A stretch of DNA of 37,516 bases from a virus, in IMG/VR virus record IMGVR_UViG_3300032561_001927, positions 1 through 37,516 of that record; one strand, given 5' to 3'. The position numbers and the translations under genes are program-made. This document shows positions 1 to 37,516 of this stretch, one piece after another. Positions within the stretch are counted from its first letter, which is position 1; every line of letters begins with the position of its first letter. Below the pieces are notes generated by a model. It was not told the DNA's origin. It worked only from the letters and a program-made list of their open reading frames with translations, and made no database searches.

Positions 1-92
1 GATCAGGTCGCATCATGCTCTAGCCATTTTGGATGTCCCTCGCCGGGCGCAAACCTCCGGTTTGCTTGGCCTCGGCCTCAACGGCCTCTGTC

Positions 93-122
93 GCGGGATG
101 AGTCGACTTGAAATCATCCCGC
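93..122 (-). terminator. 9-bp inverted repeat just past the stop of the reverse-strand gene
   Basis: GCGGGATGA (93-101) pairs perfectly with TCATCCCGC (114-122) around a 12-nt loop. On the minus strand the hairpin begins 1 nt after the stop codon of the 133-aa gene. No T-tract follows, so it may be a weak terminator, an RNA-stabilising hairpin or a copy of a dispersed palindrome. Bases 1-92 hold nothing else I can support. Confidence 0.4.
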
Positions 123-123
123 T

Positions 124-525
124 CTAATGCCTGGTCCGGGACGGTGAAGCCGGCAGCATCCGTCCCAGCAGGGAGCCGAGCGCCTTGACATAGGCGGCGG
201 CGCCGGTGCGGTGCATGCGCAGCTTGACCTCGGCACCCATGGCCAGGCGGAAACCCAGGACCACGTATTCCTCGTCGGTGTCGGGTCCCACCGTCCAGCG
301 TTCGATCTGAATCACCGGCAGGGCCGCCCGCTTGGGAGAGGCGGTTTCGCCTTCGGCCTGCCGTCCGGCCTGCTCCAGCCAGGAGGACAGGATGGCGAGT
401 TGATCCAGCGGCAGCATCACCACCGACTCGTCGCCGGCCTCGTCGAGCAGGACGACCCGGACGGCATCCCCGGTATCGGAGGTCCGCGCCGAAACCACCT
501 GGCGTGCCGCGATTACTTTTTTCAT
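124..525 (-). CDS. Hypothetical protein, 133 aa
   Basis: I do not recognise this family. The start is the ATG at 525 (MKKVIAARQVV), preceded by a purine-rich GGGAC stretch; an upstream in-frame Met would add an Arg-rich, non-protein-like extension. The protein has an acidic N-terminal half with a hydrophobic LPLDQLAILSSWL segment, then a domain with IQIERWTVGPDTDEEYVVLGF suggesting a small beta-rich fold. There is no signal peptide or membrane segment. It points away from gyrA, so the two genes share a divergent upstream region. A host gene rather than phage, judging by its position outside the integrase and tRNA. Confidence 0.65.
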   Translation of the reverse strand: MKKVIAARQVVSARTSDTGDAVRVVLLDEAGDESVVMLPLDQLAILSSWLEQAGRQAEGETASPKRAALPVIQIERWTVGPDTDEEYVVLGFRLAMGAEVKLRMHRTGAAAYVKALGSLLGRMLPASPSRTRH

Positions 526-728
526 GGTGTGCCGTCCCTTTCGTCGGTTCCCATTATGCCAGAACCGGCGGCGGACGTCTTCGTCGGTTCGCGACGCGGT
601 GCCATCGATATCGACGAGCCAAAGCATTTATGCATTGGCGAGGAGTTGCGGCCAAGGGCCGGTGCGGCTTATGCCGCGGAAAGCCAAGCTGCCGGAGGCA
701 GCGCCCGGCGTTTGAGGGCGCGAACAGG

Positions 729-760
729 CCGGGGTAATCGGGTTCACCCGATTACCCCGG
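729..760. repeat. Perfect 15-bp inverted repeat upstream of gyrA
   Basis: CCGGGGTAATCGGGT (729-743) is followed after TC by its exact reverse complement (746-760). The structure lies between divergent genes and about 15 bp upstream of the candidate gyrA promoter, so a role as terminator is possible only for a transcript arriving from the left. It may equally be a dispersed palindromic element, since its core AATC...GATT recalls the palindromes at 10220 and 13422. Confidence 0.6.
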
Positions 761-772
761 TTCGCGACGCCC

Positions 773-800
773 TTGCAGTTGTCGCACTGCACGATATCTG
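773..800 (+). promoter_or_regulatory. Candidate gyrA promoter
   Basis: TTGCAG (773-778) and TATCTG (795-800) are separated by 16 bp. This is the best sigma70-like pair between the palindrome and the gyrA start. It is sequence inspection only. Confidence 0.3.
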
Positions 801-889
801 GTAGCGTGCGCCACCGTGGCAGCCTAGCCACCGTAATTTTCGGCCGATTCAGACATCGGCCTTTCTCGGGAACCGACGGGAAGATTTCG

Positions 890-3571
890 TTGACCACGCC
901 TCCTGTGTCGCCGCAATTCGACATTACTCCGGTTACCATCGAAGACGAGATGAAGCGCTCTTATCTCGATTACGCCATGAGCGTGATCGTGAGCCGCGCG
1001 CTTCCCGACGTCCGAGACGGACTGAAGCCGGTTCATCGCCGCATCCTCTTCGCCATGAAAGAGGCCGGCTACGACTATAACAAGCCGTTCCGAAAATCGG
1101 CCCGCATCGTCGGCGACGTCATGGGTAAGTATCACCCCCATGGCGATTCCTCGATCTACGACGCCATGGTGCGCATGGCGCAGAACTTCTCCATGCGCCT
1201 GATGCTGATCGATGGTCAGGGCAATTTCGGTTCCATGGACGGCGATCCCCCGGCGGCCATGCGCTATACCGAGGCGCGTCTGGCCCGTTCGGGCCATGCG
1301 CTGATCGAGGATATCGACAAGGACACCGTCGATTTTCAGGCCAATTACGACGAATCGACCTTTGAACCGGTGGTCTTGCCGGCCCGTTTCCCCAATCTGC
1401 TGGTCAACGGCGCCGGCGGCATCGCCGTCGGCATGGCCACCAATATCCCGCCCCATAATCTGGGCGAGGTGATCGACGCCTGCTGCGCCTTTATCGACGA
1501 TCCCGAGGTGACGCCCGAGCGTCTGATGGAACTGGTCCCCGGTCCGGATTTCCCCACCGGCGGCACCATTCTCGGCCGTTCGGGGATTCGCGCCGCCCAG
1601 TTGACCGGGCGCGGTTCGGTGGTGATGCGCGGCCGCGTCCATATCGAGGAGATCCGCAAGGACCGCGAAGCCATCGTGGTCACCGAGATTCCCTATCAGG
1701 TCAACAAGGCGCGCATGCTCGAGCAGATCGCCGAGCTGGTGCGCGACAAGAAGATCGAGGGCATTTCCGATCTGCGTGACGAATCCGACCGCGACGGCGT
1801 GCGGATGGTGGTCGAGATCAAGCGCGACGCCATCGCCGACGTGGTGCTGGCGCAGCTTTACAAGTTCACGCCGTTGCAGACCAGCTTCGGCGTCAACAGC
1901 CTGGCGCTCAACGGCGGCCGGCCCATGATGATGACCCTGCGGGACATCATCAAGGCCTTCATCGCCTTCCGCGAGGAGGTGATCACCCGCCGGACCATCT
2001 TCGAACTGGGCAAGGCCCGTGACCGCGCCCATATCCTGGCCGGCTTGGCCATCGCCGTGGCCAATATCGACGAAGTCATCCGGCTGATCCGGGCCGCTCC
2101 CGATCCCGTCACCGCCCGCGAGCAATTGATGGGGCGCGAATGGCCGGTGGGGGATGTGGGGCCGCTGATCCAGCTGATCGACGAGCCGGGCCGCGGCGTG
2201 GTCGATGGCAAATATTCGCTGTCGGAACTGCAGGCCAAGGCCATTCTCGATCTGCGTCTCCACCGCCTGACCGGGCTGGAACGCGACAAGATCGGCGACG
2301 AATTGCGCGAGATCGGCCGTCAGATCGAGGAATATCTCGAGATTCTGTCGTCGCGTCCCCGCCTGTTCGAGGTGATGCGGGCGGAATTGCTGGAAATCCG
2401 CGAACAATTCGCCACCCCTCGGCGCACGACCATCGAGGAAAACGAATTCGAGGCCGATATCGAGGACCTGATCGCCCGCGAGGACATGGTGGTGACGGTG
2501 ACCAATACCGGCTACATCAAGCGGGTGCCGCTCTCGGCCTATCGCGCCCAGAAGCGCGGCGGCAAGGGCCGGTCCGGCATGAACATCAAGCAGGAGGATT
2601 TCCTCAACCAGGTGTTCGTCGCCAATACCCATACGCCGGTGCTGTTCTTCTCGTCCTCGGGAATCGCCTACAAGCTGAAGGTCTACCGCCTGCCGCTGGG
2701 CAATCCCCAGGCGCGCGGCAAGGCCATGGTCAATATCCTGCCGCTGGACGAGGGCGAGAGCATCTCCACCGTGATGCCGTTGCCCGAGGATGAGGGCAGC
2801 TGGGGCGATCTGCACGTGGTGTTCACCACCTCCAACGGCGATGTCCGGCGCAACCTGCTCTCGGACTTCACCGAGGTGCGGGCCAACGGCAAGATCGCTA
2901 TGAAGCTGGGCGACGGCGAGCGCCTGATCGCGGTTCAGACCTGTTCCGAGACCGACGACATGCTGCTGGCCACCCGTTTGGGCAAGGCCATCCGCTTCCC
3001 GGTGCCCGATGTCCGCGTGTTCAAGGGCCGCGATTCCACCGGCGTGCGCGGCATCCGGCTGGAAGACGGCGACGAGGTCATCTCCATGTCCATCGTCCGG
3101 CATGTGACCTTCGACAGCGAGACCCGCGACGCCTTCCTGCGCGGCGAACTGGCGGCGGAGCAGTCGGAGAAGATGGCCGCCGAGGAACAATACGTGCTGA
3201 CCGTGACCGAGAACGGTTTCGGCAAGCGGACCTCGGCCTACGAGTACCGCATCACCGGCCGTGGCGGCCAGGGCATCGCCAATATCGACATGACCGACAA
3301 GACCGGTCCGGTGGTGGCGTCGTTCCCGGTCGATCACGAAGACGACATCATGCTGGTCAGCGATGGCGGCAAGCTGATCCGCATGCCGGTGGACGATATC
3401 CGCATCGTCGGCCGGCGGACCCAGGGGGTGACGCTGTTGCGCACCGCCGAGGGCGAGCGGGTGGTGTCGGCGGCGCGATTGTGTGATATCGCTGGACCGG
3501 CCGGTGACGGCGACGAGAGCGATGAGGATGGGGATATCCTCGATACCACGGCGGGAGGAGAGGATGCCTAA
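890..3571 (+). CDS. gyrA: DNA gyrase subunit A
   Basis: Breaks and rejoins DNA in the A2B2 gyrase, introducing negative supercoils with GyrB. The N-terminal winged-helix/tower part holds the quinolone-resistance region [11 protein letters not shown] (residues 81-91), with Ser and Asp at the positions equivalent to E. coli Ser83 and Asp87, the quinolone-susceptible state. The catalytic tyrosine is in AAMRYTE (Tyr126). The GyrA box of the C-terminal DNA-wrapping domain is QKRGGKG at 554-560, one substitution from the usual QRRGGKG. I chose the TTG at 890 because GGGAAG lies 6 nt upstream and the protein then begins just before the conserved [20 protein letters not shown]. The ATG at 773 would add 39 unlikely residues. 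At 893 aa it has the usual family length. The C-terminus is acidic, as in many GyrA proteins. It overlaps coaD by 8 nt. Confidence 0.97.
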
Positions 3572-4064
3572 GCGGGTCGGCCTTTATCCCGGGACCTTCG
3601 ATCCGGTGACCAACGGTCATCTCGACATCGTTTCCCGGGCCGCGCGGCTGGTGGATCACCTGATCGTGGCGGTGGCAGTCAATGCGGGAAAGGGCCCCTT
3701 GTTCACCCTGGACGAGCGGGTGGCCATGGCCGAGGCCGAGACGGCGGCCATTTCCGCCACCCTTGGCGTCAGCATCGAGGTTCGGCCGTTCGAGACCCTG
3801 TTGGTGAACTTTTCCAAGGATTGCGGCGCCAATCTGATCGTGCGCGGGCTTCGCGCCGTCTCCGATTTCGAGTACGAGTTCCAGATGGCCGGCATGAATG
3901 CCAGGATATCGCCCGATATCGAGACCATGTTCCTGATGGCCTCCGAGCGCAGCCAGTTCATTTCATCGCGCTTCGTCAAGGAAATCGGCCGCCTGGGTGG
4001 AGATATCTCGCAGTTCGTCAGCCCCAGGGTGAAGATGAAACTGGACGAAAAATTTGGCTTTTAA
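3564..4064 (+). CDS. coaD: Phosphopantetheine adenylyltransferase
   Basis: Transfers AMP from ATP to 4'-phosphopantetheine, giving dephospho-CoA, the penultimate step of coenzyme A synthesis. The nucleotidyltransferase signature [12 protein letters not shown] is at residues 10-21, with the (T/H)xGH-type motif. The ISSRFVKE motif near residue 135 is the second family signature. The length of 166 aa is typical of the cytoplasmic hexameric enzyme. The ATG at 3564 is preceded by GGGAGGAGAGG and lies inside the end of gyrA (8-nt overlap), so translation is probably coupled. A gyrA-coaD-cyclophilin order is common in alphaproteobacteria. Confidence 0.96.
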
Positions 4065-4081
4065 CAAGCCGGTCAAGGACC

Positions 4082-4570
4082 ATGGAGGACCGTGTGGACG
4101 CCGAGAATATTCTTTACCTGGACCTCAAGGATGGCCGTGTGGTGATCGAGCTGCGCCCCGACCTTGCTCCCAACCACGTTGCCCGCATCAAGGAGCTGGC
4201 GCGTGAGAAGTTCTATGACGGGCTCAAGTTTCATCGGGTGATCGATGGCTTCATGGCCCAGACCGGCTGCCCCAAGGGGACCGGGACCGGTGGCTCGGGA
4301 ACCCATCTTAAGGCCGAGTTCTCCAAGGAGAAGCATGTGCGCGGCACCTGTTCCATGGCCCGCGCCAGCAGTCCCGACAGTGCCGATTCCCAGTTTTTCA
4401 TCATGTTCGACGAATCGCCCCATCTCGATGGCAAATACAGCATCTGGGGCAAGGTCACCGAGGGCATGGAGCATGTGGATGCCATCAAGCGGGGCGCTCC
4501 CGGTTCCGGTACCGTCAAGTCGCCCGATTCCATCATCAGCCTGCGTGTCGCGGCGGATTGCAAGGACTGA
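4082..4570 (+). CDS. Cytoplasmic cyclophilin-type peptidyl-prolyl isomerase
   Basis: Catalyses cis-trans isomerisation of peptidyl-proline bonds. The 162-aa protein is a single cyclophilin domain without a signal peptide. The active-site Arg is in FHRVIDGFMAQ, followed by GTGTGGSG and DSADSQFFIMF, which carry conserved Gln and Phe residues. The human CypA Trp121 position is not Trp here, and His126 is replaced by Tyr in LDGKYSIWGKV, so cyclosporin binding is expected to be weak. It starts 17 nt after coaD with a short AAGG upstream. It is a tandem paralogue of the next gene, which suggests duplication followed by a division into cytoplasmic and exported forms. Confidence 0.93.
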   Translation: MEDRVDAENILYLDLKDGRVVIELRPDLAPNHVARIKELAREKFYDGLKFHRVIDGFMAQTGCPKGTGTGGSGTHLKAEFSKEKHVRGTCSMARASSPDSADSQFFIMFDESPHLDGKYSIWGKVTEGMEHVDAIKRGAPGSGTVKSPDSIISLRVAADCKD

Positions 4571-4576
4571 CATTCC

Positions 4577-5134
4577 ATGACGACTGTTCTGAAACGTTTC
4601 GCGTTTGCCGTGGCGGCCCTGGCCTTGGTCGCCGTTGCCCAGCCGGCCTCGGCCGCCGGCCCCGACGATACCGTGGTGCTGGAACTGGCCACCGGCAAGG
4701 TGACCATCGAGCTGCTTCCCGAACTGGCGCCCAATCATGTCGCCCGCATCAAGGAACTGGTCCGCAAGGGCTTTTACGACGGAACGCCGTTTCATCGGGT
4801 GATCGACGGCTTCATGGCCCAGGGTGGCGATCCCACCGGCACCGGCACCGGTGGTTCGGGCACCAAGCTCCGTGCCGAGTTCTCCGGCGAACACTTCGTG
4901 CGCGGCGCCGTCGGCATGGCCCGTTCGGCCAGCCCCGACAGCGCCGATTCCCAATTCTTCATCATGCTGGGTTCGGCGCCGAGCCTCGATGGCCATTACA
5001 CCATGATCGGCCGGGTGCTGGACGGCATGGGGTCCGTGGATCGGATCAAGAAGGGCGATCCCTCCGATAACGGCATGGTGTCCAACCCGGACAAGCTGAT
5101 CCGGGCACAAATGTTGTCCGATGCCAAGAAATAG
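4577..5134 (+). CDS. Exported cyclophilin-type peptidyl-prolyl isomerase
   Basis: Same catalytic domain as the preceding gene, but with an N-terminal Sec signal: positive MTTVLKR, hydrophobic FAFAVAALALVAVA, then an Ala-rich cleavage site near PASAAG (about residue 26). A periplasmic folding role is therefore likely. The domain shows FHRVIDGFMAQGG, GTGTGGSG and DSADSQFFIML. As in its neighbour, the His of the LDG-x-H motif is Tyr (LDGHYTMIGRV). The 185-aa length fits a signal peptide plus one cyclophilin domain. The gene follows its paralogue by 6 nt and is the last of the operon, ahead of a strong terminator. Confidence 0.93.
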   Translation: MTTVLKRFAFAVAALALVAVAQPASAAGPDDTVVLELATGKVTIELLPELAPNHVARIKELVRKGFYDGTPFHRVIDGFMAQGGDPTGTGTGGSGTKLRAEFSGEHFVRGAVGMARSASPDSADSQFFIMLGSAPSLDGHYTMIGRVLDGMGSVDRIKKGDPSDNGMVSNPDKLIRAQMLSDAKK

Positions 5135-5154
5135 CTTTTCGTTCCGTTGACGGC

Positions 5155-5186
5155 GGGCGCTCACCTGCCTATGGTGAGCGCCCTTT
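5155..5186 (+). terminator. Intrinsic terminator of the gyrA-coaD-cyclophilin run
   Basis: GGGCGCTCACC (5155-5165), a 7-nt loop and GGTGAGCGCCC (5173-5183) form a perfect 11-bp stem followed by TTT. It sits 20 nt past the last cyclophilin stop and directly before the tRNA gene. Confidence 0.85.
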
Positions 5187-5191
5187 CGAGC

Positions 5192-5267
5192 GGGCCCGTA
5201 GCTCAGTTGGTAGAGCAAGCGACTTTTAATCGAGAGGTCCCGGGTTCGAGTCCCGGCGGGCCCACCA
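5192..5267 (+). tRNA. tRNA-Lys (anticodon UUU), CCA encoded
   Basis: The 76-nt cloverleaf has a 7-bp acceptor stem (GGGCCCG/CGGGCCC), D stem GCTC/GAGC, anticodon loop CTTTTAA, T stem CCGGG/CCCGG with TTCGAGT loop, discriminator A and encoded CCA. Anticodon TTT reads Lys AAA/AAG codons. The top of the anticodon stem is odd: only 29-41, 30-40 and 31-39 are Watson-Crick, while 28-42 is G-A and 27-43 is A-G. The adjacent integrase suggests that the 3' part of this gene is the phage attachment core, in which case the prophage supplies or restores the 3' end. Confidence 0.95.
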
Positions 5268-5271
5268 TCTC

Positions 5272-5311
5272 AACCCCCTGATAAGCCTCGCTTATTAGGG
5301 GGTTCGCTTTT
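5272..5311 (+). terminator. Intrinsic terminator after tRNA-Lys
   Basis: AACCCCCTGATAAG (5272-5285), loop CCTCG and CTTATTAGGGGGTT (5291-5304) form a 14-bp stem with a single G-U pair, then CGCTTTT. It lies 4 nt past the tRNA CCA. It may belong to the tRNA or to the phage side of the attachment site. Confidence 0.8.
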
Positions 5312-5338
5312 AGAACAGGGGAAGAACGAGAAGGCGGA

Positions 5339-5370
5339 ATGTCGGACAGTTTGGTCGGACTGTCCGACAT
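5339..5370 (-). repeat. Perfect 12-bp inverted repeat after the integrase stop
   Basis: ATGTCGGACAGT (5339-5350) and its reverse complement (5359-5370) flank 8 nt. A further GTCGGAC occurs across the loop (5354-5360), so the heptamer GTCGGAC appears twice and its near-complement GTCCGAC once. The structure begins 1 nt past the integrase stop codon. It could terminate the leftward operon or form integrase/excisionase arm sites beside the attachment core. No T-tract follows on the minus strand. Confidence 0.6.
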
Positions 5371-5371
5371 C

Positions 5372-6514
5372 TCACGCTTTTTGTTCGCGCGCCAGACGCT
5401 TGGCCACGGCGGTGGCGGCCATGTCGTCGGTGCGGACGAGGTAATGTTCGAGGATGCTTTCGGCGGTCTTGAGGCTGTGGCCGGTGATGCGGGAGATCTC
5501 GGCGATGGTGCAGCCGGCTTCGGCCAGGCGGGTGACGGCGGTATGGCGCAGATGCTTGAACTGAAGCCCCTTGAGGGAGGGCAATTCCTCGGCCGCCTTG
5601 GCGCGGATCTCGGCGAAGGTATGGCTGAAATGATATTCGGTGTACGGCCGCTTGGTGGCCTCGCACACCACCATGGTGGTGCTGACCACCTTGGTGTCCT
5701 GCTGGCGCTGGCGGGCGGCTTCGAGCCGGGCCAGCAGCCGGGGCGATTCCGGGATGGTGACGCGGGCATTGGTTTTGGACTGGGTGACGGCGAAGACGCC
5801 AGCCTTATACTGGTCCCAGCGAAGGCGGCGGATGTCGGTGGGGCGCTGCCCCAGCCAGAAGGCAAGCTCGATGGCGTCGCCAATGGAATGCATAGCCATG
5901 GCGTCGGCGGTGGCCACCAACAGGTCGACCTCGGCATCGGTCCAGATCCTGCCCGACTTGGCCGGCGTGATCAGGCCCGGGGCGGCGGCGGGGTTGGTGG
6001 TGATATCGCCGTTGCGCCGGGCGAAGGTGAACAGCAGCCGCATCACCCGCAGCACCGCATTGGCGGTGCCCGGCTTGGTGGCGTGCATCTCCTCGTACCA
6101 GCGCTGCACCCGGGGCGCAGTGATGGAGGCGATGGGGGCGAGTCCATCCATGGCGGCGGGGACCTTGCTGCCCCAAGCCTGGATGGCATTGAGGCACCAA
6201 TCATAGCCCTTGCGGGTGGCGGGGGCCTTGGTGCGGTAGCGGGACGACTGCTTATAGCGGTGGATCAGGTCGGCCATGGTGCCGGGCTGTTGGGCCGCTG
6301 CCGGCGCTGGCCGGGTCGGGTCCTCGCCCTTGCGCCAAGCCTCGACCTGGCGGTTGATTTCGCGGGCCCGCTCAATGGCCTGGGCGAGGTCGGCAGGTAG
6401 CCGTTCGCCCCGCCAACCCAGCTTGCGCAAGGTGGGGGATGGCTCCCAGAAATAGCGCTCACTGCCGCCACGGCCGGGTTTGGTGGTAAAGAATTTGACC
6501 TTGATATTGGCCAT
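5372..6514 (-). CDS. int: Tyrosine-family phage integrase
   Basis: Catalyses site-specific recombination between phage and host attachment sites. The 380-aa protein has an N-terminal arm-type DNA-binding part (MANIKVKFFTTKPGRGG), a SAM-like core-binding domain (about 80-180: MADLIHRYKQSSRYRTK...) and a C-terminal catalytic domain. Catalytic residues are recognisable in order: Arg in GQRPTDIRRLRW, Lys in TQSKTNARV, His and Arg in KHLRHTAVTR, His in ITGHSLKTAE and the nucleophile Tyr in ILEHYLVR. The ATG at 6514 has GAGGA 7 nt upstream. It is transcribed toward the tRNA and is the last gene of the leftward phage operon. The length is full and no motif is missing, so it should be active. Confidence 0.95.
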   Translation of the reverse strand: MANIKVKFFTTKPGRGGSERYFWEPSPTLRKLGWRGERLPADLAQAIERAREINRQVEAWRKGEDPTRPAPAAAQQPGTMADLIHRYKQSSRYRTKAPATRKGYDWCLNAIQAWGSKVPAAMDGLAPIASITAPRVQRWYEEMHATKPGTANAVLRVMRLLFTFARRNGDITTNPAAAPGLITPAKSGRIWTDAEVDLLVATADAMAMHSIGDAIELAFWLGQRPTDIRRLRWDQYKAGVFAVTQSKTNARVTIPESPRLLARLEAARQRQQDTKVVSTTMVVCEATKRPYTEYHFSHTFAEIRAKAAEELPSLKGLQFKHLRHTAVTRLAEAGCTIAEISRITGHSLKTAESILEHYLVRTDDMAATAVAKRLAREQKA

Positions 6515-6593
6515 GGTCTTATCCTCGGTTGCCGTGTCTTATGCTACGCCCGGATCGGGTGTCGTGGTCAAGAGTGGTCCGAAAAACCCGATG

Positions 6594-7061
6594 TCAAAAA
6601 GGAATGGGATCGAAGCGGTAAAGCCAGTAATCGTGGCCCCGAAAGCGGCGCGGGGGATCGCACCACGGCCGCTTCCGCCGTCTAATGGTTTTGTCACTGT
6701 CCACATACGGAGCGCCCCGGCGCCCGGGGAGATATCCAGCGAGCCGATAGCTGGACCTTCCATAGCCGCGGTCCCGATCCAGCTTGGTAGGAATGTGAAT
6801 GACTGTCGCACCGTCGTCGGCGGTCCAAGCGACGACGCGGAGCCACGGCTTGACGTTGATCTCGTCGAAAAGGCCGTCCCGCAGGTCGGCGGCGTCGGCC
6901 ATGCAGGTATCGCATGAACATGTCTGTCCGTCGCAGGTGGGGCACCTTCCCGGTGGATCGTTGTCGTCTGGGATCAGGGTAGTGACCAGATGGATTCTCA
7001 GGCAGTTCTGGCACAGTGCTTCGCGCGGATAGACCAGATCAGCGTCGGCGCAGGTCTTCAT
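6594..7061 (-). CDS. Cys-rich phage protein, probable zinc binder, 155 aa
   Basis: Not recognised as a named family. The N-terminal third carries CQNCLRIH, CPTCDGQTCSC and DTCMADAAD, enough Cys pairs for one or two zinc sites of rubredoxin-knuckle type. The remainder is rich in Arg, Tyr and Trp (DRDRGYGRSSYRLAGYLPGRR, RFRGHDYWLYRFDPIPF). The ATG at 7061 has GAGGA 5 nt upstream and is preferred over the in-frame GTG at 7073. It lies 79 nt upstream of the integrase in the leftward operon. A nucleic-acid-binding accessory role is possible, but this is inference. Confidence 0.7.
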   Translation of the reverse strand: MKTCADADLVYPREALCQNCLRIHLVTTLIPDDNDPPGRCPTCDGQTCSCDTCMADAADLRDGLFDEINVKPWLRVVAWTADDGATVIHIPTKLDRDRGYGRSSYRLAGYLPGRRGAPYVDSDKTIRRRKRPWCDPPRRFRGHDYWLYRFDPIPF

Positions 7062-7106
7062 GACATTCCTCACAATTTCATCGGTCTAAACGAGGTGAGG
7101 CGGTTA

Positions 7107-7131
7107 CGGGGCGGCCGTTTCGACCGCCCCG
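7107..7131 (-). terminator. GC-rich hairpin after the DUF2829 gene
   Basis: CGGGGCGGCCG (7107-7117), TTT, CGACCGCCCCG (7121-7131) forms an 11-bp stem with one mismatch, 7 nt past the stop of the DUF2829 gene on the minus strand. There is no clear T-tract, so partial termination or mRNA protection is as likely as full termination before the last two genes. Confidence 0.5.
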
Positions 7132-7138
7132 ATATTGG

Positions 7139-7654
7139 TCAGGCGGCGGGAGAGATACACCAGTCATCGGCCAGCATGTCGGTCTGGGACGCCAGCCAGC
7201 CCATGAGGATTTCACCGGTGGCGGTCTTCATGGTGATGCTGGGCAGCACCTTGGCTGTGCCGCCCTGGCTCTGGGCGTAGTCGGCGTTGTTCGGCGACCA
7301 GAAAGACGAGGCCGGGATTTCCCGTGTGCCGTCGCATGAGATAGTCAGCCACATGCCCTTGCCATTCCACCCGGTGCGGGCAACGCGATGCCCCTTCTTC
7401 ATGGCCTCAATGGCGAGGCCGAACGACATACCCGTGGTCACACGGTAGGCGGCGTCGGCCTGCTCCTTGGGGGACCAAGAGACATATCCGTCATGGCCGG
7501 CGACGTTGGGCTTGCCGCCGTCCAGGTACTCGACGAGATAGCCATCGTCGGCGCCGTTCTCGTCGGCCGGTAGATCCCATCCGCGGTAGACGTTGTACTC
7601 GGCCCGCGTCATGGGCTGCATCTTCACCAACTTGGTTCCGATATAGGTCTGCAT
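7139..7654 (-). CDS. DUF2829 domain protein (Tad2 anti-Thoeris-like), 171 aa
   Basis: The C-terminal half (about residues 75-168) is a DUF2829 domain: MSFGLAIEAMKKGHRVARTG, then WNGKGMWLTIS and ITMKTATGEI, ending in WLASQTDMLADDW. Phage DUF2829 proteins include Tad2, which sequesters the cyclic-ADP-ribose signal of Thoeris defence (established for some members). The N-terminal part (MQTYIGTKLVKMQPMTRAEY, then YLVEYLDGGKPN and GYVSWSPKEQ) is a second conserved phage domain often fused to DUF2829. The ATG at 7654 follows AGAGGAG at good spacing; the longer frame upstream is not protein-like. The gene lies in the operator-controlled leftward operon, so early expression on infection or induction is expected. 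Whether it binds the signal molecule is untested; some DUF2829 proteins may have other ligands. Confidence 0.85.
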   Translation of the reverse strand: MQTYIGTKLVKMQPMTRAEYNVYRGWDLPADENGADDGYLVEYLDGGKPNVAGHDGYVSWSPKEQADAAYRVTTGMSFGLAIEAMKKGHRVARTGWNGKGMWLTISCDGTREIPASSFWSPNNADYAQSQGGTAKVLPSITMKTATGEILMGWLASQTDMLADDWCISPAA

Positions 7655-7718
7655 GTTCAGTCTCCTCTTCTGCCGGGAGCCGCCCGGCGCGGTCTGAATG
7701 ACGAGGTTATTCCCCCGA

Positions 7719-7946
7719 TCAGAACAGTTTGCCCTGTCCGGCCACCTTGGGCGCCGGGAGGGAATAGGGCGGACGTTCCGGCGTCGCTGTCGCCGGGCGG
7801 TGTTGGGCGCAATGCCATGTCCCCAGCCGATCCTGGCGCAGCGACACGCCGGAGCCGAAGCTGGCCTCGGCACCGCAGACCCGGCAGGGATGCAGCAGAA
7901 TGGCGGCGCCGGAGCCGATGGTGACGAGGCGGGGATCGTTGGCCAT
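7719..7946 (-). CDS. Small zinc-finger-like phage protein, 75 aa
   Basis: The protein has one C-x2-C pair (HPCRVCGAEASFGSG) and one C-x2-H pair (TWHCAQHRP) 24 residues later, a layout seen in many small phage zinc-binding proteins. The middle GVSLRQDRLGTW resembles those proteins as well. The C-terminal third is Pro-rich and probably unstructured. The ATG at 7946 has GGAGG a few nt upstream; the longer frame is an Arg-rich shadow. It follows the HTH protein gene by 2 nt, so the two are surely co-transcribed. The function is unknown. Confidence 0.75.
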   Translation of the reverse strand: MANDPRLVTIGSGAAILLHPCRVCGAEASFGSGVSLRQDRLGTWHCAQHRPATATPERPPYSLPAPKVAGQGKLF

Positions 7947-7948
7947 GG

Positions 7949-8251
7949 TCAGCCTCCCACCGCCAGGCGGCGGGCATTGCTGTCGAGCTGGGCGCCCCAA
8001 TCTTCGACGCTGGCCTTGGCGGACGCCAGAGGGGCGGTGGTGGCGGGATTGGCCGGAGCGTGTTCGCCGCCGGCGGCGATCCAGCGCTCGATCGCCGCCG
8101 GGTCCCAACGGGCGCCGGACATATTGCCCAGCACCGGACCGGGCAGCGGATTGACCGGGTTGGCCTCCAACTCCTTCTGGCGCTTGTAGAGCTTCTCCAC
8201 CGTGAGGCCGAGCATGCGGGCGAGTGCGGCGCGGGTGATCAGGTCGGCCAT
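7949..8251 (-). CDS. Small HTH (AlpA/excisionase-like) DNA-binding protein, 100 aa
   Basis: The N-terminal 60 residues read as a MerR/AlpA-like winged helix: ITRAALARMLGLTVEKLYKR (helix-turn-helix), a Pro-rich wing and a final ARWDPAAIERWIAAGG helix. The rest (PANPATTAPLASAKASVEDW...) is a flexible tail. Proteins of this build in integrase operons often act as excisionases (recombination directionality factors) or small regulators, so this is the best Xis candidate here. The ATG at 8251 follows GGAG by 8 nt and sits 1 nt after the stop of the preceding gene. Confidence 0.72.
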   Translation of the reverse strand: MADLITRAALARMLGLTVEKLYKRQKELEANPVNPLPGPVLGNMSGARWDPAAIERWIAAGGEHAPANPATTAPLASAKASVEDWGAQLDSNARRLAVGG

Positions 8252-8252
8252 G

Positions 8253-8450
8253 TCAGATCTCCAGCGAGGCGGTTTCGCCGGCGACGGTGGCGGCATAGGC
8301 TCGGCGCAGCGCCTCGGCGTATTCCGGCGGGGCGCTGTCGGGGATCCACAGCCCGTCCACCGGGGTGACGGTACCGGCCCTGAGGTCGAGCATGGCGCGT
8401 TCGCGGCCGAGCATGGCGCCGGAGCGGGTCCAGTTGGGAGTGGTGGCCAT
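8253..8450 (-). CDS. Hypothetical phage protein, 65 aa
   Basis: No family recognised. The sequence starts MATTPNWTRSGAMLGRERAM and ends in an amphipathic helix APPEYAEALRRAYAATVAGE. It is predicted soluble, without Cys clusters. GGAG precedes the ATG at 8450. The gaps to the ParB-like gene (5 nt) and to the HTH gene (1 nt) show that it is part of the same transcript. It is short, but codon-phase composition and tight packing support a real gene. Confidence 0.65.
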   Translation of the reverse strand: MATTPNWTRSGAMLGRERAMLDLRAGTVTPVDGLWIPDSAPPEYAEALRRAYAATVAGETASLEI

Positions 8451-8455
8451 GTCGG

Positions 8456-10159
8456 TTACTCCGCTGCTTGACTGGTGGGGATGTCGAGGCGGTCGCAGAG
8501 GTACTGCACCGTCTGGCCGAAGGTGCCACCGGCCAGGGCGGCGGTGTCGGCGGCCGAGAGCTTGATCTCGAAGGCGTCCTCGATCAGCACCGCCGGGTTG
8601 AGGCCGTAATCCTCGACCCAGCGGTCGTCGTCCTCGCACAGATCGGGCGGCTCGGCCCCGGCCCGCAGCTTGGCGGTGCCGACCGCGTCGGCCAGGATGT
8701 CGGCGACCTCGTCGCTGGTGGTGAGCGACACCAGCGGCGGGATGGTGGCGAGGTGTTCGATGTCGATCTGATCGGGCAGCAATACCGGCGGGAACGGCAC
8801 GCGCCAGAGCTTGGAAAGGTGGAGCAGCAGGGGATGCGGCGCGGCGCCGTTGGGCGGCAGATAGAGGCGTTCGGTGACCCAGGCAACCAAGGCCTCGTTG
8901 ACGTTGTCGCTGCCGAGACCCTGCCACACATCCCCGGCGTCGATGGCGCCGGGCTTGAACCCCTTGCGGCCGTCCTTGGCCGGTCCGACCTGATCGCAGA
9001 GATTGCCCAGGATACCGGTGCCCTTGGACAGCATGGCGGTGGGCAGTCCGTCTGCGGTGTAGCTCAGCGGGCCCTGATGGTCATATTGCCCCGGCCAGTG
9101 GTAGAGCCGGTCGATCAGCAGCAGCTTCATGGCGTCGCGCACCGTCATGCAGACCCGCATGGCCTGGCGCCAGGTCTCGATGGCCTGGCGGCGCGCCTCG
9201 ATCCGCTGGTTGATCCGCTCGCGCTCCGCGGCGTAAACGTCCTGGCCGGGGGGCGCCGCGGCGGGATCATGGCGGCGCAGGAAAGCGGGCGGTTCCTCCT
9301 CCTCCGCCCGCGCCTGTCCGCCGATCTCTTCGGCCCGCTGCTGGTAATGCTCGGCCTCGGCCGGCTGCAACGCTCCGACCAGCGGGGCCGGCTTGGGGGC
9401 CTGCACCCGCTCCAGGCAGTCGCTCTGGGTCAGGTGGCCGGCGAGGGCGAGGGCGCGGCTGTCGTCGTCGAGGTTGTCGTGGATCTGCAGGGCGATCTGC
9501 ACTACCCGGCGCCCCATCTTGAGCCGGTCGGCGATGCGGTCGGTGTCCCAGGCCAGTTCGTCGCGCAACCGCGCCAGGGCGGCGGCGCGATCCAAAAAGT
9601 GGACGCCCTCGCGCTGGTGGTTGGCGACCACGGTCACCTCCAGCGCCTCGGCCTCGTCGGCGACCTTGCTGCACGGTACCCCCAACTGGTCGATCTCGTC
9701 GGGGATCTCGCCGGCTTCCTCCAGCCGGACCAGGGCGCGATAGCGGCGACCGCCATCTGCCACCAGGTCAAAGCCGTCGCGGCGCGGATCGGGATAGACG
9801 ATCAGCGGCTGCAACAGGCCGCGATGGGCGATGTCCTCGGCCAGCACGTCGATGGATGCCGGGTCGAAATGGACCCGCTCATTCGCGGGCGACAGCGCCA
9901 GCCGGGCCAGCGGCCGCCGCACGAAGGTGGGATCGGCCGGGGCGGTGGCCGCCGGGGCTTCGCCCAGCAACTGCGACACAGATACGCCGAAATGGCCGGC
10001 GAACTTTTCGATGGTGCTGAGGTCCATGCGACCGCCGCGCTTACGCGACGCGGCGATGGCGGTGCGGTCGAGGCCGGCGGCGAGGCAGGCCGCCCCCTCG
10101 CTGGTGCCGGCGGTCTGGATCAGGGCGAGGACGCGATCGAAGGGGGTGGTGGCGGTCAT
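8456..10159 (-). CDS. ParB/Srx-domain protein with extra N-terminal HTH, 567 aa
   Basis: Residues about 15-66 form a Cro/XRE-like HTH (AACLAAGLDRTAIAASRKRG...FGVSVSQLL). A ParB/sulfiredoxin-type domain follows (about 85-185) with DLVADGGRRYRALVRLE, the CTP-binding GERR-type motif, and VANHQREGVHFLDRAAAL, the second conserved ParB box. A KorB-like HTH is at about 190-250 (LAWDTDRIADRLKMGRRVVQ). The C-terminal 300 residues are unrecognised. Chromosomal ParB binds parS and loads CTP-dependent clamps. Phage and plasmid versions may serve in partition, transcription or as nucleases. No parA is visible. The ATG at 10159 was chosen because it clears the upstream HTH gene by 5 nt; the longer frame overlaps it. 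Confidence 0.85.
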   Translation of the reverse strand: MTATTPFDRVLALIQTAGTSEGAACLAAGLDRTAIAASRKRGGRMDLSTIEKFAGHFGVSVSQLLGEAPAATAPADPTFVRRPLARLALSPANERVHFDPASIDVLAEDIAHRGLLQPLIVYPDPRRDGFDLVADGGRRYRALVRLEEAGEIPDEIDQLGVPCSKVADEAEALEVTVVANHQREGVHFLDRAAALARLRDELAWDTDRIADRLKMGRRVVQIALQIHDNLDDDSRALALAGHLTQSDCLERVQAPKPAPLVGALQPAEAEHYQQRAEEIGGQARAEEEEPPAFLRRHDPAAAPPGQDVYAAERERINQRIEARRQAIETWRQAMRVCMTVRDAMKLLLIDRLYHWPGQYDHQGPLSYTADGLPTAMLSKGTGILGNLCDQVGPAKDGRKGFKPGAIDAGDVWQGLGSDNVNEALVAWVTERLYLPPNGAAPHPLLLHLSKLWRVPFPPVLLPDQIDIEHLATIPPLVSLTTSDEVADILADAVGTAKLRAGAEPPDLCEDDDRWVEDYGLNPAVLIEDAFEIKLSAADTAALAGGTFGQTVQYLCDRLDIPTSQAAE

Positions 10160-10164
10160 GGCCG

Positions 10165-10725
10165 TCACTCCGCCGCATGGGGGAGATGGCTCGGCGGCGC
10201 AGCCGAAGGCAAGCGACGCGACGAATCCGATTCGTCGCGACAATCCGATTCGCTGGCCCCGGTGGTGGCGGCCAGGGCCTTGAGCAGGGCATAGGCGCGG
10301 GCGCGGACCGTGGGGTCGGTGATGGTGTAGTAGGCCCGCACCAGTTCCAGGGTCTCGCGCTTGGCCATGGGGTCGGGTTCGAACGGCACCTCCTCCGGGG
10401 CCAGGCCCGCACCGCCCTTGATGATGGACAGGGGGCTCTGAGCCTGGGTGCTGTCCGACATGTCGTCGTAGAAGAACGACACCGGCACGTCGAGGACGCG
10501 CGACAGGTCATAGAGGCGCGATCCGCCGATGCGGTTGGCGCCGCGCTCGTATTTCTGCACCTGCTGGAAGGTCAGGCCGATGGCCTCGCCCAGCTTCTCC
10601 TGGGACATGCCCAGCAGGGTGCGGCGCAGCCGCATGCGGGCGCCGATATGGACATCGACCGGATTGGGGGCGCCGCTGGCCAGCCGGCCACGGCTGGAAA
10701 CTCTGCGGGTCTTGGTGGTGGACAT
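10165..10725 (-). CDS. XRE-family HTH regulator, 186 aa
   Basis: Residues 25-90 are a classical XRE domain: IGARMRLRRTLLGMSQEKLG, then LTFQQVQKYERGANRIGGSR and LYDLSRVLDVPVSFFYDDM. The sequence closely follows a widespread alphaproteobacterial regulator family. A second helical region (about 120-160) follows. The tail is odd: it contains a dispersed palindrome (10220-10250) that is translated here as Asp/Ser/Arg-rich sequence. The ATG at 10725 has GGAGG upstream. It is the first gene of the leftward operon, directly behind an operator-bearing promoter, so it may be both a product and a target of the switch. Confidence 0.88.
   Translation of the reverse strand: MSTTKTRRVSSRGRLASGAPNPVDVHIGARMRLRRTLLGMSQEKLGEAIGLTFQQVQKYERGANRIGGSRLYDLSRVLDVPVSFFYDDMSDSTQAQSPLSIIKGGAGLAPEEVPFEPDPMAKRETLELVRAYYTITDPTVRARAYALLKALAATTGASESDCRDESDSSRRLPSAAPPSHLPHAAE
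10220..10250. repeat. Dispersed palindromic repeat, copy 1 (inside the XRE gene)
   Basis: GACGAATC-C-GATTCGTC (10220-10236) is an odd palindrome with 8-bp arms. It is followed by GCGACAATCCGATT. Bases 10222-10250 match 13426-13454 at 28 of 29 positions. The repeat lies in the last 90 nt of the XRE coding sequence and is translated. Confidence 0.75.
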
Positions 10726-10759
10726 GGGACAACCTCCATCATGGGATGTGATGGAGGGG

Positions 10760-10810
10760 ATAATCTGTCGGATAAATCAGACTGTCAAGTGCATCATCTG
10801 AAATATCAGA
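10760..10810 (-). promoter_or_regulatory. Leftward early promoter with two operators
   Basis: On the minus strand TTGACA (10783-10788) and GATTAT (10760-10765) are spaced by 17 bp. One TCNGA-N4-TCNGA operator fills the spacer (10768-10781). A second (10797-10810), a nearly perfect palindrome TCTGAAATATCAGA, lies just upstream of the -35 box. Repressor binding would block polymerase. Predicted transcription start is near 10753, giving a leader of about 28 nt with a good Shine-Dalgarno. Confidence 0.78.
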
Positions 10811-10836
10811 CGATGCATTATGTCAGCCTGGCGTCC

Positions 10837-10865
10837 TTGACAGGCTTGGCCCCAGAGCCGATGTT
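10837..10865 (+). promoter_or_regulatory. Candidate promoter of the DUF1640-like gene
   Basis: TTGACA (10837-10842), a 17-bp spacer and GATGTT (10860-10865) lie directly before the ATG at 10872, so transcription would start at or beside the start codon. No TCNGA operator overlaps it, so this gene may be expressed in the lysogen. Confidence 0.4.
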
Positions 10866-10871
10866 GTAGGC

Positions 10872-11111
10872 ATGAGCGCGATACCCTTCGACACCCTCAA
10901 ACTGGCTCGGCGGCTTGAAGCCGCCGGCTTCTCCGCGAAACAGGCCGGCGACACAGCCGAAGCCCTGGCCGAAGCCGTTGGCGAGGAAATGACCACCAAG
11001 AACGATCTGGAAATTCTCAAGCGGGATCTGAAGATCTGGTTCGGGAGTGTTCTGGTCGTCGCCGTTGGCGTCATCCTGGCCGCGATCCGGTATCTTCCCG
11101 CCGCTCACTGA
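10872..11111 (+). CDS. DUF1640-like coiled-coil membrane protein, 79 aa
   Basis: The sequence follows the DUF1640 (CCDC90-like) plan: FDTLKLARRLEAAGFSAKQA, an Ala/Glu-rich helix with EALAEAVGEEMTTKNDLE, a charged coiled coil and one C-terminal membrane segment (WFGSVLVVAVGVILAAIRYL). Such short genes are common in alphaproteobacteria and their phages; the function is unknown. It stands alone on the plus strand between the two early promoters, facing a lipoprotein gene, a position typical of a moron (lysogenic conversion gene). There is little Shine-Dalgarno sequence before the ATG, matching the candidate leaderless promoter. Confidence 0.75.
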   Translation: MSAIPFDTLKLARRLEAAGFSAKQAGDTAEALAEAVGEEMTTKNDLEILKRDLKIWFGSVLVVAVGVILAAIRYLPAAH

Positions 11112-11124
11112 TACCCTGATACCA

Positions 11125-11478
11125 TTAGAAATTTGCAGCCGCTGGCCCAAAAATGAATGTGCCTTCCGTTCCATCATTGAGATGAACGGTCCCGCTGCCG
11201 GCGATCCCGCTCTTTTCTCTGGTGGCGATGATGATGCCTTTCCGCCCGTCGGAGCAGAGCACCTGCATTGTGATTGTCCTGGACGTGTTCCAGGCATTGT
11301 AATCGCCGGAACACATCAGATTTCCGTCCGTCACGCTGAATGATCCTCCGGTTACCATGCTGGCGGTGGTGGTGCCTCGTAAGACTTGACCATGTTGAGC
11401 GATGACAACAACCGGTTCGGTTATGGCGCATCCCGATAGAAATAATCCAAAAACGACGACTGCAAGTATCTTGATCAT
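11125..11478 (-). CDS. Small lipoprotein, 117 aa, probable moron
   Basis: The N-terminus MIKILAVVVFGLFLSGC ends in a lipobox (LSGC), so signal peptidase II should release a protein with a lipidated Cys17. The mature part (GTTTASMVTGGSFSVTDG, MQVLCSDGRKG, SGTVHLNDGTEGTFIFGP) looks beta-rich and has two further Cys that could pair. I chose the ATG at 11478 because GGAGGTGA precedes it and the signal peptide then starts correctly; the ATG at 11496 lies within that ribosome site. Base composition is less GC-rich than its neighbours, suggesting later acquisition. A cell-surface role such as superinfection exclusion is possible but unproved. Confidence 0.72.
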   Translation of the reverse strand: MIKILAVVVFGLFLSGCAITEPVVVIAQHGQVLRGTTTASMVTGGSFSVTDGNLMCSGDYNAWNTSRTITMQVLCSDGRKGIIIATREKSGIAGSGTVHLNDGTEGTFIFGPAAANF

Positions 11479-11486
11479 GACAAGAG

Positions 11487-11732
11487 TCACCTCCATCTAT
11501 GGTTATTAGGCGCATATATGCCTTCATCGCTTGAGTTCGGGGGCATAAATGCCGTGCACTCAAAGGATTCCCCTTCGTAGCTCATCCGGCAGGCGCGGAA
11601 CTTTCCCGTCCAAAGATCAGCCTGAACGAATGAATTGGGATGAACAGAGGGGGCAAATACCCAGCGGTGCGCCAGCATGATTGCTGCGGAAATTGCAATG
11701 GATGAAGCCATTACCGCAAAAACCGCGATCAT
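11487..11732 (-). CDS. Small single-pass membrane protein, 81 aa
   Basis: One N-terminal hydrophobic segment (MIAVFAVMASSIAISAAIML) acts as signal anchor; the rest (HRWVFAPSVHPNSF..., two Cys at FRACRMSYEGESFECTAF) should be periplasmic. Three in-frame ATGs exist; 11732 has AGGAG at ideal spacing and is chosen over 11747 and 11753. The stop codon lies 8 nt ahead of the lipoprotein start, so the two are co-transcribed and may act together at the envelope. The family is unknown. Composition is AT-richer than the phage core. Confidence 0.65.
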   Translation of the reverse strand: MIAVFAVMASSIAISAAIMLAHRWVFAPSVHPNSFVQADLWTGKFRACRMSYEGESFECTAFMPPNSSDEGIYAPNNHRWR

Positions 11733-11785
11733 TTCAATTCTCCTCATGGGCATCACCTTTTAAGAGCAGTTCCGGGCAAATTTTT

Positions 11786-12214
11786 TTAGCCTCCGTTACT
11801 GCCGTCCTTTCGATCCGATCTGGCGCTCGATTTCTCCAGCGCATCAAGAAGGGTAATGGCGGTATCGAGTTGCCCATCCGGTAAATGACGCGCATGAGCA
11901 AGCAGGATGTCGAGCTTGCGCTGTCTGGCCGCATCCTCTGGCGGGTCAATGACGGTCAGGACGGTGGGCTCCTCGCCGGGACCATTACTGATCGTCAGGG
12001 TGTAGCGAGGCGGTTGAACAAGATCGTTGGGGGTACAGCCGAGGGCGTCGGCAATCTTTTGCAGGGTATCGGCCCGTGGATTGATGGAATTGCCCGTCAG
12101 AATATCGGGGATGCATGTGCGTCCGACACCAGCGCGTCGCCCCAGTTCGGCGGCGGTCAGGCCGAGGTGATCCATTCGCGCTTTGATCTCGATGGCTACT
12201 CGATTTTGTGTCAT
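11786..12214 (-). CDS. Short XRE-family repressor, 142 aa
   Basis: Residues 6-68 form an XRE domain: VAIEIKARMDHLGLTAAELG, then GVGRTCIPDILTGNSINPR and TLQKIADALGCTPNDLV. The C-terminal 75 residues (PPEDAARQRKLDILLAHARH, DTAITLLDALEKS) look like a helical dimerisation part. There is no LexA-type S24 peptidase domain, so induction is unlikely to work by RecA-aided self-cleavage. The start is the ATG at 12214; a GTG at 12232 would place the operator inside the gene. Operator 12216-12229 abuts the ATG, so autoregulation is likely. By position this is the best candidate for the binder of the TCNGA operators, although the XRE protein at 10725 is an alternative. Confidence 0.85.
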   Translation of the reverse strand: MTQNRVAIEIKARMDHLGLTAAELGRRAGVGRTCIPDILTGNSINPRADTLQKIADALGCTPNDLVQPPRYTLTISNGPGEEPTVLTVIDPPEDAARQRKLDILLAHARHLPDGQLDTAITLLDALEKSSARSDRKDGSNGG

Positions 12215-12215
12215 G

Positions 12216-12292
12216 TCGGAACTATCCGACACCGGATGTTGAGACTCCAGTCTGAAATCTCAGTTGACATAATCTGATATTTCCGACAATTC
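12216..12292 (+). promoter_or_regulatory. Rightward early promoter and operator cluster of the switch
   Basis: Three TCNGA-N4-TCNGA sites lie here: 12216-12229 (perfect, against the repressor start), 12251-12264 (one mismatch, just upstream of and touching the -35) and 12273-12286 (in the spacer). TTGACA is at 12264-12269; a weak -10 is GACAAT (12285-12290) or the bases 1-2 nt further. The layout matches the leftward promoter at 10760-10810. Predicted transcription start falls within about 3 nt of the ATG at 12299. Confidence 0.75.
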
Positions 12293-12298
12293 TCGGTC

Positions 12299-12538
12299 AT
12301 GAGCGAATTACAGACCCTCCGTGATGAAATAGAGACCTACCTGTCCCGCACCGGGATGGCACCCACCACCTTTGGGCGCAAGGCGGTGGGTGATGCCAAT
12401 CTGGTCAGCCGGGTGCGGACCGAGGCCAATCTGACGCTGCGGACCATCGGACGGGTTCGCCAGTTCATCCGCGACACCATCCCGCACGATTCCTTCACTC
12501 CTGTCGCTGGCCATCTGGAGTCCTCCCATGCCGCCTGA
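12299..12538 (+). CDS. Small Cro-position protein, 79 aa
   Basis: First gene of the rightward operon and opposite the repressor, the place of a Cro protein. The sequence (LRDEIETYLSRTGMAPTTFG, KAVGDANLVSRVRTEANLTL, RTIGRVRQFIRD) follows a short alphaproteobacterial family that looks like a compact HTH fold, with TTFGRKAVGDANLVSRV as the probable turn. No Shine-Dalgarno precedes the ATG and the promoter lies against it, so a leaderless message is likely. It overlaps the next gene by 11 nt. A regulator role is inferred from position and fold-like pattern. Confidence 0.72.
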   Translation: MSELQTLRDEIETYLSRTGMAPTTFGRKAVGDANLVSRVRTEANLTLRTIGRVRQFIRDTIPHDSFTPVAGHLESSHAA

Positions 12539-12932
12539 CCCCTCCCTGGTCTACGCCGCGCAGGGCGGAACTGCGACAGGGAATTCCCCGGTTGCGGGCG
12601 GGGACGTGGATGTGCAGGGACGGCTTTGGGCCGAAGCCCTGAAGCGGCGCTATCCCGGAAAGCGGCGGGGGTCGTTGGATATCAAGGCCTGCGCCGCCGG
12701 TTTCGGTGTTTCGCTCAAAACCGCCGAAGGGTGGGCATCCGGGCAAGCGCCCTTGCGGCGACACCTGGTCGCCGGGTGGCGGCTGCATGGATGGTCGTTC
12801 CTGGCCGAGGTGCTGGGTGATCCGCTGCCGACCCAGGGGGATATCAAGGATCAATTGGCCGAGGCGCGCGCCGATCTGAGGCGCCTCGATCGCCTTTTCG
12901 CGCGCATCGGCGGCGGCGGTGGCCATGAATGA
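12528..12932 (+). CDS. Hypothetical phage early protein, HTH-like, 134 aa
   Basis: The central region (LWAEALKRRYPGKRRGSLDI, KACAAGFGVSLKTAEGWASG) looks like a helix-turn-helix that recognises a site (FGVSLKTAEGWASG as turn and recognition helix), followed by HLVAGWRLHGWSFLAEVLGD. The C-terminus is a coiled-coil helix (IKDQLAEARADLRRLDRLFA) and a Gly tail. GGAG lies 8 nt before the ATG. It overlaps both its neighbours. Likely a DNA-binding early protein; the specific role is unknown. Confidence 0.7.
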   Translation: MPPDPSLVYAAQGGTATGNSPVAGGDVDVQGRLWAEALKRRYPGKRRGSLDIKACAAGFGVSLKTAEGWASGQAPLRRHLVAGWRLHGWSFLAEVLGDPLPTQGDIKDQLAEARADLRRLDRLFARIGGGGGHE

Positions 12933-13030
12933 GGCATCTGCTGCATGCCTTGATCCTGAGTTTCGCCTGGTGGCTGCGGATGGTCTCGTTTTGGCTGATC
13001 GAACTGGTCGAGTGGGACCGTAACCGCTAA
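12929..13030 (+). CDS. Small membrane peptide, 33 aa
   Basis: The ATG overlaps the preceding stop by 4 nt (ATGA). The peptide starts MRHLLHALILSFAWWLRM and continues into VSFWLIELVEWDRNR: one hydrophobic, Trp-rich membrane helix with basic ends. The tight coupling and membrane pattern argue that it is real although very short. The function is unknown; it might affect membrane potential or block superinfection. Confidence 0.55.
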   Translation: MRHLLHALILSFAWWLRMVSFWLIELVEWDRNR

Positions 13031-13045
13031 CAGGGGAGGGGAGGC

Positions 13046-13129
13046 ATGTTGGGATATCCTGATCTGGCCGGAGTGGCGGCGGCGGGTTTCGCCCTGGTGC
13101 TGGCGCTGTCCGGCTGGTTCTGGCCATGA
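13046..13129 (+). CDS. Small membrane peptide, 27 aa
   Basis: A strong GGGGAGGGGAGG precedes the ATG at 13046. The peptide (MLGYPDLAGVAAAGFALVLA, then LSGWFWP) is a single membrane helix. Its stop overlaps the next ATG by 4 nt. It is the second tiny membrane peptide in a row, so the pair may work together. The excellent ribosome site supports translation. Confidence 0.55.
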   Translation: MLGYPDLAGVAAAGFALVLALSGWFWP

Positions 13130-13404
13130 GCGGCGCCGCATCGGGCGCGGCCCTTACGGCGGTGGCGCTGGCCTGCGAGCGGGGAATTTCGTTGCAGGCG
13201 GCGCGCAAGCTTCTGACCCAGGAACCCCTGTTTTCCGGCGCGGTTGCGGGTTCCCCGCCGGAAAGTGCCGGCGCGGCCTTGGACACGCCGCCCGGCTCCC
13301 GGCGCGCAGGCGCCGAATCGAAAGGTTCGGTTGCCGGCGAAGCCGGCCGGGAGGCGGCGGCCGATCCTCCCGCCGCCGCCTCCCATCCTGGTGCGGCGGC
13401 ATGA
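13126..13404 (+). CDS. Hypothetical phage protein with low-complexity tail, 92 aa
   Basis: The first 35 residues (SGAASGAALTAVALACERGI, SLQAARKLLTQEPLF) form helices of moderate complexity; the rest is Ala/Gly/Pro-rich and probably disordered. The gene has 4-nt overlaps at both ends (13126 and 13401), which supports it despite the weak sequence. The tail includes GC-rich palindromic sequence and may be a decayed or expanded region. No function can be assigned. Confidence 0.5.
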   Translation: MSGAASGAALTAVALACERGISLQAARKLLTQEPLFSGAVAGSPPESAGAALDTPPGSRRAGAESKGSVAGEAGREAAADPPAAASHPGAAA

Positions 13405-13802
13405 ACGGCGATGGAACCAAGGCGGCGAATCCGATTCGCCGCGACAATCCGATTGTCCGCTCCGCGTTCCCTGCGGTCCGCCGGGATAATCCGCGCCTGC
13501 TGGAACTGGCCCATGCCCTGGTGTGGGGCAATATCGCCTATCTGATCCATGTGGGCCTGGATGATGCCGGCCTGGCCCGCACCGTGCGGGTGACCATGAT
13601 CCATCCCAACCGGTCGTCATGCGACCTGGTGGATGATTGCGTCACCCTCACCGTCCTGCTGCGGGACTGGCCGTTGGTCGAGCTGGCGGCGCGCAATCCG
13701 GCCAATGCCGGCGCCATGGCGTTTTTGATCCGCCAGGCCCGCGCGGTGGAGATCCAGGCCGGCCCCATCGTGCGCTATGCCCATGGGCTGGTTAAGCCAT
13801 GA
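13401..13802 (+). CDS. Hypothetical phage protein with repeat-encoded N-terminus, 133 aa
   Basis: The body (ELAHALVWGNIAYLIHVGLD, DLVDDCVTLTVLLRDWPLVE) is a globular, helical-looking domain I do not recognise. The N-terminus is unusual: MNGDGTKAA is shared with the terminase-like gene at 17339 (25 of 27 bases), then NPIRRDNPIV is encoded by a double palindrome (13422-13457). The gene has 4-nt overlaps with both neighbours and lies just ahead of the primase-like gene, so it may belong to replication. Confidence 0.65.
   Translation: MNGDGTKAANPIRRDNPIVRSAFPAVRRDNPRLLELAHALVWGNIAYLIHVGLDDAGLARTVRVTMIHPNRSSCDLVDDCVTLTVLLRDWPLVELAARNPANAGAMAFLIRQARAVEIQAGPIVRYAHGLVKP
13422..13457. repeat. Dispersed palindromic repeat, copy 2 (two odd palindromes, in coding sequence)
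   Basis: GCGGCGAATC-C-GATTCGCCGC (13422-13442) is followed at once by GACAATC-C-GATTGTC (13443-13457). Both are perfect around a single central C and both carry AATCCGATT. The left 29 nt match the copy at 10222-10250. The element is translated as NPIRRDNPIV near the start of the gene. Confidence 0.78.
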
Positions 13803-14971
13803 GCCCGGCCCCGACCCGCAAGCCGCCGTCCAGGGACAGCGTCCAGGATCGCGCCACCTTGGAGCGCATTGCCGACTTGATGCGGTCGCGCGTCTTCGAC
13901 CTGGTGCGCGGTCCCTGGGATCTGCGCGACGGCTGGCGCGAGGGACATGACTGGGTTTGCCGCAACCCGCTGCGCGGCGACAAGACCGCCAAGAGTTTCC
14001 GCGTCTCCCTCTCCGGCCCCTATCAGGGCATGGTCAAGGATTTCGCCGGGCCGTTCGGCCGTTCGGGCAAGGATGCCATGAGCGCCCTGTCGTTCCATGC
14101 CGAACTGCTGCACAACGGCGACATGGGGGCGGCGGTGCGCTGGGCCAAGGCCTGGGGCGGGCTGGATGGCGCCAATCCGGAGGCGTTGCGCCAGACCCAG
14201 CGGGCGCTGGTGTCCTATGATGACCGCGCCGATTCCGATGCCGAGGAGGTCGAGAAGAAGCGGCGGCGGGCCAAGGCGATCTATCTCGACGCCCCGGCCG
14301 GTCTGGTCGACACCCCGGTGGACGAATATCTGCGCGGTCGCGGCCTCGACATCCGGGCGCTGCCATACCCCATGCGCTGCCTGCGCTTCCATCCGCGCCT
14401 TTATTGCGCCGAGCTGGGCAAGCCCGATCAGGACTCGGCCTATCTGCCGGCCATGGTGGCACCGATCAACGGCATGGCCGGGGCGGTGCTGGGCGTCCAT
14501 CGCACCTATCTGAGCCGCAATCCGGATGGGCGATGGGTCAAGGCGGCGCTGAAAAATCCCAAGAAGACCTATGGACCCTATCAGGGCGGCGTGATCCGGC
14601 TGTGGAACGGCTGCCGCTTCGATCCGGAGACCGGAGAAGTGTTCTACGGCCGCAAGCTGGGCGAGCTGACCACCCCGGGCGAGGTCGATATCACCGAGGG
14701 GATCGAAGACGCCCTGTCGGTGGCCATCGCCTGCCCCGATGCCAGGGTGGTGGCGGGGGTGTCGCTGTCCAACATGGTCGGCCTAGCCTTCCCGCCCTTG
14801 ATCGAGCAAGTCCGCTTCTGGCGCCAGAACGATCCGGCGGATTCTGCCGCGGCGCGCCAGTTCGAGCGGGCGGTGAACAACACCTATGCCCAGGGCAAGC
14901 GGGTGGTGGTGGTGGATATCCCGCCCGAATGGAAAGACCCCAACGAGGTCTTGCAGGGGAACGACAGATGA
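13799..14971 (+). CDS. Toprim-domain primase-like replication protein, 390 aa
   Basis: The N-terminal part (about 25-100: WVCRNPLRGDKTAKSFRVSL, GPYQGMVKDFAG) has the look of a phage primase N-terminal domain. The C-terminal part is a Toprim_3-like domain with DITEGIEDALSVAIA (Glu300 as the catalytic acid) and VVAGVSLSNM. The usual second acidic motif (DxD) appears as RQNDPADSAA, so the first Asp is Gln. PPEWKDPNEVL near the C-terminus matches the usual end of phage Toprim proteins. It probably primes phage replication with the following ATPase, to which it is coupled by ATGA. It overlaps the preceding gene by 4 nt. Confidence 0.85.
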   Translation: MSPAPTRKPPSRDSVQDRATLERIADLMRSRVFDLVRGPWDLRDGWREGHDWVCRNPLRGDKTAKSFRVSLSGPYQGMVKDFAGPFGRSGKDAMSALSFHAELLHNGDMGAAVRWAKAWGGLDGANPEALRQTQRALVSYDDRADSDAEEVEKKRRRAKAIYLDAPAGLVDTPVDEYLRGRGLDIRALPYPMRCLRFHPRLYCAELGKPDQDSAYLPAMVAPINGMAGAVLGVHRTYLSRNPDGRWVKAALKNPKKTYGPYQGGVIRLWNGCRFDPETGEVFYGRKLGELTTPGEVDITEGIEDALSVAIACPDARVVAGVSLSNMVGLAFPPLIEQVRFWRQNDPADSAAARQFERAVNNTYAQGKRVVVVDIPPEWKDPNEVLQGNDR

Positions 14972-16962
14972 GCAAACCCGCCGGCACCCCTCCGCCCAAT
15001 ACCGTCCCGGCCAATGTCCATGTGCTGCAAGAGGCGCGCGCCAAGGGCCGGCAATACAAGCCGGAGGGGGATCCTGATCCGCTGCCGGAGGAGCCGCCGG
15101 CCGCCGATCCGGCGCCCGATGACGAGTGGCAGGACTTCCTGCCGCTGGATTTCCCAGTGAAGGCACTCGGTGTCCAGGGGCGGGTTTGCTACTTCCTTGA
15201 TGAGCTGCACCAGTTGCAGGACCTGGCCTGGAAGGACATCGAGCGGAAGAACATCGAAGGATTGATGGGGCGCCAGCCCGATCTGTTGGAACAGTACTGG
15301 CCCCGCCTCGACGCCAAGGGAAAGGAAAAGGGCTGGCGCGCCGAGGATGTGTCGCGGGCGCTGAAGGCTGCCTGCGCCGCCATGGGGGTCTGGTCACCCA
15401 CCGAAAAGGTTCGCGGTGCCGGTGCCTGGCTGGGCGCTGATGGCGAGCTGATCGTCCATTACGGCACGCGGGTGGTGGTCTACGGCGCCGATGGTTCGGC
15501 CGCCCAGGGTCGCGAGCCGGGTAAAATCGGTGACCTGGTCTATCCGTCACGTCCCTCGCTGCCCCAACCCACCACCGAGCGCGAGCCCGCCAGCGGCGCC
15601 GCCGCCGAAATCCTCGGCGATCTCAAGACATGGATGTGGGCGCGGCCGGAGGTCGATCCCTATCTCGAACTGGGCCATATGGTGGCAGGCATGCTGGGCG
15701 GGGCGCTGAAATGGCGGCCACTGAAATGGACCACCGGCGGCAAGGGCACCGGCAAGTCCACCCTGCACGATTACGGCAAAGGACTGCTGGGGCGCTGGCT
15801 GGTCTCGACCTCGGATGCCACCGGCGCCGGCATCTGGCAAAAGCTGGGCTTCGATTCGCGGCCGGTGGCGATCGACGAGGCCGAGGGCGAGGAAGACAAC
15901 CGCCGCATGAACACCCTGCTGGGGCTGGCGCGGCAGGCGGCCAGCGGCGGCGTGGTGTTGCGCGGCGGCGCCGACCACGAAGGACGCGAATTCGCGGCCC
16001 GCTCGACCTTCGGCTTGTCCTCGATCGCGGTGCCTCCGCTCAACTCGGCCGATCGATCTCGCTTTGTCGTCCTGCAGCTGCACAAGCTTCCGGACGGGAT
16101 CAAGCCGCCCAATCTGGCACCTCGGCGCCTCGAACAACTGGGCCGGCGGTTGTTGCGCCGCATTGTCGACAACTGGGGGCGCTGGGCGGATACCCTGACC
16201 CTCTATCGCGAGGCCATGGAACTGGCTGGCCACACGGCGCGCGGCGCTGACGTGTTCGGGACGCTGCTGGCCTGCCAGGATCTGGTCCGCCACGATCATG
16301 TCCCGGATGGTGACGAACTGGCCAGGTGGACGGAGCGGCTGCGGGTCGGCGATCTGGCCGAGCTGGCCGGCGATCTGGCCATCGAGCAGGCTTGCCTGCT
16401 GTATCTGCTGACCCGCCGGCTTGAGGCCTATCGCGGCGGCGTGGCCAAGACCATCGGCGAGTGGGTCAAACAGGCGGCTGATCTCGACGCCTTCGGCCAC
16501 CCCAGCGACGACGCGCGCATCGCCAACGATATTCTCAAGTCCTATGGCATGGAGGTGCGGCTGGCGCCCCGTGACAAGGCCACCGGTGACCCCAAATGGC
16601 CCGGAGTCTATTTTTGGGTGGCCAATCGCCATACCGAGCTGGCGCGGCTGTTCGATCGTACCAAATGGCAAGGCGGTGCCGATACTCAGGGCGGTTGGGT
16701 GCAGCATCTGGGCTGGTTGCCCGGGGCGCGTGGCAATATCCCCTACTGGTCCGGGGCTCAGACCAAGGCCACCCTCGTGCCCATTGATTTCTGCCTGAAA
16801 GGCCCGCCGGACGGCGGGCAAGACGATTTGTCGGCCGCAGGTGGCTCGCCTGGCTCTGGCGTGGATAGCGGCACGGCGGCAGGATTGGCGAGCCACCGGA
16901 GCGCGGCCGACCCCGCTCTATCGTCCTCGGCCCCCAGCCCCGACCCATTGGCGGGGCTATAA
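14968..16962 (+). CDS. Phage replicative helicase/ATPase-like protein, 664 aa
   Basis: The Walker A motif TGGKGTGKST (about residues 256-265) and a Walker B VAIDEAEGEED (Asp303, Glu304) identify a P-loop ATPase. The flanking order resembles phage/plasmid replication helicases of the D5/DUF927-like kind. Next comes FAARSTFGLSSIAVPPLNSADRSRF with a sensor/arginine-finger-like Arg pair. The C-terminus is a Gly/Ser-rich unstructured tail. The start at 14968 (ATGA overlap with the Toprim gene) is chosen over an in-frame ATG within that gene. With the Toprim protein it probably makes the replisome. The exact helicase superfamily cannot be settled by eye. Confidence 0.82.
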   Translation: MSKPAGTPPPNTVPANVHVLQEARAKGRQYKPEGDPDPLPEEPPAADPAPDDEWQDFLPLDFPVKALGVQGRVCYFLDELHQLQDLAWKDIERKNIEGLMGRQPDLLEQYWPRLDAKGKEKGWRAEDVSRALKAACAAMGVWSPTEKVRGAGAWLGADGELIVHYGTRVVVYGADGSAAQGREPGKIGDLVYPSRPSLPQPTTEREPASGAAAEILGDLKTWMWARPEVDPYLELGHMVAGMLGGALKWRPLKWTTGGKGTGKSTLHDYGKGLLGRWLVSTSDATGAGIWQKLGFDSRPVAIDEAEGEEDNRRMNTLLGLARQAASGGVVLRGGADHEGREFAARSTFGLSSIAVPPLNSADRSRFVVLQLHKLPDGIKPPNLAPRRLEQLGRRLLRRIVDNWGRWADTLTLYREAMELAGHTARGADVFGTLLACQDLVRHDHVPDGDELARWTERLRVGDLAELAGDLAIEQACLLYLLTRRLEAYRGGVAKTIGEWVKQAADLDAFGHPSDDARIANDILKSYGMEVRLAPRDKATGDPKWPGVYFWVANRHTELARLFDRTKWQGGADTQGGWVQHLGWLPGARGNIPYWSGAQTKATLVPIDFCLKGPPDGGQDDLSAAGGSPGSGVDSGTAAGLASHRSAADPALSSSAPSPDPLAGL

Positions 16963-16964
16963 CC

Positions 16965-17141
16965 ATGACTCCCATGCCCATGCCCCCACCCGATGGCTAC
17001 AGGCAAGAATTCGCGCGCGATCTTGTCGGCAACCTTCGGGTTAGGGTGTGGTTAGGTTTGCCGGTTTGGAGAGTATGCAGCTATATCAATGGGTTGCGAC
17101 GCGACCAAACCGCCAAACCGCCAAACCTCTCCCGCGCCTGA
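16965..17141 (+). CDS. Possible small protein, 58 aa
   Basis: An open frame begins 2 nt after the helicase stop: MTPMPMPPPDGYRQEFARDL, VGNLRVRVWLGLPVWRVCSY, ending in KPPNLSRA. The first half has natural-looking helical composition. The end crosses the CAAACC repeats. GCGGGG lies upstream at loose spacing. It may be real or may be chance reading of a cis-acting region. Confidence 0.35.
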   Translation: MTPMPMPPPDGYRQEFARDLVGNLRVRVWLGLPVWRVCSYINGLRRDQTAKPPNLSRA

Positions 17142-17307
17142 CGTAACAGCGAAACCGGCTCAAAGCGGAACGATCCGCTTACATGTGGGGAACGCGGTTT
17201 GGTGGTTTGGTTCCTACCTCTAGGACTAAATAGACATGAGAAATCAGAGACATATCAACCTAACCAGCGGCCAAACCGGGACCAAACCGGTGGATCGGGC
17301 GGGTTTG
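17039..17307. repeat. CAAACC/GGTTTG repeat cluster, candidate origin or packaging site
   Basis: The hexamer occurs ten times. GGTTTG starts at 17055, 17063, 17196, 17204 and 17302. CAAACC starts at 17106, 17114, 17122, 17272 and 17283. Many are exactly 8 bp apart, forming tandem sets in opposite orientations. GGTTAG occurs at 17039 and 17050, CCTAACC at 17259. A relatively AT-rich segment lies at 17221-17262. The cluster sits between helicase and terminase genes, where a replication origin or a terminase recognition site would fit. From 17142 to 17338 there is no gene. Confidence 0.75.
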
Positions 17308-17338
17308 GTCGCCAGCTTGAATAAAATACGGGGGTGAT

Positions 17339-17836
17339 ATGAGCGGCGATGGCACCAAGGCGGCGCTGGATCTGGCTATGGACGTGGCCGGGGAGGATGA
17401 CGAGCCGGAACAGCTGGCGCTGGGTGATCTGCTGGGCCTGCCGGTGCTGCCGGCCGGGCAGATCGAGCAGCTGGGCTCGCGCCGGCCGGGTCGACCGAAG
17501 GGGGCGCGGAACAAGCGCACCACCGACATGGCCGAGTGGATCCTGCGGCAGGGCTCGCCGCCGCTGCTGACCCTGGTGCGCATGGCCGACATGCCGGTGG
17601 ACGAGATGGCCAAGCGGCTGGGGTGCAGCCTCTTGGAGGCATGGCAAGAAAAGCGCCACTGCGCCACGGCGGCGCTGCCCTACCTGCACCAGCGCCAGCC
17701 GCTGGCGGTCGACCTCACCGACCATCGCGAGGTGAGGCTGACCATCGTCGAGAGCTCTCGTCCTGATCCGGTCCGCGACGTGCTGCAAGTCATTGAAATT
17801 ATTGACAACTCGGACGAGGGGGAAAGCGATGTCTGA
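17339..17836 (+). CDS. Probable terminase small subunit, 165 aa
   Basis: The position directly ahead of the large terminase fits a small subunit, which recognises the packaging site and regulates the motor. An AT-hook-like basic stretch, RRPGRPKGARNKRTTD, lies at residues about 48-63; GRPKGARNKRT is typical of phage small terminases. A helical domain follows (AEWILRQGSPPLLTLVRMAD, MAKRLGCSLLEAWQEKRH). GGGGGTGAT precedes the ATG. The first nine codons match those of the gene at 13401 at 25 of 27 bases. The CAAACC cluster just upstream could be its target. The assignment rests on motif and context. Confidence 0.7.
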   Translation: MSGDGTKAALDLAMDVAGEDDEPEQLALGDLLGLPVLPAGQIEQLGSRRPGRPKGARNKRTTDMAEWILRQGSPPLLTLVRMADMPVDEMAKRLGCSLLEAWQEKRHCATAALPYLHQRQPLAVDLTDHREVRLTIVESSRPDPVRDVLQVIEIIDNSDEGESDV

Positions 17837-18092
17837 CAGTCGCGGTCTGACAGTCGGCCTGAAAGGCGCGGAAATGCTGGGGTTCGCGCCTCTCGCGCAA
17901 TGGATCGAACATCGAAAGGTCGCCACCGCCGGAGCCTTCCAAAGCGATATCGCTTTCGGCGGGGGGGGTACCCCCGGTTTCGCGCCGAATTGCGCGCGCG
18001 CCCCCCTGCCAGCGTGGTTTTCCGCCATTCCCGGAGTTTTCGGGCCGGAGCGAAACTTGCGGTCGGCAGATCGGGCGAGGGTGTGGGCATGA
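17829..18092 (+). CDS. Doubtful 87-aa frame between terminase genes
   Basis: The frame overlaps the small terminase by 8 nt and the large terminase by 4 nt (ATGA), so it fits the coupling pattern. The sequence is poor: Gly- and Pro-rich with AFGGGGTPGFAP from a palindromic stretch. LAQWIEHRKV is like the translation of a tRNA D-arm. Two perfect palindromes lie within it, AAAGCGATATCGCTTT (17941-17956) and GGGGGTACCCCC (17964-17975). It may be a cis-acting site kept in frame rather than a functional protein. Confidence 0.4.
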   Translation: MSDSRGLTVGLKGAEMLGFAPLAQWIEHRKVATAGAFQSDIAFGGGGTPGFAPNCARAPLPAWFSAIPGVFGPERNLRSADRARVWA

Positions 18093-19585
18093 GCGGCTTC
18101 ATCGATATCACCTGGAAATCGCCGGGTTCGGTCGCGGATCGGTTCATGGCGTCGACGGCGCGCACGCAGATCATCAACGGGCCGATCGGGTCGGGAAAAA
18201 CCACGGCCGTGCTGATGAAGGGGATTCATCTGGCGGCGGCGCAAAGGCGGTCGACACGGGATGGGGTGCGCAAGTTCAAGCTTTGCATCGTCCGCGACAC
18301 CTATCGCCAGCTGTGGAAAACGACGATCCCGTCGTGGTTCAAGCGGGTGCCGAAAGAGGTGGGCGAGTTCATCGGCGCCGATGGTGCCCCGGCCAAGCAT
18401 CGGGTGAAGTTCGGCCTGGGCGATGGCAGCAAGGTCGACCTGCAGGTGGAATTCGTGGCGATCGGCGAGAACGCGGTCGAGGATGTCCTACGCGGTTATG
18501 AGCCGACCGCCTTCTACCTCAACGAGGCCGATCTGCTGGCGCGCGAGGTCTGGGATTTCGCCGATGGCCGTGTCGGCCGCTATCCCGACATGGATGAGGG
18601 CGGCCCCAGCTGGCGCGGCGTGCTGATGGACTGCAATGCGCCGGAGCTGGGCTCGTGGCTGTATGACGATGTCTTCACCAAGTCGGCGGAGGAATTGGCC
18701 GCCGGCAACATCGATCTGTTCCGCCAGCCTTCGGGTCTGTCGGCCGAGGCGGAGAATATCGCCAACCTGGATGGTGGCGCCGGCTATTACCACAATCAGG
18801 CCCTCAACAAGCCGGCTTGGTATGTGGCCCGCATGCTGGAGAACAAGCCGGGCTACTCGCGCGCCGGCAAGCCGGTCTACCCGGAGTTCAACGATGCCCT
18901 GCATGTGCCGGCCGGCGATCTGGAGCCGGTCAAGGGTATCCGCCTGATCGGCGGACTGGATGCCGGTCTGCGCCCGGCCGCCATGCTGTGCCAGCATATG
19001 CCCTCGGGCCAATGGCGGGGGCTGGACGAGCTGGTGACGGAGCCGGGTGTCGGGCCGCGCCGGTTCGGTCAGCGCCTCAATCTGCTGCTGTCCGAGCGCT
19101 ATGCCGGGTTCGATGTGGTGTTCTACGCCGACCCCGCCGCCCAGCATGGTCAGGACAAGGCGGCGGAGGAATTGTCCTGGTTGCAGATCGTCGAGGAGGA
19201 GATCGGCTTCCCGGTGCTGGCGGCGCCCACCAATTCCATCATCCGGCGGCTGGAATCGGTGCGCCTGCCGTTGACCCGGCTGATCGATGGCCAGCCGGGG
19301 TTCTTGCTGAGCTCGCGCTGCAAGGTGATCCGCAGCGGCTTCAATGCCGGCTACCGCTTCCGCAAGCTGAATATCAGCGGCGCCGATCGCTATGGCGATG
19401 AAATCGACAAGAACGATTTCAGCCATCCCCATGACGCCTTGCAATACGCCCTGTCGGGCGGTGGCGAGGATCTGGCGGTGATGTATCGCCACGAACGCAA
19501 TTCCGGCCAGCCGCGCCAGCGCACGGCCATATCCGAGGAGGGTGGTGGTCATGGCCGGCAACGATTCGCAATCGGGGACCGATAA
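18089..19585 (+). CDS. Terminase large subunit, 498 aa
   Basis: Motor and nuclease that cuts and packages phage DNA. The Walker A variant NGPIGSGKTTA is at residues 30-40 and Walker B AFYLNEAD with catalytic Glu146 follows. The RNase-H-like nuclease domain shows acidic motifs IGGLDAGLRPA (about 290), DVVFYADPAAQ and a final NDFSHPHDALQYAL. The ATG at 18089 is chosen; the frame runs open upstream to 17900, but the extension reads through palindromes as Arg-rich sequence. The length and motifs are typical of podoviral terminases. It is overlapped by the next gene at its 3' end (35 nt). Confidence 0.93.
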   Translation: MSGFIDITWKSPGSVADRFMASTARTQIINGPIGSGKTTAVLMKGIHLAAAQRRSTRDGVRKFKLCIVRDTYRQLWKTTIPSWFKRVPKEVGEFIGADGAPAKHRVKFGLGDGSKVDLQVEFVAIGENAVEDVLRGYEPTAFYLNEADLLAREVWDFADGRVGRYPDMDEGGPSWRGVLMDCNAPELGSWLYDDVFTKSAEELAAGNIDLFRQPSGLSAEAENIANLDGGAGYYHNQALNKPAWYVARMLENKPGYSRAGKPVYPEFNDALHVPAGDLEPVKGIRLIGGLDAGLRPAAMLCQHMPSGQWRGLDELVTEPGVGPRRFGQRLNLLLSERYAGFDVVFYADPAAQHGQDKAAEELSWLQIVEEEIGFPVLAAPTNSIIRRLESVRLPLTRLIDGQPGFLLSSRCKVIRSGFNAGYRFRKLNISGADRYGDEIDKNDFSHPHDALQYALSGGGEDLAVMYRHERNSGQPRQRTAISEEGGGHGRQRFAIGDR

Positions 19586-20060
19586 CCGCTTGGAGATCGG
19601 CGCCGCGGTACAGCGGGCGCGCGATGCCGGCATGACGTGGAAGGACATCGAGCGGCGCTGGGGCCGCGACCGCTCCACCTTGTGGCGGTGGGCGGTTGTT
19701 GCGGCCGAATGCAACAAAATAGGCACTTGTTGCAACATCTTCGGTGTTGATCCTGCAACATCTTCCTCAGAGCCTTGGGGCATGGATGATCTTGCCTGCT
19801 CGACCTGCCCGCACTGGCGGCGCCTGAAATCCCCCGGATCGGAGAATCTGGGGCGCTGCATGCTGCGTGACGGCGGATCGCGTGAGGACAGCGAATATTG
19901 CGGTGACCATCCCGTCCTGGTGGCGCGGCGCAACGCCGATCTGGCGGTCGCGGTCGGCAGCGCGGTGGCGGGGGTGCTCGTCGAGATGATCAACAAATCA
20001 CGGAATTCCGGCGAATCCAATTCGCCGATGATTGACGGGAAGGGAAGGGGGAAGCGATGA
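19551..20060 (+). CDS. HTH and Cys-motif phage protein, 169 aa
   Basis: An N-terminal HTH is visible: LEIGAAVQRARDAGMTWKDI, RRWGRDRSTLWRWA. A Cys-rich domain follows with CSTCPHWRR, LGRCMLRDG and EYCGDHP, a plausible zinc site. The C-terminus is a helix (ADLAVAVGSAVAGVLVEMIN) and a basic tail. The ATG at 19551 has GAGGAGGG upstream and is preferred to the GTG at 19542. The stretch 19696-19765 is AT-richer and full of TGTTGC/GCAACA. It is a DNA-binding protein encoded beside the terminase; a late regulator or packaging factor is possible. Confidence 0.75.
   Translation: MAGNDSQSGTDNRLEIGAAVQRARDAGMTWKDIERRWGRDRSTLWRWAVVAAECNKIGTCCNIFGVDPATSSSEPWGMDDLACSTCPHWRRLKSPGSENLGRCMLRDGGSREDSEYCGDHPVLVARRNADLAVAVGSAVAGVLVEMINKSRNSGESNSPMIDGKGRGKR
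19696..19765. repeat. TGTTGC/GCAACA repeat cluster inside coding sequence
   Basis: TGTTGC or GCAACA occurs at 19697, 19711, 19728, 19732 and 19755. TGTTGCAACA (19728-19737) is a perfect palindrome. TGCAACATCTTC occurs twice (19731-19742, 19754-19765). The stretch is AT-richer than its surroundings. Confidence 0.6.
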
Positions 20061-20395
20061 GTTATCCGTTGATGCAGGGTACCCGCTCGCGCGCCACCGC
20101 GCGGTGCGGCCATCCCCCGGACACCATGTGCACCAAGTCGCTGTCGACGGATCAGGGGCTGTCCAAGCTGGCCGCCGCCTCCATGACCTTCGTGGCCGGC
20201 AGTGCCCAGGTCCAGGCCGCCAACGGCACCTTCGCCGCCTTCGCCGTCCAGGATAGCGTCATCGTGCTGGGCACCAATTCCAACAATGGCGACTTCACCG
20301 TCACCGGCATCGATAGCACCAACCAGTCCTATCTGGTGCTGGACCCGCCGCCCAAGTCGGAAGGCCCCGTCACCGCCACGGTGAGGACGCCATGA
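20057..20395 (+). CDS. Hypothetical phage structural protein, 112 aa
   Basis: The second half looks like a small beta domain (SKLAAASMTFVAGSAQVQAA, FAVQDSVIVLGTNSNNGDFT, VTGIDSTNQSYLVLD), typical of phage head or spike decoration proteins. GGAAGGGGGAAG precedes the ATG; there are 4-nt overlaps at both ends. The next gene is a spike-base family member, which suggests that the two belong to the same virion part. No precise family is recognised. Confidence 0.65.
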   Translation: MSYPLMQGTRSRATARCGHPPDTMCTKSLSTDQGLSKLAAASMTFVAGSAQVQAANGTFAAFAVQDSVIVLGTNSNNGDFTVTGIDSTNQSYLVLDPPPKSEGPVTATVRTP

Positions 20396-20661
20396 GCTAC
20401 AGCGCCGCTCCCACGCAGATCCCGTCCAAGGTCCACGAATGCTATCGCCAGATGGCGGCGATCACGCCGACCGATAACACCGCCATCGGGCCATTCTCCG
20501 CCCTCTATGTCGGCGGCGCCGGCAATGTCGCGGTGGTGCCGCTGGGCCAGACCACCGCCGTGGTGTTCGACGCGGTTCCGGCCGGAACCATCCTGCCACT
20601 GGAGTTCCAGGGCATCAACGCCACCAGCACCACCGCCACCAACCTGGTGGGGCTGGGATGA
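20392..20661 (+). CDS. Spike-base-like protein (Rcc01079-type), 89 aa
   Basis: The pattern ITPTDNTAIGPFSALYVGG, AGNVAVVPLGQTTAVVFDAV, PAGTILPLEFQGINATSTTA, TNLVGLG closely follows the phage spike-base family named after Rhodobacter capsulatus gene-transfer-agent protein Rcc01079. These small beta proteins lie at the base of receptor-binding spikes. The gene is coupled by ATGA on both sides. Its location between terminase and portal rather than in the tail region is unusual for the family. Confidence 0.72.
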   Translation: MSYSAAPTQIPSKVHECYRQMAAITPTDNTAIGPFSALYVGGAGNVAVVPLGQTTAVVFDAVPAGTILPLEFQGINATSTTATNLVGLG

Positions 20662-20876
20662 TCGCCGCCGACATCTTCTCGCAGCTTCCGGCGGGATACG
20701 TGCTGACGCGGGAATCCGAATCGGCCCTGGTCACCCTGTTCGGCGCCAATCCGTCACCCACCTCGGCCCAGATCCTGGCGGCGGTGGCGGCGGTTGATGG
20801 GGCGCCGCCGGTGGCGCCGATCTCGGTTCCCCGCCTGTCCACCGACCCGCAACCTCGTCTGGTGGGGCTGATGTAA
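20658..20876 (+). CDS. Hypothetical phage protein, 72 aa
   Basis: Sequence starts MIAADIFSQLPAGYVLTRES and includes ALVTLFGANPSPTSAQILAA, then a Pro-rich tail. The pattern PSPTSAQILAAVAAVDGAPP suggests a small helical domain and a flexible end. It is coupled by a 4-nt overlap upstream and a 1-nt TAATG overlap downstream. No family is recognised. Confidence 0.6.
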   Translation: MIAADIFSQLPAGYVLTRESESALVTLFGANPSPTSAQILAAVAAVDGAPPVAPISVPRLSTDPQPRLVGLM

Positions 20877-21106
20877 TGGGCGGCATTGTCTCCGCGGTCA
20901 CCAGCATGTTCTCGGGGCCGCCCAAGGTCACTCCCATGGCGCCTCCGGCGGCGCCGACCGTCACCGATCCGTCGGTGCAGGCCGCCGCTCAGGCCCAAGC
21001 CACCGCCATGGCCCAATCCGCCGGCCGCGCCTCCACCATCCTGACCAGCGGTCAGGGCGATACCTCCCAGGCCAATGTGGCCAAGAAAACCCTGTTGGGA
21101 GGCTGA
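20876..21106 (+). CDS. Small phage protein ahead of the portal, 76 aa
   Basis: The first residues MGGIVSAVTSMFSGPPK and the Gln/Ala-rich middle with RASTILTSGQGD and KKTLLGG at the end match a widespread type of short podoviral protein encoded just before the connector. It is probably unstructured and perhaps virion-associated. The ATG overlaps the preceding TAA by 1 nt and the portal gene follows by 5 nt. Confidence 0.7.
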   Translation: MGGIVSAVTSMFSGPPKVTPMAPPAAPTVTDPSVQAAAQAQATAMAQSAGRASTILTSGQGDTSQANVAKKTLLGG

Positions 21107-21111
21107 TCGCC

Positions 21112-22842
21112 ATGGCGGATCGCGATGCGAGGGCAATGCGGTCGATCAAGCGCTGGGAGATGCGCAAGGGCGAACGCGGCACCTTCGAGAGCCATTGGCA
21201 GGAAATCGCTAATCTGATGCAGCCGGATCGCGCCGACTATCTGGTCAAGCGCAGCCCCGGCATGAAGCGGATGGAATCGGTATTCGACTCCACCCCGATC
21301 TGGGCCATCGAGATGCTGGCCTCCGGGCTGCATTCGCTACTGGTGTCGCCCTATCTGCGCTGGTTCACCTTGCAGACCGAGAGTAACGGCCTGAATCGCC
21401 AGGACTCGGTCCTGCTGTGGCTGGAAGCCGCCAGCGACGCCATGTACAGCATCTTCAATTCGGCCAGGCACAATTTCGCCGCTCAAAGCTACGAACTGTT
21501 CGTCGACCAGGCCGGCCCCGGCACCGCCTGCATGGGGGTGCTGGAAAGCCCGCGCTCCGGCATCCTGTTCAGCACCCGCCCCCTGCAAGAGGTGGTGATC
21601 GGCGAGAACGAGGAAGACCGGGTCGACAGCGTCACCCGCCAGTGGACCTATACCGCCGGGCAGGCCTGGGACGCCTGGGGCAAGGCGGCGGGGCCGTCGG
21701 TGGAAAAGGCCATGGCCGATGGCAAGGAGGATGCGCCCTTCACCTTCCTGCACGATGTCGGCCCTCGCCGCGACCGCGACCCCCAACGCCGCGACCGCAA
21801 GAACAAGCCGTTCCAGTCGCTCTATGTCTCGCTGGACGATGGTACCGTGATTGGAGACGAGGGCGGCTTCGACGAGTTCCCCTTCCTGGTGCCGCGGTTC
21901 CGCAAGAATGCGTCCGAGACCTGGGGGCGGTCACCCAGCACCACCGCGCTGCCCGACGTCAAGATGCTCAACGAGCTGATGCGCATGGTGTTGAAGGGGG
22001 CGCAGAAGCTGATCGATCCGCCGTTGCAGATGCCCGATGCCGGCTTCCTGATGCCGATCAAGACCTATCCCGGATCGCTGAACTATTACCGCGCCGGGTC
22101 GCGCGACCGCATCGAGCCGATCGAGACCAAGGGCCAGCCGCAGTTGGGCCTCGACATGATCCAGGCGCTGCGCCAGCAGATTCTGAAGACCTTCTATGTG
22201 GAATGGCTGGTGATGCCGTCGGACATGACCGATCCGGCCAGTTCCGGCAAGGGCGTCACCGCCACCTGGGTGCTGCAGCAGCGGGACGAGAAGATGCGCA
22301 TGCTGTCGCCCATGCTGGCGCGGCAGCAGTTGGAGTTCCTCGGGCCGCTGATCGATCGCGTCTTCGCCATCCTGTGGCGCAAGAGCATAGCCCTGCGCTT
22401 CGGTCCCGGATCGCCGTTTCCGCCACCGCCGCCGGAACTGTCGTGGGTGCCGCTCCGGGTCGAATATGTCAGCCCCATCGCGGTGGCGCAGAAGACCAGC
22501 GAAATGGATTCGACCAACCGGCTGATCCAACTGGCCACCAGCCTGGTGCCGATCTGTCCGCAGGTGGGCGGCCTGCTGGACTCCGAGGCGATCCTGCGCA
22601 CCGGCGGCCGCATCCTCAACGCGCCGCCGGCCCTGATCAAAAGCCCGGAGCAGATCCAGCAGGAAACCCAGGCCGCCGCCCAAGCGCAAGCCCAGATGAA
22701 CGCCCATGCCCAGGTGGCGAACCTGGCCGGCGCCGCCCAGGACGCCACCGGCGCCCTGAAGAACCTGTCCCAGGCCGGAATTGGCGCGGGTGGACAGCAG
22801 GCGCAAGGGGCGCCGGGCGCCCAGCAATCGGAGGCCGCATGA
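21112..22842 (+). CDS. Head-to-tail connector (portal) protein, 576 aa
   Basis: Forms the dodecameric channel at the head vertex for DNA entry and exit. The sequence follows the T7 gp8-like connector family: IKRWEMRKGERGTFESHWQE, VFDSTPIWAIEMLASGLHSL, KNASETWGRSPSTTALPDVK, GKGVTATWVLQQRDEKMRML. The C-terminal 80 residues are Gln/Ala-rich helices (AQAQAQMNAHAQVANLAGAA), probably the barrel. GGGAGG precedes the ATG. Length is within the family range. It is followed by a coupled small gene. Confidence 0.93.
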   Translation: MADRDARAMRSIKRWEMRKGERGTFESHWQEIANLMQPDRADYLVKRSPGMKRMESVFDSTPIWAIEMLASGLHSLLVSPYLRWFTLQTESNGLNRQDSVLLWLEAASDAMYSIFNSARHNFAAQSYELFVDQAGPGTACMGVLESPRSGILFSTRPLQEVVIGENEEDRVDSVTRQWTYTAGQAWDAWGKAAGPSVEKAMADGKEDAPFTFLHDVGPRRDRDPQRRDRKNKPFQSLYVSLDDGTVIGDEGGFDEFPFLVPRFRKNASETWGRSPSTTALPDVKMLNELMRMVLKGAQKLIDPPLQMPDAGFLMPIKTYPGSLNYYRAGSRDRIEPIETKGQPQLGLDMIQALRQQILKTFYVEWLVMPSDMTDPASSGKGVTATWVLQQRDEKMRMLSPMLARQQLEFLGPLIDRVFAILWRKSIALRFGPGSPFPPPPPELSWVPLRVEYVSPIAVAQKTSEMDSTNRLIQLATSLVPICPQVGGLLDSEAILRTGGRILNAPPALIKSPEQIQQETQAAAQAQAQMNAHAQVANLAGAAQDATGALKNLSQAGIGAGGQQAQGAPGAQQSEAA

Positions 22843-23363
22843 CGCCAGACACCACCATGGTGCTGATCGCCGGTATCGTCAAGGAACACCGGGCCAAGCG
22901 GATCGATGGCGACGACGCCTTGTCCGCCATCCGTGCCCTGGCCGGGATCGGCCAGGTCGGCCCGGCTCCGGTGGCGCGGACCTCCCAGCCGGTCGTGGCC
23001 AGCGTTGCCGCTCCGAGGATGGCCGAGATCCGCGCCGCGGTCGGCCGCCCGGCCAATCGTGTGCCCATGGCGGCGCCCGCCGACCCCATCGACGTGGATG
23101 ATCCCGATGGCGCCATGGAGGCGGCCATGGGTCCGCAACTGGCCGATTACCGGGCCGGCCGCATGGACCGCGACGCGGTGATGCAGATCGCCGAGATCCG
23201 GGGACCGCAGATCCGCCAGTTGCGCGCGACGCCGCCGGTCGCGCCCAGGCCCTGCGTGATCTGCGGCGAGGCGTCCGACGCCACCATCGGCGGACTGACC
23301 TATTGTGGCATCCATGCCGCCAACGCCCCGCGAGAGAATCCCCTGGAAGGCGGTGGCGAATGA
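22839..23363 (+). CDS. Phage protein with C-terminal zinc-finger-like motif, 174 aa
   Basis: An N-terminal helical part (MVLIAGIVKEHRAKRIDGDD, ALSAIRALAGIG) is followed by a variable Pro/Ala linker and a C-terminal CVICGEAS...YCGIH motif (C-x2-C, C-x2-H), a small zinc-knuckle pattern. MDRDAVMQIAEIRGPQIRQL forms a helix before it. It is coupled to portal and next gene by ATGA. The middle looks low in complexity. Function unknown, perhaps a head-assembly accessory. Confidence 0.65.
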   Translation: MTPDTTMVLIAGIVKEHRAKRIDGDDALSAIRALAGIGQVGPAPVARTSQPVVASVAAPRMAEIRAAVGRPANRVPMAAPADPIDVDDPDGAMEAAMGPQLADYRAGRMDRDAVMQIAEIRGPQIRQLRATPPVAPRPCVICGEASDATIGGLTYCGIHAANAPRENPLEGGGE

Positions 23364-23773
23364 CCCGCGCCGCCGCCATCCCCGTTACTCCCAAATGGTC
23401 GCCCCAGGTCAGCGCCCTGTATGACGCCCTGCGCTGTGACCATGCCGGCTGCAAGACGCCGCCGCTGTGGTCCCTGGTGCTGGTGGTCCAGTCGCGCACG
23501 CCGGCAGATCCCGCCCATGCGCCGCTGGTGTGGACCACCGGCCTGCATGCCTGCGAGGACCATAAGGGTTCCTTCACCCCGGAAATGCTGCTGACCGATC
23601 GCCGCCAGGCCATGATCGAGGCCCATGCCAAGCGCAACCGCCCCCAGGGCTTCGTCTGCGATTTCGGCTTCTCGTGCTTCGTCGATTGCATGGATGTGTT
23701 CGGCGACCGCTACCGCCAGCGGCTGGAATCGGTGGCGCGTGGCATGGCCAAACAATTGGGGTGTCTGGCATGA
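23360..23773 (+). CDS. Cys-rich hypothetical phage protein, 137 aa
   Basis: Contains RCDHAGCKTPPLW, LHACEDHKG and FVCDFGFSCFVDCMDVF, so several Cys/His pairs could bind zinc. The start is the ATG at 23360 (ATGA overlap); the longer frame upstream is not protein-like. The C-terminus is a helix (RYRQRLESVARGMAKQLG). It is the fourth probable zinc-binding protein of this phage. No family is recognised. Confidence 0.65.
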   Translation: MTRAAAIPVTPKWSPQVSALYDALRCDHAGCKTPPLWSLVLVVQSRTPADPAHAPLVWTTGLHACEDHKGSFTPEMLLTDRRQAMIEAHAKRNRPQGFVCDFGFSCFVDCMDVFGDRYRQRLESVARGMAKQLGCLA

Positions 23774-24081
23774 ATACGCCCGATTCCAGCCTATCCGCCA
23801 GCATCAAGGAAAGCCTGGAACCGGCCAAGGCGCAATTGGCGCTGGCCGAATCCTATCGCCGGGTGTTCGCCGCCGGCGACGGCGAAACCGTACTGACGGA
23901 TCTGCTGCGCCGCGCCGGAATGTTGGAGGTGGCGACGGTCGAGGGTGATCCCTTCGCCACCCATTTCCGCGACGGCCGCCGCTCGCTGGCGCTGGAGATC
24001 GTCGCGCAATTGCGTTTCACCGAATCCGAACTGCTGCGCCTGGCGCTGCAAAGGACCGCTATCGAGGAGATCAGGACATGA
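23770..24081 (+). CDS. Bbp19-like phage protein, 103 aa
   Basis: The region YRRVFAAGDGETVLTDLLRR, EGDPFATHFRDGRRSLALEI matches the Bbp19 pattern known from Bordetella phage BPP-1 and many podoviruses: a conserved Phe, a GDP-x-AT-x-F...GRR signature and terminal helix. Members are encoded between portal and scaffold, as here. The exact function is unknown. It is coupled at both ends (ATGA). Confidence 0.78.
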   Translation: MNTPDSSLSASIKESLEPAKAQLALAESYRRVFAAGDGETVLTDLLRRAGMLEVATVEGDPFATHFRDGRRSLALEIVAQLRFTESELLRLALQRTAIEEIRT

Positions 24082-25004
24082 AATTTCTGCGCATCGCCTT
24101 CGCCCCCGAGGATGGTTCCGGCGGTGGCGCCAGCGGCGCATCCGGCGGCACCGCTGCCGCCGCTGCCGCCGCTCCTGCCGCCTCGGCCGCCGCTCCGGCT
24201 GGCGCCCCCGGTTCCGCCCCGCCGTCTTTCGCCGATTCCCTGCCCGCCGACATCCGCGCCGAGGCGGTGTTCCGCGATATCAAGGATTTGGATGGTCTGG
24301 CCAAGTCCTATTACAACGCCAGCAAGATGCTGGGCAACCGCGACCCCAACGGGCTGTTCACGGTGCCCCCCCCCGAGGATGCCGAGGGCTGGGACAAGCT
24401 TTACAACCGCCTGGGCCGCCCGGAGGCCGCCGATAAATACACCCGTCCCGAGGTCCAGCTTCCCGAGGGCATGACCCTCAACGAGGGCTTCATCGGCGAA
24501 TTCGCTGCCGAGGCCCACAAGCGTGGCATCACCGATTCCCAGTTCCAGGGCCTGGTGTCCTGGTATCTGGGTAAGAACGTCGCCGATGCCGGCACCCAGG
24601 CCGACGCCAAAGCCGCCGTCGCGGCCCAGACTGAAACCGTCCTCAAGAAGGACTGGGGCGCCGCCTATGACCAGAACTTGGGATTGGCCAAGTCGGCGCT
24701 GGCCGAATATTTCGGCGATGCCATGGTCGAGCATCTGGAAAAGACCGGCCTCGGTAACCATCCCGACATGCTTAAGGGTTTCGCCAAGTTGGGCCAGCAA
24801 CTGGCCGAGGACGGCAAGCTGACCGGCAAGGCCAATGGTTCGGCCGCCATCGCCGCGCCGACCGAGGCGCAGCAGCAGATCAACGGCATGATGAAGGACC
24901 AGGCCTTCTTGAGGGCATGGAAGGACAAGGGCGACCCTGGCCACCAGGCGGCGCTGGACAAGATGCAGGCGCTGTACGCGCAGGCCTATCCCGGCGAAGG
25001 GTGA
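24078..25004 (+). CDS. Capsid scaffolding protein, 308 aa
   Basis: Position directly ahead of the capsid gene and composition indicate a scaffold, which guides prohead assembly and then leaves. The N-terminal 55 residues are Gly/Ala/Pro-rich and disordered. The middle is helical (DIKDLDGLAKSYYNASKMLG, ADKYTRPEVQLPEGMTLNEG); the C-terminus holds the capsid-binding-type helices QQQINGMMKDQAFLRAWKDK and AALDKMQALYAQAYPGEG. The stop codon lies inside a perfect hairpin (24990-25017). The sequence resembles BPP-1-type scaffolds. Confidence 0.82.
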   Translation: MKFLRIAFAPEDGSGGGASGASGGTAAAAAAAPAASAAAPAGAPGSAPPSFADSLPADIRAEAVFRDIKDLDGLAKSYYNASKMLGNRDPNGLFTVPPPEDAEGWDKLYNRLGRPEAADKYTRPEVQLPEGMTLNEGFIGEFAAEAHKRGITDSQFQGLVSWYLGKNVADAGTQADAKAAVAAQTETVLKKDWGAAYDQNLGLAKSALAEYFGDAMVEHLEKTGLGNHPDMLKGFAKLGQQLAEDGKLTGKANGSAAIAAPTEAQQQINGMMKDQAFLRAWKDKGDPGHQAALDKMQALYAQAYPGEG

Positions 25005-25017
25005 TTCCTTCGCCGGG
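24990..25017 (+). terminator. Hairpin spanning the scaffold stop codon
   Basis: CCCGGCGAAGG (24990-25000), loop GTGATT and CCTTCGCCGGG (25007-25017) form a perfect 11-bp stem. There is no T-tract, so attenuation or RNA processing between scaffold and capsid is more likely than full termination. Confidence 0.6.
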
Positions 25018-25041
25018 GAACAACGAGACGACCATAGGCAC

Positions 25042-25131
25042 GGGTCCGGTGGGATCGGGCCATTCCGGGATCGGGGAGCTCCAGCAGTTGGGGTCCGGTG
25101 GGGGAGTGGTTCCGGTGGGATCGGGGAGCTC
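25042..25131 (+). repeat. Direct repeats in the capsid leader
   Basis: GGGTCCGGTGGG occurs at 25042-25053 and 25091-25102. TCCGGTGGGATCGGG occurs at 25045-25059 and 25110-25124. GGGATCGGGGAGCTC occurs at 25067-25081 and 25117-25131. The stretch between the scaffold and capsid genes (25005-25188) has no gene. Confidence 0.7.
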
Positions 25132-25188
25132 AGCCGTCGAGAGAAAACCATTCGGCCCAGGAGGCGCCGAAAACCGACGGAGAGAACA

Positions 25189-26118
25189 ATGTCATTTACA
25201 ATCAACACCGCCTTCGTGCAGCAGTTCAGCGGCGCCATCCGCTTCATCGGCCAGCAGTCGGATTCCCGGCTGGAGCGCACGGTGATCCGCGACGAGATCA
25301 CCGGCGACCGCTCGTACATGGAACAACTGGCCCCCACCGCCGCGCGCAAGCGCCAGGCCCGGCATGAGGACAGCCCCATCATGTCGCAGCAGCACCTGCG
25401 GCGCCGGATCGCCCCCTATGACTGGGAATGGGGCGATCTGATCGACAAGGAAGACAAGGTCCGCGCGCTGATCGATCCCGAGTCGGCCTATACCCGCAAC
25501 GCCGGCATGGCCATGCGGCGGGCCAAGGACGACGAAATCATCGGCGCCTTCTTCGCCACCGCCTATACCGGCGTCTCCGGGTCCACCTCGGTCACCTGGC
25601 CCAACGGCGACGGTGAAAGCTCGCCGTCGCAGCCGTCCGGAACCCAGGTGGCGGTCAACGATTGGACCTATGGCAACGGCTCGGGCAACATCGGCCTGAC
25701 CATCTCCAAGCTGGTCTCGGCCATGGTCGCCCTGGACGCCGCCGAAGGTGACGAGGAGGAGGAGCGCTACCTGGTGATCGGCGCCAAGCAGAAGGGCAAC
25801 CTGCTGGCCACCACCGAAGCGACCCTGAAGGAATTCGGCGTCGCCAAGGATGATCTGGCGCCGCTGCGCGACGGCAAGATCACCACCATCCTCGGCTTCG
25901 AGGTCATCCGGTCGCAGCGCCTGCAACTGGATTCCAACAGCTACACCAGGGTGGCCGCCTATCGCAAATCGGCCATGGGCCTGGGCGTCGCCGAGGATAT
26001 CTGGACCCGGGTGGCCGAGCGCCCCGACAAGGGCTTCTCCACCTATGCCTATGCCGCCATGAGCCTGGGCGCCGCCCGGCTGGAAGAGCAGAAGCTGGTG
26101 GAAATCAAGTGCCTGTGA
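25189..26118 (+). CDS. Major capsid protein, 309 aa
   Basis: The sequence follows the BPP-1/podovirus major capsid family: FVQQFSGAIRFIGQQSDSRL, AARKRQARHEDSPIMSQQHL, RRRIAPYDWEWGDLIDKEDK, and the C-terminal VAAYRKSAMGLGVAEDIWTR. The HK97 fold is expected from the family. GGAGA lies 6 nt before the ATG. It is flanked by a repeat-bearing leader and a hairpin after the stop, suggesting its own RNA unit for high expression. It is the most abundant virion protein by role. Confidence 0.9.
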   Translation: MSFTINTAFVQQFSGAIRFIGQQSDSRLERTVIRDEITGDRSYMEQLAPTAARKRQARHEDSPIMSQQHLRRRIAPYDWEWGDLIDKEDKVRALIDPESAYTRNAGMAMRRAKDDEIIGAFFATAYTGVSGSTSVTWPNGDGESSPSQPSGTQVAVNDWTYGNGSGNIGLTISKLVSAMVALDAAEGDEEEERYLVIGAKQKGNLLATTEATLKEFGVAKDDLAPLRDGKITTILGFEVIRSQRLQLDSNSYTRVAAYRKSAMGLGVAEDIWTRVAERPDKGFSTYAYAAMSLGAARLEEQKLVEIKCL

Positions 26119-26129
26119 CCTGACCGCCT

Positions 26130-26156
26130 CCGGCGCTCCACCGGGTGGGGCGCCGG
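26130..26156 (+). terminator. Hairpin after the capsid gene
   Basis: CCGGCGCTCCA (26130-26140), loop CCGGG, TGGGGCGCCGG (26146-26156): 11-bp stem with one G-U pair, 11 nt past the capsid stop. No T-tract follows directly (TTTC appears 12 nt later), so it is an attenuator or 3' protector. Confidence 0.6.
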
Positions 26157-26191
26157 GCATCGCCGTTTCGAATTGAAGGGATTTTTCCATC

Positions 26192-26668
26192 ATGACCGCT
26201 GCAACCACCTTTTCCACCGAACTGGCCCAACTGACCGGCAATGCCGGCGGCGCGGTGCAGTCGCTGCCCGGCGTCAACCTGGTCGGCGGCCGCCAGCGCA
26301 CCTTCGTCTCCCATCTGGCCCTGGCGGCCCAGGCCAGCGGCGCCGTGATCGGCATCGCCCGCATCCCCCTCAATGCCGTGATCATCGGTATCGAGTTCAT
26401 CACCGACACCTCGCTGTCCACGTCGACCATCTCGGTGGGCGACACCAACAACGCCACCGCCTACAGCCCGGCCTTCACCCTGACCACCACCAATACCCCG
26501 TTCCGGGCGGGATCGGCGGCCGGACACGGCAATCCCATCCTGACCGGTTATGACTGCGTATCTGGAGCGCAGGCCTCGGCCTATGAGGACATCACCCTGA
26601 CCGTCGGCGTCGCGGCGCTGCCGGGCAGCGGCAACCTGCTGATCAAGACCGAATACCTGATCGATTAA
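26192..26668 (+). CDS. Phage virion protein, decoration-like, 158 aa
   Basis: Gene follows the capsid and encodes a beta-rich protein: FVSHLALAAQASGAVIGIAR, PLNAVIIGIEFITDTSLSTS, YEDITLTVGVAALPGSGNLL. This pattern resembles the virion-surface or head-completion proteins found after the capsid in BPP-1-like phages. AAGGGA lies upstream at somewhat long spacing. No catalytic motif is present. Decoration of the head is the best guess. Confidence 0.7.
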   Translation: MTAATTFSTELAQLTGNAGGAVQSLPGVNLVGGRQRTFVSHLALAAQASGAVIGIARIPLNAVIIGIEFITDTSLSTSTISVGDTNNATAYSPAFTLTTTNTPFRAGSAAGHGNPILTGYDCVSGAQASAYEDITLTVGVAALPGSGNLLIKTEYLID

Positions 26669-26670
26669 AA

Positions 26671-26708
26671 GAGGAGCGGGGCGCGGCGACGCGCCCCGTA
26701 CCACCATG
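26671..26708 (+). promoter_or_regulatory. Split ribosome site: Shine-Dalgarno, hairpin, start codon
   Basis: GAGGAG (26671-26676) is followed at once by a perfect 9-bp stem CGGGGCGCG/CGCGCCCCG closed by a GCGA (GNRA) tetraloop (26677-26698), then 7 nt and ATG (26706). No other Shine-Dalgarno is present. Unfolded spacing would be 29 nt; folded spacing is 7 nt. The layout resembles phage T4 gene 25, where a hairpin brings the two parts together. Confidence 0.65.
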
Positions 26709-27278
26709 GCCCTCGGTGACAGCATCGTTTCCATCTGCAACATCGCCCTGTTCGCGCTGGGCGAGGATCCCATCGTGTCACTTGAGGACAACACCAAGCG
26801 GGCGATCCTGTGCAACGGCCGCTATGACGATGTGCGGCGCGCCGTGCTGCGTTCCCATCCGTGGCCCTGCGCCAAGGTCCAGGCGCTACTGGCGGCCTCC
26901 GCCACCCCGCCGCTGTTCACCTTCGCCAATGCCTATCCGTTGCCGGCCGATTTCATCCGCATGGTCGACCTGCCGGAGAATGACGAGGCGGTGTGGGAAA
27001 TCCAGGGTAATGCCCTGCTGACCGATGAGGATGCGCCGCTGCAACTGGTCTATGTGAGGGACCTCACCGACCCGACCCTGTTCGACCCCCTGCTGGTCCA
27101 TACCATCGCCTATGCCCTGGGGGTGGAGCTGGTCGAGCCGCTGGCCCAGGATGGCTCCAAGCTGCAGCGTCTCGCCGCCATGCTGAACGACAAGGGCGAG
27201 ACCGCCCGCCTGGTGGCGTCGCAGGGCGACAGCCCGCGCGAATGGGATGAGGACGTGCTGCTGAGGAGCCGGCGATGA
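26706..27278 (+). CDS. Tail tubular protein A-like, 190 aa
   Basis: T7 gp11-like ring protein that docks below the connector. The sequence follows the family: SICNIALFALGEDPIVSLED, NTKRAILCNGRYDDVRRAVL, RSHPWPCAKVQALLA, then TFANAYPLPADFIRMVDLPE. The length is typical. The only Shine-Dalgarno is set apart by a hairpin (26671-26705). Its stop overlaps the ATG of a 36-aa frame that bridges to tail tubular protein B. Confidence 0.88.
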   Translation: MALGDSIVSICNIALFALGEDPIVSLEDNTKRAILCNGRYDDVRRAVLRSHPWPCAKVQALLAASATPPLFTFANAYPLPADFIRMVDLPENDEAVWEIQGNALLTDEDAPLQLVYVRDLTDPTLFDPLLVHTIAYALGVELVEPLAQDGSKLQRLAAMLNDKGETARLVASQGDSPREWDEDVLLRSRR

Positions 27279-27385
27279 GCATGGAGCGAGGCGACTGGGC
27301 CATTGAGGCCCCGCGCCATCGTTGGCGCGAGAGCCAAGGCGGACGAAGCTCCGCCGCCCGGCGACTGAGGGGCATAAACAAATGA
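27275..27385 (+). CDS. 36-aa bridging frame formed by a dispersed repeat
   Basis: The frame starts by ATGA overlap with tail tubular A and ends by ATGA overlap with tail tubular B. The peptide (MSMERGDWAIEAPRHRWRES, then QGGRSSAARRLRGINK) is Arg-rich and unlike a folded protein. The DNA resembles the insertion at 32323-32487 (GAGCGAGGCG at the left; 17 of 20 bases at the right). Its value may lie in keeping ribosomes moving between the flanking genes. Confidence 0.5.
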   Translation: MSMERGDWAIEAPRHRWRESQGGRSSAARRLRGINK

Positions 27386-29733
27386 GGGAAGACATTTATC
27401 TTTCCAACTTCACCGGCGGCGAGCTGTCGCCCCGCCTGAAGGGGCGGATCGATGTCGAGAAATATTTCAACGGCTGCGACACGCTGCTGAATATGGTGCC
27501 CATGCCCCAGGGCGGCGCCACCCGGCGGCCCGGTACCCTGTTCGTCTCCACCGCCCTGTCCCAGGTGGTGGCGAATCCGATTCGTCTGGTGCCCTTCATC
27601 TTCTCGACCCTTCAGGCCTATATGCTGGAATTCGCCGCCGGCGAGGTCCGGGTTTACATGAATGACGGTCTGGTGATGAACGGATCGTCGCAGGTGATCG
27701 TCACCGGGCTGCCCTATCAGTCCGCCGATCTGCCGCTGCTGAAATTCACCCAGTCCGACGATACCCTCTACATCACCCATCCCGGCTATCCCTCGGCGAC
27801 CCTGACCCGGTCCAGCCATATCAGCTGGTCCTATCAGGCCATGACGTTCCGCGACGGTCCCTATCTGTCGATCAACACCACCACCACCACTCTGACCCCC
27901 TCGGGAACCACCGGAACCATCACCATCACCGCATCGTCGGTGGTGGGGATCAACGCCACCCCCCAGAACACCGGCCAGGGATTCCTGGCCACCGATGTGG
28001 GCCGCATGATCCGGATCAAGGATTCGGCCAAGTGGGGCTGGTGCCTGATCACCGCCGTCACCACCACCACCACCGTCACCGCCGTGGTCCAGGCCGCCGT
28101 CGCCAACGGCGCCGATGCCGCGCTTGACGGCACCAGCGCCACCGTCAACTGGCAGTTGGGCAAGTGGTGGACCGGCAATTACCCCATGTGCGTCACCTTC
28201 TGGCAGCAGCGCCTGATGCTGTTGGGCACGCCAAACCAGCCCAACGCGCTTGAGGGTTCGGTCACCGCCGATTTCACCAATTTCGCGCCGACCGCCGATG
28301 ACGGCACCGTGGCCGACAACAACGCCCTGTCCTTCGTCATCTCCGACGACCAGGTCAACGCCGGCCACTGGCTGATCGCCGCCGGCGCCGCCCAGATGGC
28401 GCAACTGGCGATCGGCACCACCGGCGGCGAGGAGGTGATGCAGCCCACCAGCACCACCCAGGCGCTGTCGTCCACCAATCTGCAGGTTTACCGCGAGACC
28501 AGCCTGGGCTCCGCCCCCAACGTCCAGCCGGTGCGCATCCTGAAAAGCGTGCTGTTCGTCGATCGTCCCGGGCGGCGCATGTTGGACTGGCAGTTCCAGT
28601 GGCAGGTCAACGGCTATACCGCCTTCGACCGCACCATCAATGCCGAGCATATCAGCCGCGGCGGCATCACCCAGATGGCCTACCAGCAATCGCCCCACTC
28701 GATCATCTGGGCGATCCGGGCCGATGGCACCCTGATCGGCCTGACCTATCTGCTGGAGCAACAGGTCTGGGGCTGGCACCGCCACCAGCTGGGCGGCCAG
28801 TATTACGGCGGTCCGCCCATCGTCGAGAGCATTGCGGTGATCCCGTCGCCCGATGGCTCCTATGACGAACTGTGGCTGTCGGTGTTGCGCACCGTCAACG
28901 GCACGCCGACCCGCATGAACGAGGTGATGACCCGCTATTTCGACGCGGCTCCCATCGAGCAGAGCTTCTTCGTCGATGCCGGTGCCAGTTCGGCCCTGAC
29001 CTTCCCCGCCGCCACGTTGACCGCCTCGGCCGCCAGCGGAACCGGAATCACCTTTACCGCCGGCGCGCCGGTGTTCACCTCGGCCAGTGTCGGCGATCTG
29101 ATCCGCCTCAATGGCGGCCTGGCGGTGGTGCGCGGGTTCACCAGCACCACCCATGTGGTGGGCGACTGGTACCGGGCCGCCACCTCGACCGCTCCGGCGG
29201 CGGCCAATGCCTGGAGCTGCACCCCGCAAAGCGGCAGCGTCAGCGGGCTGGGTTATCTGGCCGGCGAATCCATCGCGCTGTTGGGCGACGGCGCCGATCT
29301 GGGAACCGCCACCGCCGCATCCACCCTGGCGCTGGCGGAGTCTGCCGCCCTGGTCACCGCCGGCCTGCCCTATGTCTCGCAATTGATCACCATGCCGTTC
29401 GAGCCGGCCCGCGCCCTGGCCACCGTCACCCAGGGCAAGGCCAAGCGGATCGATCACCTCTATCTCCGCCTGCATGAAAGCCTGGGATGCAATTTCGGCA
29501 CCCGCCGCACCGACCCCATGACGGGGGTGGTGGCCGACCGGCTGGAGCCGCTGGAGACCCGTTCCGCCGCCGACATGATGGGCCAGCCGCCGGCCTTGTT
29601 CAGCGGCATCCGTCGTCTGGCGGCGCCGGGCGGCTATGACCAGGAATGCCAGATCGAGATCACCACCAGCGGGCCGCTGCCCCTGACCGTCCTGGCCCTG
29701 GCGGCCAAGGCCAATGTGGGGGAGATGCAATGA
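27382..29733 (+). CDS. Tail tubular protein B-like, 783 aa
   Basis: T7 gp12-like nozzle protein of the short tail. The start MREDIYLSNFTGGELSPRLK, GRIDVEKYFNGCDTLLNMVP, QGGATRRPGTLFV is the conserved N-terminal pattern of this family. Later segments such as GWHRHQLGGQYYGGPPIVES are typical beta-propeller-like repeats. The ATG at 27382 has GAGGGG upstream and starts exactly at the conserved N-terminus; the longer frame reads repeat DNA. It is the largest tail component before the internal virion proteins. It overlaps the GNAT-like gene by 4 nt. Confidence 0.9.
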   Translation: MREDIYLSNFTGGELSPRLKGRIDVEKYFNGCDTLLNMVPMPQGGATRRPGTLFVSTALSQVVANPIRLVPFIFSTLQAYMLEFAAGEVRVYMNDGLVMNGSSQVIVTGLPYQSADLPLLKFTQSDDTLYITHPGYPSATLTRSSHISWSYQAMTFRDGPYLSINTTTTTLTPSGTTGTITITASSVVGINATPQNTGQGFLATDVGRMIRIKDSAKWGWCLITAVTTTTTVTAVVQAAVANGADAALDGTSATVNWQLGKWWTGNYPMCVTFWQQRLMLLGTPNQPNALEGSVTADFTNFAPTADDGTVADNNALSFVISDDQVNAGHWLIAAGAAQMAQLAIGTTGGEEVMQPTSTTQALSSTNLQVYRETSLGSAPNVQPVRILKSVLFVDRPGRRMLDWQFQWQVNGYTAFDRTINAEHISRGGITQMAYQQSPHSIIWAIRADGTLIGLTYLLEQQVWGWHRHQLGGQYYGGPPIVESIAVIPSPDGSYDELWLSVLRTVNGTPTRMNEVMTRYFDAAPIEQSFFVDAGASSALTFPAATLTASAASGTGITFTAGAPVFTSASVGDLIRLNGGLAVVRGFTSTTHVVGDWYRAATSTAPAAANAWSCTPQSGSVSGLGYLAGESIALLGDGADLGTATAASTLALAESAALVTAGLPYVSQLITMPFEPARALATVTQGKAKRIDHLYLRLHESLGCNFGTRRTDPMTGVVADRLEPLETRSAADMMGQPPALFSGIRRLAAPGGYDQECQIEITTSGPLPLTVLALAAKANVGEMQ

Positions 29734-30200
29734 GCGGTGGTCCAGTCGCTGCGCTCCGCTTTGTCCCCCTGACGCCCGATCTGCTCAATCAGGCGATCGC
29801 CGCCCAGCCGCCGGGAATGGCGGCCCTGCTGGGGACCGCCGCCTATCGCGCCCGGCTGCTGTCGGGCGAGTCGCCCCTGGCCCTGATCGATGGCGGCCGG
29901 CTGGCGGTGGTGGGCGGCTTCGTCCAGCACTGGCATGGCCGCGGCGAGGGCTGGTGGCTGGTCACCCATCTGGCCCGCCGCCGTCACCTGGTGGCCGCCG
30001 CCCGCCGCTCGGTCGCGGTGATGGACCGCCTCGCCCGCGACCCCGGCTGGGTCCGCATCGAAATGAATGTGCGGTCCGATGCCCCCTGGGGGGGCGACTT
30101 CGCCTGGGCCTTGGGCTTCCGCCATGTGGCGCGGCTGCATCGCTGGGCCCCCGACGGCGCCGATTATGACCTCTATGAACGGGTGCAGGGCGATGACTGA
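29730..30200 (+). CDS. GNAT-like virion-cluster protein, 156 aa
   Basis: In BPP-1-like clusters a small protein with acetyltransferase-like fold follows the tail tubular genes, comparable in position with T7 gp13. Here the fold pattern is seen in GRLAVVGGFVQHWHGRGEGW, WLVTHLARRRHLVAAARRSV, and GDFAWALGFRHVARLHRW, the last like the final GNAT strand. The usual R/Q-x-x-G-x-G/A acetyl-CoA loop is not clear, so it may not be an active enzyme. The start at 29730 is by ATGA overlap. It overlaps the next gene by 8 nt. Confidence 0.65.
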   Translation: MSGGPVAALRFVPLTPDLLNQAIAAQPPGMAALLGTAAYRARLLSGESPLALIDGGRLAVVGGFVQHWHGRGEGWWLVTHLARRRHLVAAARRSVAVMDRLARDPGWVRIEMNVRSDAPWGGDFAWALGFRHVARLHRWAPDGADYDLYERVQGDD

Positions 30201-30675
30201 AATGCTTGCGACGCCGCTGATCGGCTCCATGACGGCGGGGCAAGGCCTGGGCATGCTGGGCCTCGGCGGTTCGGCGCTCGGGTCGCTGTCGGCCGGCAAC
30301 GCCCAGGCCGCCGCCGCCACCTATAACGCCCAGGCCGAACAGATCCAGGCCCAGGAAGCGCAGAGCCAGGCCAATGCCCAGGCGCAATTGCAGGCCCAGA
30401 CCACCAAGCGGCAGTTGGGCAGCGTCGCCGCCAATTACGGCGCCTCCGGGGTTGACCCCACCCAGGGCACGCCGCTGGCGGTGATGTACGACCAGGCCAG
30501 CCAGGGCGAATTGGCCCGCCAGCTTGATCTCTATCGCGGCCAGGTCAGCGCCACCAACAGCATGAATCAGGCGGCGTTGGATGCCGCCCAGGCGCCGATC
30601 TATCAGGCGGCCGCCCTGACCAAGGGGGGTGGAACCCTGCTGACCGGCATGGTCAACCTGTTCGGGGATACCTGA
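30193..30675 (+). CDS. Internal virion protein (gp14-like), 160 aa
   Basis: Short Ala/Gln-rich protein with an N-terminal hydrophobic glycine-rich segment (GQGLGMLGLGGSALGSLSAG) and a helix AATYNAQAEQIQAQEAQSQA, followed by GSVAANYGASGVDPTQGTPL. This is the typical build of the smallest podoviral ejection protein, which inserts in the host outer membrane during DNA entry. The ATG at 30193 overlaps the preceding stop by 8 nt. It is followed after 1 nt by the second internal virion gene. Confidence 0.75.
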   Translation: MTEMLATPLIGSMTAGQGLGMLGLGGSALGSLSAGNAQAAAATYNAQAEQIQAQEAQSQANAQAQLQAQTTKRQLGSVAANYGASGVDPTQGTPLAVMYDQASQGELARQLDLYRGQVSATNSMNQAALDAAQAPIYQAAALTKGGGTLLTGMVNLFGDT

Positions 30676-30676
30676 C

Positions 30677-32326
30677 ATGCCCATGATCCCGGAATTCCAG
30701 GTTTCTCCCGGCGCGGTTCCCGGCGCCCCGTCACCCGCCCAGGCCAGCCCCGGCGCCTGGGGCATGGTCGGCGACCAACAGGCGGCCGGGGGCGCCCAAT
30801 TCGGCAATTCCATGGCCGAATTCAATGCGCGCTACCAGGAATCAAAGCGGGCCATGGATGCCGCCGCCCGCATCGCCCAGTTCTCCAAGGATTCCGGCGA
30901 CCTGGTGCAGAATTATTCGACCCATCCGCTGGCCGACCCGGTTACCGGCCTGCCGTCGCGCGAAGCCACCACCGCCTCTTTCAACGACTCTATCGAAGGG
31001 TTCAAGCAAAAGGCCCTGGCCGGCATCACCAATCCGCTGGAACTAGCCCATGTCACCAGCCAGGTCGGCCAGACCGCTATCGTCCATGGCTTGGCGGTGC
31101 AGGATGCCGCCTTCCGGCTGGAGTCCTCCGGCCAGGTCGGCAAGCTGGAACAGTTGCGCGAGCAATACGCCAATGACGCGGCGACGGCGGGAACGGATCT
31201 CGGCCAGAAGCTTTCCATCGATCAATACACCGCCGCCAACAAAGCCGCCACCGCCGGCGGTTGGCAGACCCCCGAGGCCGAGGCCCGCAATGATCTGCTG
31301 TTCAAATCACGCATTGCCGAAGTTGGAATCCGCCAGCAACTGAATGCCGCCCTCGATCCGGATAATCGCGATCCCGATGTCGTCACCAAACTGGCGCGCG
31401 ATGTCGCCGATCCGTCCCAATTCACCAGCCTGCTGCCGGAAACCCGGGTGGCGCTGGGCCAGCATTTGGAAAGCACCGCCTATCGCTTGCTGATCCAACA
31501 AAGCGCGAAGATCGCCCGCGACGCCGCGCAGGCGGAGAAGGATCATCGCGCGGCCCAGGCCTTCAACTTCTCGCAGGATTTCGCCGCCGCGCTGGCCGGA
31601 AATGGCCCCAATGCGTCGCAGGTGGCCGACGCCGTCGCCAAGCAGCGTTACAGCCCGGAGGCGGCCAATGCCATCCTGTCGGCGCGGTCCGGCCGCGACG
31701 ATCCCATGGCGACGGTGCAGCTGTGGCAGCATGTGGGCGACGGGACCGCCCGGCCCGATGACATCGCCGCCGCCCTGTCGGCGGGCAAGATCAGCGGACC
31801 CACCGGCGCCGATATGATCAAGGCGGTGACGGCCAAGGATCGCGGTGTCGACAATCAGACAGAGCATTCCGCCTTCGCTACCCTGCGCACCGCCCTGGGC
31901 GGCGATGCCGTCGACAAGGGCCTGGTCGATTTCGGCAATACCGACCAGGTCAAGCAGGCGCTGGGCTGGGCCCAGGCCCAGGGCGAGTGGACCCGCCGGG
32001 TGGTGGCGGGAACCGAGGACCCCCAGGCGGTGCTGGCCGACATGGTCAACCGCTATCAGCGCCCCGACCATCCCCCCGCCACCTGGGACCGCCCACGCCT
32101 GGGAGGGGTCTTCGCCACCAAGGATGTGGCCGATGTCTGGGCCAAGACCCAGGCCGCCCATGATGCGGGTCAGATGGGCGAAGACCAGTTCAACGCTCAG
32201 GCGGCGCTGTTGAACCAGTACCGGCAGTTCTTCGCCGACCAGGATTCCCGCAACGCCGCCGTCGCCGCCGCCCAGGCCGGCGCACCCAAACCCGTCAAAT
32301 CCGGCGCGCCGGGAGGTGGCCAATGA
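30677..32326 (+). CDS. Internal virion protein (gp15-like), 549 aa
   Basis: Long helical protein rich in Ala, Gln and Asp, without enzyme motifs. Segments such as FNARYQESKRAMDAAARIAQ, FKQKALAGITNPLELAHVTS and ADVWAKTQAAHDAGQMGEDQ are typical of podoviral ejection proteins that build the periplasmic channel. The N-terminal 30 residues are Pro/Gly-rich. The neighbours (small gp14-like before, very large protein after) give the usual gp14-15-16 order. The stop overlaps the ATG of the 54-aa bridging frame. Confidence 0.75.
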   Translation: MPMIPEFQVSPGAVPGAPSPAQASPGAWGMVGDQQAAGGAQFGNSMAEFNARYQESKRAMDAAARIAQFSKDSGDLVQNYSTHPLADPVTGLPSREATTASFNDSIEGFKQKALAGITNPLELAHVTSQVGQTAIVHGLAVQDAAFRLESSGQVGKLEQLREQYANDAATAGTDLGQKLSIDQYTAANKAATAGGWQTPEAEARNDLLFKSRIAEVGIRQQLNAALDPDNRDPDVVTKLARDVADPSQFTSLLPETRVALGQHLESTAYRLLIQQSAKIARDAAQAEKDHRAAQAFNFSQDFAAALAGNGPNASQVADAVAKQRYSPEAANAILSARSGRDDPMATVQLWQHVGDGTARPDDIAAALSAGKISGPTGADMIKAVTAKDRGVDNQTEHSAFATLRTALGGDAVDKGLVDFGNTDQVKQALGWAQAQGEWTRRVVAGTEDPQAVLADMVNRYQRPDHPPATWDRPRLGGVFATKDVADVWAKTQAAHDAGQMGEDQFNAQAALLNQYRQFFADQDSRNAAVAAAQAGAPKPVKSGAPGGGQ

Positions 32327-32487
32327 GCGAGGCGTCAGCCGAGCGCGGGAGCGTTGAGCGACCCGGAGCGCAGCGGAGGAGCCGTGCAGCCCATCGGGCA
32401 AACGATGCATCGCAGATGCGGTCCCGCAGGGACGAGCGAAGCGAGCAAGGGCGCGCCCGCCCGGCGTTTGAGGGACATGAACCATGA
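32323..32487 (+). CDS. 54-aa bridging frame formed by a dispersed repeat
   Basis: The frame starts by ATGA overlap with the preceding gene and ends by ATGA overlap with the polyvalent protein gene. The peptide (MSEASAERGSVERPGAQRRS, then RAAHRANDASQMRSRRDERS) is charged and repetitive, not like a folded protein. Its right end GCCCGGCGTTTGAGGG (32459-32474) is identical to 703-718 upstream of gyrA, so this is a host-type dispersed repeat inside the phage. Confidence 0.5.
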   Translation: MSEASAERGSVERPGAQRRSRAAHRANDASQMRSRRDERSEQGRARPAFEGHEP

Positions 32488-35400
32488 GTGCTCCTATGAT
32501 CGATCCCCAGGACCCGCAACTGGTCGGCGCCGCCGCCGATGCGCCGGCCGCGGTGACCCCGCCGCCGGCCCCCGCACCGGTGCTGGCGTCCCGGGATGGC
32601 CAGGTGCTGGCCGACTTCGCCGCCACCCGCGCCCGGGCCGGCGCCGGTGATCCGGTGGCGGCGCTGAACGCCGCCTTCGGCAGCCAGAAACCCGCCCCGG
32701 CCGCCGCCGTTCCCGGCGTTGCCGCTCCGGCTGGCGCGCCCGATGCGTCGGATCAGCCGCTGGGCATGCGCATCACCCAGGCGTTGAAGCGCTTCGCCGA
32801 CCAGGCGGTGTTGCGGCCCAATTCCCAGGCGGCATCGGAAATCTCCGGCGATCTGTCGGCCATCCGCGACCACCTCAACCAGTTTGGCGATAATGACCGT
32901 GATGTGATCGAGCGGGCGCTCAGCCTGCTTGCGGCGGGTGGTGCCGCTGGCGACCTCGCCTTCCTGGGGCCGCAGTTTCGCGCCCTGATCGAGCATCACC
33001 TCACGCGACCCATCGCCCCCATCATGCCCGATCAGACCGTGGATGGTCAGACGGTCCCTTTCGATCCCAAGGCCGCCGCCGCCAATCTTGCCATGATTCC
33101 CCAGATGCTGATGGGCGGCGTCAAGGCGGGGGGAGAAGTGCTGGCGAGGGACGGTGCGGCCGAGGGCGGGGCTGGCGGAGCGGCGGCGGAAGGCGGCGCC
33201 GGGGCTGGCGAGCAGGCGGTGAGTTTCGTCGATCCGGTCGAAGCGGCGAAAATGCGAAGCGGCGAATTGGATTCGGCGGCGGCGGGTGCCCCCGCCGTCG
33301 CGGCACCGTTGCCCGAGATCGCCCAGGGCGAAAGCCGCTATGTGGCGCTGGGCAACAAGAGCTATGTCGCCCATGTGGACGGCTCGACCGGATTCGGCGA
33401 GATGCCGGCCGAGGTGGCGAGCAAGATCGGTGTCGATCCCGGCGCGATCATGCTGCCCCAGGGATCGGCGAAGACCACCGGCGAGCTTCACATGATCCGG
33501 GGCGGCAAGGCCGACGAGATCACCGCCGCCGGCTATCAGGATGTGGGGCAGATGGTCGACGATGTCGGCCATAACTTCAACGAGGTGTTCCAGGGTACCG
33601 GCGACAGCCTGATCCTGGTCAAGCGGACCACCGACCCCAGCTCACCCATGATGTTCGTCGAGATCTCCCACTCCTCCGGCGGTCCGGCCTGGGAGGTCAA
33701 GTCGGGCGGCATCTACCGTGACGATTTTACCGAGGGGAAGGAGCTGCTTTGGCGCGGAGAGCGAACCCCCGCGACCGCAACCGGCGAGACGGTGCCGCAT
33801 GACGCATCTGGCCCCGGCGAAGCCGGAGGAGCCAACGGTAACGCTGCGGCCCAAAGCAACTCTGCGGACAGTATAGCACCGGCGGCCAAAGCCGACAACG
33901 CGGCCGCCGGCGACCCCTTCGGCTTTCCCGCCCACGAGCCGCCCGGCGCCGGCGAAGCCGGGGCGGCACCCCCGGATCGTGGTCCGGGGCAGGCCAAGTT
34001 CAGCTTCGACCCCATCGCCGACGCGCCGAAGATGGAAGCCCAGGCCAAGGCCTGGGCCAAGGGCGAGGCGGGGCCCCATCCGATCCAGGCCAGTCTGGAA
34101 ACCCTGTCCGGCGACGGCGCCCTGGACGACGCCATTTCGCGGGCGGCGTCCTATATCCCCCCCGGCGCGGTCAAGCATGACGACGTGCTGCAGATGGGCG
34201 CCTATGCCCTGCAGAAGTCGCCCGAGGATGTGCTGGCCGGGTTCGGCGGCAAGATGCCCACCGATCAGGACGTGGCGGCCATGGGCATGCTGATCAGTTC
34301 GGCCGCCCGGGAAGCCTGGGGCAAGGCCAAGCTGGCGGTGGCGTCCGGCACCCCCGAAGCCTGGTCCGACGCCATCCGCGCCTTCACCCTGCAGAACAAG
34401 CTGATCGGCGAGTGGGAACAGGCTGGGTCGGATCAGGCCCGCGCCTTCCGCGCCCGCCAGCTGACCTGGGGTGCCCGCGACGATTACACCAAGGCGATCC
34501 AGCAGGTGCTGGCCGAGGTCGGCCCCGACAACATGGAACAGGCGGTGCGCGGCCTGGCCATGATGGACGATCCCGCCAAGGCGGCGCCCTATGTTTCGGC
34601 GCTGCGCTGGATGACCGGCCGCGACGGCATGCTGTTCGCCCGTTACAACATGCTGCTGTCCAATCCGGCGACGGTGGTCAAGAAGCTGGCCTCCGACGCC
34701 ACCGTGGCGTTGATGAACATCACCACCAGGGCGATTGCCGAGAATTTCGGATCGGGGGCGGTGGCGGCGGGCGAGACCGCCGCCCTGTTCAGCGGCTATG
34801 TCGGATCCATGGGCGATGCCATCCGCGCCGCCGGCAAGGCGATCAGGGCCGGGCGCAGCCAGTTCGAGGGCGACCTGCAAAGCATGGACGGCCTCAACTC
34901 CACCTCGCGCCTGTCCATGCTGGCCAATGGCGCCCCCCAGGATCTGGCGGCCAATGCCCCCACCCAGGCGGCGCTGTCATTCTTGCGCTCCGCCCTGCCG
35001 ACCTCGTGGCTGGGCGCCGCCGACGATTTCGCCAAGGTGGCCAATTACCGGGCCGAACTGCACGCCCTGGCCTATCGCGACGGGGTCAAGACCCTGGCCG
35101 ATGACAGCGGCGCCGTCGACAGCGCCGCCCTCACCAATCACATCGAGGGCGTGCTGAACAATCCGCCCCAGGCCCTGCACGAACAGGCCCGGGCGGCGGC
35201 ACTGGCCAATACCTTCCAGGAACCGCTGACCGGCCTGGCGGCGAAGTTGTCCGACCTGGTGGACTCGGCGGATGTCAAGATCGGCAATTCCGGCTTCGAA
35301 CTGCCGGTCGGCCGTATCATCATGCCCTTCGTCAAGGTGCCGGCCAATATCCTGGCTTCCGCCTATCGCACTTCGCCCCTGCCGCTGGCCTTCCCCTCCG

Positions 35401-36575
35401 AGGGCTATCTGGCCGAGCTGGCGGCAGGCGGTGCCCGGCGCGACATCGCCCAGGCCCGCGTCGGGCTTGGCACCGCGGTGGCGGCGGCGACGCTGCCCTT
35501 CGCCATCATGGGCAACATCACCGGCGGCGGCCCCAGCGACCCCGAGATGAACCGGGCGTGGCGCGCCGCCGGCAACCAGCCCTATTCGGTGCGGATCGGC
35601 GACCAGTGGTATCAGTATAACCGGGTCGAGCCGGTGGCGCAGATGCTGGGCGCCGTCGCCGACACCGCCGACATCGTCAAGTTCGCCCATCAGGGCGACG
35701 GCGAGCAGGCCGCCCTGTCGCTGGCCTTCGGCATCGGCAATTCCATGCTGTCGAAGACCTATATGAGCGGGGTGGCCGATGCCTTCGACGCCCTGCATTC
35801 GCCCGACCGCAGCGCCAAGCGGTTCTTCGACACCCTGGCCACCTCCATGGTGGTGCCGCAGGGCCTCGCCGGTCTGGCCCGGGCCAACGATCCCTGGATC
35901 CGCGCCCATTACAATCTGTTGCAGACCATCGAAAGCCGCATTCCCGGCTGGGGCTCCGCCACCCTGCCGCCCCAGCGCACCCTGTGGGGCGATCCCATCG
36001 CCTGGAAGGACGCCTTCATGCCGCCGCTGTCGGATACCGGCGCCGCCCGCATGCTGTCGCCGGTGGCCACCGCCCCGGCGGACGGTGCCGAACCCATCGA
36101 CAAGTGGATCTGGGACCATCGGTCCGCCTTCGCCCAGAGCGAGGATGGACGGCTGGGCCTGACCAGGCCCAACAAGCTGGTGCAGCACTTCGACGCCGGC
36201 CCGGGCGTCGAGGCCCAGGCCACCCTGACGCCGGAACAGCTTGACCATTACCAGGTCCAGGCCGGCAACGGCTTGCAGGATCCGCGCACCGGACTGGGCG
36301 CCAAGGACACCCTCAACGCCCTGGTCACCGGCAGCCATCCCGATGCCGCCACCCAGGCCCAATGGGATCAGGCGACCGATGCCGCCAAGGCCCTGACCGT
36401 CCAGCGTGTGGTCAACACCTATCGCGGCAAGGCCAAGCAGCAATTGCTGTCGGAATATCCGGACCTGGCCGCCACGGTCCAGGCCGGCTGGCAGGCGCGC
36501 GGCCAAAGCCTGCTGACCCCCGGCGCCGGATCGTCCACTGGCGGCGCCGTCGCCATGCCCAGAATTGGAGGCTGA
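32484..36575 (+). CDS. Large polyvalent internal virion protein, 1363 aa
   Basis: In the position of T7 gp16, the ejected protein that spans the inner membrane. Residues about 285-427 look like a phage barnase/EndoU-type nuclease domain: GELHMIRGGKADEITAAGYQ (candidate catalytic His336), NFNEVFQGTGDSLILVKR, MMFVEISHSSGGPAWEVKSG and ELLWRGER. Residues about 710-1150 resemble a polyvalent-protein-associated domain (LPD38-like), with RYNMLLSNPATVVKKLASDA, FVKVPANILASAYRTSP, NITGGGPSDPEMNRAWRAAG. No lysozyme motif is visible. The Ala/Gly/Pro-rich stretches between are linkers. The start is the ATG coupled to the 54-aa frame. The domain calls are pattern-based. Confidence 0.8.
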   Translation: MSAPMIDPQDPQLVGAAADAPAAVTPPPAPAPVLASRDGQVLADFAATRARAGAGDPVAALNAAFGSQKPAPAAAVPGVAAPAGAPDASDQPLGMRITQALKRFADQAVLRPNSQAASEISGDLSAIRDHLNQFGDNDRDVIERALSLLAAGGAAGDLAFLGPQFRALIEHHLTRPIAPIMPDQTVDGQTVPFDPKAAAANLAMIPQMLMGGVKAGGEVLARDGAAEGGAGGAAAEGGAGAGEQAVSFVDPVEAAKMRSGELDSAAAGAPAVAAPLPEIAQGESRYVALGNKSYVAHVDGSTGFGEMPAEVASKIGVDPGAIMLPQGSAKTTGELHMIRGGKADEITAAGYQDVGQMVDDVGHNFNEVFQGTGDSLILVKRTTDPSSPMMFVEISHSSGGPAWEVKSGGIYRDDFTEGKELLWRGERTPATATGETVPHDASGPGEAGGANGNAAAQSNSADSIAPAAKADNAAAGDPFGFPAHEPPGAGEAGAAPPDRGPGQAKFSFDPIADAPKMEAQAKAWAKGEAGPHPIQASLETLSGDGALDDAISRAASYIPPGAVKHDDVLQMGAYALQKSPEDVLAGFGGKMPTDQDVAAMGMLISSAAREAWGKAKLAVASGTPEAWSDAIRAFTLQNKLIGEWEQAGSDQARAFRARQLTWGARDDYTKAIQQVLAEVGPDNMEQAVRGLAMMDDPAKAAPYVSALRWMTGRDGMLFARYNMLLSNPATVVKKLASDATVALMNITTRAIAENFGSGAVAAGETAALFSGYVGSMGDAIRAAGKAIRAGRSQFEGDLQSMDGLNSTSRLSMLANGAPQDLAANAPTQAALSFLRSALPTSWLGAADDFAKVANYRAELHALAYRDGVKTLADDSGAVDSAALTNHIEGVLNNPPQALHEQARAAALANTFQEPLTGLAAKLSDLVDSADVKIGNSGFELPVGRIIMPFVKVPANILASAYRTSPLPLAFPSEGYLAELAAGGARRDIAQARVGLGTAVAAATLPFAIMGNITGGGPSDPEMNRAWRAAGNQPYSVRIGDQWYQYNRVEPVAQMLGAVADTADIVKFAHQGDGEQAALSLAFGIGNSMLSKTYMSGVADAFDALHSPDRSAKRFFDTLATSMVVPQGLAGLARANDPWIRAHYNLLQTIESRIPGWGSATLPPQRTLWGDPIAWKDAFMPPLSDTGAARMLSPVATAPADGAEPIDKWIWDHRSAFAQSEDGRLGLTRPNKLVQHFDAGPGVEAQATLTPEQLDHYQVQAGNGLQDPRTGLGAKDTLNALVTGSHPDAATQAQWDQATDAAKALTVQRVVNTYRGKAKQQLLSEYPDLAATVQAGWQARGQSLLTPGAGSSTGGAVAMPRIGG

Positions 36576-36577
36576 CC

Positions 36578-37516
36578 ATGACGCTTTCCTCGACCACCTC
36601 CAAGATCCAGTACACCGGCAACGGCAGCAGCGTCTCGTTCAGCTTCCCCTATGTCTTCTTCGTCCCCAGTGATCTCTCCGTCACCCTGTTCGATACCAGC
36701 CTCAACCAGGCGGTGACCCCGGCGCCGGTGCTGAACGGCGCCGGCACCTATGATTACACCGTGTCCGGAACCCAGGATGCGGTCAGCGGAGAATATCTGA
36801 CCGGCGCCGCTGTGGTGTTCAACACCGCGCCGCTGGGCAATCACCGCATCACCGTCGCCCGGGCGGTGGCGGCGTTGCAGCAAACCGCCTTCGTCGACAA
36901 TTCCAAGTTCCCGGCCTCGGCAGTCAATGCCGCGCTGGATCGCCTGACCATGCTGGTGCAGCAGGTGATCTCGTGGTTTGCCGGCGCCTTGCAGTTTCCC
37001 GCCTCCGATCCCGCCGGGCTGAACGCCACCCTGCCGCCGGCAGTGATGCGGGCGGGCATGAGCCTGGGCTTCGACGCCGCCGGCAATGTCATCGCCGTGG
37101 CGCCGATCGGCCATTGGCGCGGCGCCTGGGCGTCCGGCACGGTCTATGCGGTGGGCGACGTGGTCCAGGATGGCGCCGCCGGCGCCAATACCGGCAACCT
37201 CTATTACTGCCTGGTGGCCAATACCGGCGGCACCTGGGCCGCCGATCTGGCCGGCGGCGACTGGTCGTTGGCCGTCAACGTCGCGGCGGTGACGGCGGCG
37301 GCGGCGGCGGCGGCGGCCAGCGCCACCACGGCCAGCGGGGCGGCGACCACGGCGACCACCGAGGCGGGGATCAGCACCACCCAGGCGGCGGCGCTGGCCA
37401 GCGCCAATACGGCGGCGGCGGCGGCGACCACGGCCAGCGGGGCGGCAACGACGGCAACCACCGAAGCCGGCATTGCGACCACCCAGGCCGGCAACGCTTC
37501 GACCAGCGCCACCGCG
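36578..37516 (+). CDS. Tail fibre protein, N-terminal 313 codons (cut by window edge)
   Basis: The start MTLSSTTSKIQYTGNGSSVS, FSFPYVFFVPSDLSVTLFDT, LGNHRITVARAVAALQQTAF is the T7 tail-fibre N-terminal (virion-attaching) pattern. A short bundle GHWRGAWASGTVYAVGDVVQ (chitin-binding-like fold) follows at about 180. From residue 240 the sequence is Ala/Thr-rich with near-repeats of ASGAATTATTEAGI and TTQA, a trimeric coiled-coil-like shaft. GGAGG lies upstream of the ATG at 36578. The frame stays open at base 37516; the receptor-binding end lies outside. Confidence 0.88.
   Translation, partial: MTLSSTTSKIQYTGNGSSVSFSFPYVFFVPSDLSVTLFDTSLNQAVTPAPVLNGAGTYDYTVSGTQDAVSGEYLTGAAVVFNTAPLGNHRITVARAVAALQQTAFVDNSKFPASAVNAALDRLTMLVQQVISWFAGALQFPASDPAGLNATLPPAVMRAGMSLGFDAAGNVIAVAPIGHWRGAWASGTVYAVGDVVQDGAAGANTGNLYYCLVANTGGTWAADLAGGDWSLAVNVAAVTAAAAAAAASATTASGAATTATTEAGISTTQAAALASANTAAAAATTASGAATTATTEAGIATTQAGNASTSATA

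Follow-up and report, generated by a model that had tools for sequence, protein, structure and literature searches.

The window analyzed here, the whole 37,516-nucleotide stretch of virus record IMGVR_UViG_3300032561_001927, has a dense cluster of one hexamer and its complement between helicase and terminase genes. Does this array serve replication, packaging, or another function of the phage? The gene arrangement reported in the initial annotation, a helicase gene upstream and terminase genes downstream, holds. Upstream on the plus strand are genes for a TOPRIM-type DNA primase (13799..14971; DUF7146 plus Toprim_3; Pfam PF23639 at 3.5e-24 and PF13362 at 6.2e-10; phrog_510 DNA primase) and a D5/SF3-type AAA+ helicase, the proposed initiator (14968..16962; phrog_35358/21086, AlphaFold2, and Foldseek). 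Downstream on the same strand are a small-terminase-like (TerS-like) gene (17339..17836), recognized by the position and family of TerS in relatives, by alignment with proteins of related loci L025, L044, and L062, and by a weak match to phrog_15261, and a terminase large subunit (TerL) ORF (17900..19585; phrog_2, 5.5e-13) whose true start, judged from an alignment, is probably near 18089. The gap between the helicase and TerS-like genes is otherwise noncoding and in the window coincides with the early/late boundary and the TerS leader.

The element encodes a portal protein (PF12236), a capsid protein, TerL, and an integrase, and the record includes host sequence (gyrA, 773–3571; tRNA-Lys (TTT), 5192–5267). 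Because gyrA and tRNA-Lys flank the minus-strand integrase gene (5372–6514), and portal, capsid, and TerL genes are present, the element has the appearance of a temperate tailed phage that integrated next to tRNA-Lys. The interval 5192–6514, where tRNA-Lys adjoins the integrase gene with gyrA upstream, probably contains the attachment site of the prophage together with flanking host DNA.

Ten CAAACC/GGTTTG hexamers, of twenty in the whole window, occur within 253 bp (17055–17307). All ten are where they were first reported, five on the minus strand (17055, 17063, 17196, 17204, and 17302) and five on the plus strand (17106, 17114, 17122, 17272, and 17283), and the 8-bp periods described for the tandem sets are exact. 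The early estimate of about 0.1 copies by chance agrees with a local Markov model, which gives a mean of 0.088 and a maximum of 2 copies in 2,000 simulations of 253 bp. In 100 whole-window simulations, the best count in any 258 bp of a hexamer made of three or four different letters, which leaves out two-letter words such as CAAACC, was 7. The words GGTTAG and CCTAACC, initially taken to be flanks, are real but belong to the array as degenerate members of its outer clusters, because one-mismatch copies at 17039 (GGTTAG), 17050 (GGTTAG), and 17260 (CTAACC) fall at 11–13 bp spacing within these clusters and complete them.

The array is composed of two mirrored half-arrays of short iterons about an axis near 17160. 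On the left, a minus-strand outer cluster (17039..17068; degenerate copies at 17039 and 17050, GGTTTG at 17055 and 17063) is the counterpart of an outer triplet that is spaced 11/12 bp in relatives, and it is followed by a plus-strand inner triplet of CAAACC (17106..17127; copies at 17106, 17114, and 17122 with 8-bp spacing). The central spacer (17128..17195), which contains the axis, is 68 bp long, has a GC content of 0.60, and is without the long alternating purine-pyrimidine run of most relatives. On the right are a minus-strand inner pair of GGTTTG (17196..17209; copies at 17196 and 17204 with 8-bp spacing), an AT-rich gap (17210..17259; GC 0.38) that is a candidate melting site, and a plus-strand outer triplet (17260..17288; degenerate CTAACC at 17260, CAAACC at 17272 and 17283). 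A single inverted GGTTTG on the minus strand (17302..17307) flanks the array, as it does in L025, L144, and L147. With the helicase stop at 16962 and the first iteron at 17039, the array lies immediately 3′ of the helicase gene, as a PICI/SaPI-type origin requires. Elsewhere in the window, probable host sequence close to the left end of the record includes an inverted pair, CAAACC-TCC-GGTTTG (50–64), which resembles a terminator hairpin and has no relation to the array.

The search for the array in related phages that was proposed along with its first description gave a divided answer: the geometry is conserved and the word is not. Scanning viral contigs for the pattern of one repeat pair turned up L025 and L044, two distinct loci that match the window in sign order and location but have flanking proteins just 30–45% identical. 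L062, from a human-gut phage record, has an array of a different word, AGAACC, in the equivalent place. Alignment-based searches yielded 80 loci in viral sequences and 36 in genomes; among them are prophages of Magnetospirillum, Tistrella, and Sphingomonas. A nucleotide search of phage records with the array returned no match because words and spacers diverge too fast, and searches with single proteins recovered a near-identical fragment only; alignment-based searches were required.

Conservation of the mirror-symmetric array extends to about eighty related phage sequences, and one kind of phage helicase nearly always accompanies it. From left to right, the common plan is a minus-strand cluster spaced 11–12 bp, a plus-strand cluster spaced 8 bp, a center of ∼45–75 bp, a minus-strand cluster spaced 8 bp, and a plus-strand cluster spaced 11–12 bp, such that four clusters in mirror order span a total of about 225–265 bp. 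The plan is cleanest in L072, in which CCTAAC occurs on the minus strand at 106, 117, and 129, on the plus strand at 171, 179, and 187, on the minus strand at 247, 255, and 263, and on the plus strand at 305, 317, and 328 bp from the helicase stop. Across 61 nonredundant arrays, spacings between consecutive same-strand copies peak at 8 bp (114), 11 bp (57), and 12 bp (42). This layout is kept while the hexamer changes by lineage, with CAAACC, CCTAAC, CTTACG, GGTAAC, AGAACC, TGGAAC, CACGAC, and TGCAAC among the words used.

An array of at least seven copies is located between helicase and TerS in 58 of 63 close helicase relatives; upstream control chunks had eight or more copies in seven of 243 cases, of GC-rich words. 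Out of sample, 23 of 38 fresh loci had at least eight copies (∼60% over the array threshold), and about 20 had the mirror plan. For L138, L217, L219, and L298, the GC-rich words with high counts are repeated in tandem or belong to coding repeats, show no mirror order, and were left out as arrays. In L138, a 15-bp unit (CAGATTGGCACCTTC) is repeated head to tail ∼28 times from ∼390 to 830 bp past the helicase stop, unlike the mirror arrays. In L049 (5041–5266), six CAAACC copies surround an alternating tract behind the gene for a Prim-Pol/DUF5906 helicase, with no terminase nearby; this helicase is of a more distant family with a similar arrangement.

Base composition is also patterned. In 40 of 43 close-family loci (those with any strictly alternating purine-pyrimidine run of 14 or more), the longest such run of the locus falls in the array, where 1.5 are expected by length, and these 40 runs are at relative positions of 0.37–0.60 within it. 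The feature was first spotted by inspection, and a retest on new loci found it in 17 of 23 (0.7 expected). Lengths go up to 47 bp in L025 and 42 bp in L077, and the runs have no sequence in common. Alternating purine-pyrimidine tracts are prone to form Z-DNA. We consider the alternating tract at the dyad center to be a new DNA-structure element, for which a role as Z-DNA is a candidate. The window is an exception in that its longest alternating run is 8 bp, and its center is neither AT-rich nor alternating. In relatives, AT-rich gaps separate the inner clusters from the outer ones, with a mean GC content of 0.49 (left) and 0.39 (right) versus 0.65 for the loci, means in which the core intervals of L157, L090, and L148 were put in the wrong gap, an assignment of which the alternating-run count is independent. 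Distant relatives instead have an AT-rich center (mean GC 0.33), and arrays are more AT-rich than their own loci in 67 of 70 cases. Cumulative GC skew of the window peaks near the array, where a minimum would be expected of a bidirectional origin, and the skew of phi1422 likewise lends no support to a bidirectional start at its array.

Location between the two genes leaves open which of them the array belongs to. In about a dozen relatives, the array is 1.4–2.8 kb from the helicase gene, because cargo genes intervene, and within 100 bp of TerS. Conversely, 516–657 bp separate array and TerS in the group with AGAACC. Adjacency alone is indecisive. L061 and the dozen relatives were at one point regarded as array-less counterexamples, until their arrays were found 1.4–2.8 kb further on. 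The interval between helicase and array appears to be a site of cargo insertion. A transposase gene occupies it in L125 (5925–7148), where the array persists 2.3 kb away, an opposite-strand ArdC-like gene occupies it in L301 (4724–5848), and other cargo genes are present there in L061 and L090.

Repeats close to the terminase genes are a usual mark of cos and pac sites, and TerS, as the product of the next gene, could bind the array as a packaging site. The relatives in which cargo separates the helicase gene from an array kept within 100 bp of TerS had revived this explanation, which was dropped after a reciprocal test with TerL. Among TerL relatives fetched regardless of helicase, the array is present in seven of eight with the helicase nearby versus two of 29 without (Fisher p 2.6e-5). 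The one exception with a helicase, L336, is the same contig as L082, and its array is below the layout threshold. The two with an array and no helicase nearby are L301, in which the helicase gene is further upstream in the contig, and L352, a fragment of 6.4 kb that gave no helicase match. In 16 array-negative contigs of TerL relatives, some of which are fragments, there is no helicase match anywhere in the contig, and the known TerL relatives BcepC6B, vB_Pun_Y3, Rollin, RHph_TM3_14A, and Mx8 have no such array before TerS.

Divergence of the words points in the same direction as distribution. In pairwise comparisons that still include shared ancestry, similarity of words correlates with helicase distance (rho −0.35; −0.31 given TerS) and not with TerS given helicase (0.007). 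Where the helicase is only distantly related, what follows the array is an unrelated TerS family (phrog_51 or phrog_309), a minor tail gene, or convergent cargo, in some cases without a terminase nearby. In Bdellovibrio phage phi1422, an array with the mirror plan and an AT-rich center directly follows the primase-helicase gene, 7.5 kb from TerL, and is followed by short genes and an opposite-strand gene block with no late boundary. No array follows the helicase gene of Bordetella phage PBb001, whose helicase is a distant relative. Judged by these sequence comparisons, the array goes with the helicase and not with the terminase. A packaging site is therefore improbable: TerL relatives lacking the helicase also lack the array, the array adjoins the helicase next to unrelated terminases or none, its word does not follow TerS once helicase is accounted for, and it stands well apart from TerS in the AGAACC group. 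In L182 (Pasteurella phage Pmp11), nine copies of TGCGAA are located inside the terminase small subunit gene (3344–3527); these are possibly a packaging site or a coding repeat.

The position of the array in the window, in the noncoding leader of TerS at the early/late boundary, is also what would be expected of an operator or late-promoter region through which a phage regulator controls the terminase and later genes. We regard this explanation as very improbable, given that the array is not at a late boundary in phi1422, L178, or L133, and that a dyad of ∼225–265 bp and the same type of array at the EcCICFT073 origin, described below, better fit an origin. Least credible of all is a role as partition or centromere-like site bound by a ParB-type protein, for although a protein with a ParB_N domain is encoded in the window (8456–10243), the array co-occurs with the helicase and the element looks like a prophage, with its integrase beside tRNA-Lys and host gyrA in the flank, that needs no partition site.

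We conclude that the array is very probably the replication origin of this temperate phage, a dyad of short iterons recognized by the phage's own D5/SF3-type AAA+ helicase encoded ∼77 bp upstream. Of the two options in the initial annotation, an iteron-type origin is supported by the conserved layout, the association with the helicase, and likeness to a proven satellite origin; a terminase-binding array lacks support, given its absence where the helicase is missing, its occurrence away from terminase, and words that do not track TerS. Counting against an origin are the GC-skew maximum near the array, a center in the window that lacks AT-richness and alternation alike, and covariation that points to no particular helicase domain.

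Structure of the helicase is consistent with this role. Its AlphaFold2 model (pLDDT 87, pTM 0.81) has Foldseek matches to poxvirus D5/E5, ASFV PrimPol, the C-terminal region of the NrS-1 protein, and the SaPI5 primase-helicase 7ola (E 6e-7), and its sequence has a Walker A motif near residues 257–264 and an acidic motif at 303–306. We propose the C-terminal domain (∼470–612) as the candidate DNA-binding part; in the model, its order of helices and strands is compatible with winged-helix folds. A sliding-window analysis of covariation for a DNA-binding domain gave no clear peak and did not single out the C-terminal domain. In the SaPI Rep and SCCmec Cch2 helicases, the C-terminal domain binds iterons just downstream of their own genes (PMC7581432).

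Initiation at the array could proceed as follows. Helicase subunits would bind CAAACC copies, probably through the C-terminal domain, the part used by SaPI Rep and SCCmec Cch2. With outer spacing of 11–12 bp and inner spacing of 8 bp, the mirrored clusters would place two helicase rings face-to-face across the 68-bp center. The AT-rich gap (17210–17259), the center, or both would then open and the rings would unwind outwards. Finally, the TOPRIM primase (13799–14971) would prime synthesis, and host polymerase would copy the circularized phage.

The array was first described as resembling no site that could be named, which is close to correct, and the nearest known kind is the origin of PICI and SaPI elements. 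In Escherichia coli CFT073, an element (chromosome positions 1382241–1383995), which from what is known of the island and the fit of its genes we take to be EcCICFT073, has eleven GGTAGA iterons in mirror order in the gap behind the primase gene. The EcCICFT073 origin has been tested on plasmids (PMC6092414). Origins of this kind (EcCICFT073 and SaPIs) share with the window short iterons in both orientations, mirror symmetry, location directly 3′ of a primase/helicase gene, and a D5/SF3-type helicase as the proposed initiator (PMC6092414, PMC7581432). Unlike these satellites, the window is a seemingly complete tailed temperate phage, with portal, capsid, terminase, and integrase, and its primase is a separate TOPRIM protein rather than an AEP. 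The iteron sets of PICI and SaPI elements flank an AT-rich region, whereas the center of the window array is GC-rich (0.60) with an AT-rich gap inside its right half, and the centers of close relatives are mostly alternating purine-pyrimidine; those of distant relatives and phi1422 are AT-rich. The order of clusters and gaps in EcCICFT073 also differs from that of the window. The array is predicted to work like a PICI/SaPI origin, yet we class it apart because it belongs to a full phage and its iterons lack an AT-rich center.

Other systems are less similar. The SCCmec Cch2 helicase likewise uses a C-terminal domain to bind short repeats that lie directly behind its gene, but there are just three AAGTG iterons and the available text does not report mirrored clusters (PMC7581432). 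The helicase part of the primase-polymerase of phage NrS-1 belongs to the same fold family as the window helicase. The NrS-1 enzyme recognizes TTTGGTTA at a proposed start site, but this sequence is a priming signal and the portion of the source available describes no mirrored iteron array (PMC8718748). Priming sites of this type (TTTGGTTA) are absent from the window. Phage lambda also has an origin built of iterons. Its iterons are part of gene O, whose product is not a helicase. In contrast, the array in the window is intergenic and its proposed binder is a D5-type helicase itself.

Relatives of the helicase also occur on plasmids. The 19-kb circular Atlantibacter plasmid pLH84-a-B (L385) encodes one, followed by an AT-rich iteron region, and has no other Rep gene annotated; the putative origin (L385:8520–8920) has a left half-array of GGTAAC and a right half of GGTAAT. 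Five Phaeobacter/Leisingera plasmid records of ∼40 kb encode a helicase relative, and the two examined have phage structural genes and weak, degenerate arrays. One record, Phaeobacter gallaeciensis pGal_G40 (L384; 40 kb), combines phage structural genes and this type of helicase with an acyl-homoserine-lactone synthase and a LuxR-type regulator, and the iterons behind its helicase gene are degenerate.

It is conceivable, if doubtful, that these arrays represent a distinct class of origin in which geometry, and not sequence, places two facing helicase assemblies. A central alternating tract, capable of forming Z-DNA under negative supercoiling, would absorb or trigger the first unwinding, and the word would drift freely with the helicase, producing many mutually incompatible origin types on one scaffold.

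We found no description of such an array in a phage in the open-access literature searched, and it goes unmentioned in the accessible text of the genome paper on phi1422. Many tailed phages, chiefly of Alphaproteobacteria but including phi1422, have the kind of array seen in satellites. Since satellites and tailed phages have this kind of array in common, they appear to use one initiation scheme. The combination of fixed geometry and free words provides dozens of natural pairs of helicase and word that bear on DNA recognition and the loading of two rings by an SF3-type initiator, and the pattern enables annotation of origins from sequence in phages for which no origin is known.

Follow-up and report, generated by a model that had tools for sequence, protein, structure and literature searches.

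A mirror-image repeat array behind the D5-type helicase gene of a temperate podovirus-like phage: a candidate iteron-type replication origin

Background

Replication origins that consist of iterons and are read by a D5-type helicase are of a known kind. In SaPIs, the C-terminal domain of Rep reads iterons located directly downstream of the rep gene, and the C-terminal domain of Cch2 binds direct-repeat iterons downstream of the cch2 operon (PMC7581432). The P4 alpha protein is described as an origin-recognition, helicase and primase protein (Ziegelin 1993, as cited in PMC8628076). The annotation of the P4 record gives the octamer GGTGAACA for both ori and crr. Short repeated sites are also present beside small-terminase genes, as in P1 pac and lambda cosB.

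Here we describe an array of short repeats located between the helicase gene and the terminase genes of a phage. The DNA analysed (hereafter the window) comprises 37,516 nucleotides, positions 1 to 37,516 of IMG/VR virus record IMGVR_UViG_3300032561_001927, and includes a stretch of host DNA (gyrA-like, coaD-like).

Results

Sites and blocks of the array

The preliminary description of this DNA counted ten CAAACC/GGTTTG hexamers, which is exact. At 17055-17307, CAAACC starts at 17106, 17114, 17122, 17272 and 17283 (plus strand) and GGTTTG at 17055, 17063, 17196, 17204 and 17302 (minus strand). Its chance rate of about 0.1 copies agrees with the value of about 0.09 that we computed for 253 bp, and the 8-bp periods of the tandem hexamer sets are exact as well; the pair at 17272 and 17283 is spaced by 11 bp. 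The entire window contains 20 copies, against 13.6 expected, and half of these sit in the array. When all six-letter words were compared, only GCC-type low-complexity words clustered more densely in 260 bp.

Weak copies were accepted if the AC core was kept and at least 6 of 8 positions matched CCAAACCG. This rule yielded degenerate sites at 17038, 17044 and 17049 (minus strand) and at 17150 and 17259 (plus strand). The GGTTAG and CCTAACC sequences that had been described as flanking the hexamers are indeed present, but not as flanks: both are degenerate members of the array, which therefore extends from about 17038 to 17308. The helicase gene stops at 16962, 76-92 nt ahead of the array, and the TerS-like gene starts on the other side of the array, at 17339.

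The array (17038-17308), a candidate replication origin, is one compact locus with the word CCAAACCG in mirror-image blocks, a layout that is kept in relatives. Block A (17038-17068, minus strand) contains four left-pointing sites, GGTTAG, GGTTAG, GGTTTG and GGTTTG, the first two of which are degenerate. It is separated by a spacer of 50% GC (17069-17104), which falls within a conserved divergent step of about 44-46 bp, from block B (17105-17127, plus strand), with three centre-pointing sites in an 8-bp period. The centre (17128-17195) has a G + C content of 60% and contains the inverted repeat AAGCGGA-ACGA-TCCGCTT (17163-17180); instead of this repeat, alternating purine-pyrimidine DNA is found at the array centre of L026, L059, L005 and L352. 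Block C (17195-17209, minus strand) consists of two exact centre-pointing sites, again with an 8-bp period; a third site of this block may have decayed to GGTTCC (17212). The spacer that follows (17210-17259, 38% GC) is a probable unwinding element. Block D (17259-17289, plus strand) contains CTAACC, which is degenerate, and two copies of CAAACC in steps of 11-12 bp, and the outer site E is GGTTTG (17301-17308, minus strand). The blocks form two mirror sets around the centre, with the AT-rich part inside the right set.

Genes of the window

Upstream of the array, a Toprim primase (13799-14971) and a D5/SF3-like AAA+ helicase of 664 aa (14968-16962) are encoded in the same replication module; downstream, the TerS-like gene (17339-17836) and the gene for the terminase large subunit (17900-19585) follow, all on the plus strand. 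We propose the helicase as initiator and its C-terminal domain (residues ~471-612, nt 16378-16803) as reader of the word; the TerS-like protein is not the proposed reader. Other genes of the window encode a head-tail (portal-like) connector, capsid and tail proteins, and an integrase gene adjoins a tRNA-Lys gene (5192-5267). The GC skew showed no turn at the array, the cumulative skew peaking near 19.5 kb.

Two other types of repeat were seen in the window. At 10224-10250 and 13428-13454 there are two copies each of AATCCGATT with 18-bp spacing, and the DNA between the copies is conserved in part (GAATCCGATTCGTCGCGACAATCCGATT and GAATCCGATTCGCCGCGACAATCCGATT); from their sequence, these resemble paired operators of a phage regulator. 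In addition, two different ORFs begin with 27 bp that are 93% identical (13401-13427 and 17339-17365) and encode MNGDGTKAA and MSGDGTKAA, respectively; this is a gene start that has been duplicated.

Structure of the helicase

Searches of Pfam and NCBIfam gave no name for the helicase. An AlphaFold model was built with 35 relatives (pLDDT 83; 88 for the C-terminal domain alone). The best structural match to this model was SCCmec Cch (Z 16.2, residues 52-608), followed by the SaPI5 primase-helicase (Z 15.8, residues 55-468), both with an rmsd of 5-7 Å, and next by MCM proteins at about 14-15. Foldseek matches were ASFV PrimPol, poxvirus D5/E5 and NrS-1. Judged by the model, the core of the protein belongs with the D5/SF3 primase-helicases. 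A profile search of the PDB sequences yielded nothing informative beyond the P-loop, and comparison to P4 alpha by hhalign gave a match of the ATPase region only (E 0.0029, probability 10.7%).

The model of the C-terminal domain consists of helices and, after them, a hairpin of two strands (588-594 and 598-605) that carries residues 591 and 593. A search of the PDB with this domain alone revealed no clear relative; the best match was the winged-helix pCW3 relaxosome protein (Z 4.5), and the origin-binding domain of P4 alpha was absent from the match list.

Conservation in related phages

A search for the array in related phages had been suggested in the preliminary description, which named lack of conservation there, along with lack of binding by phage proteins, as refuting its reading. 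We found the layout conserved but not the word. A nucleotide search with the window array gave no match in phages, as expected if the words change. By a word search with CCAAACCGCCAAACC in viral contigs we obtained the near-identical L003/L050 and the divergent phages L026 and L059, in which the words are arranged as in the window, ahead of TerS. These were the only true relatives from the exact-word search, which returned 73 contigs with mostly chance or unrelated clusters. In two phages found via TerS (L004 and L005), the place and the arrangement are unchanged but the words are others, AACGTCAGAA-like and GGGACA.

Further relatives were gathered with alignments of the helicase and TerL, and more loci were obtained from genome searches. 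In a word-blind scan, the most clustered hexamer or heptamer of each locus was taken. The top cluster of most helicase loci (4-16 kb each) had about 10 copies per 250 bp and was located near TerS, and each lineage had its own word. With the words partly assigned by hand, 84 arrays contained 34 distinct six-base cores, nearly all of the form NNNNAC. An AC ending was present in 69 of 70 non-redundant words, a rule that is partly convention, since the last two bases also served to orient the words; for this purpose, however, none of the other base pairs was as consistent.

To compare layouts, 56 non-redundant arrays were superimposed at the word's invariant A. The common layout starts with an outer site, followed after about 20 bp by two outward sites 11-12 bp apart, and after about 46 bp by two or three inward sites 8-9 bp apart; then comes a centre of about 50-80 bp and the mirror image of the preceding part. 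Conserved steps across the arrays are 8/9, 11/12, 18-22 and about 46 bp. The arrays averaged 9.4 sites, 4.4 of them with a mirror partner, compared with 1.80 (sd 0.27) when orientations were shuffled. The spacer to the right of the centre is GC-poor across arrays (35-42% GC). A complete example is L098, with the pattern '> 20 < 11 < 44 > 9 > 8 > 52 < 8 < 9 < 44 > 11 > 20 <'.

A scan for the dyad pattern also returned L079-L082, AT-rich viral contigs that are unrelated by sequence. CAAACC/GGTTTG pairs with similar mirror spacing are present beside a terminase-like gene in L079, L081 and L082; in L079, they adjoin this gene and collagen-like repeats.

Association of the array with the helicase gene

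An automatic array test, which combined a word score with spacing rules, was applied at a threshold of 4. Of the 93 non-redundant helicase loci 65 passed. No locus passed among 93 dinucleotide-shuffled ones, nor among 71 (593 kb) that encode a TerL of the same family and lack the helicase. The window itself passed narrowly, with a score of 4.1, and the test misses some clear arrays (e.g. L088, L107 and L311), so that part of the 28 failing helicase loci are clear arrays under the threshold. No array was seen in the DNA read of L299 and L316, two loci with close helicases, or in the stretches read of long TerL-family records without helicase (G002, G005, G011 and G016). L142, a 14-kb fragment with TerS and no helicase, contains five copies of ATTTCAG and failed the test.

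In L302, L326, L327, L328, L332 and L333 the helicase stop and the array are -4 to 97 nt apart, and other genes stand before the terminase; most loci without the TerS family of the window have the array within this same distance. The terminases that were checked are of unrelated types, lambda gpA (L326 and L327) or TerL_ATPase (L302 and L333). Among isolates, in Synechococcus phage MinM1, which has a gpA terminase, an array with the word CTCACA is present at the end of the helicase gene, in Bdellovibrio phage phi1422 an array with the word GGTAACA follows right after the primase gene, and word clusters are present in Pseudomonas phage ZRG1 and two gut phage clones. In the stretch read of Bordetella phage PBb001 there was no word cluster. 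Finally, a chromosomal element of Micavibrio (L132:3704-8623, the same as L347) contains an integrase gene and an array upstream of the helicase gene, with no terminase gene found nearby; it may be a satellite akin to P4 or a prophage in decay.

Covariation of words and proteins

Among 35-38 phages, the distance between words correlated with the distance between helicases and primases when the other proteins were controlled for; for TerS and TerL the partial r was about 0. Within the helicase, the C-terminal domain (471-612) covaried with the word (n = 70 non-redundant, partial r = 0.216, p = 0.0005), while p values for the N-terminal, AAA+ and lid segments ranged from 0.28 to 0.99. The covariation of the C-terminal domain is modest, and persisted upon dereplication at 60% (p = 0.002) and at 50% (n = 40, p = 0.008).

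Of 21 helicases with G at word position 2 (50% set), 19 have K or R at residue 593, compared with 2 of 13 in which this word position is not G (Fisher p = 1.8e-5, for a column picked after a scan of about 2,000 column-base tests). As a lead, this points to residue 593 as the strongest plausible base contact.

Similarity between TerS proteins and identity of the words disagreed in several pairs. TerS of the window is 50% identical to that of L088, which has a different word (TCTGAC), and about 30% identical to that of L026, which has the same word. L106 and L107 have near-identical TerS cores and different words; their helicases are about 80% identical and yet the words differ.

In the record of L148 (G012:C1:1308-1508), a frame of 395 aa matches the C-terminal domain of the helicase only (profile 537-609, E 3e-8). 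This match suggests that the word-reading domain may move to another protein.

Alternative functions of the array

As the array precedes TerS, our first hypothesis was a terminase site, and a terminase-binding array had also been put forward in the preliminary description. The TerS-like protein (17339) would then bind the words and start packaging, comparable to the hexamers of P1 pac or to lambda cosB. Packaging sites are known to use repeated short sites near TerS genes, and in the TerS-family phages the array is indeed nearer to TerS (median 47 nt upstream) than to the helicase gene, also when genes are inserted behind the latter: in 11 TerS-family loci with more than 1 kb between array and helicase, the array stays by TerS. 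Promoter or gene-order constraints are a possible cause of this. However, phages with gpA or TerL_ATPase terminases carry arrays immediately after the helicase gene, and relatives that have the TerL family but lack the helicase carry none. The words show no partial correlation in distance with TerS or TerL, and TerS similarity and words disagree in the pairs of the window with L088 and L026 and in L106/L107. Across relatives the array accompanies the replication helicase and not the terminase, in contrast to P1 pac and lambda cosB. The terminase hypothesis was dropped on the covariation and on the phages with unrelated terminases, and we consider a pac- or cosB-like function improbable.

It is very improbable that the array is an operator at which a phage transcription regulator controls the late (packaging) operon from 17339 onwards. 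Regulators often bind repeated sites, and the array is located upstream of the first late gene. Nevertheless, there is no match to a sigma-70-type promoter in 16800-17500, operators do not usually show a wide, conserved mirror arrangement with 46-bp steps, the layout is kept behind the helicase gene when other genes are downstream, and the words covary with the helicase.

A partition or plasmid-prophage maintenance site for the 595-aa ParB_N-domain protein that the window encodes among its early genes (8456-10243, minus strand) is extremely unlikely, since this ParB-like gene is 7 kb off, the words covary with the helicase, and the phage encodes an integrase next to the tRNA-Lys gene.

Discussion

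The array is very probably an iteron origin of the P4/SaPI type, read by the C-terminal domain of the helicase, in a temperate podovirus-like phage. This agrees with the iteron-type origin offered as the other reading in the preliminary description: the array is linked to the helicase, the words covary with the C-terminal domain of the helicase, and the spacing is that of P4 ori and crr. An origin is favoured over a terminase site because arrays occur with unrelated terminases and because the words track only the C-terminal domain of the helicase. The anatomy fits as well: the words form two sets that mirror each other, part of the array is AT-rich, and the helicase has a domain of its own for reading sequence.

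The sequences show the array with its conservation and mirror layout, its link to the helicase, and the covariation of word and domain; from these we infer protein binding, the formation of two rings, melting at 17210-17259 and origin activity. The AAA+ helicase (14968-16962) would bind the CCAAACCG words via its C-terminal DNA-binding domain, and two helicase rings would assemble face to face on the mirror-image blocks. The 38%-GC segment would then melt, and the exposed strands would be primed by the phage primase (13799-14971) and replicated by host enzymes. The lineage-specific NNNNAC word would be set by the C-terminal domain of the helicase; with its own word in each lineage, related phages would not share origins.

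Relative to the literature consulted, mostly that available without subscription, the features that appear to be new are the occurrence in full temperate phages, the mirror layout with rapid turnover of the word, and a candidate rule relating residue and base. Most origins of temperate phages are unmapped, and the layout finds a candidate origin without any shared word. It reaches dozens of phages of Alphaproteobacteria as well as cyanobacterial, Bdellovibrio and gut phages. Furthermore, the many natural pairs of helicase and word, such as L106/L107, make the change of an initiator's target in evolution directly testable.

Comparison with known systems

The array had been considered not to be a known site that could be named, but it resembles the origins of PICI/SaPI and of P4. 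SaPI/PICI origins share the short iterons in two sets directly 3' of a D5-type helicase gene. In these elements the C-terminal domain of the helicase reads the origin and the words are element-specific (PMC7581432, PMC6092414); in the phages described here, the corresponding observation is the covariation. Unlike SaPI/PICI, these phages are complete and temperate and have genes for capsid and tail; in the window, moreover, the GC-poor part lies away from the centre, and the mirror layout has fixed steps of 8, 11, 20 and 46 bp. The window is not a PICI, as it has its own terminase, portal-like connector, capsid and tail; only its origin is PICI-like. An origin organisation said to be unique to PICIs would extend to complete phages.

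SCCmec Cch is the best structural match to the helicase of the window, including its C-terminal part. The putative SCCmec origin, however, has only three five-base iterons and lacks a mirror array of about ten sites.

The P4 octamer GGTGAACA fits NNNNAC and occurs in both orientations, in tandem steps of 9-11 bp. Both ori and crr have a 46-bp divergent step over AT-rich DNA, and this is the commonest divergent step in the phage arrays. In P4 the sites are split between ori and crr, whereas those of the phages form a single compact array; primase and helicase are fused in P4 alpha but encoded by two genes in the phages, and the sequence similarity is weak. By their sites, ori and crr of P4 correspond to the left and the right half of the phage array, respectively, and a link between the two systems is offered on this basis. 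As a tentative and somewhat doubtful extension, the phages, P4 (with ori and crr as halves of one ancestral array) and PICI/SaPI could form one superfamily of mirror iterons, in which a simple code between a few residues of the C-terminal hairpin and the NNN of NNNNAC, K or R at residue 593 for G at position 2 being an example, would drive a rapid turnover of mutually incompatible origins among phages.
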